DNA of 64,000 nucleotides, taken from the NCBI RefSeq assembly GCF_029168945.1, contig NC_083602.1, positions 90,096,027 to 90,160,026 on the forward strand, read 5' to 3'. The translations under genes were made by a program, and so were the position numbers. Within the stretch, counting starts at the first letter, position 1, and each line of letters begins with the position of its first letter. Shown here in pieces: positions 1 to 64,000 of the stretch. The stretch comes from Cannabis sativa. Its lineage: Eukaryota; Streptophyta; Magnoliopsida; Rosales; Cannabaceae. The notes under the pieces are model-generated. The model saw nothing but the letters and a program-made list of their open reading frames with translations. It did no database searches and was not told where the DNA came from.

Positions 1-1533
1 AAAATGAAGACACTGGGAAATGTCCATCAAAAGTAAAGTCGGGGTGTTGCGTTGTAGGGAATCGCAACTTCTTTCTCGGTGGTGAAAAGGATGACATGTG
101 GATGATTGGCATGTTAGCTACCGATTCAATCAACCATGGACTAACACATTTCACATTCTGAAGCAAATCTGGTTCATCCCATGTCACCTGCAATGCAATT
201 ACTAATTCAAAACACATACAAAACCGAAACGGGGGCAAAATTTCATTTGCAAATTTTACAATTCCATGTTCTTAGTTTAGCAAATTTCCACTCAAATGAT
301 ACCAATAATCTCAATCACTCCAACATGTTTAAGCTAATCCTATGCCTAATAACATGTCATACAAAACATAAATTTGACTGAAATCTTAGTGTTGAGGACA
401 TAAGAAATCAGTACCTGAAGAAGCCGCCAAGGGGAATTAGGCCAGCGGATAGGGTCAGCAACTTTAACAGAAGCTATAGTTCCCATAAACCAGCTAATTC
501 GAGACGAATCCTCGGTTTCAAACGCCATCTTAAACCTCATTCCCGAGCTCCATTGAATCCTCATAGCGGCTTTAACCGAAGAGGCCTTAACACAGAACTC
601 AGGAGTGCTAACACGAGGGTAATAAATAATCTCGAATGGCTCGCCATTGGCAGCACGAGCAGCAGCTTCAACAACAGCTTCAGGCCTTACTCTTCTAGTC
701 CCTCTGAAATTCCCACCAGCAGTAGGACCAGAATTGCCACCACAACCCGAGTTTCGCCCCATTTTGTTCTCATCTTCCCTCATGAAAACCGAAAAACCAC
801 CAGCATAAGATGAACCATTGTTCCATCCAGAAGTGGTGTCTGATCCATTACCACCACCAATGCCTCTCTTAGCTCTCCTAATCCCAACACAAATGTCACC
901 AGTTTTAGTCCTGAGAAACACAATCGAATCGCCAGCAACTAACTTCTTCTGGTTCACAAAATTACTCCAACCTGTTGTTAACAAATGTCTACGAGGAGTA
1001 CCTCTAAAGATATGCCTAAATTTCCACATCTCACCATGAACATCCTTAGCTATAACAGTCTGAACAGGTGGATCAGCAGTGTAATCTAAACCAGGAAAAA
1101 TTGTCTCAGCACAATACCTAGGAACAGAAAACCCACCACCATTATTGGCATCAGATTGAGTTAATGTCTTAGCAAAAGAAGTGGGCTTTTCATGATGATT
1201 TTCAGAACCATTATCATCAGAACCCGAAGCAACAACAACTACTTCATCATCTTCTTCTTCTCTAAAATCGTTAATTCCTAAAGGCACTAATCTCATCTTA
1301 GCAAAAACCTCATCACTTTCTGGGTCTGCCATGAATTTCAGAGCTGAAACTCTGCAGAGAACGAATGGAGGGATTCTGATCGAAACAGCGGAGAAATCGA
1401 CATGGGTCTGGGAGTGTTCGGCGTGGCCTTGTGGAAAGTAGAAGACTTTAGAGTTCACTGGTGGTATATTGACCATTCCACCGGCACAGGCCTGCCATAG
1501 CTGAGGATCCAAGCTTTTCTCAAGGTCTTTCAT
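1..1533 (-). CDS. ARF16-like: Auxin response factor, ARF10/ARF16 type (5' part; continues past the left edge)
   Basis: Two exons are visible: 415-1533 (373 codons) and 1-187, separated by an intron at 188-414 with GT (414-413) and AG (189-188) in phase 0. I chose the ATG at 1531-1533 because the following MKDLEKSLDPQLW...ACAGG is the usual N-terminus of the ARF10/16/17 clade; an in-frame upstream ATG at 1662 adds 43 residues unlike the family. Residues about 10-75 form the N-terminal dimerisation subdomain, 119-221 the B3 DNA-binding domain (TLTQSDANNGGGFSVPRYC through GDSIVFLR), and the ARF ancillary domain begins near 300 and continues in exon 2 (VTWDEPDLLQNV, then SFSPPRKKLR). ARFs bind auxin-response elements in the nucleus; this clade is generally repressive. 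Members of this clade are regulated by miR160, but the target site lies further 3' and is outside the window. An acidic insert (REEEDDEVVVV, residues about 91-101) and Gly/Asn-rich loops interrupt the domains, as is usual here. Identity of the family is firm; ARF10 versus ARF16 is not. Confidence 0.95.
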
Positions 1534-2500
1534 TTGGGGCTTTTTTACTATTATTACTATCAATAATAATGGCGGAAATAACGGCGTTACTGAGGATGTT
1601 TTCAAGCTGTAATAATAAATAGGAACAAGAGAAGTAAGGTTTCCATTATTGATCAAAATCAAAGGTTTTGATTGATACTCAAACTCAACTCAATTTAATG
1701 CTCAACAAAACATAAAGAAGAAAAAGATCAAAACTTTAATCACCACACACAATTAAAAGCATTAATTCTTAAATTTCTCACACAATTTTTTCTTAAAAAA
1801 AATGAAGAAAACAAATAAAATAAAAGTTGCTTACTTTTCAGAATCCGAAAAGAAAAATCTTTCCTTTACATTAAAAAATAAAAAGAAGAAAAACCCTTTC
1901 TTTGTCTTCCTGATTCAGACCCAGATTCAAAAACTTGAAACCCAAAAACCAGATTCGAAGAAAAACCCCAGAAATGGAGAGAACCCCAATAACCAAAAAA
2001 ACCCAAGTACGAAAAATCAAACGGATGAACTGAACCGTACCCGAAAAGGATGATGCTGATGATCAATTGTGTTTTTGGTTTGAAGGGTTAATCAAGAGAG
2101 AGGTTTTTTCATGCAGAAGAAGGAAGAAGAAGAAGAAGAGAGAGAGAGAGAGAAAGGGTTTCAGTTGGTATCAGATAGTGGCTGGTTGTGGTTCCATGAG
2201 TAAGCTCCAAAAGTTAAAACAACAACACAAGCTTTCACTTTCATAATCAGAGGTATCTTCTTTCTCTCTCTTCTCTTTCTCTGTCTTACTGAACTTTTTG
2301 TTCTTATCTTTTTCTCTTTCTCTTTTACAATTCAGATCTCAATTAATTAATCTGTTTTCACTTTTCTCTCTTTTTGTTAAAAATGCTTTTTTTAAGGAGT
2401 GTTTTGAGGGCTTATGTGTTTTTCTTTTTAACTTTTATAGGCCTTTTTTATCTTACACTACAACAACATTTCATTGTTAGAAAAAAAAAATAATAAATTA
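1534..2500 (-). promoter_or_regulatory. 5' leader and proximal promoter of the ARF gene
   Basis: No coding gene is seen. The stretch just upstream of the ATG is rich in purine/pyrimidine tracts: a GAA/GA microsatellite at about 2112-2156 and a CT-rich tract at about 2257-2300, which on the transcribed strand are CT- and GA-rich leaders typical of plant 5' UTRs. No transcription start can be placed from sequence alone, and a leader intron cannot be excluded. Confidence 0.4.
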
Positions 2501-2635
2501 TATTATATTACACTTGGAAAGAATATTCATTCCTGAATATTGTATAATATAACAAAATTTTCAATTTTTTAAAAAATATATGAAACAAATTATTTAATAG
2601 ATTATTGTTTGTTTTACATACATTGCCAAAATGGT

Positions 2636-2968
2636 TAGTAAAATTGTTTGGCTGGTCGATAAGTTTAATTTTTCACTATAAAAATAAAGTTATAGTGTGG
2701 AATTTCTATTAGTACATGGTCAACTAGTCTTAATTAATTCATTATTTATGTGTTATTTTTTTATTAGTATATTTAAGTTAATTTTTAAATAAAAATTAAA
2801 AATTTAATAACATAAATTAATCAAGGATTGTCATATAATTATTGACTTGATACTTAACAGTGAGGTACGTATAGAAGTTTCGAAAATATAACTTAATTAT
2901 TTTTACTGTTAAAAATTAAATTTTTATCAAGTAGGAGTTAAATTTAGGTATTTATGTCGTAAATTACT
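2636..2968. repeat. Degenerate copy of a GAGTAATTT-type MITE
   Basis: The right end (motif TATTTATGTCGTAAATTAC) and the internal order of motifs (AAGTTTAA near the left end, ATATAACTTA and GTTAAATTT near the right) match the better preserved copies at 36989-37349 and 40321-40665. The left terminus is eroded, so the left boundary is approximate. Confidence 0.45.
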
Positions 2969-3054
2969 TTAAAAAATACCATGTTTAAATAAAAATTTGT
3001 ATTATATTAATTGTTATGACTATAAACTTAACACAATATGAATTTTTTTTTATT

Positions 3055-3140
3055 ATTTTTTATTTTAGGTGAAGGAGATTCGAATTTAGGACATTCTCTT
3101 TGTGATGAGAAGTGTGAGCACTAGGCTATGCTTATGACTA
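3055..3140 (-). repeat. tRNA-derived SINE fragment
   Basis: Read on the minus strand there is an A-box-like AGCCTAGTGCTCAC followed about 35 nt later by a B-box-like AATTCGAATCTCC, the spacing of a tRNA-derived Pol III promoter. No tail or target duplication is visible. Could instead be part of another dispersed repeat. Confidence 0.35.
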
Positions 3141-3204
3141 CAAATTTTAACAAAATATAAATCATATTATTTAATTAATATACAACAAATTATCAGTATT
3201 AGCT

Positions 3205-3385
3205 TGTATTCTAATATTTAGAGAGGGTCTTGGGGCCAAGGTCCGAGCTATGCCATATCTAAGGTTCGGGACTAGGTCGAGTCTGAGGTTCGAGGTCCAA
3301 AACGGGGTCGAGTTTGGGGTCTGGGTCCAAGGCGGGGTTTGTTGCAAAGCTGGGGTGTAAGTCTGGAACTGGAATTCGGGTCGAG
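3205..3385. repeat. G-rich degenerate minisatellite
   Basis: About 180 bp of GC-richer sequence in AT-rich surroundings, built from imperfect reiterations of GGTCGAGT, GGTTCG and GGGTCTGGGTCC blocks. No gene-like reading frame with recognisable similarity. Confidence 0.4.
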
Positions 3386-3694
3386 TTTTAGTAAAGATAG
3401 TATAATTTTATACAACCTATTAATATAAGTTAATACTAAATATAATATTGTATTAAATGTAAATATTATACAATGCAATACAACATGATGTACTAAACGA
3501 GTCTTATATGTTTTGAGATAGTTCTTTATCTAATTTTTTTTTTCTTTTTCTATAATTATATAATGTCATACCAATCTTATTTAGGACTACTAGTAAATAC
3601 AATACAACATGAATTTTGTTTAGAACTACTACTAATGCATTCTTTTATATTTTTCGACATTTATGTAGTTTTAATTTTTGTTTTTTTTATAGAT

Positions 3695-3910
3695 TAATGT
3701 TAAAAAGCACGAGTGGTGCCGAATATTTTTTATGTGATATCTCTAAAAGATGATAGTCAGTCACTACTGGTGTCTAATAACAATTATCCTTTTTATATGA
3801 TAACGTACATTGTAATTATCTAAGATATCATGTAAATTTTTTTAAAAAAATTCAAAATTACTTAATATGCTGGAAAAAAAATATCAAATAATATGTTACA
3901 CTCGTGCCCC
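3695..3910. repeat. Small dispersed MITE-like repeat (family also seen in introns of neighbouring genes)
   Basis: Motifs such as GTGTCTAATA and the pattern of a short AT-rich core flanked by GC-richer ends recur at 21165-21305, 35695-35835, 37388-37562 and 41650-41746. The copy is degenerate and boundaries are approximate. Confidence 0.3.
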
Positions 3911-4036
3911 TTTTTTATACATGTGTGAAATGAATAGTTAAATTCCATTTTTTTTTTTATTTTAATTTATTGTAAAAATTTAAGACTTTACCCAATGTAT
4001 AAATAAAATATTATATTAAATAATTAGGATATACAC

Positions 4037-4262
4037 ATGTAAAAATAAAATGTGTAGTGTAGTGTAGTGGTAGTGATTGTTTTTACTGACATCCTTCCTT
4101 ACTTGGGTCAATGATTCGAAACCCACCACAACTCTTCTCGAAAGGGATTAAAGGCTTGGCCATCATGAAGGCTAACTTAGTTGTGGGTGGTGTGATCTGT
4201 CTGATGAAAACGCTGAAGTATTATCAATGATCCAATCAATGCACGGATATGCACCACATAAT
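4037..4262 (+). repeat. tRNA-derived SINE
   Basis: An A-box-like stretch (TGTAGTGGTAGTGATTG) is followed by a B-box-like GATTCGAAACCC about 50 nt later, and the 3' body ends in a conserved GATCCAATCAATGCACGG segment. A second copy with the same order of motifs lies at 26962-27135, which supports a dispersed SINE family rather than unique sequence. Confidence 0.5.
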
Positions 4263-4287
4263 TCTCTTATAGTTGATAATATACATA

Positions 4288-4575
4288 GAGTAATTTGTGG
4301 TATAAATATCTAAGTTTATTTTTTTGCGATAATAATACTTAAATTATATTTCTAAAATTTCTGTAGATACTTAACCGTTAAATGTCTAGTCATTATTCAC
4401 GTATTATTTTCTTATTGTTATATTTAAACTATTTATTTAAAAAAAAATTAATAGCCTAAACTAATTAAAAATTACTATATAATAATTTACTTAATAATTA
4501 ATAATTATAAAAAATTATAATTTAAACATTATTACTACAAAAAGTTAAACTTAAACATTTATTAATAACTAAAAA
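4288..4575. repeat. GAGTAATTT-type MITE, right end eroded
   Basis: The left end GAGTAATTTGTGGTATAAAT matches the terminal inverted repeats of the copies at 40321 and 36989. The internal ATATTTCTAAAATTTCTGTAG segment is shared too. The right terminus has decayed. Confidence 0.5.
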
Positions 4576-5640
4576 TTAAAATGAAAAATTTATGAGTTCA
4601 CACAGTTGAGTAGGCAATAATAGTTTAGTATTGTTGTGAGTTCATGTGAGTGAGACGATATAATAGAATCTATAATAATAATAATAATATCGTATGGCGA
4701 TATATTGAAGAAGAATGTGAGACGATAAATTGTAGTACGTACGTAGGTGTTTGTTTTTGGACATTTTGGTAAATTACACTTAAAACAGCTCTGAAACCGG
4801 AGCAGTATACATACAAACAGACAAACCTTAACCCTTTTTCTTAGAGTGAGTTAAAAAAGCTGACGTGGTTCTTAGGGGGCCGACAATCATTGGTCCGTGT
4901 CTAACACGCGCTATATTAAGGAAGTGTGGTTGAGAAGCACGGACGGACGGACGGACAAGTGGAACACAACAACACAGCATTATGGGCCGCTCTGACATTT
5001 AAGGCTTTTTCAAGGGTTTTATTGTTACATGTTAAATACATCTTTTTTAACCATAAAATTATCAAAGAATAAATAGTATTCAAAAATGGAGATTTTTTTT
5101 TTTACTCTAATATATATATAGACACATAATATCTTTTAATGTTTTAACAACACCATTACCACTTTTATAATTTAGACAATTTGTAGAATTTATAAAATTA
5201 ATTGTGTTATAAATTTACAATTGCTCAAACCATTCTAAGTATTTTTATTTTATTTTTTAGGCAAAATTGATAAATTTCTAACTTTCACCTTATCTCGAAT
5301 GCAGAGCATTAACATGAGTAACGATAGGGGTGTTCACGGATTGGTTTGGTCCCGATTTTGTAAAATATGGCTACGTAGGATAATTTTTTAGTGACTTGTC
5401 AATGCCACGTAGGCAAAATTAAGATTTAACGAGGCTAGACAGACGACACCTTAAAAATGTAAACGAAACAGTACTTTAGAGAGTTTTCCTACTAAAATAT
5501 GAGATTGGATGATTTTTTGTAAGTAAATTAATAGTTAGAGGGATTTCACCGCAAAAAGATATATATATATATATAATTACCTAAAACTAATTAGGGAAAA
5601 AAACAAAAAAATACAAAAAAGGAAAAAAAAATACAAAAAT
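4576..5640. other. Intergenic, no gene seen
   Basis: AT-rich. Contains an ATA microsatellite (about 4667-4688) and a GC-richer patch at 4840-5000 with a GGAC tetranucleotide run (about 4941-4957). A stretch at about 5250-5550 carries weakly matching ends (TTTCTAACTTTCACC and GTTAGAGGGATTTCACC), possibly a decayed MITE. No coding region can be supported. Confidence 0.4.
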
Positions 5641-6576
5641 ACTTTGGGCCGGCCCATTAAACATTTATACAGTCCACATACAAATATTTACAAAAATACC
5701 ACATGCACTAAGCCTTCAGCTGTACAGAGCGAACCATAAAGATGAAAATACGCGCTCGTTTCAAAACTGCAAAACAACCAAAATGAAACCAAAACGAGAA
5801 AAATACAACTATTAATTCAATTGATCTGATTCAAATAAAACTGATGAAAAAGCACAATGACCACAACTATATTAAATTGAATTAAGTGTTGTGGCTTTTC
5901 AAGTTGATTTACAGTTGCATCATTATTTTATATTAGTTTAATTCAATTGTTTGCAAGAATTTATTTTGGAAATAAGAAAAGGAGAAAACACTTTGAGAAA
6001 TAGTTAGTTTCTGAAATAAATTTAAACGTTTCTTAATAGTTTCATTTTAGTTTTATTATAGTTTATTAACAGCAATAAATATAAATTGTAAATAAACAAG
6101 TATACAAACTATAATAAAACTATAAAAAAACTAAAAACAAACTGACAAGCAGAAACAACTCTACGAATATAAACTACAAACATCTAAATCGAATTGTTAC
6201 TTAAAAAAGAACAGCAAACAACTATACCTAATAATATTCCCAAAACACATCATACATAAACATATTAAACTATTAAAAAACTAGAAAAAAAAAAAACTAA
6301 AACCCACTGATTAGAGACACTAAAACAAAAACAAATGTTTCAAAATATCTAAAAAAAACTAGAAACACAAACAGAACATAAAACACACCAAAAATGAAAC
6401 GAAACTAATAAGAAACAAACTAAAATGCCAAACCCAAGAACAAAATAAAATTGATTAAAGAAAATTAAAGTCCTAAAAATCCAAAGAAAACCAAACGAAA
6501 TTTTAAAATGAAAAACCTAAAATATCACAAACCAGAAAAAACCAAAACGATGAAATGGAAATACAAGAAAATGTTT

Positions 6577-6803
6577 AAACTGGGGGGAAACGAAAATGAA
6601 ACCGAAAACAAACCTCGGTTCGAACAGCAACACCAACATTATTGTTTTTACCATAAACATCTTCAGCCATTTTTTCTTGCACACGGACCTTTGTTTTCTT
6701 CTTAGGAGGAGCTCTCCCACGCTTCGTTAATGGAGGAGCAAAATCATTTTGAATTTTTTTTTTGAACAGGAGAAGGAGATGAAGAAGAACGGGTCACATC
6801 CAT
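6577..6803 (-). pseudogene. Fragment of a basic, Pro/Lys-rich protein, frameshifted
   Basis: On the minus strand an ATG at 6801-6803 opens a Ser/Pro-rich stretch that falls out of frame at a poly-A run (about 6755-6764). In the shifted frame the reading continues with TKRGRAPPKKK and a further 35 residues to a stop near 6577. The frame change at the homopolymer suggests a decayed gene or mobile-element ORF. I do not recognise the family. The 900 bp further along the same strand (5640-6576) are A-rich (T-rich on the coding strand) and hold nothing else. Confidence 0.25.
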
Positions 6804-7344
6804 TTTATATAAAGATTGAGAAACAAAAAGAAAGAGAGAAAAATGTTATGGGATGGTTTAGAGGGAGTTGAAAAAATTTTGAAGAACAAAAATGAGAGGG
6901 AAAATGGTTGAGGAATCGTGATTGAGGGATGGTTTAGAGAAAATGTTATGGGATGGTTTAGAGAAAATGTTATTATTTGTTATTTCAAAAAAAAAAAAAA
7001 TGAAATGAAATAAAAAAATCAAAGGAAAACAAAAGAAAAAGAGAGAGGGAAGTGATTGAGGGATGCATGATGGTTGATAGGTGAGTTGACGTGACTGGTG
7101 CATAGATGTGATGTGTATGTGGTATATGTGTAATAAAATATTGAGAAAAGGTAAAAAAGTTGATTTGACCGTGTGTAGGTTTATATGTAATAAAGTGTAT
7201 AATTTGTATTTTTGGTGTAAATGTTTCTTAATTATGACTATAACATTCAAAAGTAGATATCTATGTTGTTAAAATTAAAAGTGAAGTATTTAATTTTAAC
7301 ATATGAAATTACAAAATTTATGTCACAATATTTCTATATATATT

Positions 7345-7580
7345 TATATTGTAAGAAAAAATTACTTTTAGTAACAACATAATTTTTTTGTGACTAAATA
7401 TATTTTTTCATTTATTATAATTAAAAACACATTTTGTTACGATAAATTATAATTTTTGTAATAAATATCTTTAATTACAGATATTTTAGTCATATGAATT
7501 ATAATTTATAATTAATTATAATTTTTTTATTTTTAGACACAAATTTTATTATAATTAAAAATAATTTTTTTTGTAGTAAT
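7345..7580. repeat. CACTA-like MITE, degenerate
   Basis: The left end (TAAGAAAAAATTACTTTTAG) and right end (ATAATTTTTTTTGTAGTAAT) are imperfect inverted complements and resemble the ends of the copy at 17101-17416, with internal GTGACTAAATATA motifs in common. No target duplication could be identified. Confidence 0.35.
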
Positions 7581-7994
7581 ATATATAGATCCTCTCCCAT
7601 GGTTTTGGTCAATAAATAAAATTTTAAATTATTATGTTGTATATATGCATCTAATGAATTCCAACAACTAGCTACTAATTTAGAGTTATATGACTTGTCA
7701 ACATCCATTATTTATGCAGGTTCTACTAATGGACAATGTTATATATGGAATCATTCTCCATTGACATTATTGACAAATCTCTCTCTCACTTTATTATTCC
7801 AAGAGTTGTCTCCATTGAAGAAGTGGTTCACTCTTTCAATCAAGACCAATAATGAAACACTACACTTTTGATTCTTTAAATGAAATGGTATTAGTGTTGG
7901 AGTTGTTCTACAAGGTTCTGCATGAGTTTTAATACATACAATTATGTCTTCTCATAGCAATAACATATTAAAAATTGTATTGAGATTGAAGAAG

Positions 7995-8204
7995 ACTGCT
8001 AAAGCTAGGGCAGGCTTGGGCGGGTTTGGCCGACCCTGAGTTGTATTGAGTTTTAGAAAAAATAAATATTTTTCGACTTTTATTATAAAAATAGATGATA
8101 TTTTTTAAACAATATATTTTAAAATAAATTTGTCTTCATTTGGATGCCAGGGTTGGGTGGATCTTAGACGTAGGCTTAGCTTGTCTTAGCTTAAGACCAG
8201 GATT
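7995..8204. repeat. hAT-like MITE, copy 1 of two in tandem
   Basis: Shares with the well-bounded element at 29423-29617 the start GGCCGACCCTGA, an AT-rich core, and an end with TTAGACGTAGGCTTAGC and TTAAGACCAGGA. It abuts a second copy at 8205. Confidence 0.4.
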
Positions 8205-8400
8205 GATTCTGAAATTTAGTGGACCATAAGAAAAAAATAAATTTTGGTCCCATATTTAGAAAGAAATGTAGTATTTTTAAAATCAGTAAAAAAATATGTG
8301 TATTTTTTTAAAAAAAATCTTTTCAAGTTCCTAGACTGGGTGGGCCCTAAACACAGGCCTAACCCGCCTATGTCCAAAATTGGGCCTGCATAGGGCCCAT
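8205..8400. repeat. hAT-like MITE, copy 2
   Basis: Reads GATTGATTCTGAAATTTAGT at its left and GTCCAAAATTGGGCCTGCAT at its right, with GGTGGGCCCTAAACACAGGC near the right end, clearly the same family as 29423-29617. Direct juxtaposition to copy 1 suggests insertion of one element next to or into the other. Confidence 0.45.
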
Positions 8401-8902
8401 CCAGCCATGAGCCCACAAAAAACTATTTTTAGTTTTTGAAAATACTATATGACTTAATAATTTTTACTTTTTCCTAAGACCTATCTAATTTTAAAGTCGG
8501 TATAAACTAAAACGCTTGTTGTTTTATATCTCCTTGATTCACAACAACATGAAGTATTTCGTTGTCGTATTATTTTTCCCAATAATTTTCATTTTATTTT
8601 TTTGAAATAATAAAATCTATAGTTTCTTATGTATTTTAATTAGAGGAGGTTGTAATATAATTATCTTTGTAGTTCACGATTTCAATAATTATTATAACAA
8701 TTTCTCTTAAATTCAATTAAGTACTCTAGCTATAGGTTATATTTAAGTTTAATGAGAACACATGTTTAATTTCAAACACTATTGTGTATTTAGCAAAAAC
8801 ATAAGTATTTAATTTCCTTTATTAATTTGAAATTGTCATTTTTTAAAAAAAATTATTTTGTGATATAATATCTACATTAATTTGGTTGTTTCATATATTG
8901 AT

Positions 8903-9227
8903 TGTAATAGTCAGTAGTTCCGTAATCTATAAGGGAAAAAATATCGAGTAAGTTGTGCAATCTTATATCGCTTAAAGAAGGTCAAGTGGGATGAGTTTGA
9001 GATTGTATAAGTATGAGACTACATAGATGAATTGATATTGATACTGCTTATATCAATAAGGTGCATCTTGTTTTCTGGTAGCCCAGCATGAAAGAACTCC
9101 ACAATGGGTGACCTCCTGGGAAGTTTTTTTAAAAAGCATGCGAGTGAGGACAAAGTAAACACTCGTGTTGGCTTGTAAGATCAAACGTCATAAGGGTCCA
9201 ATAAAGACTTGAAGCGAGAACGTTAAG
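8903..9227 (+). mobile_element. Solo LTR of a Cassandra-type TRIM, with a deletion in its 5S-derived part
   Basis: Begins TGTAATAGTCAG, aligns throughout with the LTR at 46227-46608, and ends GACTTGAAGCGAGAACGTTA like the LTR at 43421 and 45539. The 5S-rRNA-like segment is recognised by GAAAGAACTCCACA and ATGGGTGACCTCCTGGGAAG. About 34 bp that include the 5S A box are missing between these two blocks when compared with 46396-46505. No internal domain or second LTR is seen nearby, so this is a solo LTR. No clear target duplication. Confidence 0.8.
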
Positions 9228-12200
9228 TAAATTGTGGTAATATATAAATAACATATTATCATATGATGTGAAATTAAATAGAATGTAAAAATTAAATGTT
9301 GTTTTTAATCACTTTGGATTAATTTATTCATGTTTTATTTTTAAAAAAATAAATAAAAAAATGTAGTTCATTAAAAATTGGGTAGGGACAATACAAAAAT
9401 GTAAACAATATTATATATAATATATGATTGGTATTACGTCTTTGTCTTAAGCTGTGGCACCATTCACAGTATTATTAATTAATTAAGATTATAAATTAAT
9501 TAACTACTTATTATTGTAGAAGATAAATATAATATTAACGTTAATTATTATTATTATCTGTAATAAAGCGATAGTTATTTCTTAGAAAGTCCACGTCCGT
9601 ACTCATGATCATACTATGTAGTAGTAGCTATCAATAATAATAATACTAAATTACTAATTAACAACAAAAATTAGTACAAAATTATATTTTTTTTAAATAA
9701 ATAAATAAAATTATAAAGGGGTATTCATATTGAAGATTTCACATAGTGGTATTTAATGGGGCATTCATATTGAAGATTTCAATTATGGAAAACAACATAG
9801 ATTGGAGTTTATATTGTGTTTTCAATAGTTTTCTATCATATGAGTTTTTTGGTACTTAAGAAATGAAAGCTACCTTAAAAGTGTCATTTTCGCAATAGAA
9901 ATTGGTTCCTAATTAAAGAAATTAGGTAACTGCTTGAATTGATTGAATCCCGACATTACATTAAGATGAGTAGATTGAGAGTCTCAGAGACACTAAATCG
10001 ATTTTACCTAATTTAAGGAGTTTCACAATAATATTGTTAATTGGTTTTACCTAATACTCCTTATCATGTACTATCCTATTTTCTAAACACATTTTTTTTT
10101 TTTACATTTTAAGATAGTTTAGTGTTGTGGGAAAAAATGAAGTTGTAATTTTGGTGTTGTAGAAAAGATGAAGTAGATAGGATTAGGTTAAAGTACTCCA
10201 ACATATATCTTTGGGAGCAAAAGTTAAGAAAGAGATTAAATTAGAAGATTGAATATGTCACTCATTTTGTTAAATTAATCTCCACTTGATCACTTTTAAT
10301 GCACATTTGATGTTATATAAACTATAAATACTATACATCTTATTTTATTGTTATAGAAAGTCATACAGTCAAATTGTTATTTTGTCCGAAAAGCATAAAC
10401 AACTAATTCATGAAATACAGAAATAATAAACACCCAAACATCTGAATAACAAATTTTCAAAGAACTTCTAATAACGATTTAAATTTTTATAGTAGAAAAC
10501 TTTCATAGCGAAATCAATCATAATCATAGTTGCTTAAGACTAAAAGTCTTAGTAAGAGGTTCCAATATAATGTGATTATGATCAAAGTCACCCAATTTGC
10601 TTGAAAGACTTTTTTCCCTTTCATTGCAAATAGTAATAATAATAATGATAATAATAATGCACTAGTTTTAGGTTTATTTTAGATGGAATAATCATAGTTG
10701 TATTGTACGGACAAACTCTAATGAACAACAATAAAATTGTCCATAGTAAGGAAGTTGGGCTACAGAACGCATTGGGGAAGAGGCCCATGGAAGTTTGGGC
10801 TTGGGCTTAGACTTCGTCGGGTTTGGGCTTGGGCTTTCCAATCACTGGTTATAATAGTGCGGTGGGCTACCTTGGTCTACTAGTAGGCCAAGAAGATTGA
10901 ACTAGTCCAATCCAACCATGAATTTTGAGGAAAACAAGATAAATAAAAGGAATTATTTCACAAATACACAAATAAAAATACACTAATTTTAAATATTTTT
11001 TATGATTTATTTATAAAAAGTATAGTATTTTAATATATTTTTATATTATACTCTTGTTAGTTTGTTGTTATTTGTATATAATAGAACATCTATCCAATAA
11101 TACACTTGGGACTAAGTAAATTATATTCTAATTGAGAGGTTATAACTAAATAGAGTTACACTAAAAAAAAAAAAAATTAAAAACAAAAAAATATCAACGT
11201 AATAATAATTACAATAAATAATCATTTATACTATATCATAATAGAAATATTTTAGAGTAAATATAATATTCATACATGTATTATAATTTAAAATAAAATT
11301 ATTAATTTTACATAAATAAATTTATATAATACATGTATATATTTTATTAATATGTAATTACAATTTAGAGGTACACTTTGGTAATACGGGACTTACAAAA
11401 TGTATAACTAATTACAATTTAGAGGTTATTCTTATTTATAACTGGCTCAAATTAGGACTTGATCTTTTATAACACATTAGAGGTTATTCTTGAGTAGAGT
11501 ATTCTTAAATAGAGATTCTACTGTATTATTTAAATGCTATTTTTCTGTTATTTTTACGTAATTTTCTTATTGTTGTTATAAAATACTGTAAAAAATGTAA
11601 AAAAAAATATTTAAATGTAAAAAAATAAAAAATTTACAAAAAATAATAATTTATGTAATTATCCCTAAATAAAATGTACAACTCCGAAAATAAAAAAAAA
11701 ATTGTTTGAATGTTTTTAATCTAATCATGTAAATTTCTCTTAATGCCATGTTGATTTTTTAGATCCAAATCTAAATTAAATTGCTTATTATAAAGGATTG
11801 AGATTTGAGCATGTTCTATGTTCAAAAGTCAATAAACAAAGTTATTCTCTTCTTGTCCTTTTAAAACAAAGTATTTCTTTTTAATAACATATTTATAATA
11901 CATAAATCCTACAATTTTATACTAACAAAAAAAAAAATAATAAAAAAAAATGTAAATCAAATTAATCATATTAATTTAATATAATTTGGAAAGAAAGAAG
12001 GGAAAAAAAATAATTGAATTGGGAAAATATTGTAGTGATGGTGGGATGAATATTGTAATGTGGTGCACATGCAGTGACCCATATATTTATATATATATAT
12101 GTATATATATATGTGTATTTATATTAATTTGTATAAGCATCATGCATGGGAGAAAGATGTGTTATTAATGAAGAGACTAATTTTCACGTTTGGCTTTTTC

Positions 12201-12766
12201 TTCAACATTCTAATAATCAGATCTGATTTGCTTGTCTATGAACTCTTTTATTTAATATTTTTTAATTTTGACAAGATCAATTTTTATTTTTTTTAGAAAA
12301 AAGCCAAAATACAGTCTGTGTGTTCATGGAGAAAGAAGATTAGTATATATAACAATTATATATTTATATACAATATTTCATATTAGGCCAAAGCCAACAT
12401 CCAATCTTATGTCTTTTTCTATTATTATTTCATTGAATTAATTATATAATACAATCATAAATCCAATCAAAATCAAATGTGAGTTTTTAATACTAAACAT
12501 AAACAATTTGAATGATATTTTTAAGATGTATTTGAGAATTTTTTATGATTTTAATTGCAATTTTTTTTTTCTTATTATTTAATTTTGTTGAAAAGGAAGT
12601 AACAAAATTGCTAAGTAAGAAGGCAAATAAAACCTAGCTTTCCCATTAATTAATTAATAAACTACAACTAGAAAAAAAAAAATTAAGAAAATAATTATGA
12701 AACAAACCAAAAGCAGAGACTAACAAGAAATATCCTACAAATAAAAAGACTGTTCTTTTAATATAA
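9228..12766. other. Intergenic, no gene seen
   Basis: 3.5 kb of AT-rich DNA. Contains TTGGGC-rich short reiterations (about 10790-10830), AAT/GAT microsatellite (10628-10659) and an AT dinucleotide tract (about 12081-12120). Open frames here are short and of simple composition. The final part holds the 3' flank of the GATA gene. Confidence 0.5.
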
Positions 12767-14271
12767 TCAATCAAATACATGTCTAACTGAATTGCTTGGT
12801 TGAGAACCATAATTATGCTCAACACTAGTACCACCACCCTTGTTTCTCATCTCTATAACCTTCTTATGCGAGTTGGAATGAACCGAAGGGATGAAAGTAG
12901 GGCTCGCTGCAGGGCGGTACTCTGGGAAGAGGCGGCCAGACCTATACCGAACACCACAAGCGTTGCAAAGGGTTTTCGGTCCAGATGGTCCTTCCCTCCA
13001 TTGTGGGGTACTTGTAACTTGACAATGTGTGCATCTCTTTGTTGTTGTTGTTGTTGTTGTGTTCGGTTCCTTCAGCTTGTTGTTTCGCGTCTCTCCTCCT
13101 CCTTTCCTGACCGGTTTTTTCACACAAGGTTTAAACATTTTTCCATCATCAACAGTCCCTGAATCTGATTCGGGATAAACACTTGCAAATGAAGAGCAAG
13201 TTGGTGGAAAAAATGATAGAGAGCGAAGTCTATCGAGATTTGAGAAGCGTTGACGTTTGCTTCTAGCTCGCCTCTTTGGAGCTATAAATTTCTTGTCAAC
13301 ATGCCTTTGGTTTTCAGTAAAATAAGCATTGGTGCTCTCAAGGGTTGAAACTGGACTGGATGAGTTAAAAAGCCGAACGCTTTTGACATCGGTAGAGTCA
13401 TGGCTGAGGAGTTTGCTTCCAGCATTAGAAGACTTAATAGTACTCTCAGTCTCAGCAGCAGAAGAAGCAGTTGGGAGCTGCTTTAGTCTACAAGATTTCT
13501 CATACTGAAGAAGAACATAGCATAGAAAAATACCAAAACAAAACAATTCAAACATGTTAAGGATGATGATTATGCAACTATATTATAAAATTATAAACTG
13601 TCTCAGTCAACATTAATTAAAATTAAGCATTTGGGTACTTTTTACACATATTCAACAGCTACATCTTAATCAAACTATTAATTTAAATCAAAACCAACAA
13701 ACCAACAAACAAACAAAACATCATCTTTCATTACTTCATCAAAAATTTATACATGGTATAATATAAAATTCACCACCACCACAAACAAAACAAACTTTTA
13801 TTTTAAAAAAATGAACCAAATTAGTTTCCATCATCATCCACCCTGAGTACACGAACTGTTAATCGAACTACGAACTAACAAAGATCATAATTCATTCATT
13901 TTATTCTTTCAATACTTTTCAGTAAGACTTGAGCATAATCTAAATCAAATGGTACTACTACTAACTAATAGTGTGATAAGAAACTAATAAGTGTTGTAAT
14001 GAAATAATGAAAGAATGAAAAGAAAACTGACCGAAGTAGGCAGAATTTTATTTGGTTTAGAAGTATCATTTGGGAAGACTCCAACTCCAACTGGAAAACT
14101 CAAACAATAATCTAATGGAAGATCAGGCAATGGAATATTATTCCAATCATCTTTACCAATATCCACTTCAACATCTTCTAATGGAAAATTAAGCATATCA
14201 AAAAGGTCAATATCCTTAGCTCCATCAAAATCCTTAGGGTGTTCTTCATCACAATCCAACTTCTTAACCAT
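12767..14271 (-). CDS. GATA-type zinc-finger transcription factor
   Basis: Two exons, 14032-14271 (80 codons) and 12767-13504 (245 codons plus stop), joined in phase 0 by a GT (14031-14030) ... AG (13506-13505) intron; 325 residues in all. The start MVKKLDC at 14269-14271 is the first ATG after an upstream in-frame region that looks like leader. The single type IV finger near the C-terminus is complete: CTHC, 18 residues, CNAC, followed by the conserved [19 protein letters not shown] and an HSNSHKKV tail. This is the plant subfamily I (A) arrangement, with an acidic N-terminus and the finger in the last exon. It should bind WGATAR motifs in the nucleus and, by family, light- or nutrient-related promoters. 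A run of eight Thr encoded by ACA repeats sits immediately before the finger (DNA about 13037-13062). Which subfamily member this is cannot be decided. Confidence 0.93.
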
Positions 14272-14760
14272 CTCAATTAATAATAATAATATAATCTGCA
14301 AAATTAAAACAAAAACAAAACAAACATAATATTCAACCATTAAAAAAAAAATACTCAATTCATATAAAATTCAAACTTAAACATTTCATATCACTAAGAT
14401 AAAAACCTTTTTCTTTTTCATAAATAATTAAAACAAAATCCCCAAAATATCATACAAACAAACGAAACTACAGAACAAAAAATCATTTTTTTTTTCATAC
14501 AACGAAAACAATGGCGTCATTTTCCTACAACACTACTCATTCTCGCTAGAACAAAACCGAAAAAAATAAATAAATAAATAAATAAAATAAATTATAAGGT
14601 GAAAGAGAGAGAAGCGAACCAAAGATGAAGAATGGCGGAGAAAGTAACAATGGAGCGGAATTCAGAAGAAGAGCAGCATTGGGATGAGGAGAGATCGGAG
14701 GTTGAAGATTGAGGATTGAAGATTGAAGATGGGAAATTGGTGTGTGATTGTCTGAAATAT
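14272..14760 (-). promoter_or_regulatory. Leader and proximal promoter of the GATA gene
   Basis: A possible leader intron can be read on the minus strand: donor-like GTTCGC at about 14617 and acceptor-like TTTTGCAG at about 14300, upstream of the ATG. An AAAT microsatellite lies at about 14565-14590. The splice assignment is inference from consensus only. Confidence 0.3.
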
Positions 14761-15473
14761 TGAATTGTGGATTATTAGGTTTTCATTCTTACATAAAAAC
14801 ATTAATTTTGTTACTCTACATAATACCTCACTATATTTTACTGTGAACCTCTCTTCTTATCACCGTTCATTTGTAATAATAATAATAATAATAATAATAC
14901 TCTTCTTCTTATTTATTTGATGCAAGATAATTTATAAATAATTTTGAGTAATTTATGGTGTTTATATTAAATTTAGTAGTTACCAAGTTTTGATTAATAT
15001 TGTGTTTGGTGTGATTAAATTTATATATATATAAAAAAATTATGTGATTAAATATTGAGCTTAGTGTGATTAAATTTATATATATAAAAGAATTATGTGT
15101 GTTTTGTTCCACATTGTTTGTGTATTTATATGTAAGTGATTTGTAAGATTTATATTAGCATGAAAATTTGATAAGTATTGGGTGTGATTAAATTTATAAA
15201 GAAAAATATATTTGTGAAAATTTTAATGAAATATATATATATTTATTTATTTATATTTGGATATGCATGATTGAAATCATTACTTGTAATAATTTAGAGT
15301 GATTTCTTTTTAGATAAGCGAGATTGTAGGAATAATGAGTCTAATCAATATTTTTTTTGTTAAAAAAATTATGATTTAGTGTTGTTATTTTTCACTTTTT
15401 TTACAAAAAATATATAAAATTTTAGTGTAAAATATTTATACATTTGTTTTCTTATTTCTTTAAAGATACATAA
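14761..15473. other. Intergenic, no gene seen
   Basis: AT-rich with a TAA microsatellite at about 14875-14899. Two related TGTGATTAAATTTATATATA segments occur at about 15010-15032 and 15067-15086, forming a short diverged direct repeat. Confidence 0.4.
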
Positions 15474-15625
15474 TGTAGTACGTATTTTAGTAATTTCACG
15501 TAACGTAGTACGTATATTGATATTTTTACGTAATATATTATATCAAATACTATAACGTAAGTATTTTGGTATTTTTTACGTGGTATTATAACAAATACTA
15601 CAAAGTAGTACGTATTTTGGTACTT
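15474..15625. repeat. Short tandem/inverted TACGTA-rich repeat
   Basis: GTAGTACGTATTTT recurs about three times with TTTTTACGTAATA-type blocks between, in both orientations, giving a locally palindromic array. Function unknown. Confidence 0.5.
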
Positions 15626-15629
15626 AATT

Positions 15630-16100
15630 AATGAGAGAATCTTGATACTATAAAGATTAAAATTTGAATTTTAGTCTTATATTAACTTTTAAACTCCTCC
15701 TAATTTAGTAGGAAGATTATTTTTATTATTTATAACGAAAAGTTAATTTTAATACTTTTGAGAGTTTGATACTAAAAGATTAAGATTTGAATCCTAGTCT
15801 AATCTTAATTTTTAAACTCTTTCCAATTTAGCAGATATTCTTATTTATAACGGGATACTAATTTTAATACTATCGAGAGTCTTATCTTAATTTTCAAACT
15901 CTTTCCGATTTAGTAGAAAAAACTTATTATTATTTTATAACGTAAAATTAATTTTAATACTTTTAAGGGAGCCACCGTACTACAAGATCAAGATTCGAAT
16001 CTCAATCTCATCTTAATTTTCAAACTCCTCCCAATTAAGTAGCTTTACATAAAGATTATTTATATTAATCATAACGAAAAATTAATTTTAATACTCTAAT
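15630..16100. repeat. Minisatellite with about four diverged units of roughly 90-130 bp
   Basis: Successive units begin AACGAAAAGTTAATTTTAAT (about 15735), AACGGGATACTAATTTTAAT (about 15853), AACGTAAAATTAATTTTAAT (about 15940) and AACGAAAAATTAATTTTAAT (about 16072). Each contains a segment of the type TCTTAATTTTCAAACTC followed by AATTTAGTAG. The third unit has an internal deletion. A partial unit precedes them at about 15630. Confidence 0.7.
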
Positions 16101-16614
16101 TGTAATAACAAATTACTTTTATCTATATAAATTCAACGTGTCACAATAAAATAATATATATAATTTTTCATATACAAAAATTGATATTCATCCTTACCAA
16201 TCTTTCAAAATAGATAAATAAATGATATTAGCATATCAAAGTTACTATAAAGATATAATAAGCGAAGATTTAGAGATTCTCGAATAGGTTAACCTTTTAA
16301 TTTTTTACTGAATTTATGAACAGTCAAGAGATAATTTGGCGAATCCAAACATCTTAGCAGTCAGAGGAAAATAAAGCAAAAGTAATTTATATAGTAAGAA
16401 TGGCAAACAAAATATAAGCAACCTAAAACGTAAAAATAGAGTTGTGTGAGAATCATGCAACTATGCGAAGCAGCGTAGTGCTGCATCTTCCACTGGCAAT
16501 AGTCTAGTAGCCAAAAGCATCACTAGCTTGTATTATTTATTTATTTTTGAATAAAAGAGAGAAAAAAATAACTTTTTGTTTTCTATCTTTTGGTTTTAAA
16601 AAACAAGTTAGTTA
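16101..16614. other. Intergenic, no gene seen
   Basis: AT-rich sequence with a slightly GC-richer patch at 16440-16530. No repeat termini or reading frame that I can support. Confidence 0.3.
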
Positions 16615-16992
16615 GAGCACTCATAGAGAACTAAAATAGATAATAGCTGAAAAAAATTAGCTAAGAGGTAAAAGTTAGTAATGTTTGATGAGATATTATA
16701 ACTTAAAATTTTAGCACATAAATAATGTTTAACTGCATAGAAAGAATCACTATTATTAGCTATAAATATTATATTATTTTTTTAAATCTTTCTGGAATGT
16801 ATGTGTGTATTATTATTATATTTATTTTTAAATAAAAAATAAAATATATTAAAATTATAATTTTTAAATGATGCAGAGAAAATATAGAAAAATTAATATA
16901 TTGTATAATGCAAATGTAAGGTAAAATAAATAAAGTGAAGTTTTAATAAAGTATTATAAAAAATAGAATAGAGAAGTGATGTGAGTACACTC
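16615..16992. repeat. Harbinger-type MITE
   Basis: Ends GAGCACTCATAGAG on the left and GAGTACACTC on the right (inverse complement GAGTGTACTC), flanked by the trinucleotide TTA on both sides (16612-16614 and 16993-16995), as expected for PIF/Harbinger elements. 378 bp, no coding capacity. Confidence 0.5.
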
Positions 16993-17100
16993 TTAGTCAT
17001 TTGGATTTCTAATAACCACAAAATTAAGTAGAATTGAAAATATAAATATTCACAAATCCATGTAAAAAAAAAGTGAACATGTTATTTATAAATGAAATAT

Positions 17101-17416
17101 CACTACAATTTTTTTTTTACTTTTAGTCACAATAAAATTTGTGATTAAAAGTAAAAAAATTGTGACTAATTATAAATTATCATTTCTATGTTGTGACTAC
17201 AATGTCTGTGACTAAAAGTATTAGTCATAAAAATTATAATTTTTTGTAACTAAATATATTTTTAGTCACAATATTTGTTTGACAACTTTTATTTATATAC
17301 CATATTTCAATAAAAGTAATTTTTCATTATAACTAAAAATTATATTTAATTACAAAACATTTATGTTCAATTTATCAATAAAAAATTGTTACTAAATATA
17401 ACTATTTTTTGTAAAG
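17101..17416. repeat. CACTA-like MITE
   Basis: Starts CACTACAA followed by T/A tracts and repeated TTTTAGTCACAA motifs; several internal copies of GTGACTAA in both orientations make it strongly self-complementary. The right end (TTTTTTGTAAAG) is only a partial inverse match, and no 3-bp target duplication was found. Confidence 0.4.
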
Positions 17417-17996
17417 GTAATACAACTTTTCAAATAATAACATTTAAAATAAACATATAATATAGATAAATTGGTCAAACTTGTTTGAAGTCAACAAATG
17501 CAACACAAGGTAACATGTACACGTATGAGAAGAAGCATTAGTTTAGTACTTAGATCTTCTAATAGGGACAGATCTGGATACTAATAAAAATAGTTACACA
17601 CCAATTTCATAAAGATAATACAAATATTTTTTTGGCATAATAATTTCCATATTATAATATAATCCAAATTAAGCTTCAATGGAATTGAGTTTGAAGTTCA
17701 TACAAAAATATAAAATAAAGGAAAAATATACAATACAACTTTATTTATAGAATTTTTTAGTCTATTTTTTTATTTTATATGTTATTTATTCTTAAGATTA
17801 CTGATAAATTTTTTAGAAAAAATTGAATTTTTTTTAAACACTGATAATAAATTTTAATATAATCAATATCTCTTTTATATTTTAAGTGTTTTGCATTATT
17901 AGGAGTTTTTTCTGAAAATACAAAATATTTAAATTTTACTTTTGATATTGTAAATTATTTAGAATTTTATAAAATTTTACGAGTAATTTTAAATTA

Positions 17997-18365
17997 GGGT
18001 AAATACTATTTTGGACCCTCTGTTTTACAAAAGTTATTAATTGGACACTGTGTTTTGTTAAATAATGGACCCTGTATTTTACTAAAATAGTACATATAGG
18101 ACCCTGAATTGATTTTTTGTCAAAATAAAGTTTAATTATAATCCGATCTAAAAATGCTATGACAAAACTGTTTACATTTATTGTATCTATTCGTATTAAG
18201 CATTGTCTTCAAGTTGGTTGTATTAAAAAAAAAGTTGTCAAAAATTAAGCTTAGTGTCTTATTTTTACTATTTTATAATATACAGGGTCCATTTTGTCAT
18301 TTAACAAAACACAGGGTCCAATATGTAACTTTTGTAAAACACAGGGTCTAAAATAGTATTTACCC
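17997..18365. repeat. Mutator-like MITE with about 100-bp inverted repeats and a perfect 9-bp target duplication
   Basis: Left end GGGTAAATACTATTTTGGAC and right end GTCTAAAATAGTATTTACCC are inverted complements, and similarity extends about 100 bp inward. TTTAAATTA flanks both sides exactly (17988-17996 and 18366-18374), the 9-bp duplication characteristic of Mutator-like elements. Each arm holds three spaced copies of a GGACCCTGTGTTTT-like motif. 369 bp, non-coding. Confidence 0.85.
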
Positions 18366-18374
18366 TTTAAATTA

Positions 18375-19080
18375 TTATAAAACAGGTGTACCATAAAATT
18401 ACCTATATAAACATAAATAAAATATTGTTTAAAAAGAAATTGACAAAAAAAGAGAGAGGTATTATTGATTTTCACTGAATGTCTTGTGTTATATTTATCC
18501 AAAATAAAAAGTACAATATGTAATATGTGTTCATTGATGGGACCCCTATGCACATGGTGAATATAATGGCAACAAACAAATTTCCACTTCTATAGTCTTT
18601 TCAATCCCTCAAAAATATCTTAATATAAGTGGTGTGTCACCTCTAACTACTTAACCATTTATTTTTAATAGTACATATTAAATTAAATTATAATAAATAT
18701 ATATTTAGAGTACTTAAATTCTTACACTTTAAAAATATATTTTTTATAAAAATTTACATAAAAATTCATATAGAAACTAATAAAATAATTTAAATTACAA
18801 ATAAAATTCACATAACAACCCACACAATAACTAACAGAATAACTTAAACGGTCCACATAAAAACTACCAGAGTAACCTAAACAATAATTTTGAAAAAAAA
18901 AAATTAAAAATAATAAATATAAAATAATTCCTCTAAATTTAATTTTGATTAATAAAATTTTATAAATATGATTAAATTACAAATACTTAATTACATATAA
19001 ATTAAAATAAAAAAAGTAGATTAGTCCTATTAATAAAATTTTGTATACTAAATTTCAGTCTTAGTTAAACTACAGAATAT
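18375..19080. other. Intergenic, no gene seen
   Basis: AT-rich with homopolymer tracts. A short patch of reiterated CACATAAAAACT / CACATAACAACC-like segments lies at about 18765-18865. No gene supported. Confidence 0.3.
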
Positions 19081-19084
19081 CAAA

Positions 19085-19405
19085 TTAGCATTATTAAAAG
19101 TAAGCTAATTAAAATTTTTGTAACTGTGACATATACTAAATCATGCTTTTAAATTTTTTTAGGCTGTTGAAAATTCCTCTTAATTATTGAGATTGTTGAA
19201 TTCAAGAATTTTTATCCAATTCTATTCAGTTTTACTAACAACGACTATTCATGTACTAAACTATGTCCCTAAAGTTTTAATATCTACCAAATTGTGATTC
19301 TTAAACTTTGACAATTAATATGAACTAAATCGTACCCCCTAATAACCTGAAAAGTTTAAGAGATATGATTTGAAGCAAAAATTCCAAATAGCTTATAGCC
19401 CAAAA
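19085..19405. repeat. MITE-like repeat related to 42055-42390
   Basis: Shares the segments ATTGAGATTGTTG, TTTTTATCCAATT and ACTAAATCRTRCCCCCTAA-type ends with the copy at 42055-42390. Boundaries approximate. Confidence 0.45.
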
Positions 19406-19833
19406 AGTACAAAGAACTAAGTATTTGGATTAAAAACTAAATACTAAATGAGATCCCATTTACTTATTAAAATAAGTAAAATTCAAAATTAAATTATACA
19501 AATAACGATACTATAAAACTGGTCAAGTGGTGTTTGGACTTTGGAGTGGTGCCATTTAGTAATTCTTCTCTATTTGGTTTCTCTTATTACCCGACAAGAG
19601 CTCACCATTATGACTTTATTTTACGCTGCTTCACACCCCACCACATTAGCTACTACACATTTTCAATCCATAATTTAGTACCAAATTCTGTTTTAGAGTT
19701 TTCCCATATCCAAAATAATATCAATTCTCCACTCAAAACAAACAACCTTAGCTATGGGAAAGAACCATTCTTTCATTCCACAAAGAGTGTTTTGTTGTTT
19801 GTTTCGAGAACTCATTCTCGAGCAACAATACAA

Positions 19834-20409
19834 GAGTGTTCGCGGTGCGAGTGGTACGGATTGTAGTCATTTTTTCAAACTAAACTGCATATGCAATTTT
19901 TGTAATTTCTCAAGCCGCAACTACACTGCGACATCTTAAAACCGCAAAAATCACACTGTGAAAATATAGTGTGGTGCGGTGCAATTTAAGCGATTTACAC
20001 TATCATAATTATCAAACATTACAATGAAAAATTAAAACTTATACTAATAAAGCTTTAACAATACAAAGCAATTTTTTTTTATTAAAATTTTAACATCATA
20101 ACATGTATAATAATTATTAAGTTATTATATTATATTTTTTCTAAAAAAATAAAGTAATATACCCATATATTATATATATTTGTTTTTATATGAAAAAAAG
20201 AATAAAAATCATACTGTAAAAATTAGTCACTTTGTAATATATAGTGCAGTGCAGTTTAAACTGTAATTATTAAATTCAAAATTACAAACTGCACCGCACC
20301 GCACTACGCGGTTTGACTAAAATACAAACCGTAACTGCACCACAAAAGATTTTAACTCGCATTTTTTATGCGGTATGGTGCAATGCAGACGGTTTAATGA
20401 ACACCCCTA
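19834..20409. repeat. GCGGTGCGG-rich dispersed repeat with inverted ends
   Basis: Contains GTGTGGTGCGGTGCAA and, inverted, TGCACCGCACCGCACTACGCG, plus an end reading GGTTTAATGAACACCCCTA. Such self-complementary 'GTGCGGT' elements are dispersed in plant genomes; the superfamily is not assigned. It separates stretches on either side that look like older intergenic DNA. Confidence 0.5.
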
Positions 20410-20841
20410 ACACAAACTCATGTAAAAAATCCGACAATTCAAGTGGGGCGCCCCGCATTTTTCTCTTCCACGAAGGGTGTCCTTGTCGAGTAACTTTATT
20501 GTCTAGGATCAAAATGTATTCTAGTGTGTTGGAACATCAAATGTGGCACTAGAAAATCTCACTTCTCAACATTTTTCCAATGAATAGGGCTATGTCACAT
20601 GCCTAAGAAACTGCCAAAAATTCCACCCATGTGGAAATTATAAGTCCCTAAATTGAAATTGAGCTTTTTTAACTTTAAGAGCAAGAGAGACAAGACACAA
20701 GATGAGAGTTGACCACCAAAAATCCATAGTCATATAAACTATGCATGGGATACAAAAATGTGTGGGGGGTACTTTTTCTTTCATCTGTTTCCTAATTTTT
20801 CTTTTGAAAAAAGGTAAATAGTAATTACAATTCACGATTAA

Positions 20842-23800
20842 TCATATCTTGAGTTTCAACGTTCTTCGTCGAGCATTTACAAGTATAAAGATGATAAGAA
20901 GTGAGACAACAACTGTGCCTATCGAAAGGAGCTTCCAACCCGAGATGTCATATGAATTGATGAACAAGGTTTCTAATCCCTCCTGCAAATTTAGATATAA
21001 CAAATACAAATTTAATGAAACAACTTAAGCATATGATGCTTCTTTGAAGCAATTATCAAGATGTACACAAAATAGGAAGAAGCTTAAAACTACCAGTGTC
21101 CTCTTATTAGACCGAAAAAGAAATGATTTTGAGTGCAGCAACATGCTTGAGTGTTAAAAATAGAATATTGCTAGCACTACCCGAAGTGTCATATTGGTAA
21201 AATTAAGTATCGGGTCTCACATGATTTTATTTAATACCCATTATAGAATATCATTAGTCATTTGCAAGGCGCTACCTCATAAAAGTTCTGATTTATAATA
21301 TGCCAGTAGTGTCTTCAGAGACCAATATGAATATAACACAACACATTTCGCTTAAGAAAATTATAAGCACCATAAAAAACAAGTCAAAATAAATTGAGGT
21401 GGAGACTTACTATTCCAACAAAATTCTGCATTGTGCGTTTGTGCTGCTTTGCGAAAAGGCCTTGGGCATATTTGTAGAGTTCCATATCAAGGTGGTTAAG
21501 TGATCTTATCTGTCGAAGGACCTCATCAGAGATGTGTTGGCGCGCCTGTAGAATTTTTTGAAGTTTAGAAAATAAGGCAGGAGTATGCATGGAAAACACT
21601 TGCTGTTTAATTATTACTAAGGTGCTCCAATCATGACCGTTGAATCTTTCTTCATCTAAAGGTGCGATTTCGGTGTAAGTTTAGTGTATAAATTTGCTCA
21701 TTGAACTTATCCCTATATATATATTATAATGAATGTCTAAGTATAAGCAAATAATATGGGCTAAACTGAACATGCACACGTAAACCACATGCAAACCGAA
21801 AATCTATAACACAGAACTCAGCATTGCTACCAGCAATGCCATTCTTATAATACCATATATCAAACCAACAACAGAATATCGTCTAACATTTAGAGTAGCA
21901 TTTAAAATACCTCTTTGGTGAAGTTTGCTGGTGAGATTCTCTTCAAAGAAGAAGTGCGTCGTTGTGTTTGGGATTTGCGTAAACTAGATATGCACACCTC
22001 ATAAGAATCCATGAGTTCTCCCACAGTCATCTAGAGTGGAGTTAGATAGGGTCAAAGCTATAATTTTGAAATGTGAAGGACCAGATCACATTGGATTATT
22101 ATGTCTATGTGAAAAGAGGTTAGAATCATATAAAGTGGCTTACATTTTCATTTACAGCTTCATCATTTTCAGGTGAACCAATTTCACTTCTATTTTGATT
22201 TGAAGTGCTGTTCTGTCATACAGGCAAAAAGGCAGTGAGAGGGAGTTGTAGAGATATTACCCAATTTTCATTTACAATGAGAAAAGTTTATCGATTACCT
22301 GATCAATATTATCATTATCGGGCTTGGAATCCGAAGTCAAAGAGCTCCTTTCTGTAGAGGTATAAACTCATTCAATCAAAGTTCGAATGAAGACAAACTC
22401 GAGATCTGTGATTAAAGTGGTCACTATACCAACCTGATTTCTTGTCAGCAGTTATTTTTGATTTTGGGTTTGACGCTCTGAGCTGGGAAATCACTTGCGA
22501 ACCGACTACATTTGCAAACATGGTTGCAGATTCTCTGTGTTCTTCAGTAAGACCAACGTACAACATATCATCTAATCTTCTCTGCAGATTTTAGCAAATT
22601 TGAAGATGAGAAAAGAGAATATATAACCGAAAAAATTTCATTACTTAACAATTAATCAGCTGTCTGTCTAACATTAAGACTACTTTTTATTAACAGGTAC
22701 TTGATGGTAGATAATTCACTACAAAAGTTCTGTGCCAAATACATTAATTTATATCACCTTTGCTACTTGAAGCACATGATGACCGAGAACCTTGTACTTT
22801 TGCACGCAATGGCGGACAAAATGTGATTCCGGAGTATAGGAGTTGTTTGTCAAACCTGCAACCTTTAAGATAAGAGGTCAGGTAGTTGAGCTTCAATGAA
22901 CACCAGACAGGTAAAAGAATTTTAACAAATGTCAGAAAAACAGTGAGTTTTAATTGAAAGCTTCTATGAAATACTTACATGTTATATTGCCCAAATATAC
23001 TTTTTTATTATTAAGGTACCGAATGTATCGTCAAATATTCAATATGATTCCACAAGATTAGAAATAAAAAGCAAGGTGAAATACCAAATTGCCCATGTTT
23101 TTTTTATTTACCAAATAATTATAAAGGCATTGTGACTATCTACCTGAAATGTTGCTCCATTGTGAACTATGTCATGAGCAATAGGATCATGAATGTACTC
23201 TTGCAATGGCATAGCGATTCGCGACATGTCATATGGATCACTGCTCATGATGTTGTTTAAGCCCTTATGCTTCCTAGTATCTCTCTGTTCATTTATACAC
23301 ACACACATACATACATCAGTATATCCAAGCTGAGGGTAAGAATGCTGAATCTCAAGAAATATAATAGCGAAAAAAATCTAAGAAAGATATGACATCCACT
23401 GGTAGTTGCACAACAAGAATTCGTTTTCATAGTACTAAACTAACCCCAAAAGCTAAGTAAAGCAAGTACGAAGGAAAAACAAAGAGAACATACACGAGCA
23501 AAAAGGTCTTCCCTCATCCACGGAACCAGATATTTCCAGGGCCAGATATCCAGTGTGCTTACACCAGTTGTTTTAGCACGCAATCGTTTAGCCATTTGTG
23601 TTGCAGAAGTTAAATTAGGATGCACCAAGAACCTAGCTGCTACTTCTATTGAAAATTCGTAAGTACTAAAGACACGGTCAACTGGATCCCTGAGTATTGT
23701 CACTACCGACGTGCTCTGCTTTGGAAGTTTAGATATCATGCTGTAGTCATCATGAGTAACCAGCAACCTACATTTGCGCTTTCTGCAAATGAAGAAAATT

Positions 23801-24653
23801 ACTATGAAGTACAATTCCAAATAGAAAGTTAAGCAACATAGTCGAGTAAAGATAGTTATATAAAAGCCAAAATCGTCATTTTGGGATCAACAAGATAAAC
23901 AATGCTGACAATACTCTATCAATGTTTAGCATTAATGCAGAGAGAGCGAGCGAGCGAGCTGTTACCTTGGATCAAATCGCAGCTTATCATAAGATCGGGG
24001 GCATTCCAAAGAGTTAGGATACAACTTTCTCAAAAAACTGCATCAAAATATTATAGTCAGCTGCATATCTTAGTACATGTATCAGCGCAGATTGTTCTAA
24101 TTGTATAACGAAAATATGGAAATACCAGTGAAAATATGTCCGTCCTCCTGTTCTGGGGATGTGCAGGAAGAACAGCAAATCCTTTAATGTGTGTTTGTCT
24201 TCTTCAACTTCTTCTTCAAGAGAAGAAGAAGCCCATTTCTGAACAACTCTTTCACAATGCCCGAAATCATCCTTAAGAGAAGAGGCACTTGCTAATACAC
24301 AAACTAAGGAAAGAGGGAGTGTTATTGATCCTAATAATCAGTACAAAAAGTTAAGAGAAACAACAACAAAAATAAATGAATCATGTCAGCTTGATGTTCA
24401 TCTCAAACAGTTTAGCTAGTTTATTTGAAAATAGTAAAATTGCAAGCATAAATCAGAAGAGCAACAAAAGGGTGTACAAAATGCATCTTTATTACAAAGT
24501 TTCTTCACATAAAACCAGAGTTGTTCTTCACACATATCACTAGGATTTAGAAACATAAACAAAGCAATAAAAATGGGAAATTTAATAAAAGATAAAAGCA
24601 TTACCCAATCCAACAAAGAACAACAGCAAGGAGAATTTGTGAGCAGGATCCAT
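20842..24653 (-). CDS. TPST: Plant tyrosylprotein sulfotransferase (TPST), 12 exons, 499 aa
   Basis: Exons on the minus strand: 24605-24653, 24126-24303, 23966-24037, 23494-23782, 23144-23284, 22758-22862, 22434-22581, 22299-22351, 22144-22212, 21911-22030, 21411-21545, 20842-20982. All introns are GT-AG and phases join to 499 codons plus stop, close to the family length of about 500. The product is a type I Golgi membrane enzyme that transfers sulfate from PAPS to tyrosines of secreted peptides (PSK, PSY, RGF and CIF families). Visible parts: a hydrophobic signal peptide (about 1-24), PAPS-binding FFLHIPRTGGRTYFH (about 62-75), TILRDPVDRVFSTYEFS (128-144), STLDIWPWKYLVPWMREDLF, and one C-terminal membrane helix (about 470-490) before a short basic tail. 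The mid-protein segment around 330-370 (exons 8-9) is Ser/Asn/Asp-rich and likely disordered. The gene has the usual plant architecture, unlike animal TPSTs. Confidence 0.96.
21165..21305. repeat. Small MITE-like repeat in TPST intron 11 region
   Basis: Lies between exon 12 (20842-20982) and exon 11 (21411-21545). Shares the core AATTAAGTATCGGGTCTCA with the copy at 35695-35835 (there AATTAAGTATTGGGTCCCA) and the ATAGAATATCATTAG-type segment. Confidence 0.4.
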
Positions 24654-24743
24654 AGACTTTATTCCTCACTGACATAATAGAATATGGATGTTGTTAAGAC
24701 TACAAACCAAAATGTATATATACTATAATATTTATATATATAT

Positions 24744-24818
<75 letters not shown>

Positions 24819-25580
24819 TTTGAAGAAGAAGGGAAAGAAAAAACTTAAATAATGAGAAGAAGCTACACCACCACACTTGACACTTCAATCATAAGAAACA
24901 AAAATCCCAAAAACAAAATTAAACTTTAATTGTTAGCAAAGATAAAAAAAAGCATTTACAGGAGTATCAAACCATCAAAATCCAACGTCTTCAATGGTAA
25001 ATTCCAGAAAGAACTTCCCTTTAAAAAAAATTAACACTTTCCATCCAAACAAACAAGCTTACGAAGTTACAACAACCATGAACCAGAAAATAAAATAGAG
25101 AGAGATGAAAGAGACGAACCAGCAAAAAAGAAATGAAATTGATTGGAATTATGGAGATCTCGCGGTCCTAAATTGGGTTTTGGTCGCCAGGATCAATGAG
25201 AGTGAGAGAAAGAGAAAGACTCAACCTTTGAGAGAGTGGTGTGGAGATCTTCGAATGGGAGAGTGGGAAATGGGGCTTAAATATCCAATCCCAGCTCTCC
25301 CTCCCAAAAAAAAAAAAAAAAAAAAAAAAAATCTGAAACAATGAATAGAGAGATTGGATTAGAGAAGAAAGAAGAGCCCCCTAATTGAATTGAGCCCCCA
25401 AACAAGAAAGGTGTGAAATTGGATTATGGGAGATAATAGAAAGTTTAAGGTGAAATGATTATGATTAATATTATTCCTGGCAAGAAAACGACAGAGTACC
25501 TTCGAAAACGATGTCGTTTTTCAACTGTAAGTAAAGGTAGGTAGGTCGTGTGGAGGTGGCGGGTAAAGAATAAAGAAAAT
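24654..25580 (-). promoter_or_regulatory. Leader and proximal promoter of TPST
   Basis: Contains the long AG microsatellite and a run of 25 A at about 25306-25330. On the minus strand an acceptor-like TTATGTCAG lies at about 24672, 20 nt before the ATG, so a leader intron containing the microsatellite is possible. No promoter element can be assigned with confidence. Confidence 0.35.
24746..24814. repeat. AG dinucleotide microsatellite, about 34 units
   Basis: An uninterrupted (AG)n run of 69 bp, about 95-160 nt upstream of the TPST start codon (CT on the transcribed strand). Length this large is expected to be polymorphic. Confidence 0.95.
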
Positions 25581-25581
25581 A

Positions 25582-25917
25582 GCAATTTGCGGCACAATCC
25601 TCTTATGTTTTAATTTTTATATATTTAACTTTCTTATTTTTTTTAGTAGCAAAATTCTCTTAAATTTATTTTTCTTTGTAAATTTCACATGCTAATTAAA
25701 TATTACCGTTAAATATCAACTGAATGACCACTGTGTACACCTGTGTATATGTAACAGTAAAATCTCAAAGTCGATAGAGTAGTAATCCAGTTAGTATTTA
25801 ACGGTAATATCTAATTGACACCTTAAATTTACAAAGAAAAATAAACTTAAATGGGTTTTACCACAAAAAAAATAAATAAAAATAAGTGGGTTAAGTGTAA
25901 GGAGGTTTCGCCGCAAA
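25582..25917. repeat. MITE with long inverted repeats
   Basis: Left end AATTTGCGGCACAATCCTCTTA and right end (inverse complement AATTTGCGGCGAAACCTCCTTA) match, and complementary segments continue inward (TTTATTTTTCTTTGTAAATTT with AAATTTACAAAGAAAAATAAA; AATATTACCGTTAAATA with TATTTAACGGTAATAT). About 336 bp; target duplication not resolved; probably Mutator-like. Confidence 0.65.
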
Positions 25918-26961
25918 TTCCTCTAAAAAAAATGCTAGAAGGCACAATTAGCACTCTCTTAGTATTATATCACTATTGATGTAATTAAATATTAAATATC
26001 ATATAATTTATAATATGTTTACTATATAGTATTTGGAATCAGAATAAATTAATAGAGAAATGTAACAGAATAAATAAAAAATAATCGAAATCAATATTTG
26101 TTATATGTTATTTACTAATTTAGAAATAAAATAAGAATAATTTATCAAGAAACGTAATCGGAATGCTTAAATTGACTAAATAGCCTTTTGAGTTAAACTA
26201 TAATATATAATAGTTATTTTGTAAAACATATTATAAAGGATAAAATTATCATTATATATTTAATATTAAAAAATAAAATAAAAATTATTACTCTTGACAT
26301 TCTTTAATCAAGTTCTCTATTTTCTAACTTTAGTAAAGTAAGTAAATAAAATGTAAGAGAATGACTATTTTATTATTGATTTTCAATAATTATTAGTAAA
26401 TATGTTATTAATATATTAACTTTTAGAGAATATGTTAAATTACTACTTACAAGTAATTGTACAACTTAATAATTACACAGTTAATTTTAAATGTATCTTA
26501 AATAATATTAGTAGTAACACAATACTATTACAAAATATATTGAGCTTTATATATTTTAATTTAACCATTCAAAAAGTATTAGTATTAAATACTACTAACA
26601 CCTAATAATAATGTTTTAGTTATAATTGAAGAGTAAAGATATACATGAAAGTTTTTGTTTAAACTATATATTTATCTTAATTAGGACTCACTAATATTTT
26701 GATGCATATTTTACATAATATTAAATGATTTTTTGGTTTCTAAATCACTCCACCAATAGGGGTAAAATAGTAAGAAATAGTGTGTAGTACTTGGGAATTT
26801 GGTCTTGCATTTTACAAAGCTACTTTTCGTCTCAAGACACAACAACCCAAATTTGTAAAATAGAAATAAACAATTGACTTGACTTCTGTCTTTTTAGTCT
26901 TCATTGAGATTGTCTACATATATATTGAGGTTTATTTTCTTTAAGTAAGATTAAGTTTATT
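25918..26961. other. Intergenic, no gene seen
   Basis: AT-rich. A GGCACAATTAGCACTCTC fragment near 25940 resembles the ends of the small MITE family at 37388-37562. Nothing coding. Confidence 0.35.
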
Positions 26962-27135
26962 TTATAAGCGTTGTTTAGTGGTAGAAATTTTTTTATTGAC
27001 ATTCCCTTTTCTTTATTTAGGTCAAGTATTCGAATTTATCATAGCCTCTTTTCATGAGAAACTAGCTTGTTATAACGGGATCATTTTTAATGGGTCAAGA
27101 ACTCTCTCAGGATGCATACCGATGATCCAATTAAA
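26962..27135 (+). repeat. tRNA-derived SINE, second copy
   Basis: A-box-like TTTAGTGGTAGAAAT, B-box-like GTATTCGAATTT about 50 nt later, and a 3' body ending GGATGCATACCGATGATCCAA. The order of motifs matches 4037-4262. Confidence 0.5.
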
Positions 27136-28859
27136 ATAGAATAACCTATAAAATCTCTATAACTAGTACGTAGTCTCCAAAATTATTAAAATTACCAAAA
27201 AAAATAGAAAATAAATCTATTCCACGTAATTATTTTTTAGTTTTATATATATAAAGATTAAGTTTATTTTTAAAGTAATGGTGTAATTCTTAAGTCTAAT
27301 CTCATAAGTATCCAGTATTATTAGTGATTAGTGGGTAATTAAAATATGCATTCCATGCTTCTTAAAGTTTATAAAATCTTTTTGATAAACATCAAACATC
27401 ATTCAATATCTACTTCAATATCTTTTTCACAAACATATTCCTCATATTTTGATTTAATAATTATTATAAAAAATCACTAATTATTTGTAAAATATTATAT
27501 AGTTGTATTAGATAAGAATGATGTTACTGTTATTAAATATCGATATTAAATTACAATAATAACATTATAACATCTAAATCTCTTTCACTACAATACTCAT
27601 ATTAAAATAGTTTCGATTCATATTGTGAGAAAATTGATATGCAAATTTAGAGTACTCAAAATTGGTAAGTGTATCAAAAGTAAGAGATCAAGAGGGGAGG
27701 GACCAGAGCTTGGGAATGACAATGGTGAATGTGACTTTGAAAAACCATGCAAATTCTCATAAACCCAAATCACATTTTTAGCCCTACACTACACTTTCTA
27801 TCACCTATTATAAAATGTTCTTGCTTTGGTGGGACACAGTTCACTCTTCTTCTTCTTCTTCTTTTTCTTATTTTAATGTATTTTGTTTTCTTGTTCCACT
27901 AAGCACAAACACTTAAATTATTGTTATCTTTTTGATAGAAGAATCATTTGTGTACAATATTTATACAACAAAACATTAGGGATTAGGCAAGTACTTTAAA
28001 ATAAAATATATCAAGCTTAAAAAAACTTATAATATACCACAGCATTCATATAAATTTAAACTATCAAGTGTTAGGTGTAAGAGTTTTACTTGATGAATTA
28101 TACATTTGATTTTACATTTTTAATCTCGAGAACCTAAACCCTAGCAAACACATTCTTATTAGTATACTATTATCAATTTATTTTGAGAATAGTTAAATAC
28201 TAGTGGTATTTAATACAACTTGTAATATCACCATTCATTATTAAGATAATTTAACAGTGTTAAAAGTAGAGAGGTTTCTTTTATCTAAAATTTTTTATTA
28301 TCTATTTTAAAAGCATACTTAAACGTACACAAGTCGCAATATTAATGTTACGACTAACATAAAAAGAAATACTCTTAAAAAAACTAAACAATAAGACTTA
28401 ATAAAAAAATAACCCAAATTTCAGTGTATCATTCTCACACATTTTAATTTAATAAATCTAAAAACACCACTAGTATTGGAGACCAATGATTATTTAATAT
28501 GGGATGAGTGGCAAACATTACACAAGTGTAAAGCTCTTTCTACCACTTTCTCTCCAATTCATTTCATTTGTTCCCATATTGGACACACTCACCCCAACTG
28601 CCTCTCCACTCACTGTTTCATAACATTTACTATTAATTTATGTCACAAAAACCCATTTGAGTTATATATATAAATTTGGAAAAAAGGTAAAAACACTAGT
28701 GGAATTTGAAAAATGTAATCTTTACAAAGGTTGAACTTGATTATGCTACATATCACAAACCCAATGATATTTATCTACACAGCCACTGTAAATTGCTTCC
28801 AATTTTCAATATATGAATAAAAGAATGACCAATGACCAATATGCTCATCCTCATTATAT
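27136..28859. other. Intergenic, no gene seen
   Basis: AT-rich; a TTC microsatellite lies at about 27845-27872. A patch at 27690-27850 is less AT-rich but holds no convincing reading frame. The right end is the distal 3' flank of the EDR2-like gene. Confidence 0.35.
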
Positions 28860-28900
28860 ATGATGTCAATCTATATTTATATATGTAAATGTGATGACAT

Positions 28901-28921
28901 ACCCCTAAAAGGTTTAGGGGT
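28901..28921. other. Perfect 9-bp stem-loop in the 3' flank of the EDR2-like gene
   Basis: ACCCCTAAA, a three-base loop, then TTTAGGGGT. It lies about 107 nt downstream of the stop codon of the minus-strand gene, probably in its 3' UTR. Role unknown. Confidence 0.6.
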
Positions 28922-29027
28922 GAGTCTCATGTATTGGGAGATAAATTCACTCTTTCAATGGGTAATGATGAATTGGGATGAATATATCATTATCTATTTT
29001 CTTCTCCATTCAAGTTTTGGGATACTG

Positions 29028-32000
29028 TCATTGAGTCACTAGAATTGCTTTCGATGCATCGAGATGATTAAGGCGACAGGTTCCCAGAAGATACTCAGGG
29101 AGCTCCTCCGTTGTGTTAGCCTGAGAAAGGACGATTCATCGACATTATTACATCAACATTTCATATTGTCATGGTGAAAAAAAAAGGTTGAAGATTGTTC
29201 TACCTGTACAAGAAATGCCATCTCAATAACTAGATTGTTTAGGTACCCAAGAACAAGACTAACTACACCCCTGGCAACCGTCGATGACCCAATATCGATC
29301 CCGAGCTGGATGTAGCCATATGGTTTAGGATTAGCAACATGGATAAAAAAACCACAATAATGTTTCACAACTCAATTTTATCTCTATTATTGGTAGCGAA
29401 ATTTTCTTATAGTTCATACTCCCAGGGCCGATCCTAAAATTTAGTAGACTATAAAAAAAAATATATATTTTTGAGCTTTTATTGTGAAAAAAATGCTGTA
29501 TTTTTTAACATCAGTAACAAAAAAACTGTGTAATTTTACAAGGGGGATTTTTTTTGAGGCTGGACTAGGTGGGCCCTAGGCACAAGCTTAGCCCGCCTAA
29601 GTCCAGGATCGGGCCTAATACTCCCTTATGTAAGGAAACTTAAACAAATTAAAAGTCTTCGTCGAATTTGGCTGTTATCTGCCAAATTCATCTGGCCAAA
29701 TGTACACATTGCCAGACCAATAAAATTATTTGCACCAATAAAAATATGCCACATGTACACGTGTCAGAACGAGCTGGCAGATATCAATCAAATTGGATGA
29801 AAATTTGCTTATGTTTCCTCACATAGGGGAGCATTGCCAAAAAAAAAAAAGAATTAAGTATACCAAAATGAAAACATAAAGGGATTCAACCGCCAATTAC
29901 TATAATATTTATAGACTTAAAGCACATGTGTTTCCTTTAGTCAATTAAGGACAACACAATGCTCAAAACTAAGTTTACTTAAATCCATATATCAATTTAA
30001 TGCTTGTTGATGATTGTACAATGTATAAAGCAATGGAAAAGTATGTGAGCTATTATGAAATTTCATAATGATGGAAAAAGGGTTATCTTTTTCAGTACAT
30101 ACCTCCAAGTAGTTTTTCCCATGAAAATAGTTCATTTCAAGAGCTTGACCAATGAGACATGCTTTCTTTCCCACACTTTGCTTAACAATCCATGAACCCT
30201 GAAAAGTGACAAAAAATCGAGTTTCATTATCATGCGCGTAGCATGACAAGCAGTTTCAAACTTGTTACCACGCAACTTGCATGACGAGACATAGTTTGCA
30301 TACCGAGATTTTACAAATAAGAAACTGATAAAATCACACTTGACGGTTTTGTTTTGAAAAGGAAACTTAACGATTTCAAAGACGAAAATCTAAAAAGCAA
30401 CTTCTCAGTTCTTAAAAATGATCAATTCCTGACTGAAATTTCTATAAAGAACTTAATTTATTTTATGTTTTATGCTTTTCTACATTTGACCAATGCATAT
30501 AATGGAGTGTAAATGTGTTCGGCCTGATCAGTTGCTAATAAACAAATATTAATTTCCTTCTAAAACAAGAATGGTTCACCCGAAAACTACTAAAAACGAT
30601 GTATATTTTCTATTCGGTAAACCTACACATCATTATTGTGGTAATTGAGTGTATAATTGTTTCCAAAGAGACAAGTATCTGATAGAATCATCTTAAGGTA
30701 GAAATATTCTATCAGATATTCCCAAATAAACACCACTAATGAATTTCTCAAGTGATCTTTATTCTGAAAAACAGTGAAAAAGTTACAATAGCTTTCGAGA
30801 GGCTGGTCTCTCCAAATTCTTAATCTTTCGAGAGGATTGGTCTCTCCACAAAGAGTCTACTCTTAGTCTTATCTAACTCCAAGCTAATCTAAATGAGGTT
30901 GCTCCCTCGAAAGACTTAGGCCACTTAAAATTACAATTGGTCTAATTGAATTAAAACACTAAGAAAACTCTATGTACATAAGAGACTAAATATATCATTT
31001 ATGTGATATACAAGATAAGATAAGTCTTAGGCTTATCAATATCTCTATGTGTGTGCATGTATGTGAGATAGAGAGGTCCAAATATTGTTAATTTCTTTTT
31101 CAAAAATAAAATCTTAACTCATCTTATTTGTATATTTAACAAGAAATGGGAACACAAAATCACAGGCAGCTCACAAGCATGATAATTTCATCAAACTCAG
31201 AATTTTCACTCTAATAATCTCGAACTCGATTGACCACAATAAGCATTAGATGTACCAACCTTCGATATATACGGTATGAGCTTAAACCTCGAATTTCTAT
31301 ATGCATCATCCCCCTTGACAAAACTCTCTAGCAACGGTGAATCTTCTAACGGAGTATTCATCATATAGTAAAGCGCTAGGCTATAAGTTGTCGAGCCCGG
31401 GACCTATGTAAACGAAATAAATTGTGAACATCACTATAATGGAAGAAAATCTTCAAACTACAAACACAAAAGGAACATGATATTACCTGTATGTTGACAA
31501 TGAAGAAGAATTCGGATCCACCTTGTGCTGCATATTTCTACAGAAGAAAAATTGTAAAAGTTAAATGATTATCGCGCTGATGAAATCCGTGAAACAATTA
31601 CTACATGCTATGAATTATATCAACAATAATCTTAAAACTTGCAACTATAAAAAACCTGAACAATGCTTTCGGGACGCCCTCCTAGATCGTCTTCACGCTT
31701 GTCAGATCTTAACCAATCAGCAGCAACCATTTGCATTAAGGTGCCCTTCGCCTTAACCTAAAAGTAATGTTATCATTTTCTATCAACACACATTGTGTTC
31801 ACATTAAACGAAAATTATCTTGAGACTGCTTGGCTTGATAGATTAGTTCCAATTAAACAATTTCGATTCTTACCTTCTGACGGTCTTCCAAATAACTCTT
31901 TCCCCGAATTAGGAAAGTAGAGGGATCTGTTGTTGCCCAGCTGCAAGGCAAATTACAAGTTGGATCTTTCGGAAGAGTTGAGCCATAACAGCAGGGAATA

Positions 32001-35000
32001 CTGTTACTGTCTTCCATTGTCATATCTTGTAAGTCTACATAGCCCCTCTTCTGAACTGTAGCATGTGATAGCAATGAAAAATATTATATTGATGAACAAT
32101 TTATTTGCCAATGAATGCTAATACCGAAATAGACACAGAAACGAACCGGCAAGATCATGCAATTTTTTCACAAAACCAGCAGCGGTTGATAACTTTGGGT
32201 GGCGTGCATCCTGAAAATCACAATGTCATCAAAGCTCAACGAGAAAAACATAAGAGAAACCGATAGAAATCATGCCCAGCACAAATATGTCATGGAAAAA
32301 ATACTGCCCAGAGGCAATCTGGCCGAACTAAAGCTACATTAAATCCCGAACACATTAGAGCCTCATCGAAATTTAATAATCAATTATAAGTTTAGTCCAC
32401 AAATAATCATTTGAAATCATGTATTCATACACATAATATTATCATGTGAAACCAATTTCAACATCACTAGAACCACAATCATGTCATTTCGGACTTTTTT
32501 CTTAGAAGACTCGGTTCAACTCATGCAAGTTTATGGATTGATGATCCCCTTATATGGCCATTCAAGATCCTTCAAATGAAAATCTAAACCCCCTTTCTAA
32601 TAATGGTAGTGAAAGAGTATATGTAGCTGCTATTACCTGCGAATTTGTCTCTGGAACGAAATCAGGCACCCAATCATTTTCTGACTGATCATAATCCGAA
32701 GGTTCTGGAACATCAAAGAATTCATCAGCAGCATCATTCAGGCTAACAAGGCTAGCATGTTCTGATGGTGCTTTATCTACTTCTTCGGCTATATTTCCCT
32801 TATTGCTTCCATCTCTAGTCGTTGTTTGAACATCAAATCTGTTCTCCATCTCATTATGACACGACCCGTTATTCATTGTCAACTCTCCAGATGAAAATTC
32901 AGATGAAGAATATCCTTGCTTAGCTTTAAATAATTCCCGCAATGCTATAATTTGAAAAAAATAAACAAACAAACAAACAACATAAGATATGGGACGTTTG
33001 CAGTTACATTGGCGTGTAAAATTCTTTAATAGCTGAAAACTTTACCGGCAACTCTCCCGAGCATTTGGATTGTTATGGATCTAGCTGAAGAGCTACGAAT
33101 ATACGATTTCCAGAATTTCCAATCAATAGCAAGCATGTGTTTTACAACTGATTGTTTCCCTTGATTCACCGGCGATATAACATATCCTCCACCTAAAGAA
33201 AGTGTTAGGCACGAAATTATGTCAATACAATAACACTTCGAATACAAACAACAATTATCAAAACAAAAATTTGTGAGAAATATTATATAATTATAATTTA
33301 TAGTTTCAACTTCTAAAGCGTACATTACTTTTAAGGCAGGCACGAACGTAGCCTTTCTGAGGCGGACATTTCTTGTGATATACGGAATGATAGAGAATAA
33401 CTGTGACAAGAATAATCAAAATATGTAAAATTTATGTATCGATACAATAAGATTGATCAAAACGCGAATACTTCCTCAAACATGATATTACCGTATGTTC
33501 CATCCTCTTCCCTTCTCCAATAACGCCGCAATAATAGATCTCTCCGTTGCATTCCCCTGCAAAATTTGAGAAAGTAATGAATAACGAGAAGAGATACACT
33601 TGCTAAAGGAGATAAAACTTAGAAAATTAGATCATGTACAATAAACTGTGGGACGGGACTGACCATGGTAACCAATCACTATACAACTGCTTGTGAATAA
33701 TATCGGTATGGCCATCAAGGTGTTCAACCACACTGCCCTTGTGGAAACAGAAATCCCACCTACAAGTCAATATGAAAACTTAACTTTTGGCAAGAAACGA
33801 ATTTGCAACTCATATATGAATAAGATTGAAGCATTAATAAACAAAAAATTGGACCTCAAATCCCTCCTTCCTCGCATTGCAACCCGATTTACCAACAGAT
33901 TTTATCAATTTTCTTAATAGTTCTGGTTTCTAAATTTAATAGTGCAGTGCCCTTTTCACTCTTAAATTTAGCAACATACTAGTTAGACATTAAATACGAA
34001 ATTGCTTCTATAGGAACCTTATTTCTTCAGTTAGATTAGGAACTTTGGATACATACATAAATAGCTGAAAGAAATATAGTACTAAATATCTGTGGACAAA
34101 GCAATGTACAATATATAAATCAAAGTCATACAATTTTCAATCTCTGTTTAGGTACCATGTTCCTCGGTATTTTATCTTCAAAACTCATGGTTCATTTTAG
34201 ACAATTTAATCACATCAAAGAGACATAAGTGTGCTCATCAAACTTACTGTGATCTTGAGGGACCAAGAGACATAAGTGTTTGAAAGATGGCTTCTGACGT
34301 TCCATCAACAACACCCACCGCCATTATAGCAGGATGATCGTCCCACTGCTCAAGAGAAGAACATGGATAATAAAAAGGTCTTTTAGAACCCAATGAATGG
34401 GGAATAAACATTTATTTATATTCAAGACAAAAATACCAAGTTATCAACCAACCTTTCCATGAGAGTCTCTATCCTTTGCTTCTTTAAACAATCGTAAACC
34501 TGAAAACGAAAAAATGACAAGAAGTTCATAAACCTGCATAAACCATTGATTTTCGACAAAGCTTCAACTACCCCACAGAAGCTCATTCTCACCATTTTGA
34601 CATCCGAAAATTGTCCATGGAGAAGGCGCGATAACATCTGATGTCATAGGATCTGTATGTGTAGAACAAATAGTCCAATCTATCGCATTAATAGGACTAG
34701 TCTTGCTCGGTCCACCCAATCTATGTGCAGAAAAATGTTGTTTTTAGTTATTTATCGCAAAAGAACTATAAAATTTACTATGCACTGGGTAATAACACAT
34801 CAACTTCACCGAGAATAATGTTAATAAAAACATATCGGGCACAAAGGGAGATCTAGAAGATTGGCGAAATAAGAAAAAGGAATAGTGAGTTACAGGTGTG
34901 TTAAACAAGAATAGTGGACAAGAAGCTATACACCTAAATGATTGCCATCTTCTCTTTGAACAGTTCAAAACATCATCAACTAGTTCTGGACCACCCTGCA

Positions 35001-36400
35001 TATAAGTTTCATTGTTAAGCATTAGTGATAAGCTTAATCAAATTTCCTATAAACTAACAAAACTGATAGGTATAAACCTTTAAAGCTGCTTCTTGAAATG
35101 AATGAATCCACCGTGCTGCTTCTTCGGGACAACTTGCTCCCAACTATGAAATAAAGTACTCAAAATATTAACAAAACTTATTGTCAAGCTAACACACTTT
35201 TTCTCAAACATGTACCTTAAGTTGGTCGTTGTGATTGGAGGTATTGTACAAAGTGAATATGAAGAAGACCTGAAAGTTGTATTAAGAATTGGTTCTTAAT
35301 AAGAAACTAGTGATACTAACTAAATTAGGAAGCTTAAGCAAACAGATGATACATCACCAGTAAAGAAATACATTATATGAAGTCCATACTTTTCGATGAA
35401 TGCTTTCCCGACCATTGTCCATGACGCGAATGCAAGAATCAATAATAGCACTTTTAACAGGTTCCTGAAGATATAAAACATATTATAAGTTTGTAAACCA
35501 AAAACATTGTATGTCAAAAAGATAGAGTGAAAAATATACTACATAAAGGCTACACCTTAATTCAAAGTACATATAAATCAAGATACTAATTGAGCTTCTA
35601 AAGTCTCTTCATGCCATAACTTCACTACTCCATACATTGATTTTGAAAGAAAAATTGTAATAAAGTGCAAGATCTTCCTCAAGAAATAGTAAGAGCTTTT
35701 CAGTACAATTAAGTATTGGGTCCCAAATGATTTAATATAACAACTTTTATAAAATATCGCTAACCATTCTTAAAGTGTCATCTTATAGTGGCGTTAGACA
35801 CCACTGATGCCTAATAGTAATGCTCTATAGTTGGATAAATACTTCCAAACACCTCAAATGATAACATATGGATAACTCTCACATAATAATGCCTATTCTA
35901 TGTACATAGTAACATTAGCTAAATACACCATATTTCATAAACATGGAAAAACAATGACAAACAACACAAATACCACAAATGTAAAACTATTTAAATTTAA
36001 ACAAGCTTGGCCTTAGTTTAATCCCAAACTTGATCTTCCATTAAAATTGAACTGAAATAATAAATAGAATCTTCAAACACACAACACAATAATGACATCT
36101 TCAGTTCTATTATCCTACAATACCATTTTCAAATTCAACACCATAAATACAATCACACACAAGCTTAGAATCCAAAAATTCCAACGAGCTGAATAAACAA
36201 CATCAACTAATCCAAACAAAACTCAATGAATTGAAGCAAAGACAAACCTCATCATTTGAAGAAGGAACTGACTTAAAACTCCTGAGATGGTGATCTTCAA
36301 GAACAAAATACCGTTTCCTTGAGTACTGCAACCCAAACCGATTGGACCTAATGAGATACAACCAACCCTCCATTCTTCCATCAATTTGAGAAGAACCCAT
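29028..36400 (-). CDS. EDR2L: EDR2-like protein: PH, START and DUF1336 (EDR2_C) domains; 21 exons, 734 aa
   Basis: Exons on the minus strand: 36248-36400, 35390-35464, 35216-35269, 35078-35143, 34934-34995, 34593-34720, 34453-34499, 34248-34345, 33664-33759, 33492-33556, 33329-33400, 33046-33192, 32637-32944, 32147-32210, 31874-32055, 31656-31757, 31487-31537, 31260-31403, 30103-30198, 29204-29305, 29028-29120. All are GT-AG and in phase, giving 734 codons plus stop. PH domain about residues 10-116 (MEGWLYLIRS, RKRYFVLEDH, ARWIHSFQEA); lipid-binding START-like domain about 180-354 (AIMAVGVVDGTSEAIF, HTDIIHKQLYSDWLP, WKSYIRSSS); an acidic linker encoded mainly by exon 13 (355-457); EDR2_C/DUF1336 about 485-725 (CSWATTDPSTFLIRGKSYL, AADWLRSD, GSEFFFIVNIQVPGST). 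Arabidopsis EDR2 is a negative regulator of powdery-mildew resistance that binds PI4P and localises to membranes; this sequence fits the EDR2-like branch. Family identity is secure; a defence role for this copy is inference. Several introns hold MITEs. Confidence 0.95.
29423..29617. repeat. hAT-type MITE in intron 19 of the EDR2-like gene
   Basis: Ends CAGGGCCGATCCT and AGGATCGGGCCTA, inverted complements with 11 of 13 matches. Flanked by ATACTCCC on both sides (29416-29423 and 29618-29625; one base overlaps the terminal C), the 8-bp duplication typical of hAT elements. About 195 bp with an AT-rich core and no coding capacity. Related copies at 7995-8400. Confidence 0.85.
29621..29833. repeat. 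Second MITE abutting the hAT MITE, intron 19
   Basis: Left end CTCCCTTATGTAAGGAAAC and right end GTTTCCTCACATAGGGGAG are inverted complements with few mismatches. Complementarity continues inward (ATCTGCCAAATT... with ...GGCAGATAT), so the copy can fold on itself. The superfamily is not assigned. Confidence 0.65.
30676..30718. repeat. Perfect 13-bp inverted repeat in EDR2L intron 18
   Basis: TATCTGATAGAAT and ATTCTATCAGATA are separated by 17 bp. It sits at the start of a less AT-rich stretch of intron 18 (30676-31100) with a repeated CTTTCGAGAG...TGGTCTCTCCA unit at about 30791-30811 and 30828-30848. Probably the edge of an old inserted element. Confidence 0.6.
35695..35835. repeat. Small MITE-like repeat in intron 1 of the EDR2-like gene
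   Basis: Core AATTAAGTATTGGGTCCCA is nearly identical to the copy in TPST (21165-21305). The right end GACACCACTGATGCCTAATA resembles 3750-3780. Boundaries approximate. Confidence 0.4.
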
Positions 36401-36860
36401 TTCGAAAAATCCCAACTTTTTTAACAAATCAAAGACTAAAAATTCGAATTAAATATTGTACATATATATAAATGTATAATACTAAAAATCCATGCAAAAA
36501 ATACAGAAAAATGGTTCCTTTTCTGGGTAAAGCTGAGCTTTTTACAGAAAACTGATTCCGAAGAAGATGAAGACGGTGAATCTCTGAAACCTGTTAAGGA
36601 ATACAGAGAATCACTGCTTTCGTTCTCGGAAATATTGAATTGTTAATATATATATATTTTTTTTCTCTCTGTTATTTAAAAAGAAAAAATGAAGAAGGAA
36701 TAGTTGCTTATAAGAGACAAAGATTGCCTGGCAATACAATGCATGTGAAATTACTAATTTGCCCCTGTCTTGCTTTAACTCAATCACTTTATTTTTTGCC
36801 CTTTTTTTCTTTTTCATGGCAGACAAATTCTTGATTGGCTCCCACTTTTTCCCTTTTTCT
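36401..36860 (-). promoter_or_regulatory. Leader and proximal promoter of the EDR2-like gene
   Basis: Sequence next to the start codon contains A/T microsatellite-like tracts (TATATATATATATTT at about 36646-36662) and CT-rich segments. No transcription start or defined motif can be assigned. Confidence 0.3.
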
Positions 36861-36988
36861 TCTTCTCTCTCTCTTTTATTTTATTTAATTTTTTAATTAA
36901 GATGTGGAGTGTATGTTGATGGATTTATTAATTGATGAGTATTATATTAGGTTAGTGTTTAATATTATTTAAATAAAAAGTAATTTTG

Positions 36989-37349
36989 GAGTAAATATTT
37001 GATTGATTTTTAGTTACAAATTAATACTTAAGTTTAATTTTTTATAGTGATAACTTTTAAAACTTCTGTAAGTATTTAAAGATTAAGTTTTAAGTGAATA
37101 GTCATATGACAGTTTTAGATTGATTTAAATTATTAAATTTTTATTTTTATTTAAAAATTAATATTAATATATCGATAAAAAGATAACGTGTGAATAAGGA
37201 AATGATCATTGATTTAACATTTAATGGTTAAGTACTTATGGAATTTTTGAAAATATAACTTATATATTATTACTGTCAAAGATTAAATATGAGTAGATAT
37301 CTGCAACCAAGAGTTAATTAAACTTAAGTATTTATGCCACAAATTACTC
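36989..37349. repeat. GAGTAATTT-type MITE
   Basis: Right end TTAAACTTAAGTATTTATGC then CACAAATTACTC is the inverse of the family's left end; the left end GAGTAAATATTTGATTG is partly decayed, but the following TTAATACTTAAGTTTAA matches. 361 bp. The internal TTTTTATTTTTATTTAAAAA segment is shared with 40321-40665. Confidence 0.65.
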
Positions 37350-37387
37350 TTAAATAAATGATGTTTTATGAATAATTAGTGGTTTTT

Positions 37388-37562
37388 TAATGAGTATTGC
37401 TAAATGTGTCTAGTATTAATGTGAGGTGACGCTCTATAAATAATAAGCGATTTTTTATAACATGTATTAAAATAAAATAAGCGGGATTAAAATTGAATAT
37501 TAAATTTTATTAACAATGATATTACACTTATAAAGATACTAGACATTATGTGTGTCCTTTAG
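37388..37562. repeat. Small MITE of the intron-dwelling family, better preserved copy
   Basis: Ends AGTATTGCTAAATGTGTCTAG and (inverse complement of the right end) AATACTAAAGGACACACATAA plus TGTCTAGTAT are partly complementary. About 175 bp. Related copies at 3695, 21165, 35695 and 41650. Confidence 0.45.
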
Positions 37563-38654
37563 TATTTTTTTTAATAATAATTATTAAATTAAAATATACG
37601 AAATTTTTGTACAATCTTATAAGTGGAAGTGAGAAAAATATATGAAATCAAACAATTAATTATGTTGATAATGATAAAATGGTTTATGGTAATTTTGAAC
37701 TCTAATTGTCCAAATAATTAATTAAGTTAATTTTTCATCATTGGATTGAATGAGGCTAATTATAATAGTCAAAAACATTGATGGAATGTTTTATCCGACA
37801 AATGGATTGATTGAATGATTTATTATATAGGTACTTTACTTAATGAGATCTTGAATTTTTATTATTATTATTATTTAAAAAAAAAATAATTAGATCTTGA
37901 ATTATTGTTACATCCAAAATGCTTGTTGTTATAGAGAATATTATTAAGTAATTATTTTCTTAAATGGGGTTGAAATTTATTAACTTATAGCCATGTGTGT
38001 CAATTGAATTACCATATTCAAAAAAAGAAAGAAAGAAAAAGAAAAAGAATTAAGACTTGTGTTAAGTCATTTTTCAACACAATAATAAAGTATAGGTCAA
38101 TTCATTGTATAGATTGTAAATTGCACGTATTAATTTTTGTCTTATTATAAGAAAAAAATAATAATAATTCATTTTCATAACATGGCACTTGCATTGAATC
38201 CATATTATTATTTTAATATTTTACTAAGTGACAAAGAAAATTAAATAATGCAACTCTCACTATCTCTAATCTCTATCTTCCTAAATAAATAAATAAATAA
38301 AATTATTGGAATGACTTGTTTAATTGAAGATCGTATATATTGCTAGAAAAATGATAAACTGCAATTTTAATTTTTTTTATAGCTTTCACTATAATTAACT
38401 CCTTTTTTATTTGAGTTCACATAATTTATATAAATTAATTGTAGAATATGTTATTTTGTTCACCACATATAATTTGCTCATTTATTAATTTTATTAATTA
38501 CAACATAATTTGCAGTAGCTCATTTATACTATTAATTATTTGTAGTAAAATGCCATTATTAGACATGAGGACTCAATCATATATAAACAGAACATGAACT
38601 AATAAATCAAAGGTTAAAAATAGACTAACACACAAAATTTTTAGTGGTTCTACC
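37563..38654. other. Intergenic, no gene seen
   Basis: AT-rich sequence without recognisable termini. The last 60 bp before the TRIM, and the stretch 39390-39640 on its other side, together look like an older repeat split by the TRIM insertion. Confidence 0.3.
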
Positions 38655-39389
38655 TGTTAGGCCCCGTTCTTCCATTTTGTTGGGCGCTAACTCACCTTAA
38701 TTTTGACATTAATATGATATTATTCGCTTTGCGCTTAAGCATTCATGATTTTATTTTTAGGCACCTTTCTCAAAAAACCTCATACTAATGGAGTAGGTAT
38801 AACACTTATATTCAAGACAACTCTTGCCTATTATTCCAATGTAATACTTGAGTTGATACCCCAACAATCCTCCCCTCAAATCAAGGATCACATACTCGTG
38901 GCCTCCCTTCCAACGAAACCACCTTATACCGCCGCTATAACCAATGGAACTCGGTGCCTGGCTATCACCTTTGTCAGGAATGACTTTCAACAGAGGTCCT
39001 ATCACCGATCTCTATCTTGTACCGCCGTAATCATCAACGAGACACGTCACCTCAATATCAGGTAGACTTTCGAAACAAGGCACCATATAGAACTTTAATT
39101 GCGAGGTCATCACATTTAGGGCTTCCCCCACACATCACAAATGCAGTTTACTATCTCAGCGTTCCTAAACTTTTAGCTCTGATACCACTTGTTGGGCCTC
39201 GTTCTTCCACCTAGTCGGGCTGCTACCTCACATTGACTCCCACATTAGTATTATATTGTTTGCTTTGAGCTTAAGCCCTCACAATTTTATTATTGGAAAT
39301 CTTCATACTAATGACGTAAGTAGAACAGTTATATCTAAGATAATTACTGCCTATTCTTCTAATGTGGGACTTGAGTTGATACCCCAACA
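38655..39389 (-). mobile_element. Complete TRIM retrotransposon, minus orientation, 735 bp
   Basis: Two LTRs in direct orientation, 39190-39389 (5' in the element's sense, 200 bp) and 38655-38866 (3', 212 bp), each starting TGTTGGGGTATCAACTCAAG and ending in a GGCCCAACA/GGCCTAACA type terminus when read on the minus strand. Next to the 5' LTR is a primer-binding site TGGTATCAGAGC (39176-39187, complementary to the 3' end of initiator tRNA-Met). Next to the 3' LTR is a polypurine tract GATTTGAGGGGAGGAT (38867-38882). The element is flanked by CTACC on both sides (38650-38654 and 39390-39394). The 323-bp interior has no coding capacity, so it depends on proteins from another element. The LTRs differ at many sites, so the insertion is not recent. 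Confidence 0.93.
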
Positions 39390-39710
39390 CTACCGTAGGT
39401 TTTTCAACCTTTGGAAACAACCTTCGAAGCCACACAAACTTTGATAATCTTTATTCAATCCCTATAAAACCAATACAAAGTTTGTCCAAAAACTTTACAA
39501 TCAAAAGACAGTTCTTAGAGCTCAAAAACACTCAGACATCTCATAATATCTCTATATTTTCTAATAATGGGATTACATTAGTTAAGACAAGCCTTATATA
39601 GGTTTTGGTACAAACACTAATCAACCAACTTAATTGTCTTCTTATTTGAGTGTTGCTAGCTACTAATAAAGTACCAAGTAAGTTGATCACAACACCACAT
39701 TATTAAAACT

Positions 39711-39711
39711 A

Positions 39712-39746
<35 letters not shown>
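39711..39746. repeat. TAT/ATT microsatellite
   Basis: About twelve uninterrupted trinucleotide units. Confidence 0.9.
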
Positions 39747-40109
39747 GGGACATTTACTGCATAACTACTTAATGGATTTATAATAGGTAGGAATTTATTA
39801 AATTCTTTTTAACGACAAAACTATCTAATTTTGTTGTAATTTTATCCAATATATCTTTCTCAACACATTTTGTTTTTAAATTTGTTTGTACATATATAAG
39901 AACACGATTAATACCCGTCGTTTAATCCTTATTAATAAATATGTATTAATTGTATCCTTAATTAGATGTGTGCGGAAAAACTCAAAAATATGAAATGAAC
40001 GGGATGAAATTGAACAAAATTAAATAAAATTACACTTTTAGTAATATTAGATAGTTTTGTCACTAAAAAAATTAAAAAAAAAAAAAAATTACATGTTACA
40101 AACTAGTTA
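39747..40109. other. Intergenic, no gene seen
   Basis: AT-rich, ends in an A-rich tract (about 40070-40090). Nothing coding. Confidence 0.3.
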
Positions 40110-40262
40110 TGTCTCATAACCACTTGGGGCTAGCTCAAGTAGCCATAGGTGGGTGTGTGAGTGTTGGAGGTCCTGGGTTCGAGTCCCAGGTAAAACATGA
40201 TGTAATATATAAACGCTTGAATCAAAAAACTAGTTATGTCTCAAATCTCTCTTCCTTTTTTC
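40110..40262 (+). repeat. tRNA-derived SINE with intact-looking A and B boxes
   Basis: A-box GGCTAGCTCAAGTAGC and, about 35 nt later, a perfect B-box core GGTTCGAGTCC within CCTGGGTTCGAGTCCCAGG. It is followed by a short body and T-rich tail ending in a TTA microsatellite. This is the arrangement of plant Au-like SINEs. No target duplication determined because the 3' end runs into simple repeats. Confidence 0.7.

Positions 40263-40263
<1 letters not shown>

Positions 40264-40320
<57 letters not shown>
40264..40320. repeat. TTA microsatellite
   Basis: About 19 uninterrupted units between the SINE tail and the MITE at 40321; it also supplied the MITE's target site. Confidence 0.95.
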
Positions 40321-40665
40321 GAGTAATTTATAGTATAAATACTTAAGTTTAACTTTCTGTTGTAGATAAATACTTAAATTTTATTTTTGACGTTAATTAT
40401 ACCTAACTTATATTTCTAAAACTAAGTGTCAAGTCAATGCCATGTGGTAGTTCCTAATTGGTTTAGGTCATTAAATTTTTATTTTTATTTAAAAATTAAT
40501 TTAAATATACCCAAAAAATAACACGTGGATAATGACTTTACACTACGTTTAGATACCTACAAAAGCTTTAAAAATATAAATTAAGTATTATTACCATAAA
40601 AATTAAATTTAGTTATTTATTTATAAGTGAGAGTTAAACTTATTTGTTTATTTCATAAATTACTC
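40321..40665. repeat. GAGTAATTT-type MITE, best preserved copy
   Basis: Ends GAGTAATTTATAGTATAAAT and (inverse complement) GAGTAATTTATGAAATAAAC. Flanked by TATTATTAT (40312-40320) and TACTATTAT (40666-40674), a 9-bp duplication with one mismatch, consistent with a Mutator-like origin. 345 bp, non-coding. Confidence 0.75.
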
Positions 40666-40674
40666 TACTATTAT

Positions 40675-41746
40675 TAAATATTTTTATTGTTATTGACCTA
40701 GAGAAGGGCTATTTTTGTAAAAACAATGATTGGTAAGAACATGTGGAAACTAGTGAAGATTTTGAGTGGTGCAGTTGTTATCCAATAGATTAAAATTAAA
40801 ATAAAGAATATATTATCTTATTTACTTTATATATATAAATAATAAAAAATAAGTAGCAAAATGACAAGCACTCAAATATTTTATAGAAAAATTATCTGTT
40901 TATTTTATAATAATTAGTTATTTACTATTATTCGTGATTTTCAGACAGATTTTATTTTTATTTTAATTTAAGTTATAAATTATTAATATATATTTTTTAT
41001 TATTATTTAAATTTTTGTTTCTTAAACTATAAACTATTCACAAAGCTATAAATATGTGTGTATTTGTACTGTTTTGGACCAATTCATATTTTGAAAAGTT
41101 TATAAAAATATAAGTTGTGTTGTGCTAAATCATAAAAATACATGAGTTGTGTCGTGCTATCAATTTTATAGAATATGTTACTCACACTGATTCAATTTTA
41201 AATGAATCAGTTAATTTTCTTATATGAACTTAATAATCCGTGCTTCATATGTTTATTACAATCAACGAGCTAATTACTATACTATATGTGTTTTTTTCTA
41301 TATAGTTTTAATAATTTTTATGTAATTTTTCAACAATAATTATACAATCATATTAAAAAAATTATATAAGTAATATTTACTATCATTTTAATTTATATAT
41401 AATTGAGAAATTTATTATTATTATTATTATTATCATTGTTATTATTATCGAGCTCTTTTTAATATATTGTCATGCTTTGGAGTTAGTTTATTCGTGTTTA
41501 CTTATCGCGCTTGTGAGTTCTTTTGTGTTCCATTATACTTTTAGATTATTCTATTTGTGCTTATGTGTCGCACCTTTAGACTTGTAGTGTCATGTTTAAA
41601 CCCAAATTTTTTGTATCATACGTCACATGTCAATTTGCAAATCAGTATCGTGTCTTGTCCAATAAATGGTTAGCGATTTTATATATAATCGTTATTAAGA
41701 TGAAATAAGTGGGACCCGATATTGAATTGCACTAATAACAATATTA
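40675..41746. other. Intergenic, no gene seen
   Basis: AT-rich. ATT tract at about 41410-41450; a fragment of the small MITE family (GTGGGACCCGATATTGAATT) at about 41650-41746. Confidence 0.35.
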
Positions 41747-42468
41747 GAGTCTCCAACCATGCTCTCTAAACACACTCCTTAGTTAAAATAGGGAGTGAAA
41801 CTTGAAAAAATAGCTCCAACCATGCAAAAAAATGACTCTATAATACAAATTGGATAGAGAACTCTCTAAATGTAGGAAATTTCCTACTTTTTTGCTAAAC
41901 TTTTTTTAATAATATTTTAATCAAAAATAATATTACTTTTTCATTATTTTATAAGATTAAATTATATTGACAAATTTAAATTATAAAATATTATTAAAAT
42001 AATCAAATACTAACTATAGTAGAATGCATGGTTAGAACAACAATAATAAAAAGGTAAATTAGAATGTTTACTCCCTAAACTTTGACATGTACCAAATCAT
42101 GCCCCTAAATTATTCTATCTGTTAAAAATTTTTCTTGAACTATTGAGATTGTTGGATTTAAGGATTTTTGTCCAATTTCATTCAATTATGCTATTCAGAC
42201 TTTGATATCTACCAAATCATGCTCCCTAAACTTTAATTAATTCATGTTAGACTTTATTTACTAAAATTGGACAAAAGTCTTTAAATCTAACAATCTCAAT
42301 AATATATGAGGAATTTTTAATGATCTTAAAAATTTAGAGGGCATAATTTGGTACATGTCAAAATTCGAAAAACAAAATCCTAATTAGCTTAATAAAAATG
42401 GCTTTCTATTTAAACTTCTTAGCTATTTTAGCTAAAATAAAATAAAAAGTATATCATTAGAAATGCTC
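41747..42468. repeat. Harbinger-type MITE carrying a nested MITE
   Basis: Left end GAGTCTCCAACCATGCTC and right end (inverse complement GAGCATTTCTAATGAT) are flanked by TTA on both sides (41744-41746 and 42469-42471). The core is interrupted by the repeat at 42055-42390. Confidence 0.5.
42055..42390. repeat. MITE nested in the Harbinger-type MITE
   Basis: Inverted ends: ACTTTGACATGTACCAAATC near the left and GATTTGGTACATGTCAAAAT-like (GCATAATTTGGTACATGTCA) near the right. Internal ATTGAGATTGTTGGATTTAA with its inverse TTAAATCTAACAATCTCAAT. A related copy lies at 19085-19405. Confidence 0.6.
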
Positions 42469-42992
42469 TTATACCTTACAAGAGTACTAAACACTATTAG
42501 TTTCCTAAAATATTTCTCTTTTGAAAAATATAAACTCTAAATTATCATTTAATAAATACAAGAGTCAATGACATAAAGTTATAAACTCCAAGAATTAATT
42601 AATTTTTATTTCTCTCTTCATAGAATTGGAATTATTACCTTACTGATTTGATTTCCCATATATATTATATATAATAAATAAAACAATGAAGAACATGCAA
42701 GTATAAAATCACTATTATTGTTATAATGGTGGAGTGGTTGCTTAATTTGAATTAATTAATTAATTAATATGACTAGGTTTATTTATGCATGCTTTCACAT
42801 GGAATGGCATGCAATTGTTAAAATAAATTAAAGTTTTTGCTACAAAAAATAATGGCTCTTAATCATCCAAGGGGTCAGTGCTCTTATTCAACTTTCATAA
42901 AATTAATAATTAGTACATTTTCAGTATTTTTTGAGAAATTAAATTAATAAAATTAAACATCAAAAAAAAAATATATCATTAATCAAACTACT

Positions 42993-43421
42993 TGTAACGT
43001 CCCCGCTTCAAGCCTCCATTGGGCCCTTACACCCACGGAATGAATGACTCTTATACACGAGTACGTCACTGCATTTCCTTCATGGGCCGGCAGTGACCCT
43101 GCGAGACCAACACAAGTGTTTCCAGCGTGCTTTGTCCTCACTCACACGCTTCCTGGGAAGACTTCCCAGGAGGTCACCCATCCTTGAAATTGCTCCCAAG
43201 CCAAGCACGCTTAACTGTGGAGTTCTTTCGTGATGGGTGACCTCCTGGGAAGTCTTCCCAGGAAGCGTGTGAGTGAGGACAAAGCACGCTGGAAACACTT
43301 GTGTTGGTCTGTAGGGCCGGGCCGTCGTCCATGAAGCAGCTAGAGAGACGTACTCGTGTATAAGAGCCATTCATTCCGTGGGTGTAAGGACCCAATGGAG
43401 GCTTGAAGCGGGGACGTTACA
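42993..43421 (+). repeat. Palindromic 5' LTR made of 5S-rRNA-derived, Cassandra-like sequence
   Basis: The first about 190 bp are a nearly perfect inverted copy of the last about 190 bp (TGTAACGTCCCCGCTTCAAG at the left; its complement CTTGAAGCGGGGACGTTACA at the right). Between them lies a single segment of about 50 bp holding the 5S A-box region in antisense (complement reads GAACTCCACAGTTAAGCGTG). The 5S C-box motif GATGGGTGACCTCCTGGGAA occurs once in each orientation. The normal 5' half of a Cassandra LTR, as seen at 46227-46395, is absent. A TATA-like GTATAAGAG occurs in both arms in opposite directions. Confidence 0.85.
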
Positions 43422-43423
43422 AA

Positions 43424-43436
43424 TGGTATCAGAGCC
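43424..43436 (+). promoter_or_regulatory. Primer-binding site, initiator tRNA-Met type
   Basis: TGGTATCAGAGCC, two bases after the LTR end, is complementary to the 3' end of plant initiator tRNA-Met. Confidence 0.9.
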
Positions 43437-43866
43437 ACAGTTACATTGATCTTGAATTCACGCGACATACACACCATCGCTGCAAAGGATCAACTTGTCA
43501 TCAAGTATGTATGCCTTATATATGTTATGTCTTATATATTAAATTTGGTTTAGTCTTTATCTTTTGATTTTCCTTTAGTTAGCTAGAAGTTTAGGGTATG
43601 GTTAATCGAAACAATTAACTGATTCTTCGGAGTTAGAATTTTAGTATAACTCAAACAATTTTCTTATTAGTGTATTTTTTTTATGAGTGAAGATTATTTA
43701 TTTATTTATTTATTTTACATGGTGAATTGTTGCTTGATGATTTACGTTTTTTTTAAGTTTATATAATTTAGTGTATAGATATTTCCTTTTTCAGCGAGAT
43801 ACATCTTTCGTTATTATTCTTACCGCTACCATCTCCTTTCTTTTGAAGAACAAGTTAAGGGATTTG

Positions 43867-45460
43867 ATGGAAAACGGTGAACCCAGAAGATCAACCCGGT
43901 TGAATGAAAGAGCGGCTGTAAGAGACCGAGCTAGAGGTCGGGGGCGAGGAGGTGCTCACGGTCGAGGTCGCGGTCGAGGCAGGGGAAACCAGCATGTCCC
44001 TGCCGAGGCGGTGATCCAGGAGAATCAAAATGCCCCTGTAAATGGACAACAACCAGGTCAAGGTGGGGGCAACCACGAAGTCCCTGCTGGGGTAGTTGGT
44101 CAAGAACACCAAAACGCCCCTGTAGTGGTGCCACCACAACAAGAAGATTTGGCGCAAGAAGTTGCTCGTCTCAAGGAAGAAATTAGGAAGCGAGATGAAG
44201 AGGCTCACAACCGTCAGGAACAACCCAATCAAGGACAACATCAATTTTTGCCGGTGCAATACATGCCTGTGCCGGAGGGTCGATGGGAACCAATATATGA
44301 AAGGTTCCGCAAGCAACACCCACTAAATTTTGAAGGGGGCTCAAATCCAATGGAAGCTGAAGAATGGTTAAGAATAGTGGAAGGTATTGGTGAGTACATG
44401 CGGCTCGGTAACGGAGATAGTGTAGCTTGTGCTGCTAGTTTATTGAAAAAGGATGCCCGCATCTGGTGGGATGTTATTAAACAAACACGGGATGTGGCCG
44501 CAATGACCTGGGCTGACTTTGTACAAGTTTTTAACAAAAAATACTACAGTGAAGCAATACGCTCAGCTAGAGTTAATGAGTTCACGAACCTGAGGCAGGG
44601 TAAGTCTACAGTTACAGAGTATGCTCGCCAATTTGACAGATTAGCAAAGTTTGCCACAGATCTGGTTCCTACTGAGTTTCTGAGGATTCATCGTTTTACT
44701 GAAGGGCTCGACTCCCGAATAAGTCGGGACATAGCGATGTCAGGAGTAAGGGCAACCACGTATGCTGAGGTACTGGAAAAAGCCCTAGAAGCTGAGTTGT
44801 GTGAAAGTCGTATACAGAAAGACAATACGAAGGTGGGAGGCCGAGAAAGGCCAGTAACGGAGGTGGTGATAACAAAAGAAAACTGCCAAGTAACCAACAC
44901 AACGAAGCCGACAAGAGAAACAAGATAGGGTCCAATAACTACAAAGGGAAGAAGCCATATGTGGAGTACCCCCTATGCCCAACATGTGGTCGTAAGCATC
45001 CGGGAGAATGTCGACTGAAAGGCAAGACTTGTTACAAGTGTGGGCAACCAGGCCACTATAAGAAGGACTGTCCACAAAAGGGTGATCAACTCAAGGATGA
45101 CAAACTTGTCCCGGCTCGAGTATTTGCACTAACCGAGGGGGAGGCCGAGACTAGTAACAACGTGGTTGCGGTCGATTTCTATCTCTGGAAAACTATGTAC
45201 TGTTTTATTTGATTCTGGAGCTACGCACTCATTTATTGCTTTAAAGATGATAGATAAGTTAGAACTACCGTATGTAAACTTTAGTTATAAGTTCATGACG
45301 GAGTTGCCCTCGGGCGAGGTTATGATATCATCTAGAGGAGTGCGGGATGCGCCAATAAGGATTGCAGACAAGGAACTTAGTGGAGATCTGATAGAGCTGG
45401 AGATGAGGGATTACGATCTTATCTTGGGTATGGATTGGCTATCACGACATGAAGCAGCCA
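43867..45460 (+). pseudogene. gag-protease of the 5S-LTR element, two frameshifts and truncated
   Basis: Starts MENGEPRRSTRLNERA at 43867; Arg/Gly-rich N-terminus (about residues 19-40), then a Ty3-type retrotransposon gag domain (PLNFEGGSNPMEAEEWL, KKDARIWWDVI, KKYYSEAIRSARVNEF). The frame shifts near 44860-44930, after which a [13 protein letters not shown] segment and the CCHC knuckle [14 protein letters not shown] follow (about 44985-45072). It shifts back near 45165, giving an aspartic protease with FDSGATHSF (about 45208) and LGMDWLSRH (about 45424). It stops there because of a deletion into the 3' LTR. The protein resembles Tekay/chromovirus gag-pro. Without RT or chromodomain the lineage is provisional. 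Confidence 0.85.
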
Positions 45461-45539
45461 GAGTGACGTACTCGTGTATAAGAGCCATTCATTCCGTGGG
45501 TGTAAGGGCCCAATGGAGGCTTGAAGCGGGGACGTTACA
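45452..45539 (+). repeat. 3' LTR remnant of the 5S-LTR element
   Basis: From CATGAAGCAGC onward it matches the last about 88 bp of the 5' LTR right arm (GACGTACTCGTGTATAAGAG, GGCTTGAAGCGGGGACGTTA). The join to the protease coding sequence falls exactly in CATGAAGCAGC, present both in the protease frame and in the LTR. Confidence 0.9.
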
Positions 45540-45544
45540 CTACT

Positions 45545-46226
45545 TTTTCTCAAAAAAAAAAAAAAAAAACAATCAAACTATTAAAATTTAAATGAATGTC
45601 TTTCAAAAAAAAAAAAAAGGGTGAAAATTGTCTGAATATCGTATCAATAGTGTAATTAAAAATTAAATTGATGTGTAATTTAAGAACACACAAGAATATA
45701 TATCCCTTGTTCAAAAAAAAAAAAAAAAGAACACACATGAATTATTATAAATACAAAAACAAAAGGAGATTATTATTTTTATAATGTATTATTAAAATAT
45801 TATAGGCAAGTTAATATAACCATATATGTATATATAATTCACACTTATCTTATTGTCTTATTAACTTTTCCAATGTATAATAAAACATGAATTATGTAAC
45901 AACTTATAATTTCTTCAAATATTTATAATGCATGTAGCCAAGTTAATTTGAAATACTGACTCTTGCCCCTAAAGAAAGAGAACTTAAAATGCCCCCTTGT
46001 TTTTTTTTTTTTTTAATTTTTTTTTATTTTCCTTATCTTAGATTTTAAAAAAAAAATTACAATGTATTTTCAACTAGTGCTATAATTAAATGCATGTCAA
46101 ATTTTTTGACACAAAACAAAATTGGTACGAACCTGAAAAGTATGACTAGTGCACAACTCAACACACAAAAAGAAAAAATATATAGATTCAAACACGATAA
46201 AATAAAATGTTGCAAACTGGCATGAC
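45545..46226. other. Intergenic, no gene seen
   Basis: AT-rich with several A/T homopolymers (45549-45569, 45606-45618, 45714-45729, 45999-46026). Nothing coding. Confidence 0.4.
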
Positions 46227-46608
46227 TGTGACAGTCAGTAGTCCCGTGATCCGTAAGGGGAAACACCGGGTAAGCTGTACAATCCCACACCGCCTTGGGA
46301 AAGGTCAAGTGGGATGATTCTGAGACTGTGTAGGTATGGGACTATACAGTTGAAGAGAGCTTAAATGGATTGATTGGTACTACCTATATCAACAAGGTGC
46401 ATCTTGTTTTCCGGTAGCCCATCTCGAAAGAACTCCACAGTTAAGCGTGCTTGACTTGGAGCAATTTCAAGGATGGGTGACCTCCTGGGAAGTTTTCCCA
46501 GGATGCGTGTGAGTGAGGACAAAGCACGCTGAGAACACTTGTGTTGGTTTGTAGGGTCAGTCATCAATCCATGAAGCAGCTAGAGTGACGTACTCGTGTA
46601 TAAGAACC
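46227..46608 (+). mobile_element. Cassandra-type LTR, truncated on the right by insertion of the Tat element
   Basis: Begins TGTGACAGTCAGTAGTCCCG, aligned to the solo LTR at 8903, and contains a 5S-rRNA-like segment at about 46396-46505. It has GAACTCCACAGTTAAGCGTG (A-box region) and GATGGGTGACCTCCTGGGAA (C-box region), matching plant 5S rRNA closely in the 3' two thirds. It ends at GTATAAGAACC where TGTTGCTCC of the next LTR begins; the homologous LTRs continue beyond this point. This is the complete Cassandra 5' half that the LTR at 42993 lacks. Confidence 0.85.
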
Positions 46609-47391
46609 TGTTGCTCCTAAAATCGCCCAATATACGTGGACCAGTCAGGAAGGGACACGTGGATCAAATTACTTGAGAGAGAACTGCTAAGTCCTTGTAT
46701 GACACCAGGAAGCGTTAATCAAATGGGTCCCGGAAGATGCATCCGGAGTACAAGGTACTCCCGGAAGCGAGCATAGCTCAAAGGCACTCCGGGATGTGTC
46801 AGGTCTCTCCCGAGACATCAAGTCGCATTTAATGCTGCATGGGAGGAAGCGTGTTGGAATTTTGTACACGCAATAAAGTCTGACGGCACATCCCCCAAAC
46901 GGCAGCGCTACAGTAATGATCATTTAAGTCTAGCGACGGCTACTCTGCGAAGAGTCACGTCAATCATAAGACAAAAAGGACATTCTCCATAAAAACCCTA
47001 CAGCACCTAGGGATTTGACCATGCATCACCCATGGTATATTCATCGGAAATGCCCAACTTTATGGATACTTACAGACACATGTGTAAGTACAATTCTAGG
47101 GATTGCCCCTCTAAAACACTATAAATACCCCCTCAAAGCTCATTTAATGGGGTCGGAGAATCTTGGCTGCTTAAGAGCAAACAGAGAAAAAACTCACCAA
47201 GAACATTCTTTGTATTAAAGAGAGAAATATTCTCCCAAGTGTAAGATCTGTATTAAAGACATCCATAAATATCAGTGGCTCGTGGACTAAGGCTCATTAA
47301 CGCCCCAACCACGTAAAAAGTCTTCATCTCGCTTTCTTATAGCTCACTATTATATTCGTATTTTATTAGTTGCCGAAAACCTCGGTCAACA
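46609..47391 (+). repeat. 5' LTR of the Tat element (783 bp)
   Basis: Starts TGTTG and ends CAACA. A TATA-like CTATAAATACCC lies at 47120-47131 and would start transcription about 30 bp further on. Followed by TT and the primer-site motif. Confidence 0.8.
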
Positions 47392-47454
47392 TTTTGGTGC
47401 TTTCATTGAGAGCTGAGGAAAGCTGCTTCGCAACAAGCATTTAACTTCACAACA

Positions 47455-49723
47455 ATGGTGGAGACAAGAGCTACACGTCACCCTCGCCCTCTAGAAGACG
47501 CTCAAGATCCCAACGAAGAGGATGTAGCTTCAAGGGCAGCAGAGGAGTCCGAGGAAGAAATTCCAGATGAGAACCATGAGGAACACCTCGACGAATACGC
47601 TTACGATGATGGAAGCTACCGAGAGCTGGTGCTCCTCAGACAAAAAGCCATCGATCACGAAGCTGAGATCGAAGCTCAGAAAGTGCAAAATCAAAAAATG
47701 CACGAGGTGATGCTAGCCATGCAAAAAGCCATGGAGGCCGCTGGCATTCACGTGCATCCCAAGGCAATGGCCGCTGGACTCGATGGGGAGCCAGCTACGT
47801 CGTCGCCCAATTCCCAGCAACAAAGGCCCAGGGAACCTAGCCCTATAAGGCACCCTGCTGAGGAAAACCAAACGAAAAACCCTACTTCTGCCCCTGGTCG
47901 GAAGAAAAAGGCGCAGGATCCGCGCAAGGTCCGCTCAGATTTCCCTAAAGGGAAAGGTCCGCAGAGGGGCAAGCCCCGAAGAGGGAGTCTTGGCCCTCAG
48001 GATCGAGGGGACCGAAAGAGCGTTTCCGTGCACCAGAACCGGGGGTAGAGGAAGAGGAGGACGAAATGTCCACCCGTTGATTTGAGAAATCAAATCAATG
48101 GGAATCAAGGTGACCTCCGGGATCACCTTGATCAAAAGATACGGACCCGAAGTCTCCTCGGGTACTGTAAACGAAGGGATTATGGCAGAGCTTGCCAGCC
48201 TTCGAAAAGATATTGCCCGAGTCTCCCGAAGGCAGAAGGGAGATGACTCCGACTCGGACAGTGAGGACCGGGAGCCCTGCGCCAAGCATATCCTGGAGGC
48301 GGAGCTCCCTAAAAACTTCAAAATGCCCGAAATGGCGGCATATACTGGGAACTCCGACCCCAGCGATCACCTGTCACGATTCAATCGAGTCATGACAGTC
48401 ATGCGGGTCAGCAATGACGCCAAGTGCCTATGCTTCCCCCTCACTCTGAGCGGCTCGGCGGAGGAGTGGTTCAAGAAACTAGAACCAGGATCGGTGGGAT
48501 GTTGGAACAAACTCCAAACCAACTTCCGGAGGCAATTTGTCGCCGCCAGGAAGGTAAATTTGGAAGTTAGTGCCTTGACTAACATCAAGCAACTACCCAC
48601 CGAGACTTTGAAAAATTACATCAAGAGGTTCCGAGAGGAAGCCTCGAGGACCAAGAAGGTTGACGACGGACAACAGCTTGCGCTTCTCCAAGCAGGAATC
48701 CGTACTGGGACTCCCTTCTGGAACGAATTACAGCAAGAAGGCGCTGCTAGCCTTCAGGACTTCCAGAAGCGAGTCCAAAAATATATTAACCTCGAAGAAG
48801 CCCAGATTGTGGCTTACGGAGGCTATTATCCAACCGGGATGGCAGGATACATGCAGGAGTATCGCCCTCGGGTACTGTCCCGACCGCGACCCCTCCGGTT
48901 AGTGGCATACAGTTTTCTGCCACTCCCGGGTACAACCAAGGGCAAGTTCTGCCCCCGGCATCCTCCCATTACGGCAATCCGTCCGGGGTGAATGGACGGG
49001 CTCCTTCACAGGCTGCCCCAACCGCTAGCTTAACAGGCCCCACTCAAGGGTCTAGAAGCAAGAGGTCCTCCAAGGGCGACACCGAACGGGAGAGAAGCGC
49101 CAAAAGAAGGGGTACACACCCCAATACACCCGATACACAGAGCTCACGGACTCTCAGGAACGTGTCTATTTTGCCACAAGGCAGAATACGCATTACCGGA
49201 GACCCCAGCCTTTGTACAGGGACAGCTCTCGGAGAGATCCGAGCAAAAGGTGCGAATATCACAATGACATCGGTCACAGCACCAACGAGTGTAAAAATCT
49301 CAAGGATGAGATTGAGAATCTGATCCGGTTGGGCCACCTCTATGAGTGGATCAAAAATAGGTTACCCCACCTTAACCCGGGGCAGGTGGCCGGGGGCATG
49401 CCTTCGGGGACACCAGGGGGTACGGCGGAGTATTGCCTCCGTTTGCTCCCGCAGGTGACACCCAGCATATACCCGGACTACCGCCTCGGCCTAATGGACG
49501 GGTAGCCATGATCTCCGGAGGACCCCATATCGGAGGAAACACTCGGAAGGAGCGAAAGAGATATGCCGAGGCCGCAAGGCACAGTGAAGTGTGGGAGGTC
49601 ACTCAACTCCCAGCTCAAAGGCCTCGGCTAATGGACCAACCCATAACGTTCACGGAAGAAGACGCCAAGACGGTGCGTTTTCCTCATCACGACCGTAGTC
49701 ATAGAGACCCCCAGTGCAAATAA
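47455..49723 (+). pseudogene. gag region of the Tat element, several frameshifts
   Basis: Opens MVETRATRHPRPLED at 47455 with an acidic coiled-coil-like N-terminus. The frame breaks at about 48046, resumes by 48098 with a gag core (AAYTGNSDPSDHLSRFN, GSAEEWFKKL, NFRRQFVAARK, KNYIKRFREEASR), breaks again near 48870, and resumes in another frame near 49212 with CEYHNDIGHSTNECKNL, a zinc-knuckle-like segment. It breaks again near 49400-49430. At least four frame changes make it non-functional. Confidence 0.85.
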
Positions 49724-49724
49724 A

Positions 49725-52465
49725 GTGGTGGCCAGGGTCCTGATTGATAATGGAAGTTCCGTGAACTTGCTCTTCAAAGAGGCCTTCACTGCGATAGGAT
49801 TGACCGACCGGGACCTCTCTCCTAGCGGATCGCAGCTCACAGGGTTTAACGGGACAACTCTAATCCCGATGGGAAAAGTCAGGCTCCCAGTTACCCTGTG
49901 CCCGGACACTCCACAGAGCACGTTTAAGTACTGCACCTTCGTGGTGGTAGACTGTCCAACAGCCTACAACGCAATCTTAGGCCGACCGGCCCTCGTCGAC
50001 TTCGGTGCAATAACTTCTATCCGACACCTATGCCTAAAATTTCCTACCCAGGAAGCCGGAGTCGGAACGGTGAGGGGAAACCAGGGAGAGGCCAGGCAAT
50101 GTTACAACGTTGCCACCCATTTGCCAGTGCTCATGGTCCGGGGGCCCCCTGAAGTAGAGAAGGCTGAAGAAGACGAGTTGGATCCTCGTATAGGATCCGA
50201 AAGGGTCGTAGAACCAATGGAGGACGTCGAAGAGATACCAGTGTGCGACGACGACTCCACCAAAGTACTCCGGATAGGGAGAGGCCTAGATCCGGAGGAA
50301 AAGGATAAAATAATAAAAACACTGAAGAGCGCCATTGATGTTTTTGCGTGGCGCCAAGAGGACATGACCGGCATCAGCCCTCATGTCATCACCCATGTCC
50401 TCAACGTCAATCCGGACATGCCCCCTATACAACAAAAGAGACGCCCGCTCGACTCGGCGAAAGCCGAGGCCTTAGAGAAAGAGGTGGATAAACTTTTGTC
50501 CAACAGCATGATCCGCGACGTATACTATCCGGAATGGCTGGCCAATCCGGTCCTGGTGCCCAAGCCGAACGGAACTTGGCGGGTTTGCATAGATTTCACA
50601 GATCTAAACAAAGCCTGCCCAAAGGACTGCTTTCCGCTGCCCAGGATTGACCAGATGGTGGACGCCACCTCCGGATTCAAACTGTTATCTTTCATGGATG
50701 CCTATGCGGGGTACAATCAAATAAAGATGCATACGGCAGACCAGGAGTGCACTAGCTTCAGGACCGATAGGGGGGTATACTGTTATCTAGTCATGCCTTT
50801 CGGATTTGAAAAAGCAGGAAAGCGACCTATCAAAGAATGGTTAACCGGATGTTTAAAGGCCTCCTGGGACGAAACATGGAAGTATATGTAGACGACATGC
50901 TCGTCAAATCCAAAGCATGCAATAGCCATGCAGACGACTTAGAAGAATGTTTCGAAGTCGTTCGGAGATACGGCATGAAGCTCAATCCGAAGAAGTGTAC
51001 CTTCGGAGTCAAGTCGGGAAAATTCCTGGGCTTCATAGTCAGCCAGAGAGGGATTGAGGCGAACCCGGAGAAAATTCAAGCTCTCTTGGACATGCCATCC
51101 CCCAGGAAGCATAAGGACGTGCAAAGTTTGACCGGAAAGGTAGCCGCGTTGAGCCGTTTTATCTCACGATCCACGGACAAGTGCATACCCTTCTTCAACA
51201 TACTGAAGAAATGCCAAAAGTTCGAATGGACGGACGAATGCGAGGAGGCATTCAAAAGGTTAAAAGACCATATGGCAAAACCTCCTATCCTATCAAAGCC
51301 CGTCCTTGGAGAAGACTTGTTCCTTTACTTGGCGGTCTCCGAACATGCGGTCAGTGCTGCATTGGTCCGGGAGGAAGAAAAGGTCCAGCATCCCGTGTAC
51401 TATGTTAGTAAACGCATGATAGGAGCCGAGACGAGGTACCCGGTCATCGAAAAACTGGTATTCTGCCTCCTGATGGCATCACGGAAGTTGAGACCCTACT
51501 TCCAAGCCCATCCAATCAGAGTTTTGACCAATCATCCACTCCGGCAAGTCCTCCAGAAACCTGAAGCCTCCGGAAGACTCCTCAAATGGGCAATGGAACT
51601 GAGTCAGTTTGACTTGCATTACGTGCCCCGGATTTCTGTAAAAGGCCAAGCCTTGGCAGACTTCATCACCGAATGTAATGAAGCCGAGGCAACAGCCAAT
51701 ACTCCGGAGCCACCCATCCCCACTTGGAGAGTATTCGTGGATGGAGCTTCAAACGAAAACGGTTCGGGAGCCGGAGTAGCTATGATATCACCCACCGGGT
51801 TGCGGCTCCAGGCAGCACTCCGATTCAACTTCACAGCTTCGAACAATGAAGCCGAATATGAGGCTCTAATAGCAGGGCTAAGATTGGCTAAAGCTGTAGG
51901 AGCCAAGAGGGTGGAAATCTACAGTGATTCCCAGCTGGTCGTAAACCAAGTTTCCGGAGAATACCAAACCCGCGGCGAAAGAATGGCCGCGTACGTAACA
52001 ATAGTCCGGGAACTGCTCCACGAGTTCACGGACTACAAAATAGAAAGAATCCCCCGAGAAAAGAACGCTCATGCGGACTGTCTGGCTAAGTTAGCCTCGG
52101 ATAGTGAAATCGAAGAACTGGGGGTAGTACCCGTGGAACGCTTGGCAGAGCCAAGCATCAAAATAAAAGAGACCACACAAACGGTTGGGCAAGAACCCAG
52201 CTGGATGGTCCCCATCATAAAATACATAACCACAGGTGAGTTGCCCCAAGAGAGGGCACTGTCTCGAAAGATTCAGTATCAGGCTCATCGTTATGTAATG
52301 ATGGACCAAATTCTCTACCGGAGAGGACTCAGCATGCCTTATTTAAGGTGTGTATCGGACCCTGAAGCTAGACAAATCATGCTGGAGGTCCACGAAGGGT
52401 TCTGTGGAGATCATACGGGAGGACCCAGCCTCTCAAAGAAAATATTGAGGCAGGGATACTTCTGG
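49725..52465 (+). pseudogene. pol of the Tat element: protease, RT, RNase H and archaeal-type RNase H; frameshifted and cut by Athila
   Basis: Protease VLIDNGSSVNLLF near the start (usual catalytic DNGSS); RT from about 50470 (WLANPVLVPKPNG, RVCIDFTDLNKACPKD, SFMDAYAGYNQI). A frameshift at about 50805-50837 falls just after VMPFG. RT continues in the next frame with VYVDDMLVKS (catalytic DD at about 50891) and LNPKKCTFGV. Next come an RT-associated RNase H with LYLAVSEHAVSAAL (catalytic Asp already replaced, common in this lineage) and archaeal-type RNase H WRVFVDGASNENGSGAG ... SNNEAEYEALIAGL ... IYSDSQLVVNQV ... HADCLAKLAS (51725-52100). The frame ends at 52465 in the integrase N-terminus, interrupted by the Athila LTR. 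Confidence 0.9.
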
Positions 52466-53997
52466 TGATAACTCTAAGATTTAGAGTTATTATCATATCT
52501 TTAAGCTTGAATTTAATGTGAATTGTGGATCAATTAATGTTTATATTGTGTAATTGTGTCTAGTTTGTTGTGTCTTTGTAATAAATGAAAGTGTGTGTGT
52601 TAGTAAGTGTTAAATAGACTTATGTTATTGTTTTTATGTGTTTTAAGCAGAAAAAATACAAGAATAGGTATCTGAAAATTTTTGGGACAAAGGGAAAAAG
52701 GAGCAGGAAAATGATTATTGCTGACTGGCATTGCTGTAGCATTCATCGCGTAGCAATCTGTCAGCCCAGTAAGTTTATTTTGGCAGAATGTCCAGCTGGC
52801 TTTAATGAAAAGAAAAACGAGCTGAGGTGGCGGAATTTGGCTAGTGACTCAACAAACATGTGGAAAATGAAGGACAAGTGGGTGATGATTGGGATTTCCA
52901 ATTAGGGTAAACTTTGGTACCCTAATTGGGGAGCAAAAAGAAAAAGGGAGAAGGATTAAAAAAGAGGGTGGCTGCACTTGAATGAAGTACGAAATATACA
53001 GCAGAGAAAAAGAAAGTTTCTAAGTACTAAGAAGGAAGAAGAGTACAAAGAAGAAGAAGATTGAGAAGAAGGAGAAGAAGGCAACATTCAAAGAAGGATT
53101 TGAGCTCAACACTCATCTCTCTTGCTCTCCACTTCGTTTTGTATCATGTTCTTCACTTTAAGCTTTTCTTTAACTTCATGAACAACATACTTTCTGGTTT
53201 TGAGTTTCAAATTTCAGCTATGAACTAAACTTGTTTGAGATTTGGGTGGTTATAAACCCTTGTATGGACTAGTGTTTTGATTTTGCAATGATGAAGTAAT
53301 CTTGGCTTAGTTCAATTAGTTGTGATGAAATGTTGAATGAATGTTAATTTTTGGCCATCTTTAACATTTAGCAAGCTAGATCTTACTTGGAAAAGTAAGA
53401 CCTAGTTGAACCCTTCTAATTGATGCATGATTTTTACCTTTACTTTTAGGTATTAATTAGTAGTGAAATAGGAATATTTTGCTACCATGTATAACTAAGG
53501 ATTTGATGCTTTATTGGGCTATTTGTGATCTAAACTGATGTAGGAATGCATTGTGAGGTTATGAATGGTTAGTTGCAAGTTTTGGAAAAAGCTTGCTGGT
53601 TTTTGTTGAAATTTGTTAACTCTTGAGGATTCTTTGAGAGTCATTGTTTGGTCATTCTTTGTATCAACTGGGACATACAAGTGGAAATTAATCACCCAAG
53701 TCTATTTTCTAAATCTGAAATTACCACCATTTTAATCACTTTTAGTTCCTTATTTTTAGTTTATTTAGTTTAAAAAATTAGTTCTCAAATTTAGAATCAA
53801 GGCTACAAAATTTTCTCATGAATTAATGTGTTACTTTATTTTATTTTTATTTGAAATTCTTGGAATTAATTTTAGTTGATTTAACATTATTTAGTAAAAA
53901 GTCCCTGTGGAGACGAACTTTGATTACTTATCATTGTATTACTTGTTTGTGATTGTGTACACTTGCGCAATTATAAAGCAATATAATTTTCACAACA
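52466..53997 (+). repeat. 5' LTR of the Athila element (1532 bp)
   Basis: Starts TGATAACTCTAAGATTTAGA immediately after the Tat frame and ends CACAACA, followed by AG and the primer-binding site. The length is typical of Athila LTRs. No 3' LTR copy is available in the window for dating. Confidence 0.85.
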
Positions 53998-54003
53998 AGT
54001 TTT

Positions 54004-54021
54004 TGGCGCCGTTCTTGGGGA
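54004..54021 (+). promoter_or_regulatory. Primer-binding site, tRNA-Asp type
   Basis: TGGCGCCGTTCTTGGGGA, matching the usual Athila/Tat TGGCGCCGTTGCCGGGGA at all but three positions. Confidence 0.85.
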
Positions 54022-54125
54022 CTTTTAAGTTCTAAATTTTGTTTTATCAACTAATTGACATTCTAAGAATTTTTGTGCTTTTAATCTTGCTGGTTTTTCT
54101 TTGAAATCTCAGGTATCTATAGTGT

Positions 54126-57100
54126 ATGAACCAACAAGAGGACTTTGAACTTGCTCCTATTGATCCCGAGATTGAACGTACATTCCGAAGAAGAAGAAGG
54201 GTTCAAAAGGCTAAGGGTCGAGATATCATGGCTGAAAATTTTGATGATGATGGGGTTGCTCCACAAATTGCTAATCCCGTCATGTTGGCAGATGATCGAG
54301 CAAGGGCTATAAGGGAGTATGCAGCCCCCATGTTTAATGAGCTCAATCCAGGCATTGTGAGGCCTGAAATACAAGCACCGCACTTTGAGCTCAAGCCAGT
54401 GATGTTTCAAATGCTCCAAACCGTGGGGCAATTCAGCGGGATGCCAACTGAAGATCCTCACCTCCATCTCCGTTCATTTTTGGAGGTGAGTGATTCTTTC
54501 AAGATCCAAGGAGTGAGTGAAGAGGTGTTAAGGTTGAAGCTATTCCCATTCTCATTACGAGACCGAGCTAGATCATGGCTCAACACTTTGCCGCCTGATT
54601 CTGTGACCAATTGGAATGACCTTGCTGAGAAGTTTCTGAGGAAATACTTTCCTCCTACTAGAAATGCAAAATTCAGAAGTGAGATCATGTCTTTTCAGCA
54701 ACTTGAAGATGAGTCCACAAGTGATGCGTGGGAGAGGTTTAAGGAACTTTTGCGAAAGTGTCCACATCATGGCATTCCACATTGTATTCAGATGGAGACT
54801 TTTTATAATGGGTTGAATGCAGCTTCTCGAATGGTGTTAGATGCATCGGCCAATGGTGCTATTTTGTCGAAGTCTTACAATGAAGCATTTGAGATTTTGG
54901 AGACCATTGCAAGTAACAACTACCAATGGTCCAACACAAGAGCTCCAACAAGTAGAAAAGTGGCGGGAGTCCTTGAGGTAGATGCAATAACAGCTTTGAC
55001 AGCTCAAATGGCTTCCATGACGAATGTTTTGAAGAATTTGAGTATTGGGAATGCTAAAAATATTCAACCAGCTGCTACCATTCAAAGTGATGATGTCTCA
55101 TGTGTGTTTTGTGGAGAAGGGCATGTGTTTGAGAAGTGTCCATCTAATCCGGAGTCCGTTTGTTACATGGGAAATCAGAATTTTAACAGAAACAATGGGG
55201 CATTCTCAAACTCTTACAATCAATCTTGGAAGAATCATCCTAATTTTTCTTGGGGGGGTCAAGGAGCAAGCTCAAGTACCGCACCAGCCCAAGGAAGACA
55301 AGCATATCCACCGGGTTTTTCACAACAACCCCGACATTCACAACATGCTCAAAATGCCCAACCAAGCTCTTTGGAGAGTCTTATGCGGGATTATATGGCA
55401 AAAAATGATGCGGTGATACAAAGTCAAGCTGCCTCTCTTCGAAACTTAGAGTTGCAACTTGGACATTTGGCCAATGAATTGAAAGCTAGGCCGCAAGGTT
55501 CTTTGCCTAGTGACACGGAGAATCCAAGGAGGGATGGGAAGGAGCAATGCAAATCCATTCACTTGAGGAGTGGCAAGCATCTGAAAAATTCCGAGGAGGA
55601 AATAAAGGGTAGTGGGGAGCCCACTTCAATCCAAAATGACGAAAAGTTGAGTAAAAAAACTGCCCAGAAAATTGCTGATACCAGACCAGTTGATACAGCA
55701 TCGGGTCAGCAATCTGACAGTCAGCAATCCGCACCAGTATGTACTAAACCACCCCTTCCATTTCCTCAAAGATTTCGGAAACAGCAGCAAGATGGGCAAT
55801 TCAAGAAGTTTTTAGATGTGTTGAAGCAGCTCCATATCAATATTCCATTGGTGGAAGCATTGGAGCAAATGCCAAATTATGTCAAGTTCTTAAAAGACAT
55901 TTTGACGAAGAAAAGGAGGTTGGGGGAGTTTGAAACTGTAGCTCTTACCGAAGGATGCAGCGCCATGTTGAAAAGTAAGATTCCACCGAAGTTGAAGGAT
56001 CCGGGTAGTTTTACAATCCCTTGCTCTATTGGGGGGCGGGATGTTGGAAGAGCCTTATGTGATTTGGGTGCAAGCATCAACCTCATGCCTATGTCGATCT
56101 TTAAGAAGTTGGGTATTGGTGAAGCACGTCCTACAACTGTTACATTGCAACTTGCTGACAGGTCCATGGCCCATCCGGAAGGAAAAATAGAAGATGTTCT
56201 AGTACAGGTTGACAAGTTCATTTTTCCAGCTGATTTCATCATCCTAGACTATGAAGCTGATCGAGATGTACCTATTATCTTGGGTCGACCATTCCTTGCT
56301 ACCGGGAGAACTCTGATTGATGTGCAAAATGGGGAGCTCACAATGAGGGTGAATGATCAAAAAGTCACCTTTAATGTGTTCAATGCTATGAGATTTCCGG
56401 ATGAGATAGAAGAGTGTTCCCGCATAAGTGTAATTGATTCGCTAGTGGCTGAAAAATTTCACAAGGAAGCTTGGAGGGATGAGAAATTTATAAGTTCTTT
56501 TGATGAGCTTGAAGACTTGAGTGAAGATGAAGACAACCAAGTTGCTTGGGTGGAGCCATTGCAACCTATTCCTAACTTCAAGAAGCCCTTTGAGTCTTTG
56601 GAGTTGAAGGAAAGTAATTTTAAGCCTCCAAAACCCTCCATCCAAGAACCACCGAAGTTGGAGTTGAAACCCTTGCCAAGCCATCTGAAGTATGCCTATT
56701 TGGGGGAGAATGACACGCTGCCCGTTATTATAGCATCAAACTTGGTAGTTGAAAATGAAGGTGCTTTGCTAGAGGTGTTGAAAAAGCATAAGAGAGCAAT
56801 CGGGTGGACTATGGCGGACATAAGGGGTATTAGTCCAACGATTTGCACACACAAGATACTTTTAGAAGCTGGTTGTAGTAATTCTGTTGAGCATCAGCGA
56901 AGATTGAATCCTGTCATGAAAGAAGTGGTGCGAAAAGAAGTGATCAAGTGGCTAGATTATGGTATTGTGTACCCAATTTCGGATAGCTCATGGGTTAGTC
57001 CTGTTCAATGTGTGCCCAAGAAAGGAGGAGTCACGGTGGTGGCCAATGCAAACAATGAGTTGATTCCTACTCGAACCGTGACTGGTTGGAGGGTGTGTAT

Positions 57101-59567
57101 GGACTACCGGAAGCTAAACAATGCTACTCGGAAGGATCATTTCCCGCTGCCATTTATTGACCAAATGTTGGATCGTTTGGCGGGAAAAGAGTTTTATTGC
57201 TTTCTTGACGGATATTCGGGTTACAATCAGATTTCTATAGCACCGGAAGACCAAGAGAAAACCACCTTCACTTGTCCATATGGTACCTTTGCCTTTAGGA
57301 GGATGCCATTTGGATTGTGCAATGCTCCCGCAACTTTCCAAAGGTGTATGATGGCTATTTTCTCGGATATGGCTGAAAGTATTTTGGAGATATTCATGGA
57401 TGACTTCTCTATCTATGGGGATTCATTTGGGGTGTGTTTGGAGAATTTGGAAAGAGTGTTAGCAAGATGTGAAGAAACCAACTTGGTGCTTAATTGGGAG
57501 AAATGTCACTTCATGGTTCAAGAGGGTATTGTGTTGGGTCACAAAGTGTCTAGCAAGGGGATAGAAGTTGACAAGGCAAAGCTAGAAGTGATTGAGAAGC
57601 TACCAGCCCCTACAACGGTGAAAGGCATTAGAAGCTTCCTTGGACACGCGGGTTTCTATAGGCGCTTCATTAAAGACTTTTCTAAGGTGTCCAAACCCTT
57701 GTGTAACTTGCTAGAACAAAATAGACCATTTGAGTTTACCGCTGAATGTAATGAAGCATTTTTGAAGTTGAAGACAGCTCTTGTTACGGCTCCCGTGATT
57801 GTAGCACCCGATTGGTCATTGCCCTTTGAACTCATGTGTGATGCAAGTGATTTTGCCGTTGGGGCCGTTCTTGGGCAGCGGAAGAATAAGATCTTTCATT
57901 CCATTTATTATGCAAGCAAAACTCTTGTTGATGCCCAAATTAACTACACCACTACTGAGAAAGAGTTGCTAGCGGTGGTTTTTGCCTTTGAGAAATTCAG
58001 ATCGTATCTTGTGGGAACCAAGGTGGTTGTGTATAATGATCATTCGGCAATCAAGTATTTGATAACCAAGAAAGATTCTAAACCGAGGCTTATTCGTTGG
58101 GTTTTGTTGCTACAAGAGTTTGACTTGGAAATTCGAGACAGAAAAGGGACAGAAAACAAAGTGGCGGATCATCTCTCTAGGTTGGAAACTAACAATCACA
58201 GCAGCCACTTAGAGGGAGAATTCCAAATTCAAGACTCATTCCCAGATGAGCAACTGCTATTGGTAGAGCAAACACGGGTACCATGGTATGCAGACATTGT
58301 TAATTACTTAGTTGGAGGTGCCCATCCACCTGATTTTACCAAGCAGCAGCTCAAAAAGTTCCTTCATGATAGCAAGTTTTATTTTTGGGATGAGCCATAC
58401 TTGTACAAGCAGTGCCCTGATCGTATTATGCGGAGATGTGTGCCAATGGGTGAAGTTAGAAGCATCTTGGAGCATTGTCATTCAGCTCCTTATGGTGGCC
58501 ATTTTGGTGGACAACGCACGGCGGCCAAGGTTTTTCAATCTGGGTATTATTGGCCTTCGATTTTTAAAGATGCTCATGCTTTTGTTCAACAATGTGATCG
58601 CTGCCAGAGAGTTGGAAATATCTCCGCCAGGAATGAAATGCCTCTTAATTGTATCTTGGAGGTGGAGTTGTTTGACGTGTGGGGTATCGACTTCATGGGA
58701 CCTTTCCCACAATCCTTTGGGAATCTCTACATTCTAGTGGCGGTGGATTATGTGTCAAAGTGGGTGGAGGCAATTGCTAGTCCCAAGAATGATGCTCGAG
58801 TGGTTATGAAGTTCCTTCATAAACATGTTTTTACAAGGTTTGGGACTCCTAGAGCCTTGATAAGTGATGAGGGAACACACTTTGTGAACAAAGTGTTGGC
58901 TGCCCTCTTGGCAAAATATAGTGTAAAACACAAAATTGCTACTGCATACCACCCACAGACCAACGGGCAAGCTGAAATATCTAATCGGGAAATTAAAGGC
59001 ATATTGGAGAAGGTTGTAAATCCCAACAGAAAAGATTGGTCCCAACGCCTTGATGATGCACTTTGGGCGTATAGGACAGCATATAAAACTCCTCTAGGCA
59101 TGTCTCCATATCGCCTAGTTTATGGGAAAGCATGCCATCTTCCCGTGGAGTTAGAACACAAGGCGTTTTGGGCACTAAAACATCTCAATATGGATATTTC
59201 AAAATTTGGAGAAGCAAGAAAGTTACAGCTGAACGAGTTGGATGAATTGCGTTTGTTTTCCTATGAGAATGCTAAATTGTACAAGGAGAAGACAAAGAGA
59301 TGGCATGATGAGAGAATCAAGGAAAGAGTTTTTGCAAAAGGACAAGAAGTGTTACTTTTTAATTCAAGACTCAAACTCTTTCCGGGAAAATTAAAGTCCC
59401 GTTGGTCTGGCCCGTTTACTGTGCAAGAAGTGACTCCTTTTGGTGCGATTACAGTGAAAGATCAACAATCCGGGAGGGAATTTAAAGTGAACGGGCAGCG
59501 GCTGAAACACTATTGGAGAGGCGAGGTCAACCGAGAGAAGACCTCAATTTCTTTGAAAGATGCTTGA
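54126..59567 (+). CDS. Athila gag-pol polyprotein, uninterrupted, 1813 aa
   Basis: Gag core about residues 85-240 ([48 protein letters not shown]); zinc knuckle [13 protein letters not shown] (326-338); aspartic protease [13 protein letters not shown] with Asp646, and [15 protein letters not shown]. Reverse transcriptase about 945-1120 ([51 protein letters not shown] at 1090-1093); RNase H about 1230-1355 ([39 protein letters not shown]). Integrase zinc-binding [13 protein letters not shown]...CDRCQ (about 1450-1495) and catalytic core with Asp in GIDFMGPF, Asp in ISDEGTHF and the Glu in [14 protein letters not shown]. The C-terminus has [16 protein letters not shown]. No stop or frameshift interrupts it, and all catalytic residues I can check are present. 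It makes the capsid-like particle, processes it, copies the RNA and inserts the DNA. Confidence 0.95.
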
Positions 59568-61520
59568 TCATTGTAAATTGGGGTGCCCAAAAAAAAAAAA
59601 AAACAAAAAAAATTTGAAAAAGAATGAAAAGAAAAGAAAAAAAAAAAAAAAAAAAATTCGGTGAAAGGCACCCCTTGAAAAAAAAAAAAAGAAAAAAAAA
59701 ACAAAAAAAAATATATATAAAAGAAAGAAAAAAAAAGAAAAAAAAAAACAAAAAAAAAATTATATCTATATATATATTATAATTAGCTATAAATAAAATT
59801 CATGGTGAAATTGATAATTTTCTTTCCTTTGTGCAGAGAGTCAAGTGAAATAGGCTATGGAATGAAGACATTTTGCATTGGGCAAAAATACTAAGTTTGG
59901 GGTGTCAGGTTGCTGCTCGGTTGCTATAGCAATAGCTTAGCAAGAAGTGTTTTGGGTTTTAGGCAGATCAAAAGAACTGGGGTTTGCAAAAATAAAGTGA
60001 ATGGGCTGTCAGAAAAAAAAAACATGGGATTGTCTTGTTGTTCATGATTCAATCATTGGATAGGTCTATTTTTGTTTAGACCAATTATTTGGAATTGTAC
60101 TTTAGTGTTGAACTGAGTGAGCCCAAGTCATTTTTAGTTGATTCAAGGACCCCATTTCACCTTATTTAACTCAGTTTGGGCCTATTTCCTTGGTCAACTG
60201 GGCCCCAGCTCGTTTGACCAGCCCAATACTTTCCTAGCCCTACCACACTCTTCATCATCATCAATTTCATTTCCAATTCAAACTCAGCCGTTTCCTCCAT
60301 TTGACCAGCAGCTCGACAAAACTTCACACTTCACTCCACCTTCGAACCACGCCGCCACTCAACCCGCTCCATTGAACCTGAGTTTCCACACCATCACCTT
60401 CGAACCACCTGAACCAGCACCATCCACCAAATCACCAACCACGCCATCTCCTTCGAACCACACCATCACACCACCAAATCGCATCCCAGCTCCAAGCCCG
60501 TAACCTCCACCGTGACCACCTGAACCAGCACCATCATCGATAATCACCCAGTAGCCACCCACGACTTCACCAGAACACACCTCCGAGCATCACGGTCCCT
60601 ACACATCCACGGATTCAGCAACTTGCACGAACCAGCTCCAATTGCTACTTTCAAGTTCATCTTTGTTCAAGCACTCAACGGATCCACCTGAAGTCAAAGC
60701 ACCCAGAAACTGCGACTCCACCTCCATTCACTCCTCTCAGAACCACGACCCAGCCGTCCCTTCAGCTACTTCACCGTGAACCAACCTTTGAAGACACCGC
60801 TCACAACCAGGCGCAGTCACCTCATATCAGAACCACCAAGTGCAACAACCCAGCAGACTCAACTCTGTCAAGCCAAATTTTTCAGCCAATCCAAGCTAAG
60901 TTCTGATTTGGTGATTTCAATTGAAATTTATTTTGGATTAAAGTGCTTAATTAGTGGCTGTGGTTGAACTGCTAGTGTTATAGTCAATGGTGTTTGAGTT
61001 TGTCACTATGATTTAAATGTGGTAGCAGTAGTGTGATAATGTTGGTTTGGACGATTTGAATTGGAATTTGGTGGGATTTTTGCACATTGGGCTGAGAAAG
61101 ATTGGTAAATCTGAGAACAATATTGATTGTGAACTTGGGGTTGTCATTTGGAATTGTTGTTTTTCAGTGTGGTTTTGAATTCGTTACTGTTCCCTACCGT
61201 GTTAGACATAGTGCAAGTGTGAACTTTGTTGTAGTGTTGGACAGATTGGGTGCTAAGGTTTGATTGTTGGAAATATTGCAAATTGAACAGCGTAGTGGTG
61301 TTGGCTAAAAAAAAAAAAAGGGCAGCAGTGAGTAAAAACAAAAAAAAAAAAAAAAAAAAAAAAATAGAGTGAATTTGGTGTGAGGGCTTTGACTTTTCGT
61401 GGGTTGGAGACAGTGAGGTACTTTGTACGAGTTCTTGTTGTGTAAAGGGGCAGCAGTGAGTAAGGCAACAAAGAAGAAAGTCATTGTGTTGGGGTAGTGT
61501 GCAAGTGCAAAGAAAAGAAA
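59568..61520 (+). other. Athila spacer between gag-pol and the env-like gene
   Basis: Three compositionally distinct parts. 59580-59760 is A-rich with G islands. 60170-60860 is C-rich and G-poor and gives Pro/Ser/Thr-rich translations without stable frame. 60890-61500 is G/T-rich and C-poor. One TAAGTTTGGGGTG motif lies at 59892-59904. No gene is supported; this part may be transcribed as leader for the downstream gene. Confidence 0.6.
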
Positions 61521-62593
61521 ATGCCCAAGGTTAAGAAGACCGCCAACAAGAATAAAAAGAAGTCACTGCATGAAATTCCTAAGTTTCATTGCCGTAATTT
61601 GAGACAAAGTATCATGAGAAGGTGGACAATCGGGAATTTTATATGGAGCGTGGATTAGTAGCCGATATTGAGGACATTGATGAGTTGCCCGAATGGGTCA
61701 GTGCAACGATTCATCAGCGAGATTGGGGACTTTTTGTCCAACAAAGAGAGCAAGCGGTCATGGAAGTTGTCAAGGAATTTTATGCTAACTTCCTATCCCA
61801 AGAATGGCCCACTGTAGTGGTGGTGCGTGAAGTCCCAGTCTCATTTTCAGCTGCAGCAATCAATGACCTGTTTGGGTTAAGCTCTGTCGAGTGCCAATAC
61901 TCTGCGCAAAAAGGGCAGGTGAGCGACGAAACTGTGGGTGACATGATGCCGACGCTCGCTAAGCCAGGATCTGAATGGAGTTTGGATAGTTATGGCAATC
62001 TTCGATTTCGGCGCACTGATTTGGAGCACGAGTTGAAATGTTGGTATACATTCGTGCAAACTGCTCTCTGCCCTACTTCACATGATTCGACCGTCAGCAG
62101 AGACCGCGCCTGGATGCTCTATTGCATTAGAATGGGCTGGGATGTTGACGTCGGGGCTGTCCTTGCCCAAGAGATTGCTGATTGTGCACACAGGGGGAAG
62201 GGGAAGTTATTTCTCCCTGCTACCATCACTGCTCTTTGCCGCAAGGCGGGTGTACCCATGTGGAAGGAAGAAGGCGCTCTGAATCCTCGGGGGCCTATAA
62301 ATTTTGGTCCACCTCGAGCCCCGAAAACAACGCCTACCCCAGCGGCGTCTTCAACCACGGAGCCTCCCGTCGATCGCTTTGATCGCTTTGAGCAAGTGCA
62401 ACAACAAATGTGTGATCGATTGCACGCGATGTGGGATTATGAGCAGAAGCGTGACGTCGTCATGGAGCGTGCATTCAAGAGGACTACGCCCCGTTTTGAT
62501 CCCAAGTTCCCGGACTTCCCTCAGCATGTTCTAGACCCGTGGGGAGGTCCATCAGCTTCGAACACCGAGGAGCCCCACGAGGACTCCGAGTAG
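61521..62593 (+). pseudogene. Athila env-like/ORF2 gene with one frameshift
   Basis: An ATG at 61521 opens a Lys-rich start (MPKVKKTANKNKKK) that runs into a one-base frame change near 61600. The continuing frame is open to the stop at 62593 (323 codons from the next ATG at 61622). It has YMERGLVADI, EWPTVVVVREVPVSFS, INDLFGL and WMLYCIRMGWDVDVG, the conserved core of the 'putative plant transposon protein' domain found in the 3' ORF of Athila-type elements. The C-terminal part is Pro/Ala-rich, then charged. The role is unknown; in some Athila copies the position corresponds to an env-like gene, but I see no obvious signal peptide or membrane anchor here. Confidence 0.8.
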
Positions 62594-64000
62594 AGGGAGT
62601 TTTTCTCATACCTAAGCTATTTTATATTTTTCTGTTTTGTGTTGTTTGTGTTTAGATTGTATTGTGCTCGTTGTATGTTGTCTTTTGTGTTTGGAACTTT
62701 TATTCTATGTTGTTTATGCGTTTGTTTATTTGGCATTGAGAGTTTTTTCGGTTTTTCGGTGGCCTAGTGTTCTGCTCGATGATGATATTTTCCGCCCATT
62801 CCATTCTTGTTGCTGCCTACTTTTATTTGTTGCCTTATCATGTTGCATTGTTGGATATTATGGATGTTTCCCTTAGTCTCTCCTAACTAGTTTATACTTG
62901 CATTTTTCCACCATGCTTTGCATTTCTCATACGATTATTTCACATGTACTTTTAGCATCTAGAATTGGTTAGTGCATCTCCTTGAGGCGAAATCCTAGCT
63001 AGACTTGTCCCTTAGAGATGATTTAGACCATCCTTGGACGTTTGAGCCTTTCTAACCTTCCCTATAAAATGAATTTTTCCCTAGTCACCCAAGTTTGAGC
63101 CGTTTAGCCTATTCTTGTTGTGCAACCCTATCATACATATCCCGTCAATCCTAATTTGCATTTCCACATATGTCCTAACTTAATTGCTCACTTGTCAAGA
63201 GCCAAGTTTCACATTAAGTTTGGGGTGAGTGCGGTGAGTGTAATTTGTGGCGAGCTAATTCAAGATTATACTTTTAGCCACATTGGGGACAATGTTGGGT
63301 TGTAAGTTTGGGGTGGGGGAATTAGCTCACAAGGTATATTAGTATGCATTTTTAATTAAATTTCTCTTGCTATATATATAAGTATATTATAGTACTAAAT
63401 TCTTTTCTAACATATAAAAAAAAAAAACAAAAAAAAAAAAAAAAACAAATCAGCAAAGAAAAAAAAAAAAAAGAAAAAAAATACATATATTTATATACTT
63501 GCAACTAAGTTTGGGGTGTTCCACCCATTTTAGTTTTTTTTTTTTTAAAAAAAAAAAAAGAGAATAAACATAGCAAGAGAAGTGAATTTTAATATACTTG
63601 TGAGTATTGAATTAGGGAAGTGAGTCAAGAAAACAATCATTAGGAAGAGGCTCGGTTTTTGATAAGTGAAGTGGTTAGGTGTTGAGCTAGCTTAAATACA
63701 TCCTTTACCATACCCTAACCCAAGCCTAACATTACAAGCCTAATAAAGTCCTATTGATCAAGGGGATAAGTTTAGACTACATTAGTGGAGAGGAGTGCAC
63801 TAATCCAACTTATGGAGCTGAAATGAATAAAAGAAAAAAAAAGTTTAAGGTAGTTGGAGAGGAGTGCAAAGTTGAGGTGGGATATACTTGTATAAATTGT
63901 TAATTAGGTGACTTTTGGGAAATATTAATGTTATCCAATGACAAAAAAACGTTAAAGGGGCAGCATATAAAGTTATGGCAAGCAATTTCATTTTCCATTC
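62594..64000 (+). other. Athila 3' spacer with repeated TAAGTTTGGGGTG motifs
   Basis: Non-coding. Three exact copies of TAAGTTTGGGGTG (63215-63227, 63303-63315, 63506-63518), in addition to the one at 59892. A-rich tracts lie at 63416-63480 and 63549-63560. The third motif group (TTTGGGGTGGGGGAATTAG) is strongly polypurine. The 3' LTR start (TGATAACTCT) is not seen before 64000. Confidence 0.7.

Follow-up and report, generated by a model that had tools for sequence, protein, structure and literature searches.

Hybrid insertions and palindromic LTRs point to a Ty3/gypsy family as a candidate helper of Cassandra in Cannabis sativa

INTRODUCTION

Cassandra is reported throughout the vascular plants (PMC7215508). 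Kojima 2024 states that nothing yet indicates which autonomous family mobilises it, and expects the two to have no long LTR sequence in common (PMC10886601). Gao 2016 lists larger related elements for 11 of 289 TRIM subfamilies, with LTRs 79-98% alike, and makes no mention of Cassandra where it treats putative autonomous elements (PMC4717578). For HIV-1, the available portions of two papers describe self-priming of strong-stop DNA (PMC4668388) and jumps of strong-stop cDNA (PMC10986323).

Here we describe an insertion in a 64,000-nucleotide stretch of Cannabis sativa DNA (the window) and the set of genomic insertions to which it is related. The coding family from which its interior derives resembles plant Ty3/gypsy chromoviruses, presumably of the Tekay lineage, in its Ty3 capsid, RVP_2 protease, RT, integrase, SH3_Tf2-1 and chromodomain-like end; it differs from them in that the Chromo match falls below the curated cut-off and that in the hybrids the Ty3 5' LTR has given way to a Cassandra LTR or has one behind it. 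With the Cassandra TRIM, as far as the available text of PMC7215508 and PMC10853983 describes it, these insertions share the LTR 5S boxes A and C, the primer site TGGTATCAGAGC, a 5-bp duplication and tandem arrays. Whereas the published element is without a coding interior, its LTRs here bound Ty3 gag-pol, and some 5' LTRs are palindromic. As in the TRIMs with larger relatives, a small element is paired with a coding element and terminal sequence is held in common; in the accessible account of those TRIMs, however, the LTRs are shared (PMC4717578), while here the LTRs are unrelated and the link consists of physical hybrids. The turn-back or transfer of minus-strand strong-stop DNA recalls HIV-1, where the accessible sections concern aberrant cDNA (PMC4668388, PMC10986323); here, in contrast, the products are genomic and carry target duplications. 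In the available text of the literature searched, the scope of which does not take in Maiwald 2021 and Kalendar 2008, no Cassandra-Ty3 hybrid or palindromic Cassandra LTR is reported.

RESULTS AND DISCUSSION

A single, damaged insertion in the window

The pentamer CTACT is duplicated exactly on either side of 42993-45539 (5' copy at 42988-42992, 3' copy at 45540-45544). The stretch is thus a single insertion with a 5-bp target site duplication, as the first-pass annotation had maintained against the view of two adjacent elements. Its parts are as follows.

42988-42992, no strand: 5' target site duplication CTACT, an exact match to 45540-45544
42993-43182, minus strand: left arm of the palindromic 5' LTR, the inverted right (U5) half of a Cassandra LTR, with TGTAACGTCCCC at its start as a U5-type end
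43183-43231, minus strand: loop, the 5S-derived Cassandra segment in antisense, with boxes A and C; Rfam 5S below gathering score
43232-43421, plus strand: right arm, a normally oriented right half of a Cassandra LTR, with GGGGACGTTACA at its end
43422-43866, plus strand: Ty3-family leader; 43421-43870 matched full length in the scored genome copies
43424-43435, plus strand: primer binding site TGGTATCAGAGC
43867-44925, plus strand: gag open frame (Retrotrans_gag, Ty3_capsid), off-frame relative to the rest of the polyprotein past about 44830-44844
44926-45447, plus strand: zinc-knuckle and protease (RVP_2) remnant, with frame shift 2 near 45170; LGMDWLSRH are the final Ty3 residues
45446-45449, plus strand: CATG joint of protease and Cassandra LTR; the intact relative P0001 continues LSRHGATIDC
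45448-45539, plus strand: terminal 92 bp of a Cassandra LTR, without the 5S segment
45540-45544, no strand: 3' target site duplication CTACT

The primer site begins at 43424, two bases past the 5' LTR, where it had been placed before, and its presence beside that LTR is as a Cassandra TRIM requires. Boxes A and C are both matched, in the 5' LTR only. In place of the two full 5S-bearing LTRs of a Cassandra TRIM, the element has a palindromic 5' LTR and a 92-bp 3' remnant, and in place of a coding-free interior it has remnants of gag and protease. The earlier description of both ends as Cassandra-like holds for their sequence, the 3'-terminal 92 bp and the end of the 5' "LTR" sharing 97% identity; it needs correction in that these 92 bp, without 5S, are all there is of the 3' end.

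The first 429 bp of the insertion form a near-palindrome. Its arms (42993-43182 and 43232-43421) differ at 23 of 190 positions, 21 of which are confined to the block 43068-43103, and both align with the right half of ordinary Cassandra LTRs. A search of the whole 64-kb window for exact inverted 25-mers within 1.5 kb returned, besides this palindrome, one match, an A/T run. Box A (43205-43216) and box C (43172-43184, overlapping the left arm) lie on the minus strand, antisense to gag, while the ordinary Cassandra LTR at about 46227 of the same window carries both on the plus strand. A MIR861 miRNA hairpin was rejected, its 38.5 bits comparing with a cut-off of 70; the palindrome accounts for the match.

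The Rfam 5S model gives the window LTR 25.2 bits (E 0.065), below the gathering score of 38; we assign 5S identity because of the boxes A and C, as given in the available text of PMC7215508, together with the alignment to ordinary Cassandra LTRs. The first-pass annotation had missed the palindrome, the antisense 5S and the damaged state of the copy.

The interior and its Ty3/gypsy family

Profile matches to Retrotrans_gag (3.8e-17), Ty3_capsid (2.4e-10) and RVP_2 (7.8e-25) confirm the Ty3-type gag and protease first proposed for the interior. The frame is shifted twice, between 44829 and 44844 and again near 45170, and Ty3 similarity ends at the CATG joint directly after LGMDWLSRH. The protein nearest to the gag frame is P0001 of Cannabis sativa (99% identity over 91%); since P0001 continues GATIDC beyond LSRH, the window copy has been cut at LSRH. 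Hop (Humulus lupulus) also has proteins related to this gag. A protein search with the protease-LTR joint gave 45 matches, of which the best, P0066 (79% over 65%), is without the joint, and no second joint was seen in the three of the 45 sequences that were read. Scans of viral and genome contig collections gave no match, and one further scan gave two stretches for which tblastn found no relative. P0067, from a 6.8-kb contig labelled Amborella trichopoda, is identical by eye to the Cannabis protease stretch, possibly a contaminated record.

The window copy has neither RT nor integrase. Elsewhere in the family, RVT_1 is found in the relative P0004, and RT also in P0111. In the two hybrid insertions (described below) examined for integrase, the rve match is above the cut-off in one and below it in the other, and the Chromo matches reach 17.8 and 17.6 bits where the cut-off is 25.1; SH3_Tf2-1 is also encoded by the family. 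In four hybrids, the 3' part of the Ty3 interior has stretches free of stops that range from 75 to 1314 residues.

The leader (43421-43870) was searched in its own genome (770.7 Mb, 18 contigs), giving 147 candidates, 40 of which were scored. All 40, the window included, match over the full length at 96-100%. For the 39 copies other than the window, 1.5 kb upstream was inspected. A Ty3 LTR end that the Cassandra LTR does not match at E 1e-8 precedes the primer site in 32 of them (17 and 15 in two batches); it reads GGGCGTTACA or a near variant, and the matched stretch covers 88 to 501 bp of a 501-bp probe. The family of the window gag thus usually has its own LTR, which in two of the hybrids (D and F) measures about 2.2-2.3 kb. 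In the other seven (3 and 4 per batch), the Ty3 primer site is preceded by a complete Cassandra LTR in normal orientation. The outcome that the first-pass annotation had named as fatal to its idea, 5S-type ends at this locus alone, did not come about.

Cassandra-Ty3 hybrids across the genome

A pattern for the junction of Cassandra LTR and Ty3 leader (at most 2 mismatches) occurs at 17 genome sites, and its reversed control at none. The 17 include the window and the seven copies with a Cassandra LTR upstream; these eight were read in detail. Hybrids were sought between Cassandra and this one Ty3 family, and the seven beyond the window are built as follows.

Hybrid A, C5:74.60M: Cassandra LTR, Ty3 interior, Ty3 LTR (to probe position 1453), Cassandra LTR
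Hybrid B, C1:47.51M: Cassandra LTR, Ty3 interior, Ty3 LTR (rearranged), 70-bp Cassandra interior, Cassandra LTR
Hybrid C, C5:67.74M: Ty3 LTR, Cassandra interior, Cassandra LTR, Ty3 interior, Ty3 LTR, Cassandra interior, Cassandra LTR
Hybrid D, C5:76.37M: Ty3 LTR, Cassandra interior, Cassandra LTR, Ty3 interior, Ty3 LTR
Hybrid E, C6:41.79M: starts like hybrid D; no Ty3 3' LTR within the stretches fetched
Hybrid F, C7:47.17M: Ty3 LTR, Cassandra interior, Cassandra LTR, Ty3 interior, Ty3 LTR (order as in hybrid D)
Hybrid G, C10:20.71M: starts like hybrid D, then an inverted partial copy of Cassandra LTR, Cassandra interior, Ty3 LTR

A one-off chimera limited to the window locus is thereby rejected, the genome holding further hybrids. 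Hybrids A and B are bounded by paired Cassandra LTRs that enclose Ty3 interior and Ty3 LTR, and have exact 5-bp duplications on both sides (by eye, CTTTT and AATTC). Hybrids D and F are bounded by Ty3 LTRs enclosing Cassandra and are duplicated on both sides as well (by eye, ATAAT and GTATC). Between the two outer ends of hybrid C no 5-bp match was seen, and its 5' Ty3 LTR appears truncated. Within an insertion the Cassandra LTRs are nearly identical (A, 434/435; B, 431/432; C, inner against terminal, 433/433), whereas between insertions they differ more (A against B, 410/435 identical; A against C, 414/435), as expected of copies made from one template.

The first-pass annotation had offered two origins for the element. 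A chromovirus that exchanged LTRs with Cassandra comes close to the genome picture, with its 17 junctions and two insertions having paired Cassandra LTRs and duplications; common descent, with the element as a coding relative of Cassandra, is not supported, given the Ty3 LTR end of 32 of the 39 other family copies. The window copy itself is a broken, deleted, hairpin-ended derivative, and the interest resides in its set of hybrids.

Two further arrangements were seen beside the hybrids. Ordinary Cassandra LTR-interior-LTR units stand in tandem a few kb past hybrid A (C5:74593487-74595383), and the inverted partial copy at the end of hybrid G (C10:20711861-20713674) comprises Cassandra LTR 1-124, Cassandra interior and Ty3 LTR.

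A border block common to both elements

In this genome Cassandra is non-coding, with LTRs of 432-435 bp and a 70-bp interior that holds the primer site and a purine-rich end. At the border of LTR and interior it has a block in common with the Ty3 family, CGTTACA-AA-TGGTAYCAGAGCC (LTR end plus primer site). Joints of Cassandra LTR to Ty3 interior fall within this block at seven loci and in the window, and joints of Ty3 LTR to Cassandra interior do so at five loci, to which the second such joints of hybrids B and C are added. The inner joint of hybrid A, which connects position 1453 of the Ty3 LTR with the start of a Cassandra LTR, is not part of it. The sequences show that LTR and interior have been swapped in both directions at the shared block. 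The result is Ty3 LTR - Cassandra interior - Cassandra LTR - Ty3 interior - Ty3 LTR, and units excised from this order have moved, bounded by either LTR pair.

When LTR elements are reverse-transcribed, the border block serves tRNA priming and the second strand transfer, and RNAs packaged together could therefore trade LTRs at this point. Because TGGTATCAGAGC is a common primer site, the block says less for a specific partnership than it might seem to.

Further palindromic Cassandra insertions

The 429-bp palindrome was searched in the genome (2151 candidates, 40 scored, at least 155 matches; locus counts are lower bounds), and full-length matches on both strands were found at at least four loci, namely the window, C10:62.87M, C4:11.39M and C4:2.04M. 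The three loci outside the window have a palindromic LTR followed by Cassandra interior and a normal Cassandra LTR, and are flanked exactly by TCCCT, GATCT and ATTAT. By eye, their turn points differ from one another and from that of the window, and the palindromes are therefore taken as separate events. A partial, decayed palindrome nested in Cassandra interior at C2:55684400-55685200 (C2:55.68M) was left out of the locus count.

Over 185 positions, the two arms differ by 4 mismatches at C10, by 2 mismatches and 10 gap positions at C4:11.39M, by 10 mismatches at C4:2.04M, and by 13 mismatches and 4 gap positions in the window. Compared with the 3' LTR of the same insertion, each arm at C10 has 16 mismatches and 2 gaps. 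At C4:2.04M this comparison gives 184/185 for the right arm and 9 mismatches for the left arm, an inequality that indicates two templates. Self-priming and priming on a second molecule may thus both occur in palindrome formation. In the window the arms differ in one 36-bp block, for which simple self-priming is insufficient; this palindrome needs two templates or later conversion.

As a proxy for strong-stop DNA, the ordinary Cassandra LTR at about 46227 was folded. An end at GATGGG, the turn point of the window, pairs with CCCATC at 0.63-0.99 per base. An end stem of at least 0.6 forms at 5 of 151 possible ends, that of the window among them, and likewise in 6 of 200 mononucleotide shuffles. 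This support for the window turn point is mild, since the other three loci turned elsewhere.

A possible route, and the alternatives

We think it probable that the window holds a damaged hybrid, that Cassandra and Ty3 were swapped at the level of the block and reverse-transcribed together, and that the Ty3 family is a candidate Cassandra helper. Joint reverse transcription is favoured because of the 17 junctions against 0, the hybrids A, B, D and F with their duplications, the shared block and the palindromes, and because the Ty3 family encodes RT and integrase; from such reverse transcription together with the swap at the block, the candidate helper would follow. Whether the family is in fact the helper of Cassandra, at least in the Cannabis genome, with particles that package Cassandra RNA, we hold to be evenly balanced; the hybrids and U5/U5 palindromes would then be fossils of shared reverse transcription, including a recurrent self- or twin-primed strong-stop route whose product still integrates. 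Through their paired LTRs and target duplications, the hybrids single out one specific candidate for the autonomous partner of Cassandra.

The presumed route begins in a virus-like particle that would reverse-transcribe both Cassandra and Ty3 RNAs, the two recombining as strands are transferred at the primer site that they share. A palindrome on the left only and with a U5-type start, as in the window, fits strong-stop DNA turning back near its 3' end; the three further palindromic insertions, with their exact duplications, normal 3' LTRs and individual turn points, point to self- or cross-primed strong-stop DNA. The 3' end of Cassandra minus-strand strong-stop DNA may have turned onto itself or onto a second strong-stop DNA, and copying of the turned-back strand would have run as far as the U5 end and on into the tRNA primer. 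In the second strand transfer, the primer site could then have linked this palindromic product to a Ty3 interior, and the insert, with U5-type ends on both sides, would have integrated and made the 5-bp duplication. Such ends suggest that a pair of U5 ends was acceptable to integrase, and the palindromic insertions that self-priming of strong-stop DNA need not always lead to a dead end. What lay between protease and 3' LTR was presumably lost then or later at the CATG microhomology.

The main alternative, recombination at the DNA level between Cassandra and Ty3 copies or Ty3 one-LTR circles at the shared chromosomal block, would call for no common particle, the hybrids being copied later as LTR elements. 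The block is in principle long enough, ordinary Cassandra tandem arrays adjoin hybrid A, and the order of hybrid B is that of one Ty3 unit inserted into Cassandra at the block. Such recombination alone, however, leaves palindromic left ends with exact duplications unexplained, and the near-identical LTR pairs of hybrids A and B still demand later reverse transcription of the hybrid; we consider this account unlikely. An assembly or library artefact, by a fold-back read or a mis-join, is very improbable: inverted duplications do arise from fold-back, and the case is judged here from the assembly, not from reads, but a fold-back read is rejected on the ground that the arms are not identical (23/190), four palindromes carry exact flanking duplications, and the junction recurs at 17 sites. 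That the palindrome is the regular LTR, inherited as such, of a distinct coding family deserves scarcely any credence, since, although it is found at four loci, the other three have a normal Cassandra 3' LTR and the 70-bp Cassandra interior, and 32/39 copies of the gag family have the Ty3 LTR end.

Other elements of the window

Two pieces of ordinary Cassandra LTR lie elsewhere in the window, one at 46227-46608, where similarity fades after about 46608 beside the next element, and a second at 8903-9228, degraded and with box A lost. A small TRIM-like element occupies 38652-39389 on the minus strand, with terminal repeats about 81% alike and TGGTATCAGAGC at 39176-39187. Downstream of the insertion, large open frames of other gypsy-type elements extend over 47410-59567.
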